Origin: Gemmatimonadota bacterium
Lineage (GTDB): Bacteria; Gemmatimonadota; Gemmatimonadetes; JACCXV01; JAHWKZ01
NCBI GenBank assembly: GCA_025937815.1
Contig: JAICQP010000009.1
Span: 1-33,422 of the forward strand
Reading direction: 5' to 3'
DNA: 33,422 bases
Shown in pieces: positions 1 through 33,422 of the stretch. Positions within the stretch are counted from its first letter, which is position 1. Every line of letters begins with the position of its first letter. The notes below the pieces were generated by a model. That model searched no databases. It worked only from the letters and a program-made list of their open reading frames with translations, and was not told the origin of the DNA. The translations under genes and the position numbers were made by a program.

Positions 1-96
1 CTCTACGAGCCGCGCGGATTCCTCAACAGCATGCACAGTTTCCTCTGGCAAAGCCGGCGCCAGCCCGGCCTCAACGGCGTTTCACAGGGGGATTGA
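1..96 (+). CDS. C-terminal fragment of an unidentified protein
   Basis: An open frame enters the window at base 1 and ends at TGA 94-96, giving the last 31 residues of a protein (begins LYEPRGFLNS, ends NGVSQGD). I do not recognise a family from so little sequence. It runs in the same direction as the radical SAM gene that follows. A promoter-like sequence overlaps its stop codon, so the next gene probably has its own transcription start. It could also be a chance open frame, because only 32 codons are visible. Confidence 0.4.
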   Translation, partial: LYEPRGFLNSMHSFLWQSRRQPGLNGVSQGD

Positions 97-122
97 CCAC
101 GTCCATACTCGGCAAGTAGGAT
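93..122 (+). promoter_or_regulatory. Putative sigma70-type promoter of the radical SAM gene
   Basis: TTGACC (93-98) is followed by an 18-base spacer and TAGGAT (117-122). Transcription would start near 129, leaving a leader of about 28 bases before the ATG at 157. The -10 box runs into a perfect palindrome at 120-138. Inferred from consensus only. Confidence 0.45.
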
Positions 123-138
123 TCGGCTGAACCGAATC
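120..138. promoter_or_regulatory. Perfect palindrome over the -10/start region (operator or leader hairpin)
   Basis: GATTCGG (120-126) and CCGAATC (132-138) form a perfect 7-bp dyad around the 5-base centre CTGAA. It covers the end of the putative -10 box and the predicted transcription start of the radical SAM gene. That is the usual position of a repressor operator. It could instead form a small hairpin at the 5' end of the mRNA. No T-run follows, so it is not an intrinsic terminator. Confidence 0.4.
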
Positions 139-156
139 AGTGGGGAGGGGGTTCTC

Positions 157-2322
157 ATGATCAAGGTCAACAGCCAGGTGGTGGACCCGGCATCACGATC
201 GTCACTCGCGAATGGCAACGGTCACGCCCCGCTATCCGCGGAAGCCTTCGACACCTCTTCGTTCGCGATCCCCGACAGGCGCCTCAATCCAAACGGCGAC
301 GCCAGCGTCGGGCTCGGCACGCGGGCCCTCAGGGCCATGGACTGGGGCCTCACCAAGATCGCCAAGGTCGCCTTCGACGGCGTCCAGCTCGTCAACCGAT
401 ACCGTCCCAATCCCTCCTTCACGCCGAACTGGAGCGACAAGCCGCTCCTCAAATCATGGGAGAAGTCCAAGCCCCGTCTAGGCTGGCCGCGTGAGACCGA
501 CTCGCTCTGCCCTAAGTGCGTCATCGAGGCGCGCAAGCGGATCATCGAGGGCGAGGAGGATTACAAGGTCCTGATCCACGAGAAGGTGGGCGAGATCAAG
601 GCCCAGATCGTAGAGCGCGACGGTCAGGTGTGGATGGTCAAGGAGTGCCCCGAACACGGCCGCTTCGAGGACCTGATGGCGGTCGACTCCCGATTCCTGG
701 AATGGATCGAAGCGAACTTCCCTGGCCGGGATTTGCGCGCGCACAACGACGGCGGACTGCACGACCATGGCTCGTCCACGATCAAGCACGGCCGCGGGTC
801 CGTGCTCACCGTGGATCTGACGAACCGCTGCAACATGATGTGCGATCCGTGCTTCATGGACGCCAACCAGGTGGGCTTCGTCCACGAGCTCGAGTGGGAA
901 GAGATCCAGGAGATCCTCGACAACGCGCTCGAGATCAAGCCGCGCCGCCAGATGTCGGTCCAGTTCTCGGGAGGCGAGCCGACTCTCTCCCCGCACTTCC
1001 TCCGGGCGGTGAAGTACGCGCGCGACATCGGATACAACTCCGTTCAGGCCGCCACCAACGGCATCGAGTTCGCAAAGAGCGCCGAGTTCGCCCAGCAGGC
1101 GGCCGAGGCAGGACTCCGCTTCGTCTATCTGCAATTCGACGGTATCGGCAACGACGCCAACAGCCATCGCAAGGTGGGCAACCTGTTCGACGTCAAGCTC
1201 AAGGCGATAGACAACCTGTACAACGCAGGCGTCCAGATCGTGCTGGTCACCACGCTCGTGAACACGGTCAACAACGATCAGGTCGGGCCGATCATCCGGT
1301 TCGCTCTCGACAACCCGAAGAAGATCGCGTTCATCGCGTTCCAGCCCGTGTCGTTCACCGGCCGGGACGACGAGATCACCGACGAGCGCCGGATGCGGCA
1401 GCGGTATACGCTGTCTCACATGGCGCGCGACGTGAAGGATCAGCTCGGGGTGACCGAGCCGTTGCGCGACTGGTTCCCGATTTCCCTGATGGGACCGTTC
1501 GCCGACTTCGCGGACATGGTGCACGGACCGACGGCCGAATGGGGCCAGACGAGCTGCGGCTGTCATCCCAATTGCGGCGTCGGGACAGCGCTGATGATCA
1601 ACAAGAACACCAGGGAGTTCCGCCCGGTCCCGGAGTTCCTGAACATCCCGGGTCTGATCGCCGACATCCAGAAGATCACTGATGCCAACCGGGGCAAGTG
1701 GATCTCCAACGCCATGATGGGACTGGCCCTGCTGAAGAACTACTCCCCGTACAAGGCTCCTCCGAGCCTTACGCTGATCGACATCTTCAAGAAGTTCGAC
1801 AAGTCGTTCGGTCTCACGGGCAAGGACTACGGCTCGCTAGGTCCCGACGGTGCGTGGGAACGCCGGAAGGATCCTTGGAACTTCCTGTTCGTGGCCGGCA
1901 TGTGGTTCCAGGACCTCTTCAATTACGACTTCCGGCGGACGGAGATGTGCATCATCCCCTACGCGACTCAGGAAGGGGAGATTTCTTTCTGCGCCTACAA
2001 CACCGGGCACGGGTGGCGGAACATCATCGAGAACATGCACAAGAACGCCACCGTGGCGGATTGGTACAAGCAGAAGGGGCGTCACGAGATCTTCGCCGGC
2101 GGCAAGGAAGTGCCGCTGGCGAACTACGACCATGCGCTGCAGGTCGACACCGAGGACGCCGCTCGTGTACGGGATCGCGGCGAGGGTCCGCAGAACGCGC
2201 ACGAGGAGCGACTGGCCGCAAAGAAGGCCGCCCGCGAAGCGCAGATGGTCCGCGAGTACTACGAGAAGATGGTGCTGAAGAAGAAGTCGGACGAGCGGGC
2301 GCTGGTCCAGATCGACCTGTAG
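157..2322 (+). CDS. Radical SAM enzyme resembling tetraether/membrane-spanning lipid synthase (Tes-like)
   Basis: This 721-aa protein carries the radical SAM cluster motif CNMMCDPC (C225, C229, C232) followed by GGEP at 272-275, so it should cleave S-adenosylmethionine to a 5'-deoxyadenosyl radical. Before the core are CPKC (C118, C121) and CPEHG (C164), which look like part of a rubredoxin-type metal site. After it come SCGCHPNCG (C467, C469, C473) and C598/C612 in MCIIPYA...FCAYN, suited to auxiliary Fe-S clusters. This order is what I recall for archaeal Tes (MJ0619 class), which joins lipid chain ends to make membrane-spanning lipids. That product is inference for this bacterium. About 110 residues precede the first cysteine pair, and the last 60 or so are charged and helical. 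A good Shine-Dalgarno (GGAGGGGG) fixes the ATG. Another MoaA/PqqE-like reaction is possible. Radical SAM identity is near certain, lipid role about even. Confidence 0.85.
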   Translation: MIKVNSQVVDPASRSSLANGNGHAPLSAEAFDTSSFAIPDRRLNPNGDASVGLGTRALRAMDWGLTKIAKVAFDGVQLVNRYRPNPSFTPNWSDKPLLKSWEKSKPRLGWPRETDSLCPKCVIEARKRIIEGEEDYKVLIHEKVGEIKAQIVERDGQVWMVKECPEHGRFEDLMAVDSRFLEWIEANFPGRDLRAHNDGGLHDHGSSTIKHGRGSVLTVDLTNRCNMMCDPCFMDANQVGFVHELEWEEIQEILDNALEIKPRRQMSVQFSGGEPTLSPHFLRAVKYARDIGYNSVQAATNGIEFAKSAEFAQQAAEAGLRFVYLQFDGIGNDANSHRKVGNLFDVKLKAIDNLYNAGVQIVLVTTLVNTVNNDQVGPIIRFALDNPKKIAFIAFQPVSFTGRDDEITDERRMRQRYTLSHMARDVKDQLGVTEPLRDWFPISLMGPFADFADMVHGPTAEWGQTSCGCHPNCGVGTALMINKNTREFRPVPEFLNIPGLIADIQKITDANRGKWISNAMMGLALLKNYSPYKAPPSLTLIDIFKKFDKSFGLTGKDYGSLGPDGAWERRKDPWNFLFVAGMWFQDLFNYDFRRTEMCIIPYATQEGEISFCAYNTGHGWRNIIENMHKNATVADWYKQKGRHEIFAGGKEVPLANYDHALQVDTEDAARVRDRGEGPQNAHEERLAAKKAAREAQMVREYYEKMVLKKKSDERALVQIDL

Positions 2323-2373
2323 ATCGGGAAATCAGGGGAAAGAGGTCTGATCCCCGAGCTAGATCAACGCAGG

Positions 2374-2488
2374 TCGATCAAAATGGGACAGATGCAAGGC
2401 GCGCGACGAGGACTTCCGAGGCGTGGTGAATCCCACGCCGCAGGAAGGCCGAGGAAGCGCAACGCAGCAGATGTCCCGTTGTCATCGA
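2374..2488. repeat. Long imperfect inverted repeat between convergent genes (REP/MITE-like)
   Basis: The two halves of this roughly 115-base stretch are imperfect reverse complements. The outer arms share TCGAT and GGGACA-type blocks (left TCGATCAAAATGGGACAG, right the complement of CTGTCCCGTT-type sequence with changes). The core is a perfect stem GCGTGG (2421-2426)/CCACGC (2433-2438) with loop TGAATC, flanked by CTTCC (2413-2417)/GGAAG (2443-2447). A smaller stem GGGGA (2335-2339)/TCCCC (2351-2355) lies upstream. No gene is visible in 2323-2492. It could be a dispersed palindromic repeat acting as a two-way transcription barrier. Confidence 0.5.
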
Positions 2489-2492
2489 GCTG

Positions 2493-3089
2493 CTAGCTGT
2501 AGAAGGGGTTGGCGCCGGCGGCGTGGTCGGTCGTATCGACGACCCGCTCGATCTCGGGCAGGAGCTCCTTCAGGCGCGTCTCGATCCCCTGCTTGAGGGT
2601 GACGTCCACGAGGCCGCAGCCGTGACAGCCCCCGCCGAAGCTCAGATAGACCACACCCTCCTCCACTCCCGCCAGCTCGACGCGTCCACCGTGAGCCGCG
2701 ACCGCGGGATTGATCTCGCTGTCCAGGAGACGCCGGACCTTCTCGGCGGTGGTTCCGATCAGGTCGGCGCGGGCACCCGAGGGGATCGTCGGGGAAGGTG
2801 GAGGATTGGGGTTCTCGAACCGGAACCCGCTCTCGAGCAGGGTCTCGCGGTAGTCGAGGCGCGAGCCCCGCAGCCAGCCCGCGCTCTCGCGGTCCAACAC
2901 TATGCGGAAGCTCCCTTCGTCGAGAACGAGGTCGCTATCGGAGAGCTCGTCTTCCGCCATGGCGGCGAGCCTGTACTGGAACCCGGCGCGGCCAGGACGA
3001 GCCTCTATCCGCAGATGGTCTCGCGGTGGTGAGGCCCGCTCCAGCGCAGCCCGGATCTTCTCTCGCGCGACGGGAGTGAGCTCGAGCAC
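2493..3089 (-). CDS. nfuA: NfuA-like Fe-S carrier (degenerate A-type domain plus NifU C-terminal domain)
   Basis: The 198-aa product probably carries and delivers [4Fe-4S] clusters to apo-enzymes in the cytoplasm. Residues 1 to about 90 look like an A-type (IscA/HesB) domain without the cluster cysteines. Residues about 110-185 are a NifU-type domain with the CxxC pair in GGGCHGCG (C155, C158). This is the NfuA architecture. I chose the GTG start at 3089 because GAGGAGG lies just upstream and the protein then opens with VLELTPVAREKI, as expected for the family. An open frame continues 35 codons further upstream but is low-complexity and has no such site. The gene points toward the radical SAM gene, which by its cysteine count would need several clusters. 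That functional link is inference. Confidence 0.85.
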   Translation of the reverse strand: MLELTPVAREKIRAALERASPPRDHLRIEARPGRAGFQYRLAAMAEDELSDSDLVLDEGSFRIVLDRESAGWLRGSRLDYRETLLESGFRFENPNPPPSPTIPSGARADLIGTTAEKVRRLLDSEINPAVAAHGGRVELAGVEEGVVYLSFGGGCHGCGLVDVTLKQGIETRLKELLPEIERVVDTTDHAAGANPFYS

Positions 3090-3109
3090 GGCGACCTCCT
3101 CGGGGTGCG

Positions 3110-3138
3110 ATTGTAGTGGCGTGGGGGACGTTCGGCAA
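3110..3138 (-). promoter_or_regulatory. Putative promoter of the NfuA-like gene
   Basis: On the minus strand TTGCCG (3133-3138) and TACAAT (3110-3115) are separated by exactly 17 bases. Transcription would start near 3103, giving a leader of about 14 bases that holds the GAGGAGG ribosome site. Consensus match only. Confidence 0.5.
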
Positions 3139-3172
3139 ACGACTTTCGGCTGGAAGGCCGGCCCCCGCTGGC

Positions 3173-3201
3173 TTGATGAACCCCCTGAAATCAAATAACT
3201 T
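3173..3201 (+). promoter_or_regulatory. Putative promoter of hldE, nearly leaderless
   Basis: TTGATG (3173-3178), a 17-base spacer and TAACTT (3196-3201) place the transcription start around 3208, about three bases before the ATG at 3211. No Shine-Dalgarno sequence is visible before that ATG. The mRNA would be leaderless or almost so. Confidence 0.5.
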
Positions 3202-3210
3202 AACCCACTT

Positions 3211-4665
3211 ATGCCCGATTCGGGTCCAGGCCCTGCGCTAGGCGACGCGCTTCGCCGCTTCCGGCCCAGCCGCGTACTGGTCTACGGCGATACGATCCTG
3301 GACGACTACCTGTTCGGGCACGCGGATCGGCTGTCACCGGAGAAGCCGGTGCCCGTAGTCATGTACGAGCGCCGCGACCTGTATCTGGGAGGCGCCGGCA
3401 ACGTCGTGCGAAATCTCCAGGCGCTCGGCTGCGAGCCGATCCTGGTGACGGTGGTGGGAGAAGGGGACGCTGGAAACGAGTGTCGGGCGCAGCTGGCGGC
3501 GGCGGGTCTCCCGCTGGACGGCCTGGTCGAGGCGGACGGGTGGTCGACACCCCGCAAGCTGCGTGTCCACGCCGGCCAGCACGCGCTGGTGCGGATCGAT
3601 TTCGAGCGCCCGCGGCCCGCGGACCGGCAGGTGGACAAGGCGCTGGAAGACGCGCTCGCCAGGCTCTCCCCGGGATGCCAGGGGGCAATCGTGAGCGACT
3701 ACCGGAAGGGCGCGGTCACGGCCGCGGGTGTCGATCGGCTGAAGCAGGCGCTGGGCGACGCTCCCGTGATCGTGGATCCCAAGGGCATGCAAGCCGCGGT
3801 CTATCGCGCCGCCGATTACCTGCTCCCGAACGAGAGCGAGCTGGCTGACCTGCTGGGCGGGGAGTGGGACGACCCGGGAGCCGAGCGGCTGCTCGAGCAT
3901 CTCGACCTGGCGGCGATCGTCTTGACGCGTTCGGAGCGGGGAGTGCGGCTGTATCGAGGCGGTGCGCCCACCGACATTCCGGCGCGCGCCCGACAGGTGT
4001 TCGACGTCACCGGAGCCGGAGACACGTTCGCCGCGGCCTTTGCGGCGTTTCTCCTGTCCGGCGAGGACGTCGAGATGGCCGCCAGGCTGGCCAACGCGGC
4101 GGCCGGCATCAAGGTCCGCAAAGTGGGCACCGCGACCGTCTCCAGAGAGGAGATACTGGAGGAGGTAGAACGTGGGTCGGCGGCGCAGGGCAAGCGCGTC
4201 GACGTGGGCACGGCGGCGGCCGCCGCGGACGAGCGCCACCGGCGTGGCGAAACGGTCGTCTTCACCAACGGCTGCTTCGACCTGCTGCACGCCGGTCACA
4301 TCAAGTATCTGGAGGCCTCACGGGCGCTCGGCGATTGCCTGATCGTGGGACTGAACACCGACGCCTCGGTCGCGCGTCTCAAGGGACCTGACAGGCCGAT
4401 CCTCGACGAGTCGGAGCGTTCCGAGATTCTCTCGGCGCTCGGCTGCGTCGATTATGTGGTCCTGTTCGATGAAGATACCCCGCTCTCCCTGATCGAGGCG
4501 ATCCGGCCCGATGTTCTGACGAAAGGGGCCGATTACACGCGCGAGGAAGTAGTCGGTGGCGACCTTGTGGAATCCTACGGGGGAACAGTGGCGCGGATCG
4601 ACCTCGTGGCCGGCAAGTCGACCACCGGAATCATCGAGCGAATAACCGAAAGCAGAGAGGATTGA
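3211..4665 (+). CDS. hldE: Bifunctional heptose 7-phosphate kinase / heptose 1-phosphate adenylyltransferase
   Basis: HldE catalyses two cytoplasmic steps toward ADP-L-glycero-D-manno-heptose, the sugar donor for the LPS inner core. The 484-aa protein has both domains. Residues about 10-320 are a PfkB/ribokinase fold with the substrate motif GGAGNVVRN near 60 and the catalytic TGAGDTF at 267-273. Residues about 345-480 are a cytidylyltransferase-type domain with GCFDLLHAGH at 354-363 and KSTTGIIERI near the end. The length is close to that of known fused HldE proteins (about 477 aa). The partners GmhA, GmhB and HldD are not in the window. It heads the sugar operon, and ugd starts four bases after its stop. 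The start codon lacks a ribosome site but sits right after a promoter-like sequence. Confidence 0.95.
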   Translation: MPDSGPGPALGDALRRFRPSRVLVYGDTILDDYLFGHADRLSPEKPVPVVMYERRDLYLGGAGNVVRNLQALGCEPILVTVVGEGDAGNECRAQLAAAGLPLDGLVEADGWSTPRKLRVHAGQHALVRIDFERPRPADRQVDKALEDALARLSPGCQGAIVSDYRKGAVTAAGVDRLKQALGDAPVIVDPKGMQAAVYRAADYLLPNESELADLLGGEWDDPGAERLLEHLDLAAIVLTRSERGVRLYRGGAPTDIPARARQVFDVTGAGDTFAAAFAAFLLSGEDVEMAARLANAAAGIKVRKVGTATVSREEILEEVERGSAAQGKRVDVGTAAAAADERHRRGETVVFTNGCFDLLHAGHIKYLEASRALGDCLIVGLNTDASVARLKGPDRPILDESERSEILSALGCVDYVVLFDEDTPLSLIEAIRPDVLTKGADYTREEVVGGDLVESYGGTVARIDLVAGKSTTGIIERITESRED

Positions 4666-4669
4666 CATC

Positions 4670-6037
4670 ATGCGCGTGGGAGTCTTCGGCGCCGGCTACG
4701 TAGGTCTCGTGACGGGAACCTGCTTCGCCGAGATGGGAAACGACGTCGTGATCGGGGACGTGGACGAGCAGCGGATCGCCGCGCTCGGCCGTGGCCGGAT
4801 CCCGATCTACGAGCCCGGCCTGGAAGAGATACTCCAGCGCAACCTGGAGATGGGGCGCCTGCGGTTCACGGTGGACTCGAGGGACGTGGTGAGTTCCGCG
4901 GAGATTCTGTTCGTCGCCGTGGGCACGCCGGCAGGCGAGGACGGCTCGGCTGATTTGACCCACGTGCTGGCGGTGGCGCGCGAGATCGCCCGGCACGCGG
5001 ATGGCCCGCGCATCGTAGTGAACAAGAGCACCGTCCCGGTGGGAACGGGCCGCAAGGTCCGCGAGGTGCTGGCCGAATCCTCGCCTCACGCGTTCCAGGT
5101 CGTGTCCAATCCGGAATTCCTCAAGGAGGGGTCCGCTGTCGAGGATTTCATGAAGCCCGACCGGGTCGTGGTCGGGAGCGACGGCGACAGCGCGCGGGAG
5201 ATCATGCGCAGGCTGTACGCCCCGTTCATCCGTACCGGCAATCCCATCTGCTTCATGGACGTCGAATCGGCCGAGATGACGAAGTACGCCGCCAATGCGA
5301 TGCTGGCGACGCGGATCACTTTCATGAACGAGATCGCCAATCTGTGCGAGCGCGTGGGAGCCAACGTCGACGAGGTACGGATCGGAATCGGTTCCGACAG
5401 GCGGATCGGTCCCGCGTTTCTGTTCCCAGGCGCGGGCTTCGGTGGTTCATGCTTTCCCAAGGACGTGCGGGCACTGGAGCGACTGGCCGACGAGGTCGGG
5501 TACGAGTTCCCGATCATGCGCGCGGTTCATGCGGTCAACGAGGCCCAGAAGCGGGTGCTGGGGGAGAAGGTCCGCACGCGTTTCGGCGACGACCTTACGG
5601 GCCGCAGGTTCGCCGTCTGGGGAGTGGCCTTCAAGGCGCGCACCGACGACATCCGCGAGGCTCCCGCGCTGGTGGTGGTCGATGACCTGTTGAGCGCGGG
5701 CGCCGAGGTCGCCGTGTTCGATCCCGAAGCCATGGACAACGCCAGGCGCGTCCTCGGCGACCGGGTAGTCTATGCGGGGAGCGCGCACGAGGCGTTGACC
5801 GGTGCCGACGCGCTGGTGGTGGTCACGGAGTGGAACGAATTCCGCTTCCCGGACTTCGAACGGATCCGCAAGGAACTCAAGTCTCCGGTGGTGTTCGACG
5901 GGCGTAACCTGTACGACCCGCGGACCATGTCCGAGCTGGGCTTCGAGTATTTCTCGATAGGGCGCCCGAGCTGGCGGGCCGGCGCGGCGCGCTCCGGCCC
6001 GACGGTCGCGGCCGGGCTGGCTGGAGAGCAGGGCTGA
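4670..6037 (+). CDS. ugd: UDP-glucose 6-dehydrogenase
   Basis: The enzyme oxidises UDP-glucose to UDP-glucuronate with two NAD+, in the cytoplasm. The 455-aa protein begins with the NAD-binding fold [10 protein letters not shown] (7-16). The conserved [12 protein letters not shown] segment follows at 201-212, with K205. The catalytic cysteine is C261 in [11 protein letters not shown]. The C-terminal UDP-binding domain has [16 protein letters not shown]. The length is normal for the bacterial Ugd/TuaD group. A purine-rich GAGAGGA lies before the ATG. The next gene starts in the last base of its stop codon (TGATG), so translation is likely coupled. The UDP-glucuronate can feed the next enzyme directly or go into glycan. 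Confidence 0.96.
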
Positions 6038-7029
6038 TGCGGATCCTGGTCACGGGTGCAGCGGGCTTCCTGGGCTCCCATCTCTGCCGGAGGCTGCTCG
6101 CCGAGGGCCACGAGGTGATCGGCATGGACAACTTCGTGACGGGCCGGCCCGCCAACCTGGCGGCTCTGTTCGAGAACCGCGACTTCCACTTCGTACAGCA
6201 CGACGTGACGAACTTCGTCTACGTGGAGGGCCCGCTCGACGTGGTCATGCACTTCGCCTCTCCGGCGAGCCCGATCGACTATCTGGAGCTTCCGATCCAG
6301 ACCCTGAAGGTAGGGTCCCTCGGCACCCACAAGACCCTCGGCCTCGCCAAGGCGAAGAGCGCCAAGTACTTCCTGGCATCGACGTCGGAGGTCTACGGGG
6401 ACCCGCTGGTCAACCCGCAGCCGGAATCGTACTGGGGAAACGTGAATCCGGTGGGGCCGCGCGGAGTCTACGACGAAGCAAAGCGATTCGCCGAGGCGTT
6501 GACGATGGCGTACCACCGCATTCACGGGCTCGATGTCCGCATCGTCCGGATCTTCAACACCTACGGTCCGGCCATGCGGCCTTACGACGGGCGCGTGGTC
6601 TCGAATTTCATCCGGCAGGCGCTGGCGGGCGAATCACTGACCGTCTACGGAGACGGCTCGCAGACGCGCTCGTTCTGCTACGTGGACGACGAGATCGATG
6701 GGATCTACCGGTTGCTGATGTCGGATTTCGTCGGTCCCATGAACATCGGGAATCCGGACGAGATGACGGTAATGGAGCTGGCCCGGCTGGTGGTGGAGCT
6801 GACGGGCACGTCGAGCGGCATCCAGACCCGTCCACTGCCTCAGGACGACCCCCGGGTGCGGCGCCCGCTGATCGATCGGGCCCGCGAGGTGCTGGGCTGG
6901 GAGCCCCGGACCTCGCTCGCCGACGGTCTGGCGAGCACGATCGAGTATTTCCGTCAGCGCGCGGAAAGCGAGTTCGCGAGGCCCGTGGTGACGGGGTCCC
7001 GGGTATCCGCCAGGCCCGGGGACCGGTGA
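6037..7029 (+). CDS. uxs: UDP-glucuronate decarboxylase (UDP-xylose synthase)
   Basis: This extended short-chain dehydrogenase/reductase should convert UDP-glucuronate to UDP-xylose with bound NAD+. The 330-aa protein shows the Rossmann motif [11 protein letters not shown] (7-17), STSEVYGDP (116-123) and the catalytic Y145/K149 in [26 protein letters not shown] and [13 protein letters not shown] are typical of the UXS group, as opposed to plain 4-epimerases. It lies directly after ugd, whose product is its substrate, and shares one base with it. The last residues (about 310-330) are a poorly conserved tail. A UDP-glucose epimerase-like specificity cannot be wholly excluded, but the sequence and context favour UXS. 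Confidence 0.92.
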
Positions 7030-7649
7030 CGCGCCTCGTCCTGGGTATCGCGGGTGGCACCGGGTCCGGCAAGACGACCGTCGCCAGCAACATCGTGAAG
7101 CGCCTGGCGCTGGACTCGATCACCGTCATCACCATGGATTCCTACTACCGCGACTTGGCGGACCTTCCGCAGGCCCGCCGGGACGAAGTGAACTTCGACC
7201 ACCCGGACTCCGTGGAGCACGACCTGTTCGTGCGGCACCTCACGGAGCTCAAGGCGGGACGGCCGATTGAGCAGCCGGTCTACGACTTCACGCGTCACGA
7301 GCGTACCGGAGAGACGCTTTCGATAGAGCCGCGGGAAGTGATCATCGCGGAAGGCATCCTCCTGTTCCACGTGCCGGAGATCCGCGCGGTGCTGGACATC
7401 CGGATCTTCGTGGACACCCCCGCTGACGTCAGGTTGCTCAGGCGAATCACGAGGGACATCCGGGAACGAGGGCGGACGCTGGAGAGCGTGGCCGAGCAGT
7501 ACATGCGTACCGTACGCCCCATGCACGAGGAATTCGTGGAGGCCTCGAAGCGGTACGCCGACGTGATCATCCCCGAAGGTGGATACAACGACATAGCCAT
7601 CGACATGGTGACCAGCCGCATCCGCCTGATGCAGGAGGTGTACGGTTGA
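7026..7649 (+). CDS. udk: Uridine kinase
   Basis: Uridine kinase phosphorylates uridine and cytidine to UMP and CMP in pyrimidine salvage. The 207-aa product has the P-loop GGTGSGKT (10-17), the MDSYYRDL segment, [12 protein letters not shown] near residue 88 and [13 protein letters not shown]. All are typical of Udk, and the length matches. It starts at a GTG whose last two bases lie in the stop of the UDP-xylose synthase gene (GTGA overlap). Its place inside a nucleotide-sugar operon is unusual. It could recycle uridine nucleotides released by glycosyltransferases, which is inference. Confidence 0.93.
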
Positions 7650-8620
7650 AGCGCGCGCTGATCACCGGGATCACCGGTCAGGACGGCTCGTACCTCGCCG
7701 AGCTCCTGCTGACCAAGGGCTACGAGGTGCACGGCGTCGTCCGGCGGGCATCGACCGAGAAGTTCGACCGCATCTCACACATCAAGTCAGCGCTGCATCT
7801 GCATCAGGCCGACCTTCTCGATCAGCGCTCACTGGTCCTGGCGATCGAGGCGGCCCGACCCGCCGAGGTCTATAACCTGGCGGCTCAGTCCTTCGTGCCG
7901 ACATCCTGGGCGCAACCCATTCTGACGGGAGAGTTCACGGGTCTGGGCGTCACTCGCGTCCTGGAGTCCATCCGTCAGGTGGATCCTTCCATCCGCTTCT
8001 ACCAGGCGTCTTCCAGCGAGATGTTCGGCAAGGTCAAGACGTCGCCGCAGGACGAGTCGACGCCCTTCCACCCCCGCAGCCCGTACGGCGTGGCCAAGGT
8101 CTACGGTCATTTCATCACCGTGAATTACCGGGAGTCCTATGACATGTATGCGGTCAGCGGGATCCTCTTCAACCACGAATCCCCCCGCCGCGGCCTGGAA
8201 TTCGTAACCCGCCACGTGTCCGACGGGGCGGCACGGATCGCGCTCGGCCTGGCGGACAAGCTGCCGATGGGGAACCTGGACGCTGAACGGGACTGGGGGT
8301 TCGCCGGCGACTACGTGGACGCCATGTGGCGCATGCTGCAGCGCGACGAGCCGCGCGACTACGTGATCGGTACCGGCATCCCACACTCCGTGCGCGACGT
8401 ATGCCGCGTCGCCTTCGAGCACGTGGGCCTGGACTGGGAGGCCCACGTAGAGGTCGATCCGGGGCGGTTCCGGCCGGCGGAGGTCGACCACTTGACCGCC
8501 GACAACTCGCGCGCGCGGGAGGAGCTCCGGTGGGAGCCCGTCGTCCAGTTCGAGGAGCTCGTGCGGATGATGGTCGACGCGGATGTGCGTCGCCTGAAGG
8601 GGGAGGCGGTCACGGCGTGA
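7646..8620 (+). CDS. gmd: GDP-mannose 4,6-dehydratase
   Basis: Gmd dehydrates GDP-D-mannose to GDP-4-keto-6-deoxy-D-mannose, the precursor of GDP-fucose, GDP-rhamnose and related sugars. The 324-aa protein has [13 protein letters not shown] (8-20), SSSEMFG (122-128), Y147/K151 in [11 protein letters not shown], and [12 protein letters not shown]. Its length and sequence resemble, from memory, the short Pseudomonas A-band (D-rhamnose) Gmd more than the 370-aa enterobacterial form. The start is a TTG overlapping the udk stop (TTGA), supported by AGGAGGTG about six bases upstream. No reductase or epimerase (Rmd, WcaG) is in the window, so the final sugar is unknown. Confidence 0.95.
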
Positions 8621-9501
8621 GCGCCCCGGTTGCCGCTCCTCCGGAGGCTGGCCCCGAGACCGTCCAACGCGCCGAGGAGGTGCTGGCCGGCGCGGCCGTT
8701 CCCGCCGGGCTCGTCGACTTCCACAGCCATCTGGTGCCCGGGGTGGACGACGGCGCGCGCGATCTCGGCGAGGCGGTGCGCGGCGTGGATGCCCTGGCCG
8801 CGGAGGGAATCCGGCACGTGCTGACGACCCCGCACATCGACGCCAGCACGATCGCACGGCCGGAGCTCTTCGAGACGCAGCAGCGCGAAGTCGAGGAGGC
8901 GTGGTTCCGCGTCGTGGATGCCTGCGTCGACCGCGAGCCGCGCATGAGCTTCCATCTGGGACGGGAGATCCTCCTCGACACGGCGGCGCCGGAGCTCTCC
9001 GATCCGCGCGTCCGACTCAACGGAGGTCCGTATGTCCTGGTCGAGTTCCCTCGGCTGAACCTGCCGGCGGGCTCCGAGGACGCGGTCGGGCACATCACGG
9101 GGCTGGGATACCGGCCGGTGGTGGCCCACGTCGAGCGGTATCTGTACCAGGGGGACCCGGTGCCGTTGTGGGACGAGTGGCGACACGCCGGGGCCGCCCT
9201 ACAGGTGAACGCGGCCTCCTACGTGGGCCGCTACGGCGCGAACGCCCGTGAACTGGCCTGGCGCGCGCTCGAGCTGGGGTGGGTCGACCTGGCGGCGAGC
9301 GACTACCACGCCCGCGGGCGTCCGTGGATCACGCAGGCCCGGGAGGAGCTCCGGATGGCGGGCGGCGATGCCCAGGACGAGGCGCTGTTCGAGCGCAATC
9401 CGCGGCACCTGCTGCGCGGCGAGGAGCTGGAGTCGGTGGATCCCCTCGTGCAGCGGAGAGGCGCTTGGAGCCGGATCCGGAAGTACTTCCGCGGACGCTG
9501 A
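8617..9501 (+). CDS. cpsB: PHP-type protein tyrosine phosphatase, CpsB/YwqE family
   Basis: CpsB-type enzymes remove phosphate from the tyrosine cluster of bacterial tyrosine kinases that time polysaccharide chain export. The 294-aa protein carries the PHP metal-binding motifs [14 protein letters not shown] (34-47), TTPH (70-73), H171 in AHVERY and SDYH (228-231). The GTG start overlaps the gmd stop (GTGA) and has GGGAGGCGG upstream. An in-frame extension far into gmd is rejected. The partner kinase and chain-length regulator are not in the window. The gene ends 25 bases before the convergent export gene, which fits joint work on one exopolysaccharide. Confidence 0.92.
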
Positions 9502-9508
9502 GGATCCT

Positions 9509-9525
9509 GGGCGCGGAGAGCGCCC
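9509..9525. terminator. GC hairpin between convergent cpsB and the export gene
   Basis: GGGCGC (9509-9514) and GCGCCC (9520-9525) form a perfect 6-bp stem with a 5-base loop in the 25-base gap between two converging genes. No T-run follows on either strand, so intrinsic termination is uncertain. Confidence 0.3.
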
Positions 9526-9526
9526 G

Positions 9527-10144
9527 TCAGCGGTCGCGCGTCAACAGGATCGCCAGGCTGACCGTGCTGCTGACCATGCCGACCAGGAGCTTCCAGTTCT
9601 GGACCCACGCGCTGGCGGAGGGCACGAGGAGCTGATCGCCGGACTGCAGCCCGAGGCTTCGTACCGCGGGCGGATCGTCCATGTCGATCTCGATCTCGCT
9701 GTCGCGGCGTATGAGGATGACGCGATCGCTCTTGGCGGTGGGTGTCGGGCCGCCGGCCAGCGCCAGCGCCTCGACCAAGGACATTGTCGGATCCACGGGG
9801 TACACGCCCTCCCTGACGACCTCCCCGCTGATCAGGATCCGCCTGAGAACGATGACTGTGATAGAGGGATTGCGGAGGGTCCTGGAATATTCCTCGATCA
9901 GGTGGGTCTTCAGCACCGAGGGCGTATATCCGGTGACGTGGACCGGTCCGACCTTGGGGAGGACAGCGGTCCCGTCTTCCTGAACGAGGAACTCCCCGGT
10001 CAGATCCGGCTCACGCCAGATGCTGAGGCGGATGACGTCGCCGGGAACGAGTTTCGACTCGGGTGACTCGGTCGCGTCCTGGCCCCGCAACGCAGCCGGA
10101 AATACGATGGCCGCGAGGAGCAGCGCGCTGAGCGTTCGATGCAT
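9527..10144 (-). CDS. Polysaccharide export protein, Wza/OPX family (short form)
   Basis: OPX proteins form the channel through which capsule or exopolysaccharide leaves the cell. The 205-aa product has a signal peptide (residues 1-22, ending ALRGQ), a polysaccharide-export domain at about 30-100 (LVPGDVIRLSIWREPDLTGEF) and one SLBB domain at about 102-150 (ILISGEVVREGVYPVDPTMS). A hydrophobic segment lies at 183-201 (WKLLVGMVSSTVSLAILL). Unlike E. coli Wza it has no cysteine at all, so it cannot be a lipoprotein, and it has only one SLBB domain. The ATG at 10144 is chosen because the signal peptide starts there. An in-frame extension upstream is arginine-rich and unlikely. It is transcribed away from the Wzi-like gene. 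Confidence 0.9.
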   Translation of the reverse strand: MHRTLSALLLAAIVFPAALRGQDATESPESKLVPGDVIRLSIWREPDLTGEFLVQEDGTAVLPKVGPVHVTGYTPSVLKTHLIEEYSRTLRNPSITVIVLRRILISGEVVREGVYPVDPTMSLVEALALAGGPTPTAKSDRVILIRRDSEIEIDMDDPPAVRSLGLQSGDQLLVPSASAWVQNWKLLVGMVSSTVSLAILLTRDR

Positions 10145-10180
10145 GTCCGCTTCTTCCGTCGAGGTAGGGAGTCGCGGCCG

Positions 10181-10208
10181 AATATACAGAGGGCCAGGCG
10201 GTTGAAAA
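10181..10208 (-). promoter_or_regulatory. Putative promoter of the export protein gene
   Basis: On the minus strand TTTTCA (10203-10208) and TATATT (10181-10186) are 16 bases apart. Transcription would begin near 10174, about 30 bases before the ATG at 10144. The rest of the 169-base divergent gap (10145-10313) shows no clear promoter for the + strand gene. Confidence 0.45.
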
Positions 10209-10313
10209 GGGCGGGTCGCCGCGTACCCCGGTCCGCGTGTAGCTTTCCGCTCCGTCTCGCCGCGACCTCGAAGCCGATTTCCACTTCCAGACGACACGAC
10301 AAGGGACAGTCCG

Positions 10314-12008
10314 ATGGTCAGAGGGGTGTGTCGCAGGCTCGTGCTGCCCGCAGTGACGGCAGCGGCTCTGGCAGCCCCCGCAGAAGGGACTGCGCAGAGC
10401 CTGAGAGTCGTGCCGCTCGATCACTGGGCGTACGAGCTGGCGGACGAGCTGCTGCTGCGTCATCCCCGGCTCGGCGCAGGCCTGTGGCTCGGCAACCGGC
10501 CCTGGCGCGAAGCGGACTTTCTGGTTCTGCTCGCGCGTGCCGACAGCGCGGGGCTCGGCGAGCCCGATCGGCGCGCGGAGGCGGCGCTCGCCCTGCTGGA
10601 GCGGGCATTCCCCGCGCACGCGGGGGCCGAGCCCGAGGTGGCGATCCACAACGAGGTCTCCCTGCGGCTGGCCGCGCATGCCAGCCGCGACGATGCCGCG
10701 TTCGATCCCTCGTTCCTGGGCGTGCGCTTCGAGGAGGTGGATGGGGATCCGCCGATCCCGGCTCTCAGGGGAGTCCTCCAGCACGATTTCGCGGTTCAAT
10801 ACCGCGACCGGTTCGCGCTCGCGTGGCGCTATGCGATCGACTCGGATGTGACCGGAGATCCCACGCGCTTCCGGCAGCTCGAGGCGCGCGAGGACACGGA
10901 CTACGGGTTCGCGCTCCTGGACGCATACGCGGTGTACGGCTACGGGCCACTGCGGGTCACCGCCGGGCGCAACGAGCTATGGTTGGGGCAGGCGGGCGGA
11001 TCGACCAGCGTGTTCGTCAGCGATTCGATACCGCCGATCGATCAGCTGCGCATCGATCTGGTCACCCGGACGCTGCGCTTCACGGGAATGATCGGCCGGC
11101 TGAGCGGCGACGACCAGAACCGCTCGCTCGACGAGCGTGGAGAGACGATTCCAGGGTCGCTGCCGCCGCCGGCGAACGAGCGCCGCGATGTCGACCGGAT
11201 CTTCTACCTACACAGGGTGGACTGGCAGCCCGCCGACTACCTCCAGGTGGCGATCTCTGAGGCGGCCCTCGTGACCGGCACGGACCGCGGGCTGGACGCG
11301 CGCTATGCGAACCTACTGATGCCGTTTTTCGTGACCCAGGAGGACGAGGACGAGTCGGGTGGGGTGGACGTCAACGTCATGATCAATGCGGAGGGCGTCC
11401 TGCTCGTCCCGGGGGCGCGCATCTGGACGAACGTCTTCGTACAGGAGTTCTTCATCGACGCCGAGAAGCGCGAGAACATCGGCAACCAGATGGCGTACAA
11501 GGCAGGCGGCGAGCTGGCCGGTGACGCGCTGGGCCTTGCGGCCCTCAGCGCCGGCTTGGAGTACACTCGCGTGGACGTGTTCTCGTATCTCCACCGGGGC
11601 CTGAACACGAACCACACGCAGTTCGGAGCTCCCCTCGGGAGCTCGCTGGGCCCCGACGCCGACATGGCGCAGGCATGGATCACCTGGCGGCCGAGGCCCG
11701 ACCTGCGCCTGACCCTCGATGCGATGGCGCGCCGGGACGGAGAGCGAGGGGTGGAGACCCTCGAGAGCGTGATCGAGGCCGGGCATCCCGACTTTCCCAG
11801 CGGGGTCGTGCAACGCGAACGCCGGTTGGGGGTAGAAGCGTGGGGAATGCTGCCCGGCCATGGCGTGGAGGGAACGCTGCGGGTCAGCGCCCACGACCTG
11901 ACCGACATCGAGCACGAGCCCGGGCGCGAGGGAAGTTTCTGGACGGCCGAAGTGGGTCTGCGTGTGCGTCACGTATTCGGGAGCAGAGGAGCGGGGTCGG
12001 CGCAATGA
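10314..12008 (+). CDS. Wzi-like capsule assembly outer-membrane protein
   Basis: The 564-aa protein begins with a signal peptide (about 1-28, ending AEGTAQ). A short helical region follows (YELADELLLRHPRLGAG), then a long series of alternating strands rich in aromatic and acidic residues that suits an outer-membrane beta-barrel. Segments such as GRNELWLGQAGGSTSVFVSD, IDQLRIDLV and FYLHRVDWQPADYLQVAISE resemble the Wzi family, whose E. coli member anchors capsule at the cell surface. The protein ends with VGLRVRHVFG, a plausible last strand before a short tail. It sits opposite the Wza-like gene, which supports a capsule role. A purine-rich AAGGGA precedes the ATG. Family assignment is by pattern, so another porin-like barrel remains possible. 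Confidence 0.75.
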   Translation: MVRGVCRRLVLPAVTAAALAAPAEGTAQSLRVVPLDHWAYELADELLLRHPRLGAGLWLGNRPWREADFLVLLARADSAGLGEPDRRAEAALALLERAFPAHAGAEPEVAIHNEVSLRLAAHASRDDAAFDPSFLGVRFEEVDGDPPIPALRGVLQHDFAVQYRDRFALAWRYAIDSDVTGDPTRFRQLEAREDTDYGFALLDAYAVYGYGPLRVTAGRNELWLGQAGGSTSVFVSDSIPPIDQLRIDLVTRTLRFTGMIGRLSGDDQNRSLDERGETIPGSLPPPANERRDVDRIFYLHRVDWQPADYLQVAISEAALVTGTDRGLDARYANLLMPFFVTQEDEDESGGVDVNVMINAEGVLLVPGARIWTNVFVQEFFIDAEKRENIGNQMAYKAGGELAGDALGLAALSAGLEYTRVDVFSYLHRGLNTNHTQFGAPLGSSLGPDADMAQAWITWRPRPDLRLTLDAMARRDGERGVETLESVIEAGHPDFPSGVVQRERRLGVEAWGMLPGHGVEGTLRVSAHDLTDIEHEPGREGSFWTAEVGLRVRHVFGSRGAGSAQ

Positions 12009-12709
12009 AGTTGGAGGCCGAGCGGAACGCGCTGCCCGGGGAGCGGGGAGAACCCCGGCTGCTACCCGTCACGGACCTCGTCCGGTGGCAGGACGCGTAC
12101 GTCGTCGAATGGCATCGCGACACTCGCAGCGCGGAGACGCGGCCGGAGGATCTCGGATGGTTTCCAGGCCCGCCTTCGCCGGAGCTGGGAGCGGCGATCG
12201 GCCGCGAGCATCTGACCAACGTGCGGCTTTGGCACGAGGAAGACGAGGCTCGGCGGCCGGACGTCAACGACGACGTGATCGCCGGCGTCAAGCGCCGCAT
12301 CGACCGGCTCAACCAGCACCGAAACGACCTGATAGAAACGATCGACGAGGCCATGACGTCCGTCCTGGAAGCGGCCGGAGTCCGGCCGCGCCCGGACAGC
12401 CGGCTTCACTCGGAGACGCCGGGCGCGATCATCGATCGCCTGTCGATCCTCGCGCTCAAGATCTACCACATGCGGGAAGAGGCCGAGCGCACAGACGCCG
12501 CCGCGACCCATCGCACCGTCTGCGCGGAGCGGTTGGGCATCCTCGAACGGCAGCGGGCCGATCTGGCGGGTTGCCTGCGGGCTCTCTGCGACGAGCTCCT
12601 CTCCGGCGCGGCAACGTTCCGGACGTACCGCCAGTTCAAGATGTACAACGATCCCGAAACGAACCCCGCCGTGCGCGCGTCCCGGCGCGGGTCCGAGGCC
12701 GCGCCATGA
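12005..12709 (+). CDS. DUF4254 family protein
   Basis: The function is unknown. The 234-aa protein has the features I recall for DUF4254: LWHEEDEARR (75-84), LNQHRNDLIE (102-111), SETPGAIIDRLSILALKIYHM-type block at 136-156 and QFKMYNDPETNP (210-221). It looks wholly helical, with many charged residues and no signal peptide or membrane segment, so it is probably cytoplasmic. The ATG overlaps the stop of the Wzi-like gene (ATGA), and the next gene overlaps its own stop the same way. From memory the family often lies near glycosyltransferase or surface polysaccharide genes, which fits here. The conserved histidine and acidic residues might bind metal or substrate, but that is speculation. Confidence 0.85.
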   Translation: MKLEAERNALPGERGEPRLLPVTDLVRWQDAYVVEWHRDTRSAETRPEDLGWFPGPPSPELGAAIGREHLTNVRLWHEEDEARRPDVNDDVIAGVKRRIDRLNQHRNDLIETIDEAMTSVLEAAGVRPRPDSRLHSETPGAIIDRLSILALKIYHMREEAERTDAAATHRTVCAERLGILERQRADLAGCLRALCDELLSGAATFRTYRQFKMYNDPETNPAVRASRRGSEAAP

Positions 12710-13686
12710 GCGCGCCCAGGATCGCACACGCGGCGGTGATCGCCGCCATCGCCTCCGCGGGCCCGACGGCCTGCAATCCCCGGATCGGGGAGTTCGAGGA
12801 GCGGGGGGATCGGTACAGCGCCCAGGGGGCATATGCGGACGCACTCGTCGAGTACGAGCTGGCGCTCGAGGAAGCAGACGGCGGGGCTCCCGGAGACCTG
12901 CACATGAAGGCCGGGGCCCTGGCGCTCCGTTCGAAGAGCTTCAGCGACGCGAGCCGCCACTTCGCCGAGCTCCTCGAGGAGGATTCCTCGTACCGGGATC
13001 GCGTGGCCGCGCTATACAACCTGCATGCCCAGCGCTGGCGGGCGGCGGGCGATACGTTCGCGGCCGTCCAGGCTGTCCAGTGGCTGGTGGAGAGCGACTC
13101 GACGGTCAACCTCGGGCCGCTGTACTTCCTGCTCGGCGACGCTGCCTACGCGCGGCCCGACTACGACGCCGCGATACAGGCCTACCTGCTCGGACTTGCG
13201 CGCGCGGGAGGGCAGGCCTCGCCCGAGGTCTATGCGCGATTGGGCGAGGCGTTCGAGCGTAAACGGCAGTGCGCGACCGCCCTCGAGTACTACCAGCGGT
13301 ATCTCGAGGCGGATTCCACCGCTGCGGCCGGCAACGCGCGCTATCGCTACGGGACGTGTGCGTTCCGCATGGCGGAGCGGGCGTTCAAGGGCGAGGACTT
13401 CGACGCAGCGAGGGAGTACATCGACATCGTCATCCGCAACGGTGAGCCAGTGAGTCAGCTCGACGATGCCGAGCTCATGCTGGCGCGGATCCACGAATGG
13501 GACGGGAATCGCGAAGCCGCGATGGACGCCTACAGGCGAATAGCGTCGCGCACCCAGGGGGGCCAGTCGCGAGCCGGCCTCGAGGCGTATCGGCGGTACA
13601 AGCAACTCGAGTTCGGCCTGCCCCTGCGTTCCGCGGAGCGAGCGCGGGCCGAAGAAGAGCGGACCGCCGGCGGGGCCGACCGGTGA
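12706..13686 (+). CDS. TPR-repeat envelope protein, possible lipoprotein
   Basis: This 326-aa protein starts with a hydrophobic signal-like segment (residues about 5-22). A cysteine follows at position 23 in GPTAC, an imperfect lipobox because proline is at -3. The rest consists of tetratricopeptide-type helical pairs, for example YSAQGAYADALVEYELALEEA, DAAYARPDYDAAIQAYLLGL and RQCATALEYYQRYLEADS-like segments. It should act as a periplasmic or membrane-anchored protein-protein scaffold. It overlaps DUF4254 by ATGA and the BamD-like gene by GTGA, so the three are co-translated. The C-terminus is charged (ERARAEEERTAGGADR). No specific partner can be named from sequence. Confidence 0.8.
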   Translation: MSAPRIAHAAVIAAIASAGPTACNPRIGEFEERGDRYSAQGAYADALVEYELALEEADGGAPGDLHMKAGALALRSKSFSDASRHFAELLEEDSSYRDRVAALYNLHAQRWRAAGDTFAAVQAVQWLVESDSTVNLGPLYFLLGDAAYARPDYDAAIQAYLLGLARAGGQASPEVYARLGEAFERKRQCATALEYYQRYLEADSTAAAGNARYRYGTCAFRMAERAFKGEDFDAAREYIDIVIRNGEPVSQLDDAELMLARIHEWDGNREAAMDAYRRIASRTQGGQSRAGLEAYRRYKQLEFGLPLRSAERARAEEERTAGGADR

Positions 13687-14474
13687 GGCGCCTGAGCATC
13701 CTCCTGACGCTGGCCCTGTGGTCCGCGGGTTGCGCCTCCACACAGGAGACCACCGTCCTTCCCCCAGACGAGCAGTTCGATCGCGCGCAGCAGGAGTTCG
13801 CCGACGGAGACATCCGCGAGGCGATATCGCACTTCCAGACCTTCGCCTTCAACTATCCGCAGGACCCTCGCGTGCCCGAGGCCCGCTGGATGACCGCGCA
13901 GGGATATTACGCCGTCGAGGATTGGGCCACGGCGGCGCAGGAGTATTTCAACTACCAACGCGACTATCCGCGGGACGAGCGCGCAGCGGAAGCTCTCTTC
14001 CAGGCCGGCCGCGCGTACCAGCAGATGTCCCTGCGACCCGAGCTCGATCAGCGCGAGACCGAGCGCGCGGTGAACGCTTACGACCGCGTCATCGTCGAAT
14101 ATCCGCGCAGCGAGTTCGTGGAAGAGGCGCGGACGAGGAAGGCGCAGCTCCGCGACAAGCTCGCCGAGAAGGTGTTCCTGAACGCGGAGTTCTACTTCGA
14201 CAACGAGAACTTCTCCGCCAGCGAGATCTACCTGACCGACCTCATCGCGATGTACACCGATACCTCGTGGATTCCGGCCGGGTATGCCTTGCTGGCGCGG
14301 ACGAAGTGCCAGCAAGGGCTGGGGGACCGGGCGTCCGAGGTGTATGCCCGATTGCGGGAGAACTATCCCGATTCGCAGGCCGCCCGGGAGGTGGTGGGCG
14401 AGCTGCCGGAGCGGTGCAGGACGACGCAGGCGGCGTCCGATGGCGACGCCCCCGAGCCGACGAGCGGGCGCTGA
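13683..14474 (+). CDS. bamD: BamD-like outer-membrane assembly lipoprotein
   Basis: BamD is the essential lipoprotein partner of BamA in inserting beta-barrels into the outer membrane. The 263-aa product has a lipoprotein signal with WSAGC and acyl-cysteine C17. It then has five TPR-like units with the BamD pattern of AISHFQTFAFNYPQDPRVPEA, AAQEYFNYQRDYPRDERAAEA and a later LAEKVFLNAEFYFDNENFSA block. The length matches BamD (about 245-270 aa). The GTG start lies in the stop of the TPR gene. Because it follows a predicted outer-membrane barrel and a second TPR protein, it could be either the housekeeping BamD or a paralogue tied to capsule assembly. A YbgF/CpoB-like role is less likely. Confidence 0.8.
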   Translation: MRRLSILLTLALWSAGCASTQETTVLPPDEQFDRAQQEFADGDIREAISHFQTFAFNYPQDPRVPEARWMTAQGYYAVEDWATAAQEYFNYQRDYPRDERAAEALFQAGRAYQQMSLRPELDQRETERAVNAYDRVIVEYPRSEFVEEARTRKAQLRDKLAEKVFLNAEFYFDNENFSASEIYLTDLIAMYTDTSWIPAGYALLARTKCQQGLGDRASEVYARLRENYPDSQAAREVVGELPERCRTTQAASDGDAPEPTSGR

Positions 14475-14493
14475 GCGCCGGGGTGAGGACGGG

Positions 14494-15111
14494 GTGAGGA
14501 AGGGGATCCTGGGCGGGACGTTCAACCCGCCGCACATCGCTCACCTGATCGTGGCCCAGGAAGTGCGAGAAGCTATGGACCTCGACGCAGTCATTCTCAT
14601 CCCGACGAGCGTGCATGCGTTCAAGGGCGCGCCATCCGCCGCCCCGCGCCACCGGGCGGCGATGACGGAGCTGGCCGTCGCGGGAGATCCGGGTCTCGCC
14701 GTGGACCGGATCGAGATCCAGCGCGGCGGCGTCTCGTACACCGTAGAGACGCTGCGCGCTCTCCGCGAGCGGGAGCCCGAGACCGACTGGACGTTGATCC
14801 TCGGAGGGGACAACCTTGAGGAGCTGGCGCAGTGGCGAGAGGCCGACACCCTGCCCGAGCTGGCCAGTGTCGTGGTGACGACCCGCGCCGGCCTGGCGGC
14901 TCCGGAGCGCCTGCCGTTCGAGGGCCGCTGCACGCTCATCGACGTGCCGTCGCTGGAGGTGTCATCGACCGCCATCCGCGGGCGCGTGGCTCGCGGTCGG
15001 TCGATCCGCTACTGGGTTCCGCCAGCCGTGGAAGCGTACATCCGGGAGCACGACCTGTACCGGGAGGCCGTGCCCGCGGGGTCCATTGAAAAGGCGCCGC
15101 CCAGGGGTTAG
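14494..15111 (+). CDS. nadD: Nicotinate-nucleotide adenylyltransferase
   Basis: NadD adenylates nicotinate mononucleotide to deamido-NAD in NAD biosynthesis. The 205-aa protein has the nucleotidyltransferase motif GGTFNPPHIAHL (7-18), GGDNLEEL (104-111) and the C-terminal SSTAIR (157-162) of the HIGH/ISSTxxR superfamily, followed by a typical PPAVEAYIREHDLY. The GTG at 14494 puts the first strand directly at the N-terminus and has GGTGAGGA just upstream. It starts 19 bases after the BamD-like gene. The promoter for secA lies over its last codons. Confidence 0.93.
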   Translation: MRKGILGGTFNPPHIAHLIVAQEVREAMDLDAVILIPTSVHAFKGAPSAAPRHRAAMTELAVAGDPGLAVDRIEIQRGGVSYTVETLRALREREPETDWTLILGGDNLEELAQWREADTLPELASVVVTTRAGLAAPERLPFEGRCTLIDVPSLEVSSTAIRGRVARGRSIRYWVPPAVEAYIREHDLYREAVPAGSIEKAPPRG

Positions 15112-15114
15112 ATT
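15086..15114 (+). promoter_or_regulatory. Putative promoter of secA
   Basis: TTGAAA (15086-15091), a 17-base spacer and TAGATT (15109-15114) form a good sigma70-type match overlapping the end of nadD. Transcription would start near 15121, giving a leader of about 105 bases before the GTG. I see no convincing hairpin, small ORF or riboswitch in that leader (15112-15225). Confidence 0.5.
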
Positions 15115-15225
15115 GTTTTCCCTCTGCCGGTTGACGCCCCCCCGACCCATGCACTGGACATTCGCTAGCGGATCGGCATCTCGTCGGCGACGACGCCCGA
15201 CGATTTTTCTCGGAGAACGATAATC

Positions 15226-18357
<3,132 letters not shown>

Positions 18358-18421
18358 CGGACGTTCGTTCGCGGCGCCTCGAGCCTAACAGAATGAACTT
18401 CTCGATCGGAGGAGATCGAAC

Positions 18422-19564
18422 ATGATCGGAGTGCTCGACCGCTTGTCGGGCGGCGCCGGGATCCTGCGGCGCAAGGAGAACGCGTACCTGCCGGGGGACG
18501 ACGACGTCTACGTCCCTGCACGGCTGATCGACCAGTACGGCTTGCGGAAGGGAGACGCGGTCGAAGGCGAGGTCGGCTCGCCCCCCGGCCGGGGAAAGCT
18601 GCCGCCCCTCAAGTCGGTGACCGCCGTCAACGGCGAGCCGCCGGAAAACGCCCGTGCGCGGCCCAAGTTCGACCAGCTGCGGGCGACCCACCCGGACGAG
18701 CGGCTGACGCTCGAGATCCTCGACGAGAAGGACGCCCGAGGCGTGAACGGGGCGGGGATCACGAACCGCATCCTCGATCTCGTGGTGCCCCTCGGGAAAG
18801 GGCAGCGGGCCCTGATCGTGGCCCCGTCCAAGGCCGGCAAGACGATGCTGCTCCAGGCCGTGATGACGGGCGTGGCCGTGAACTATCCCGACGCCGAGCT
18901 CATCGTGCTGCTCGTCGACGAGCGGCCCGAGGAAGTCACGGAGATGCAGCGCATGATCGAGAAGATCGGCCGGGGCGAGACCGTCGCCTCCTCGTTCGAT
19001 TTCCCGCCCGATCGTCACGTGCAGGTGGCCGAGATGGCGCTCGAGCGTGCCCGCCGGCTGGTGGAGAGCGGCAAGGACGTGGTCCTGGTCCTGGACTCGA
19101 TCACACGCCTCGCGCGCGCCTACAACTCGATCGAGCGGTCGAGCGGCCGTACCCTCTCGGGCGGCATCGAGGCCGGGGCCCTGGAGGCCCCCAAGCGCTT
19201 CTTCGGATCGGCGCGCAAGGTGGTGGGCGATCGCGGGGGCAGCCTGACGATCATCGCGACCGCGCTGATCGATACGGGAAGCCGCGCCGACGAGGTGATC
19301 TTCGAGGAATTCAAAGGCACGGGTAACGCCGAGATCGTGCTGGCGCGGGAGCTGGCCGACCAGCGAATCTGGCCGGCGATCGACGTGACCGCGAGCGGGA
19401 CCAGGAAGGAAGAGCTGCTGTACCCGGAGGAGTATCTCCACAGACTGCAGCTGCTGCGCCGTTTCCTGTCGGACATGCGGACGACCGATGCGGCGGAATT
19501 CCTGATCGACAAGGTCAAGCACACTCGTTCGAACCAGGAGCTTCTCGACAGCATGAGCAAGTAG
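18422..19564 (+). CDS. rho: Transcription termination factor Rho, minimal form
   Basis: Rho is a hexameric RNA-dependent ATPase that ends transcription. The 380-aa protein has the OB-fold (about 1-75), Walker A APSKAGKT (134-141), LLVDERPEEVTEM and the LDSITRLARAYN and SGGIEAGALEAPKRFFGSAR motifs of the motor. It starts directly at the OB-fold, so the N-terminal helix bundle (about 50 residues in E. coli) is missing. The start is fixed by GGAGGAG seven bases before ATG, and secA ends only 64 bases upstream, leaving no room for that bundle. In the primary RNA site, residues matching E. coli F62, F64, E108 and Y110 read A12, I14, G58 and L60; the Y80 equivalent (Y30) is kept. It could be a divergent housekeeping Rho or a second copy. 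Confidence 0.93.
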   Translation: MIGVLDRLSGGAGILRRKENAYLPGDDDVYVPARLIDQYGLRKGDAVEGEVGSPPGRGKLPPLKSVTAVNGEPPENARARPKFDQLRATHPDERLTLEILDEKDARGVNGAGITNRILDLVVPLGKGQRALIVAPSKAGKTMLLQAVMTGVAVNYPDAELIVLLVDERPEEVTEMQRMIEKIGRGETVASSFDFPPDRHVQVAEMALERARRLVESGKDVVLVLDSITRLARAYNSIERSSGRTLSGGIEAGALEAPKRFFGSARKVVGDRGGSLTIIATALIDTGSRADEVIFEEFKGTGNAEIVLARELADQRIWPAIDVTASGTRKEELLYPEEYLHRLQLLRRFLSDMRTTDAAEFLIDKVKHTRSNQELLDSMSK

Positions 19565-19608
19565 CCCTGCCGCGAGGCGGGCCGGGCGACCGGACCACGG
19601 CATTCGCC

Positions 19609-20316
19609 TTGCACCCTCGATCCGCCGTGCGCGGATCCGTCCTTTCGATCAAGGAATGGCCCCTCGCGGACAGGCCGCGAGAGAGGCTGTTGCGCTTGGG
19701 CGCCGGCGCGCTTTCCACCGTCGAGCTTCTGACGATCATCGTCGGAAGCGGCAATCGGGCCTTTCCGGCGGACGCGATCGCCCGCCGCCTGACCGCCGCC
19801 TATCCGGGTCTCCGCCAGCTGGCCGGAAAACCAGCCGCCGACCTGCTGGGCCTGGAAGGGATCGGAGAGGCGACGGCGGCGCGACTGGCCGCCGCGCTGG
19901 AGCTCGGCCGAAGGCTGCAGCGGGAGAGACGGGAACGGCAGCCGGCGCTGTCAACGCCGCGCGCGGTCTGGCGGCATCTCGCCCTCGAGCTCCGGGATCG
20001 CGAGCGCGAGCGCTTCCTGGCACTGTGTCTGAATACGCGCAACGAGCTGATCCGTGAGGTCGTGGTGTCGGTGGGGTCGCTCAATGCCTCGATCGTGCAT
20101 CCGCGCGAGGTCTTCAAGCCGGCGCTCTCGTGTGCGGCCGCCGGCCTGGTAATCGCCCACAATCATCCGTCGGGCGATCCCGCGCCCAGCCGCGAGGATC
20201 GCGAGGTCACGCGCGCCATCAGCGAGGCCGGGCGTATCCTTGACGTGCCCCTCCACGATCACGTCATCATCGGCGCGGATTCCTACTTCTCCTTCAAGGA
20301 TTCCGGACTGCTTTAG
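19609..20316 (+). CDS. radC: RadC/JAMM family protein
   Basis: RadC-family proteins were linked to DNA repair, but their function is still unclear. The 235-aa protein has a helix-hairpin-helix stretch (LLGLEGIGEATAARL, 79-93) and the JAMM metal-binding motif HNHPSGDPAPSRED (184-197; ligands H184, H186, D197). It has the usual UPF0758 length. The start is uncertain. TTG at 19609 and GTG at 19627 are both in frame and neither has a clear Shine-Dalgarno sequence. It begins 44 bases after rho and may be read through from it. The next gene has its own promoter. Confidence 0.9.
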   Translation: MHPRSAVRGSVLSIKEWPLADRPRERLLRLGAGALSTVELLTIIVGSGNRAFPADAIARRLTAAYPGLRQLAGKPAADLLGLEGIGEATAARLAAALELGRRLQRERRERQPALSTPRAVWRHLALELRDRERERFLALCLNTRNELIREVVVSVGSLNASIVHPREVFKPALSCAAAGLVIAHNHPSGDPAPSREDREVTRAISEAGRILDVPLHDHVIIGADSYFSFKDSGLL

Positions 20317-20324
20317 ATGTCGAT

Positions 20325-20353
20325 TTGAACATTCGCAACGAGAGTGGTATATG
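20325..20353 (+). promoter_or_regulatory. Putative promoter of the 117-aa protein gene
   Basis: TTGAAC (20325-20330), exactly 17 bases, then TATATG (20348-20353). Transcription would start near 20360 and give a 56-base leader to the TTG at 20416. It lies just after radC and isolates the next gene as its own unit. Confidence 0.55.
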
Positions 20354-20415
20354 GATGCGCATCGACTCCTGAATGGAGATCTGATCCTGGGGTGGTTTTC
20401 AAGGGAGGTATTCGG

Positions 20416-20769
20416 TTGGCGTTCGAAACCTATGTTCCACAGCGAGGGCGATCGGCTGGCAAGTCTACCATCAGGGTGCTCAAGAACGGAAACTTCTCGA
20501 TCAGCGCCGCGGCATATCAGAAGTGGTTCGACAAGGCGAACTACGTCGAGTTGCTGTTCGATGCGCGGGCGCGCAAGGTGGGGCTCAAGCCCCGCAACAA
20601 GCCCACGCGGGCATCCTACAAGCTTCGCGAATCGCCGCAGGGAGGCGATCGGAGGTACGTCTCCGGGGCGCAGTTCCTGGAATCCTGCGGGGTGCGGCTG
20701 CGCAAGGCGCGGAGCTTCGACGCGAAGTGGAATGACAGGCAGAAGCTGGTCGAGTTCTCGTTGAAATAG
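20416..20769 (+). CDS. Small basic conserved-looking protein of unknown function, two AbrB-like halves
   Basis: I cannot name this 117-aa protein. The TTG start is supported by AGGGAGGT eight bases upstream. An in-frame GTG at 20344 would lie upstream of the predicted transcription start. The chain has two similar halves. One is STIRVLKNGNFSISAAAYQK followed by VELLFDARARKVGLKP. The other is SYKLRESPQGGDRRYVSGAQFL followed by a closing VEFSL strand. Each resembles the strand-hairpin-helix-strand plan of AbrB/SpoVT swapped-hairpin domains, so a DNA-binding or antitoxin-like role is possible but unproven. I recall similar hypothetical proteins of 110-140 residues in other phyla. It has its own promoter and a strong terminator, with no toxin gene beside it. 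Confidence 0.7.
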   Translation: MAFETYVPQRGRSAGKSTIRVLKNGNFSISAAAYQKWFDKANYVELLFDARARKVGLKPRNKPTRASYKLRESPQGGDRRYVSGAQFLESCGVRLRKARSFDAKWNDRQKLVEFSLK

Positions 20770-20795
20770 GCATAGCGCGCCGTTCAACCCGATGT

Positions 20796-20834
20796 GCGCC
20801 GGCGCTCCTCGTGGGGGCGTCGGCGCTTTTCGTT
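20796..20834 (+). terminator. Strong intrinsic terminator after the 117-aa protein gene
   Basis: Bases 20796-20808 pair with 20814-20826 along 13 positions (two of them G-U) around a 5-base loop TCGTG, followed by TTTTCGTT. This is a textbook Rho-independent terminator and separates the small gene from rel. Confidence 0.85.
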
Positions 20835-20850
20835 CCGGGGCCGGGGGAGG

Positions 20851-20856
20851 TATTCT
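20851..20856 (+). promoter_or_regulatory. Possible -10 box of rel
   Basis: TATTCT lies 41 bases before the rel ATG and just after the terminator, where a new promoter is needed. The -35 region at 17 bases is only TTTCGT, inside the terminator T-tail, so the match is weak. Confidence 0.3.
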
Positions 20857-20897
20857 AGAGCAAATCAGGGGCCCGTCTCCGGGCGCCAGAGCGAGGC

Positions 20898-23078
20898 ATG
20901 GACAAAAAACGATTCCTCCGTTTCCTCCAACCTTTCGAGGATCGGCTCGATATCGAGACGATCGGGAGAGCGTACGCCTTCGGGGAAGTGGCGCACGCTG
21001 GTCAGAAGCGCCTGTCGGGGGATCCGTTCATGGCGCACTCCGCGGAAATCGCCCGCATCCTGGTCGACATGAACCTGATCGACACGACGACGATCGTCGC
21101 CGCGCTGCTCCACGACGTGGCGGAGGACACGCACGTCAGCGTGGCGCAGGTCGAGGAATCCTTCGGCCGCGAGGTCGCGGAACTGGTCGAGGGGCTCACC
21201 AAGCTCGGCCATCTGCGCTTCCGCTCCCGCGAGGAGCGCCAGGTCGAGAACTATCGCAAGCTCCTGCTATCCATGGCGCGCGACATACGCATCATCATGA
21301 TCAAGCTGGCCGACCGGCTCCACAACATGCGCACGCTGGAGTATCTCCCGGACGACAAGCGCCAGCGCATCGCCAGCGAGACCCGCGATATCTACGCCCC
21401 CCTCGCCCACCGCTTCGGTATGGCCACCATTCGCTGGGAACTGGAGGACCTCTCGTTCAAGTTCCTGGAGGCAGATGCTTACCGGGATCTGGCGAAGAAG
21501 GTGCAGGCCAAGCGCAAGGAGCGCGAGCGCATGATCGCGGCCATCGGCCGACCGCTGGAGGAGGCTCTGAAGGAAGCGGGCGTGCCGGCGGAGATCACCG
21601 GCCGGCCCAAGCATCTGTGGTCGATCCACAAGAAGATGCAGGCGCGGAACAAGCCCTACGAGGAGATCTACGACCTGCTGGCGATCCGCGTCCTCACCGA
21701 GACGGTACGGGACTGCTATCACGGCCTGGGGATCATCCACACGCTGTGGACGCCCGTGCACGAACGATTCAAGGACTACATCGCGACTCCCAAGTCCAAC
21801 ATGTACCAGTCGCTGCACACGACGGTCTACGGCCCGGGCGGGACCCTCTACGAGATCCAGATCCGGACCTGGGACATGCATCGCACGGCGGAGGTGGGCA
21901 TCGCGGCCCACTGGAAGTACAAGGAGGGAAGCGCGGGAACGGAGATCGACGAGCAGCTGGCGTGGTTCCGCCAGATCCTGGAATGGCAGCAGGACATGAC
22001 GGATCCCGAGGAGTTTCTGGAGTATCTGAAGATCGACCTCTACAAGGACGAGATCTTCGTGTTCACCCCAAAGGGCGATCTCGTGCAGCTCCCGGCGGGG
22101 TCTACTCCCATCGACTTCGCTTTTCAAGTCCACACGCAGGTGGGAATGCATTGCTCGGGCGCGCGCGTGAACGGGCGCATCGTGCCTCTCCACAAAGAGC
22201 TGCGCTCGGGGGACATGGTGGAGATCCTGACTCAGTCGAACCAACGCCCGTCCCGCGACTGGCTCCACTTCGTGAAGACCTCGAAGGCGAGGCAGCTCGT
22301 GCGGCGCACGATCCGCGAGGAGGAGTACGCCAGCTCGCTCGCGCTCGGCAAGGAGCTGCTCGAGAAGGAATACCGTCGGAACCGCGTCCGACGGCCGGAC
22401 GACGAGCGGCTGGACGAGACGGCCGCCGCATTCCATCTGGCGGGAGCCAAGGACCTCCACGCGGCGCTGGGCCGGGGCGATCTCACGCTGACGCAGGTCT
22501 GGAACGTGCTGTTCCCGGAAGAGAAGGCCGTGGAGCGCAAGCCCGCGACCGCGTTCGAGCGCCTGGTCGAGAAGATCAAGGGCGGCCCGCAGGGCGTGAA
22601 GATCCAGGGCGTGGACAACATGATGGTGCGCTTCAGCCAGTGCTGCCAGCCCATCCCGGGCGACGAAATCATGGGCTACATCACGCGCGGGAGGGGGGTT
22701 TCCATACACCGCACGGACTGCCCCAACATCCTGAACCTGACGGACGAGCCGGAGCGCAAGATCGAGGTTCGCTGGGATACTTCCAACGCACAGACGTTCA
22801 TCGTGCGGCTGGTCGTCACCGGCACGGATCGGCGCGGCCTGTTCGCCGACGTAGCTGGCGCGGTCTCGCGCACGTCCACCGATATCAAGAGCGCGGACCT
22901 CACTGTCAACGAGACGGGCATCGAGGGGACGTTCGTAATCGAGGTGAAGGACCTCGACCACCTCAACCGCGTGGTCGGGGCGATGAAGTCGATCGACGGG
23001 ATCCTCGAGGTGGAGCGGCGCGAGTACTTCGGCTCCCATGAGCTGGGGGTCGAGACCGGGCGCGTCGTGGGCGGGTAG
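20898..23078 (+). CDS. rel: Bifunctional (p)ppGpp synthetase/hydrolase, Rel/SpoT type
   Basis: Rel sets the level of the alarmone (p)ppGpp during starvation. The 726-aa protein has an HD hydrolase domain (about 25-180) with H47, HD at 72-73 and ED at 76-77. The synthetase domain (about 225-345) has HLWSIHKKMQ, YQSLHTTVYG and EIQIRTWDMHRTAE. A TGS domain (about 385-445, FVFTPKGDLVQLPAGSTPID), a cysteine-rich stretch (SQCCQPIPGDE) and a C-terminal ACT domain complete it. RFKD at 290-293 is the RXKD form of bifunctional enzymes, not the EXDD form of synthetase-only RelA. With intact HD residues both activities are expected. The ATG has GCGAGG upstream. lolA follows after 44 bases. Confidence 0.97.
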   Translation: MDKKRFLRFLQPFEDRLDIETIGRAYAFGEVAHAGQKRLSGDPFMAHSAEIARILVDMNLIDTTTIVAALLHDVAEDTHVSVAQVEESFGREVAELVEGLTKLGHLRFRSREERQVENYRKLLLSMARDIRIIMIKLADRLHNMRTLEYLPDDKRQRIASETRDIYAPLAHRFGMATIRWELEDLSFKFLEADAYRDLAKKVQAKRKERERMIAAIGRPLEEALKEAGVPAEITGRPKHLWSIHKKMQARNKPYEEIYDLLAIRVLTETVRDCYHGLGIIHTLWTPVHERFKDYIATPKSNMYQSLHTTVYGPGGTLYEIQIRTWDMHRTAEVGIAAHWKYKEGSAGTEIDEQLAWFRQILEWQQDMTDPEEFLEYLKIDLYKDEIFVFTPKGDLVQLPAGSTPIDFAFQVHTQVGMHCSGARVNGRIVPLHKELRSGDMVEILTQSNQRPSRDWLHFVKTSKARQLVRRTIREEEYASSLALGKELLEKEYRRNRVRRPDDERLDETAAAFHLAGAKDLHAALGRGDLTLTQVWNVLFPEEKAVERKPATAFERLVEKIKGGPQGVKIQGVDNMMVRFSQCCQPIPGDEIMGYITRGRGVSIHRTDCPNILNLTDEPERKIEVRWDTSNAQTFIVRLVVTGTDRRGLFADVAGAVSRTSTDIKSADLTVNETGIEGTFVIEVKDLDHLNRVVGAMKSIDGILEVERREYFGSHELGVETGRVVGG

Positions 23079-23122
23079 CTCCGGAACATTTCCCGCGACG
23101 AGGGGTTTTCTCCTCTACTCCC

Positions 23123-23788
23123 ATGCATGCGAGTTCCGACTCCATACGACGCCTGGTCTTCGCAATGCTGCTTTGCGTGGCGTTCCCCGCGACCGCGACG
23201 CCGGCGCAGGATCCGGAAGCCGTGGCCGAGCGCGCGGACCGGGCGCTCGCATCGCTGCGAACGCTGGAAGCGAGGTTCGTCCAGCGGGTCGTCAATCCAG
23301 TCCTCGAGAAGACCGAGATCGGGCACGGTACGCTGTACTACCGCGCTCCCGGCCGCTACCGCATCGAATACACCTACCCGCGGGGGGATGTCGTCGTCGA
23401 CGACGGCACGTGGGTCTGGATCTACGTGCCCTCGAGCCAGCCCGACCAGGTGATCCGCCAGCCCGCGGACGGTTCCGGAGGCGCGAACCCGCTCACCTAT
23501 CTCCGCGATCTGCGCTCGATGTACGATGTCGCGCTGGCGGGAGGCGAGGTGATATCGGGCGAGGCCAGCGACGGCCTGACGATGGTGCCACGGGTGGCGG
23601 ACGCCCCATTCACGCACGTCGACGTGTGGGTCGGCCGGCAGACCGGCCTCCTGCGCCGGGTGCGCACCGTCACTCCCGATGGGATCGAGAAGTCCTACAC
23701 GTTCACTTCCCTCGACCCCGGCGTGGGGATTCCCGACTCCCGGTTCCGCTTCTCTCCGCCGGCGGGCGTCGAAGTCTACGACCAGTAG
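23123..23788 (+). CDS. lolA: LolA-like outer-membrane lipoprotein carrier
   Basis: LolA is the periplasmic chaperone that carries lipoproteins from the inner-membrane LolCDE complex to the outer membrane. The 221-aa protein has a signal peptide (about 1-29, ending ATATPAQ). A LolA fold follows with LASLRTLEARFVQRV, GTLYYRAPGRYRIEY, DDGTWVWIYVP and a C-terminal SLDPGVGIPDSRFRFSPPAGVEV, all typical for the family. The length is normal. It lies alone between rel and a tiny secreted protein. No LolB is in the window, which is usual outside Proteobacteria. Confidence 0.92.
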   Translation: MHASSDSIRRLVFAMLLCVAFPATATPAQDPEAVAERADRALASLRTLEARFVQRVVNPVLEKTEIGHGTLYYRAPGRYRIEYTYPRGDVVVDDGTWVWIYVPSSQPDQVIRQPADGSGGANPLTYLRDLRSMYDVALAGGEVISGEASDGLTMVPRVADAPFTHVDVWVGRQTGLLRRVRTVTPDGIEKSYTFTSLDPGVGIPDSRFRFSPPAGVEVYDQ

Positions 23789-23909
23789 ACGGGCCAGCCA
23801 GCAGCACAGGGCATCCTCCGCTTAACGAGTCTCGGGCGCCGTCCGTCCCATGGGTGCGCGCGCGGAAGGTCACGTCGCCGCGCTCAACTCTGAGGGAGGA
23901 GATCGTACG

Positions 23910-24119
23910 ATGCGCATGCGAACGGCGTTGCTGAGCGCCGCCCTCGTCGCCGGCATGGCGACGACCGCGGCCGGACAGGAAACGGGCCGCGGGCCCCGCT
24001 GGGACCGGATCGAGGATCGGCGCGACCGCGGGGACCTGTGGGACCGCCGGGAGGATCGGCGCGACCGCCGCGAGGATCGGTGGGACCGCCGCGAGGATCG
24101 GCGCGACCGGCGCCATTGA
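23910..24119 (+). CDS. Small secreted protein with charged heptad repeats (EDRRDRR)
   Basis: I do not recognise a family with a known role. The 69-aa product starts at an ATG with GGGAGGAG about ten bases upstream. A signal peptide covers about residues 1-22 ([17 protein letters not shown], likely cut after AAGQ or nearby). The mature part is almost only D, R, E and W in heptads such as EDRRDRR and EDRWDRR, ending RRH. It would be secreted to the periplasm or outside as a polyampholyte helix or an unfolded chain. The heptads come from a 21-bp tandem DNA repeat. It lies between lolA and uvrB with no coupling to either. Binding of polyanions or metal, or a stress role, would be guesswork. Confidence 0.7.
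24012..24113 (+). repeat. Tandem 21-bp repeat coding for charged heptads
   Basis: Copies begin with GAGGATCGG at 24012, 24051, 24072 and 24093, each 21 bases long and followed by C/TGCGACCG-type sequence. An 18-base degenerate copy lies at 24033-24050. The last three copies differ at only a few bases. The repeat keeps the reading frame, so copy number could change without breaking the gene. Confidence 0.8.
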
Positions 24120-24165
24120 TCTTCGGCGGGGGGAGGGCGGTGCGGCCCGAGTCGCGGGCGGTTCG

Positions 24166-24171
24166 TATCTT
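24166..24171 (+). promoter_or_regulatory. Possible -10 box placing a leaderless start for uvrB
   Basis: TATCTT ends six bases before the uvrB ATG at 24178, and no Shine-Dalgarno sequence is present. This TANNNT-then-start spacing is the pattern of leaderless genes. No -35 match is visible at 17 bases. Confidence 0.35.
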
Positions 24172-24177
24172 GCTCTC

Positions 24178-26226
24178 ATGCCCAGATTCGAGCTCGTCAC
24201 CGACCTCACCCCGCTGGGGGACCAGCCGGCCGCGATCCGGGAGCTGACCGAGGGGCTGGCCGCCGGCCGCCGGTTCCAGACGCTCCTGGGTGCGACCGGG
24301 ACGGGCAAGACGTTCACAATCGGCCACGTAATCCGGAACTACGGCCGGCCCACGCTGGTCATGTCCCACAACAAGACGCTCGCTGCCCAGCTCTACGGCG
24401 AGCTCAAGCAGCTCTTTCCCAACAACGCGGTCGAGTACTTCATCTCGTACTACGACTACTACCAGCCCGAGGCGTACATCCCGGCCACGGACACCTACAT
24501 CGAAAAGGACGCGTCGATCAACGAGGACATCGATCGGCTGCGACTGCGCACCACTTCCTCCCTGATCGAGCGCGAGGACGTGATCGTGGTCGCGTCGGTG
24601 TCGGCGATCTACGGCCTGGGGAGTCCGCGCGAGTACCGCGAGCTGATGGTCGTGCTGGAGAAGGGCCAGCGCGCACCGCGCGAGCAGATCCTCGAGGAGC
24701 TGGTGCGGATCCAGTACCGGCGCGACGACATCGGATTCGAGGCCGGTAAGTTCCGGGTGCGCGGCGACGTGATCGAGGTCTTTCCGGCCTACGAGGAGCA
24801 GGCGGTCAGAATCGAGCTGTGGGGCGACGAGGTTGAGCGTATCGCCAAGTTCGACCCTATGCGCGGCACCACGATCCAGACGCTCGAGCGAGCCGCGATC
24901 TATCCCGCCAAGCACTTCGTCACGACCCGTCCTACTATCGAAGCCGCGATCAAGGACATCAGGACGGAGCTCGACGAGCGGCTGGCGATCCTGCGCGCCG
25001 AGGGCCGCATGCTCGAGGCCCACAAGCTCGAGACGCGCACTCGATTCGATATCGAGATGATGCAGGAGATGGGCTACTGCGCGGGGATCGAGAACTACTC
25101 GCGCCATCTCACGGGGCGCGCAGCGGGTGAGCGGCCGGCCTGCCTGCTGGACTATTTTCCCGAAGACTTCCTGCTCGTCATAGACGAGTCGCACGTCACG
25201 ATCCCGCAGATCGGCGGCATGTACGCCGGCGACCGCTCCCGGAAGGAAACCTTGGTCGAGCACGGCTACCGGCTGCCGTCGGCTCTGGACAACCGGCCGC
25301 TGCATTTCGAGGAGTTCGAGCGCTTCGCGCGACGAGCGATCTTCGTATCGGCCACGCCGGCCGACTACGAGTTGGAGCGCTCCGGCGGCGTGGTGGTGGA
25401 GCAGATCATTCGCCCGACGGGCCTGCTCGACCCGGAGGTGTTCGTGCGGCCGGTCCGCGGTCAGGTCGACGATCTGCTGGAGGAGATCCGCGCCCGCGAA
25501 GCGGTGGGCGAGAAGGTGCTCGTCACCACCTTGACCAAGCGCATGGCGGAGGACCTGTCAGAGTATCTGAACGACGTCGGCGTGCGCGTTCGATATATGC
25601 ACTCCGACATCGACTCCATCGAGCGCATGGAGATCCTGCGCGGCCTCCGCACCGACGAGTTCGACGTGCTCGTGGGGATCAACCTGCTGCGCGAGGGACT
25701 GGACCTGCCCGAGGTCTCGCTCGTCGCCGTGCTGGACGCCGACAAGGAGGGGTTTCTGCGGTCCGAGACGTCGCTCATCCAGACCGCGGGACGCGCTGCT
25801 CGGAACGTGAACGGGCGCGTCATCCTGTACGCCGATCGGGTGACCGACTCCATGCGCCGCATGATGGAAGAAACCGATCGCAGGCGCGCGATCCAGAGGG
25901 CGCACAACGAGAAGCACGGGATCGAGCCCCGGACCGTGCTCAAGACCCGGGAGCAGATCATGATGAGCACCTCGGTCGCGGATTCCCGCGGCGGTGGGTC
26001 GACGCGGGTGCGCGCGGTAAGGGAGCGGGTCGCGGGGCTGGCGGGGGAGATCGAGCGCGAGGAGCTGGCGCGATCCCTGGAGGCGGAGATGAAGGCCGCC
26101 GCCGAACGGCTCGACTTCCACGCGGCCGCGCTCCTGCGCGATCAGCTGTTCGAGCTGCGCGGCGACGACCCTCGCCGCCGTGCCGCCACTACCTTGAGGC
26201 AGCGCATCGGGCTCGACGAGGCATGA
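24178..26226 (+). CDS. uvrB: Excinuclease ABC subunit B
   Basis: UvrB is the damage-verifying helicase-like subunit of nucleotide excision repair, loaded by UvrA and then bound by UvrC. The 682-aa protein has Walker A GATGTGKT (38-45) and the beta-hairpin region [12 protein letters not shown]. Further helicase motifs are [16 protein letters not shown] and GRAARN. A C-terminal UVR motif follows ([20 protein letters not shown]). The length is typical (about 660-680). It starts without a ribosome site just after a -10-like box, and tsaE begins inside its stop codon (ATGA). Confidence 0.98.
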
Positions 26227-26726
26227 GCGGAGCGCCGGCGACCGTCCGCTGGAGCGCGCGGTCGCGCGACGCTCGCGAGACCGCGGCGATCGGCGAAGCG
26301 CTGGGTCGAGCGGCCCCCGACGGGGCCCTGATCCTTCTCGAGGGTCCGCTCGGCGCCGGAAAGACCACGTTCGCACAGGGCGTGGGCGCGGGGTGCGGCG
26401 TGCGGGAGCCGGTCACGAGTCCCACCTACAACCTGATCCTCCGCTACGCCGGGGAGCGCCCTTTCACCCACGTGGACCTGTATCGCCTCGGGGACCCCTC
26501 CGAGCTGGAAACCCTCGATCTCGATGCCATCCTGGAGGCGAGCGGCGTGACGTGCGTCGAGTGGCCCGAGCTCCTCGAAAACCAGTACGACGCGCCATGG
26601 GCCCGCGTGCGCATCGATCCCGAGGCCGGGCACGCCGGCCCCCGGCGCATCCTCTGCGAGCTCGCGGGTGAGGAGTGGGAGGCGGCGGTCGCGGCCCTCG
26701 CGGGGCACGGGGAGCTGGCGGGCTGA
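26223..26726 (+). CDS. tsaE: tRNA threonylcarbamoyladenosine biosynthesis ATPase TsaE
   Basis: TsaE is the ATPase that works with TsaB and TsaD to transfer threonylcarbamoyl to A37 of ANN-decoding tRNAs. The 167-aa protein has Walker A GPLGAGKT (41-48), the SPTY loop (66-69), HVDLYRL (83-89) and a family-typical VEWPELLE. The length is usual. The ATG overlaps the uvrB stop. tsaB follows immediately, so two of the three complex members are adjacent; TsaD and TsaC are not in the window. Confidence 0.95.
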
Positions 26727-27364
26727 AGGCGGCGGGCATCGAAGGGGCGGGCCCCCGCATCGTGCTCGCGATCGACACCGCCACGGTTCCCGGGGCGGTG
26801 GCGCTCCGCGTGGGCGAGGAGACGCGCAGCCGGACGCTCGACCGGCGGGCCGCGTTTCGCGAGACGGCTCCCGCGATCGAGGCGCTGCGCGCGGAGGCGG
26901 GCCTTGGCTGGGCCGACATGGATGCCGTGGCGGTGCCCGCGGGCCCGGGCTCGTTCACCGGGCTCCGCGTGGGGGCGGCGATGGCGATCGCGCTCTCGCA
27001 CGTCGCGCGGATCCCGCTGCACGGAATCCCTACGCTGGCCGCCGTCGCCGAAGCCTTCGGTCCGCCGGCGGCGGAGCGGGTCGGCGCTACTCTGGACGCG
27101 CGCCGCGGCCGCCGCTATGCGGCGCTCTACCAGCGCGTGGGCGGCGGGCGCTGGACGCTCCTCGCCGGCCCGCTGGACGCGGGCCCCGAGGCGGTCGAAG
27201 CGCTGGCCGCCGGAGCGCCGGTGGTAGCGCACGATCCCGGCAATCCGGCCGGGGTGGCGGCAGCGACCTGCGCGCTGGTCGCGGCCGACCCCGCCGCGTA
27301 CGCGCTCGCCTCGCCGGAAGACCTGGAGCTGGTCTACGCCCGGCCCGCCGTCGATGCGCGCTGA
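26723..27364 (+). CDS. tsaB: tRNA threonylcarbamoyladenosine biosynthesis protein TsaB
   Basis: TsaB is the inactive ASKHA-fold partner that dimerises with TsaD in the t6A-modifying complex. The product has IVLAIDTATVPGAVAL at its N-terminus and the GPGSFTGLRVG motif typical of TsaB, then a diverged C-terminal half. The start is unclear. I give CTG at 26723, which overlaps the tsaE stop (CTGA) in the same way as many neighbours and has GGGGAG eight bases upstream, giving about 213 aa. Alternatives are GTG at 26675, which overlaps tsaE by 52 bases, and GTG at 26762, which begins directly at the first strand. rimI starts 11 bases before its end. Confidence 0.88.
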   Translation: MKAAGIEGAGPRIVLAIDTATVPGAVALRVGEETRSRTLDRRAAFRETAPAIEALRAEAGLGWADMDAVAVPAGPGSFTGLRVGAAMAIALSHVARIPLHGIPTLAAVAEAFGPPAAERVGATLDARRGRRYAALYQRVGGGRWTLLAGPLDAGPEAVEALAAGAPVVAHDPGNPAGVAAATCALVAADPAAYALASPEDLELVYARPAVDAR

Positions 27365-27836
27365 CGCCCGCCGGCCGGGGCCGATCCTGGAGTTCCGCCC
27401 GTGGGGGGAGCGCGATCTCGACGCACTATGCGAGATCGAGCGCCGGACCTTCCCCCTACCCTGGACGCGGGACCAGTTTCGCGACCTGATCTCGCATCCG
27501 GCGGGTTTCGGCTGGGTCGCCGCGCGCGCGGATGGCCGCGCCGTCGGGTACGCGGTCGGCTGGGTAGCGGCGGACGAAGCCGAGCTCGCCGATCTCGCCG
27601 TGTCGGAGGAGTACCGGGACCAGGGGATCGGCGCCGTCCTCGTGCGCTCGTTCGCGCGCGAAGCTGGCGTGCGCGGTGCGCGCCGGCTCTACCTCGAGGT
27701 GCGGGTGTCGAACGAGGGCGCGCAGCGCTTCTACGGGCGCCTCGGGTTCGGCGTCGTCGGCCGCCGCACGGCGTACTACCGCAACCCGCGCGAGGACGCG
27801 CTCGCCATGGCCGCGGACCTCCCACTGAGCGGCTGA
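27354..27836 (+). CDS. rimI: Ribosomal-protein-alanine N-acetyltransferase RimI
   Basis: RimI acetylates the N-terminal alanine of ribosomal protein S18 and possibly other targets, using acetyl-CoA. The 160-aa GNAT-fold protein has LADLAVSEEYRDQGIGAVLV with the acetyl-CoA loop (R/Q)xxGxG as RDQGIG. RLYLEVRVSNEGAQRFYGRLGF follows, then the RimI signature YYRNPREDALAM. It overlaps tsaB by 11 bases, and a tsaB-rimI pair is widespread in bacteria. The gap to accD holds a promoter-like sequence. Confidence 0.93.
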   Translation: MRADARRPGPILEFRPWGERDLDALCEIERRTFPLPWTRDQFRDLISHPAGFGWVAARADGRAVGYAVGWVAADEAELADLAVSEEYRDQGIGAVLVRSFAREAGVRGARRLYLEVRVSNEGAQRFYGRLGFGVVGRRTAYYRNPREDALAMAADLPLSG

Positions 27837-27865
27837 CCCTCACTGCGGAGAGCGCCGGATCGCGG

Positions 27866-27894
27866 TTGACCGCCTTCCGACCGCCGGGTAGCCT
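27866..27894 (+). promoter_or_regulatory. Putative promoter giving a leaderless accD mRNA
   Basis: TTGACC (27866-27871), 17 bases, then TAGCCT (27889-27894). The transcription start would fall at about 27901-27902, which is the accD ATG itself. No Shine-Dalgarno sequence precedes that ATG. Confidence 0.45.
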
Positions 27895-27901
27895 TACCCC
27901 G

Positions 27902-28765
27902 ATGACGTGGTTCAAGCGCGACCGCAAGAAGATCGAGACCACCGAAAAGAAGGAAATTCCCGGCGATCTGTGGCAGAAATGCCCCTCGTGCGGGGACATC
28001 CTGTATCGGAAGGAGCTGGCCCAGCGGGCCTGGATCTGCTCGAAGTGTGGCCATCACTTTCGCGTCGCCGCCGACGACTATCTCGAAATCCTCCTCGACG
28101 CGGGCTCGTTCGAGGAGTTCGACGCGGAGCTCGAGAGCGTGGACGCGCTCGAGTTCGTGGACACGCGGCCCTACCGGGAGCGCTTGGACCAGTACCGGGA
28201 GCGCACCGGCCGCAACGACGCGGTTCTCTGCGGGATCGGGTCCGTGGACGGGGTGGAGGTCTCGATCGCCGTGATGGACTTCAACTTCATGGGCGGAAGC
28301 ATGGGGTCGGTGGTCGGGGAGAAGGTGGCGCGCGCGATCGAGCGCGCGCTCAGCCGCGAGATCCCGCTGGTCGTCGTGTCGGCGAGCGGCGGGGCCCGGA
28401 TGCAGGAGGGGGTGCTCTCGCTCATGCAGATGGCCAAGACGAGCACGTTGCTCTCCGCATTGGATCGCCAGGGCCTGCCGTTCGTGGCGGTGAACACCGA
28501 TCCCACGACCGGAGGGGTGACCGCCTCCTACGCCATGCTCGGCGACGTCATCTATGCGGAGCCCAGGGCGCAGATCGGCTTCGCCGGGCCACGGGTCATC
28601 AAGCAGACGATCGGTCAGGATCTCCCCGACGAGTTCCAGACGGCGGAGTTCGTCCTCGAACACGGCTTCGTCGATGCCGTCGTGCCGCGCATGCGCCTGA
28701 AGCGGGTCGTTTCGCGCACGCTGCGCTGGATGCTGGGGCGGGAGGCGTTGCCCGAAGAACCGTGA
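27902..28765 (+). CDS. accD: Acetyl-CoA carboxylase carboxyltransferase subunit beta
   Basis: AccD with AccA transfers the carboxyl group from carboxybiotin to acetyl-CoA, the first committed step of fatty acid synthesis. The 287-aa protein has the N-terminal zinc ribbon with C27, C30, C46 and C49. The crotonase-like carboxyltransferase fold follows, with MDFNFMGGSMGSVVGEK, SASGGARMQEG and FAGPRVIKQT, all standard for AccD. The ATG at 27902 gives the normal N-terminus (MTWFKRDRKK); the open frame upstream is rejected. accA is not in the window. folC overlaps its stop (GTGA), the common accD-folC order. Confidence 0.97.
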   Translation: MTWFKRDRKKIETTEKKEIPGDLWQKCPSCGDILYRKELAQRAWICSKCGHHFRVAADDYLEILLDAGSFEEFDAELESVDALEFVDTRPYRERLDQYRERTGRNDAVLCGIGSVDGVEVSIAVMDFNFMGGSMGSVVGEKVARAIERALSREIPLVVVSASGGARMQEGVLSLMQMAKTSTLLSALDRQGLPFVAVNTDPTTGGVTASYAMLGDVIYAEPRAQIGFAGPRVIKQTIGQDLPDEFQTAEFVLEHGFVDAVVPRMRLKRVVSRTLRWMLGREALPEEP

Positions 28766-30096
28766 GCGAGTATCGAACCGCGTTGTCGGCGCTCCAGGCG
28801 CTGGAGACGTTCGGCATGCGGCTGGGTCTCGAGAACGTGGCCGACTACTGCGCGGCCGCCGGCTATCCCGAGCGCGCTTGGCCCGCTCTGCACGTGGCCG
28901 GGACGAACGGCAAGGGCACGACGGCGGCGTGTCTGGCGGCGCTCGCGCGCCATCACGGCCTGCGCGCGGGACTCTATACGTCACCCAACCTGGTCGATTT
29001 TCGCGAACGTATCCGCATCGACGGAGAATCGATCTCTAAGCCGGGCTTCGTGGCGATGTGGAATCGCGTGGGGTCGTTCGTCCAGGAGCGCTCGATGACG
29101 TTCTTCGAGGCTGGCACGCTGATGGCCATGGAATGGTTCGCGGAGCGCCGGGTCGACGTCGCCGTGCTGGAGGTCGGGCTCGGCGGGCGGCTCGACGCGA
29201 CGAACGTCGTGCGGCCGGAACTGGCGATCGTGACGAACATCGCGCTCGATCACGAGCGGCATCTGGGGTCCGGCCTCGCGGCCATCGCCCGCGAGAAGGC
29301 GGGGATCTTCAAGCCCGGCGTGCCCGCGCTTGTGGGCGAGGCGGAACCGCCCGTCGTGCGCGACACGCTCGCCGCGGTGGCGCGCGAGCGCGGCTCGCCG
29401 ATCGGATGGCTGCGGGAGGAAGCCTCCTGGGATATCCGGTCCACGGAAGCGGGGTGGACGATCTTCGACTACGATTCCGATCTCGGGCGCTTGGAGGGTC
29501 TCGCGCTCCCGCTGGTGGGCGAGCACTTCGTGGCCGACGTCGCGCTGGCGCTGCGAGCCTGGGAGCGGTGGAGAGGGGCGATCGATCCCGGCGCCGCGCG
29601 GTCGGCCGTGGCCGCGGCCGCGCCGCCCGGTCGCATGGAGCTGCGCGCGGCCGGCGGTGTCCCGTTCCTCTTCGACGTGGCCCACAATCCGGCTGCGATC
29701 AACCGCCTCGTCGCCGCGCTTCCGGGGACGGGCGTCGAGCGCTGGACCTTCGTCGCGGGCATGCTGGCGGACAAGCGATGGGAGGAGATGCTGGACGCGC
29801 TGCGGCGGATATCGCCCCGCGGCAGGCTGTGCGGGCTCGCCACCGCGAACCCCGGCCGGCGCCTGTCCGCGCGGGATGCGGACACGGCGCTCGCCGGCCG
29901 GCCCGGCGTCGCGTGGTCGGAGAGCGTGGGCAAGGGCCTGGCGGCCGCCCGGGAAGACGTGGAGGCGGGGCTGGCCGAGGCGGTTCTCGTCACCGGCTCG
30001 TTCCACACCGTCGGCGAAGCTCTCGTGGCGCTCGGCCTCGCGACCGAGGGGGAGCCCTACGAGCGCGCCGCGGCTGCGCCGCCCGTGGCTGCATGA
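28762..30096 (+). CDS. folC: Folylpolyglutamate synthase / dihydrofolate synthase
   Basis: FolC adds glutamate to dihydropteroate and/or to reduced folates, using ATP. The 444-aa protein has the Mur-ligase P-loop GTNGKGTT (47-54), the folate-site TSPNLVDFRERIRI, GLGGRLDATNVV, and the C-terminal ligase domain with FDVAHNPAAI and FVAGMLADKRWEEM. The GTG start lies inside the accD stop. hisS follows by an ATGA overlap. Whether it has both activities cannot be told from sequence alone, though a single FolC often does both. Confidence 0.95.
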   Translation: MSEYRTALSALQALETFGMRLGLENVADYCAAAGYPERAWPALHVAGTNGKGTTAACLAALARHHGLRAGLYTSPNLVDFRERIRIDGESISKPGFVAMWNRVGSFVQERSMTFFEAGTLMAMEWFAERRVDVAVLEVGLGGRLDATNVVRPELAIVTNIALDHERHLGSGLAAIAREKAGIFKPGVPALVGEAEPPVVRDTLAAVARERGSPIGWLREEASWDIRSTEAGWTIFDYDSDLGRLEGLALPLVGEHFVADVALALRAWERWRGAIDPGAARSAVAAAAPPGRMELRAAGGVPFLFDVAHNPAAINRLVAALPGTGVERWTFVAGMLADKRWEEMLDALRRISPRGRLCGLATANPGRRLSARDADTALAGRPGVAWSESVGKGLAAAREDVEAGLAEAVLVTGSFHTVGEALVALGLATEGEPYERAAAAPPVAA

Positions 30097-31409
30097 CGCG
30101 CGTGAGCGCGCTCCCGGGGATGCGCGACTACTACCCCGAGCAGATGCGGGTCCGCCGCTGGGTCGAGGACCGCTGGCGCGACACAGCCCTGCGGTTCGGC
30201 TTCGAGGAGTACGACGCTCCCGTCATCGAGCCTCTCGAGCTATACACCCGCAAATCAGGCGAAGAGATCGTAGGACAGCTGTATGCATTCGAGGACCGGG
30301 GTGGACGACAGGTTGCGCTGCGGCCGGAGATGACGCCGTCGCTGGCGCGCATGGTCGCCGCGCGCAGCCAGGGGCTTCCGAAGCCGATCAAATGGTTCTC
30401 GATTCCGCGTTTGTTCCGCTACGAGCGCCCGCAGCGCGGCCGCTTCCGGGAGTTCTGGCAGCTCAACCTGGACATCATCGGGGTCGAAGGTGTCGAGGCC
30501 GACGCCGAGATCATGGCGGCCGGCGTGGAGGTCCTCCGATCCTGCGGCCTCGGCCAGGAGGACTTCGTGGTCCGCTACTCCGACCGGCGGCTGCTCGAGG
30601 CGGTGATGGACGCGCTCTTGGTCCCGATCGAGCGGCGCCCGGCGGCGTATGCGGGCCTCGACAAGCTGGTGCGCGCAGGCGCCGAAGCCGCCTCGGCCGA
30701 GGTCCGCAAGGCGGGCGTCCCCGCCGATACCGCGACGCGGCTCGTGCGCGCCGTCGGGCGGCGCGACCTCGATGGCCTGCGCGAGGAGCTGGCCGGCGGC
30801 GAGGTCGATCTGACCCCCCACGCGGAGCGGCTCGAGCAGCTATCCCGGCACCTCGACGCCTACGGCGTCGGAGGATTCTGCGAGTTCGACGCCGCGGTGG
30901 TTCGCGGTCTGGCGTACTACACGGGCATCGTGTTCGAGATGTACGACCGTGCGGGGGAGCTGCGGGCCCTGTGCGGCGGGGGGCGGTTCGACGACCTCGT
31001 TCGCGCAGCCGGGGGCGAGGACCTGCCGGCGGTGGGGTTCGGTCTCGGGGAAGCCGTGCTCGTGGAGCTCCTCGAGGCGCGCGGGCGGCTGCCTTCAGCC
31101 GAGCCGCGCTGCGACGCGTGGGTGATTCCCGTGTCCGCCGACGATCGGGCGGACGCGATCCGCGCGGCTGCACGGTTGCGCGCCGTGGGTCTTCGGGTCG
31201 ATCTGTCACTGCGCGAACAGTCGGTGGGCAAGGCGCTCAAGCGCGCCGGCCAGTCGGGGGCGCGCGTGGCGGTAGTGATCGGATCCAGCGAGCGTGAAGC
31301 GGGAGTCGTCACGGTTCGCGATCTGGCGAGCGGGCAGGAAGAGCGCGCGGACATCGAGAGCCTCGCCGGCCGCCTGCTCCAACGACCTGTTGAGCGGGGG
31401 CGGGCTTGA
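30093..31409 (+). CDS. hisS: Histidyl-tRNA synthetase
   Basis: HisS charges tRNA-His. The 438-aa class II synthetase shows motif 2 around FRYERPQRGRFREFWQ (108-123), the histidine-specific RGLAYYTG (271-278), GGGRFD (295-300) and a C-terminal anticodon-binding domain (about 335-430). Motif 3 reads GFGLGEAVL (315-323) in place of the common GFALGLERL form, so the usual arginine is absent. I recall this variant in some bacterial lineages, and the protein otherwise looks complete. The ATG overlaps the folC stop. The next gene starts in its own stop by TTGA. Confidence 0.95.
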   Translation: MTRVSALPGMRDYYPEQMRVRRWVEDRWRDTALRFGFEEYDAPVIEPLELYTRKSGEEIVGQLYAFEDRGGRQVALRPEMTPSLARMVAARSQGLPKPIKWFSIPRLFRYERPQRGRFREFWQLNLDIIGVEGVEADAEIMAAGVEVLRSCGLGQEDFVVRYSDRRLLEAVMDALLVPIERRPAAYAGLDKLVRAGAEAASAEVRKAGVPADTATRLVRAVGRRDLDGLREELAGGEVDLTPHAERLEQLSRHLDAYGVGGFCEFDAAVVRGLAYYTGIVFEMYDRAGELRALCGGGRFDDLVRAAGGEDLPAVGFGLGEAVLVELLEARGRLPSAEPRCDAWVIPVSADDRADAIRAAARLRAVGLRVDLSLREQSVGKALKRAGQSGARVAVVIGSSEREAGVVTVRDLASGQEERADIESLAGRLLQRPVERGRA

Positions 31410-31894
31410 GGGTCGGCCTGATCGGCGACACTCACGATCATGTGCTCCGCATCCGCGAGTCGGTGTCGATCCTGAACCGGGCCGGGGTCGAGATCGTCAT
31501 CCACGTCGGCGATTACTGCTCGCCCTTCGCCGTGCGCGAGCTAGGAAGGCTCCAGGCGCCGCTTCACGGGATCACGGGGAACAACGACGGGGACATCTTT
31601 CAGATCCAGCGCGCGTTCGCCGAGATCGGCGCCCGGCTCGAAGCGCAGTGGTGGGAGACGCGACTGGGCGACCGCCGCGCGCTCGTCATGCACGAGCCCC
31701 GGGGCGTGATCGACGTGGCCGCAGGGAGGGCGTACGACCTGATCGTCTACGGCCACACGCACGAGCGCGACGAGCGCAGGATCGGCGAGGTGCTGGTCGT
31801 CAACCCCGGGGAGGCATGCGGCTGGCTGGGAGGCATCGGATCGCTCGCGATCTACGACACCGAGGACCACGAGGTGACGTTCCATGAGTTCTGA
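31406..31894 (+). CDS. Metallophosphoesterase, YfcE/MJ0936 family
   Basis: The 162-aa protein is a calcineurin-like phosphodiesterase with the metal-binding motifs GDTHDH (7-12), GDYC (35-38), GNND (58-61), H96 and GHTH (116-119), and the closing NPGEACGW typical of the MJ0936 type. Substrates in this family are poorly known; members act on model phosphodiesters. The start is a TTG overlapping the hisS stop. The guaA start lies 11 bases inside its end. Its place between hisS and guaA says little about its role. Confidence 0.88.
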
Positions 31895-33422
31895 ATCGAC
31901 GGCGGCCGCTCCGCGAACCGCGGCCATCGCCGCGCAGCGCGAGCCCGGCCAGTGGATCCTGGTGCTGGACTTCGGGAGCCAGTTCACCCAGCTGATCGCC
32001 CGGCGAATCCGCGAGTTGCGCGTCTACTGCGAGATCCATCCCTTCGACCTCGATCCCGAGCTGATCCGCGAATGGCGGCCCGCGGGAATCGTCCTCAGCG
32101 GCGGACCGATGAGCGTCCACGAGGAGGGTGCGCCGCATCCGCCGCGCGCGCTCTTCGACCGCACCGAGCCGATGCTGGGGATCTGCTACGGCATGCAGCT
32201 GCTGGCGCAGGTCGAGGGCGGGGAGGTCCGGCAGGGCCAGGGGCGCGAGTACGGTCGCGCCCCGCTCGTCGTCGAGAATCCGATCGGGCCGTTCGCGGGC
32301 TTCGAGCCGGGGGAGCGGATCTCGGTCTGGATGAGCCACGGCGACTCGATCCAGTCCGTGCCGCATCACTACCTGCGCTACGCCGTCTCGACCGACGGGA
32401 TGATCGCGGCCTTCGGAAATCCCGAGACTCGCCGGTTCGGGGTCCAGTTTCATCCGGAGGTCGCGCACACGGATCGCGGAGAGGAGATGCTGGCCAACTT
32501 CGTGTTCGACGTGTGCGGCTGCGAGCCGACGTGGACGATGGCTTCGTTCATCGATCGCGCGGTGGAGTCCGTGCGGGAGCGCGTGGGCGAGGGGCATGCG
32601 GTGTGCGCGCTGTCGGGAGGCGTCGACTCCGCGGTCGCGGCGGCGCTCGTCCATCGCGCGCTGGGGGATCGCCTGACCTGCATATTCGTCGACACCGGCT
32701 TGCTCCGGAAGGGGGAGCGCGAGCAGGTCGAGCGGACGTTCGGCGAGCATCTGCACTTCCCGCTGGAGATCGCCGATGCGGGCGACCGCTTCCTGGCCGC
32801 CCTCGAGGGGGTCGTCGACCCCGAGGAGAAGCGGAGGCGAATCGGACACCGCTTCATCGAGGTGTTCGAGGAGGCCGCGGATCGGCTCGGCGAGATCGAT
32901 TTCCTGGTCCAGGGCACACTCTATCCGGACGTGATCGAGTCCCTGTCGGTGAAGGGACCGTCGGCGACGATCAAGACGCATCACAACGTGGGCGGGCTCC
33001 CCGAAGAGATGCGGCTGGAGGTCGTCGAGCCCCTGCGCGAGCTGTTCAAGGACGAGGTACGTCAGGTGGGACGCGAGCTGGGCCTGCCGGAGGAGATCCT
33101 CGACCGCCACCCGTTCCCGGGTCCCGGCCTGGCGATCCGCGTCCTCGGCGAGGTGACCCGCGAGCGGCTCGACCTCCTGCGCGAGGTGGACGCCATCTAC
33201 CTGCAGGAGATCCGCGCCGCAGGGCTCTACGCCAGCATCTGGCAGGCGTTTGCCGTGCTGCTGCCGGTGCGCGCGGTCGGCGTCATGGGGGATGCCCGCA
33301 CCTACGAGAGCGTGGTGGCCCTGCGCGCAGTCACGTCGCGGGACGGCATGACCGCCGACTGGTTCCCGTTCCCCTACGAAGTCCTCGGCCGGATCTCCAA
33401 CCGGGTCATCAACGAGGTCCGC
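31884..33422 (+). CDS. guaA: GMP synthase (glutamine-hydrolysing), 3' end cut by the window
   Basis: GuaA aminates XMP to GMP using glutamine and ATP. The 513 visible residues contain the class I amidotransferase domain with GICYGMQLL (nucleophile C101) and FHPEVAHT (H190, E192). The ATP-pyrophosphatase loop SGGVDS follows at 244-249. The C-terminal dimerisation domain has [14 protein letters not shown]. About 22 extra residues rich in alanine precede the first strand ([15 protein letters not shown]). The frame is open at base 33422 after NEVR, so only about 15-20 residues are missing. GAGGTGA lies before the ATG. It overlaps the phosphoesterase gene by 11 bases. Confidence 0.97.

Follow-up and report, generated by a model that had tools for sequence, protein, structure and literature searches.

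A Tes-superfamily radical SAM enzyme of acidobacterial type, with an NfuA-like neighbour, in a Gemmatimonadota family: a candidate maker of iso-diabolic-type lipids

The closest described relatives of the protein studied here are the archaeal Tes/GDGT-MAS enzymes (MJ0619, MA_1486; structures 7TOL and 7TOM; profile NF045702). According to the description of the Methanocaldococcus jannaschii enzyme (MjTes), Tes bonds a substrate carbon to the sulfur of an auxiliary cluster, and the C-terminal cluster is required for its chemistry, the roles of the other metal centres being unclear (PMC9433317). Bacterial homologues of Tes have also been published, and a role in membrane-spanning lipids was proposed for them in 2022 (PMC8941075) and later repeated (PMC11868695, PMC10087280); as presented in PMC11868695, this role is so far a proposal only, the function being untried. 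From what these reports describe, the homologues of Zeng et al. 2022, Halamka et al. 2022 and the Black Sea survey of 2025, for which brGDGT or other membrane-spanning lipids were proposed as the product, very likely include the acidobacterial type considered below; for the Edaphobacter aggregans homologue a value of 32% to MA_1486 is reported. Mss, the proven bacterial synthase of membrane-spanning lipids (Sahonero-Canavesi et al. 2022), compared here by its description, is a radical SAM enzyme that couples fatty acyl tails, as we propose for the present protein, and it is said to have a catalytic architecture in common with Tes (PMC13274423). A zinc ribbon and a radical SAM core are also common to TrsS (NF045646) and our protein.

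The window, i.e. the whole stretch of 33,422 nucleotides that was analysed, belongs to a Gemmatimonadota genome of 2.9 Mb that is 94% complete. The initial annotation had described in it a reading frame with a radical SAM core, the cysteine motifs CPKC, CPEHG and SCGCHPNCG and the further cysteines C598 and C612. The frame is genuine, with exactly the same coordinates and 721 codons from an ATG, and all of these motifs were found in it, as was CX3CX2C (Table 1). The other genes of the window are ordinary (HldE-like, UDP-sugar enzymes, Wzi, BamD-like, SecA, Rho-like, RadC, RelA/SpoT, UvrB, TsaE, AccD, Mur ligase, HisS), the Wzi and BamD-like genes being consistent with a probable diderm host, and none of the genes in the window that adjoin the Tes-like gene belongs to lipid metabolism.

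Table 1. Coordinates in the window of the Tes-like gene, its functional sites and its neighbours
Feature	Position	Strand	Remarks
3' end of upstream radical SAM/SPASM protein	1..96	+	last 31 codons and stop; remainder on contig C249
Tes-superfamily radical SAM enzyme	157..2322	+	ATG start, 721 aa; profile, sequence and fold matches
Helix before the catalytic body, residues 53-80	313..396	+	pLDDT ~74-92; alignment, hydrophobic moment
Rubredoxin-like site C118, C121, C164, H167 (MjTes C9, C12, C33, H36)	508..657	+	
Site of lost N-terminal [4Fe4S] cluster, residues 191-215	727..801	+	MjTes C73/C77/C80 deleted; H202, H204 invariant
Radical SAM motif C225-X3-C229-X2-C232	829..852	+	
C467 and C469 (extra, invariant) and C473 (MjTes C338)	1555..1575	+	C473 a putative C-terminal cluster ligand
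M582 (MjTes Met439)	1900..1902	+	labile C-terminal cluster ligand; 82/82
C598, Y602 (MjTes Tyr459, catalytic), C612	1948..1992	+	82/82 each; C598 and C612 putative cluster ligands
NfuA-like Fe-S carrier (A-type domain and NifU-type domain)	2493..3194	-	conserved part 2493-3101

Among the NCBIfam models the protein matched Tes (NF045702) best, with 326.8 bits (E 2e-97) over residues 114-629, a score below the curated cut-off of 450 bits; the same was found in nine and in twelve further genomes that were scored. TrsS (NF045646) came second with 226 bits, below its own cut-off of 490 bits, and the MoaA (69 bits), NirJ and PqqE profiles were all far behind Tes. The Pfam matches were Radical_SAM and the HMPTM zinc ribbon (Zn_ribbon_HMPTM), and the closest PDB entry by sequence was the M. 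jannaschii GDGT-MAS/Tes (7TOL, E 2e-67). An AlphaFold2 model built from 31 sequences of the protein's own locus (pTM 0.78, mean pLDDT 70.6) retrieved 7TOM as the best Foldseek match (E 3.6e-26, target TM 0.79, 555 columns), followed by MoaA at 4e-7. Profile, sequence and fold agree in placing Tes first, well ahead of the other radical SAM families, so that the best match to a different family, which would have refuted the initial annotation, was not seen.

The protein, which is 28% identical to archaeal Tes when the two folds are aligned, has in common with it the fold, radical SAM motif and rubredoxin-like site, together with the C-terminal cluster cysteines, the SAM-contact residues, Met439 and Tyr459; it differs by the loss of the N-terminal [4Fe4S] ligands, two added invariant cysteines, an N-terminal helix extension and a charged C-terminal tail. 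Because the cluster-binding loops of the model are of low confidence, the metal-site assignments rest on alignment, in which 82 orthologous loci were compared at the ligands and catalytic residues named for MjTes in PMC9433317 (L004 and L084 probably represent a single genome). The eleven cysteines of the protein (118, 121, 164, 225, 229, 232, 467, 469, 473, 598 and 612) are all invariant across these loci, except C121 (81/82). The rubredoxin-like C-X2-C-X20-C-X2-H site is kept, with a longer gap between the cysteine pair and the third cysteine. The radical SAM motif, the C-terminal cysteines C473, C598 and C612, and the equivalents of Met439 and Tyr459, two residues that the initial annotation did not mention, are conserved in every locus, and the SAM-contact residues Q268, S271, T273 and R275 in at least 81 of the 82. 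From conservation and position, and as far as the description of MjTes goes, its C338, C455 and C470 would be the three C-terminal cluster ligands.

The order of cysteines had been likened to that of archaeal Tes, which holds for most sites but not for the archaeal CX3CX2C...H of the N-terminal [4Fe4S] cluster. The cysteines of this auxiliary cluster (MjTes C73/C77/C80) are deleted in 82/82 loci and in 3/3 proteins of a second paralogous group (group 2, see below); their equivalents are present in all six canonical Tes proteins of Gemmatimonadota and in 3/4 TrsS-like proteins. In their place stands a conserved HxHG segment whose H202 and H204 are invariant (82/82), H204 being aligned with H83 of MjTes, which we take to be the presumed fourth ligand of the N-terminal cluster. 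C467 and C469 are invariant additions, the latter occurring also in canonical bacterial Tes. Since MjTes depends on its C-terminal cluster for chemistry, its other centres having unclear roles, an enzyme of the acidobacterial type should remain capable of coupling carbons despite its missing N-terminal cluster. With a score below the curated cut-off and one of the Tes clusters missing, the protein is therefore a variant of the Tes superfamily and not an archaeal Tes, so that the Tes-like reading of the initial annotation stands at the level of the superfamily but not at that of the curated family.

The ~110 residues that precede the rubredoxin-like site are a genuine extension, an equivalent segment being found throughout the clade, and both this extension and the charged tail do distinguish the protein from archaeal Tes, as had been suggested from the sequence. 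In the AlphaFold2 model residues 1-50 are predicted to be disordered and residues 53-80 form a confident helix, whose equivalent was found in all clade members inspected and is absent from MjTes. This predicted helix is possibly amphipathic and might bind the membrane.

The best 80 loci in named genomes, at ~65-76% identity, are labelled Acidobacteria or taxa within them, except one labelled Gemmatimonadetes, and a relative was found in 169/297 sampled Acidobacteriota genomes (E up to 1e-30). They form two paralogous groups, group 1 being ~57-80% and group 2 ~52-56% identical to the window protein. Both groups occur together in many Acidobacteria (L161, L162, L179 and others), and the two acidobacterial paralogues could make different products. 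In Gemmatimonadota, 16/298 genomes match the Tes model (E up to 1e-40); within this phylum the type found in the window is limited to the host family (f1), and group 2 to two other genera. The group-2 genes of Gemmatimonadota adjoin or lie near a gene for a B12-binding radical SAM protein resembling HpnR (L110:5088-6632, L112:12468-14012, L111:5970-7709); the match to HpnR, a hopanoid methylase, reached 326 bits at L110, below the cut-off, and this neighbour might methylate lipid tails. Six Gemmatimonadota genomes of another family (f11; L093-L098) have a canonical Tes that passes the cut-off, with 564-606 bits. In one of them (G041), a Ger/PlsA-like gene with two BcrAD_BadFG matches and DUF2229 lies two genes downstream of Tes (L114:9301-10938, 12130-15228), and the two genes are a candidate brGDGT pathway in Gemmatimonadota. 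TrsS-like proteins occur in scattered Gemmatimonadota (L104-L108). For the acidobacterial Tes-like genes, no universal neighbour was found; their neighbour clusters are confined to sub-lineages and include nfuA and erpA/hesB, a second acidobacterial clade having an ErpA/HesB gene ~1.2 kb downstream of the Tes-like gene.

In trees, the host family nests inside group 1 of Acidobacteria, with an SH-aLRT of 99 in the first tree and a bootstrap of 100 and SH-aLRT of 98 in the second, and a tree uniting it with the group-2 Gemmatimonadota was rejected (AU p=0.0015). SecA, encoded on the same contig and used as a control, shares 57-67% identity with proteins of the host class and ~50-52% (best or main segment) with those of Acidobacteria, which suggests vertical behaviour. 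We conclude from these comparisons that the Gemmatimonadota family gained its Tes-like gene by transfer from Acidobacteria. A contig of acidobacterial origin misplaced in a Gemmatimonadota bin would also give a protein nested inside Acidobacteria; such contamination is extremely unlikely because the linked SecA sides with the host class, and against it also stand the presence of the gene in four f1 genomes at 80-91% identity with the same neighbour and the exact 141-base overlap by which contig C249 joins the window.

Directly downstream of the Tes-like gene, tail to tail, lies a gene for an NfuA-like protein that scores 117 bits against TIGR03341, below the cut-off. The host protein is 47-58% identical to acidobacterial copies, most of which lie beside tes-like genes, and only 33-44% identical to the resident full-length NfuA of Gemmatimonadota. 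In seven acidobacterial genomes, placed by the Tes tree within or close to the host's sister clade, an nfuA copy (47-52%) is found 250-325 bp upstream of the tes-like gene in divergent orientation. The NfuA tree separates host and Acidobacteria from resident Gemmatimonadota copies, two of which it includes, at 100/100. Since the gene order is divergent in the donors and convergent in the host, the simplest reading, although not proven, is that the tes-like gene and nfuA apparently moved jointly and were then rearranged. In E. coli, NfuA restores the auxiliary cluster of lipoyl synthase during turnover (PMC9585516), and Tes bonds carbon to the sulfur of an auxiliary cluster; it is therefore plausible, by analogy, that the NfuA-like protein supplies or repairs the Fe-S clusters of the Tes-like enzyme.

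Upstream, the window opens within a radical SAM/SPASM gene: the final bases of the reverse complement of G000:C249 are identical to window positions 1-141, of which 1-93 hold the last codons. This gene also stands directly upstream of the Tes-like gene in four other f1 genomes (G001-G004), as far as their contigs reach; L109:11478-12647 and L113:12477-13730 are further loci of it in the host family. In the host phylum the pair was found in 2/298 sampled genomes, both of f1. That it was part of the transferred unit is unsupported, as a relative of the SPASM protein occurs in just 3/199 Acidobacteriota genomes, at 34-39% identity. Its identification as the GMGT synthase Gms, judged by description, was not adopted either: it has 389 aa in G002, and published Gms homologues had to exceed 420 aa and to carry a six-helix N-terminal domain.

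We consider it probable that the window encodes an acidobacterial-type enzyme of the Tes superfamily that makes an ester-bound lipid of the iso-diabolic type and is served by the NfuA-like protein, both genes having been acquired from Acidobacteria. The enzyme would remove a hydrogen at the terminal carbon of an iso-branched acyl tail, park the substrate carbon on its C-terminal auxiliary [4Fe4S] cluster and join it to a second tail radical, its Fe-S clusters being supplied or repaired by the NfuA-like neighbour. In ester-linked phospholipids this would yield a dicarboxylic chain that spans the membrane and is of the type of iso-diabolic acid. The family, the kept catalytic residues, the missing N-terminal ligands, the transfer and the linkage to nfuA follow from the comparisons above, while the substrate, the product and the role of NfuA are proposed. 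A search for DUF2229, the marker of Ger/PlsA, found none in four f1 genomes and none in most acidobacterial carriers tested, so that a tetraether is unsupported in the host and a product held by ester bonds, such as iso-diabolic acid, would be likelier. Moreover, named Chloracidobacterium genomes have no other full-length Tes homologue than this type, and iso-diabolic acid is described among the main fatty acids of Chloracidobacterium (PMC12816986) and from acidobacterial subdivisions 1, 3, 4 and 6 (PMC13274423). Its expected precursor, iso-C15:0, is abundant in Acidobacteria bearing iso-diabolic acid (PMC11354219) and in a cultured genus of Gemmatimonadota (PMC11651109). Taken together, the DUF2229 result, the Chloracidobacterium pattern, the reported subdivisions and the abundance of iso-C15:0 point to an iso-diabolic ester as the most likely product. 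As counter-evidence, Solibacter usitatus has Tes homologues and is described as having undetectable iso-diabolic acid (PMC10087280); thus, the presence of a Tes-family gene does not map simply to this lipid. The score below the curated Tes cut-off and the lack of lipid-metabolism genes beside the Tes-like gene also weigh against the proposal.

Other products have to be weighed against this one. One alternative, put forward for Solibacter usitatus, is that the enzyme turns diether lipids into true branched tetraethers (brGDGT). In its favour, brGDGT are reported from some Acidobacteria that have Tes homologues (PMC10087280, PMC8941075), MjTes takes both ester and ether lipids, and one carrier, G465, does have DUF2229. 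We regard this as rather unlikely, since DUF2229 was not seen in the f1 genomes searched or in most carriers tested and since, within the host phylum, Ger/PlsA goes with the canonical Tes of f11 instead. No greater chance is given to a Tes-fold radical SAM enzyme acting on another hydrophobic substrate or in another reaction (tail methylation, cyclisation or cross-linking at another carbon). The missed Tes cut-off, the lost N-terminal cluster and the two extra cysteines near the catalytic cluster would suit such an enzyme, and the adjoining radical SAM/SPASM gene of the host family suggests more lipid or peptide chemistry, but every catalytic residue identified for carbon-carbon coupling in MjTes is invariant.

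A TrsS-like or pterin-methylase-like protein with no lipid role seems very unlikely. The matches to Zn_ribbon_HMPTM and to TrsS (226 bits) and the former naming of MJ0619 as a pterin methylase would speak for it. However, the Tes model spans the whole catalytic part and the best TrsS stretch mainly the core, and, as described in PMC9433317, the pterin assignment of MJ0619 has been refuted. Unlike the window protein, the TrsS-like proteins of Gemmatimonadota keep the N-terminal cluster cysteines (3/4 aligned) and lack the Tes tyrosine (Ile in 4/4), the methionine (3/4) and most of the C-terminal cysteine ligands. The preferred reading thus remains the coupling of iso-branched acyl tails into an ester-bound lipid of the iso-diabolic type.

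To our knowledge, and supplements and subscription papers aside, the main-text literature does not describe that the N-terminal cluster is systematically lost, that the gene is linked to nfuA or that it was transferred to Gemmatimonadota. Bacterial branched membrane-spanning lipids serve as climate thermometers, but it is poorly established which organisms and enzymes make them. The acidobacterial type can be recognised by a signature in which no CX3CX2C precedes the radical SAM core, the segments HxHG[ST]S and SCxCHPNC are present, and Met and Tyr are kept. If this type makes iso-diabolic acid, the signature would let producers be recognised in genome sequences and told apart from archaeal-type Tes; the type is also a natural test of the role of the N-terminal cluster of Tes. 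More tentatively, and with somewhat less than even confidence, we suggest that this branch of the Tes superfamily, which has lost its N-terminal surface cluster and is widespread in Acidobacteria, many of them oxygen-living, and in one lineage provided with a dedicated NfuA, might be the long-sought iso-diabolic acid synthase, and that enzyme and carrier moved together to a Gemmatimonadota family whose production of membrane-spanning lipids would so far have gone unnoticed. If this is true, Gemmatimonadota would be a possible source of such lipids besides Acidobacteria.
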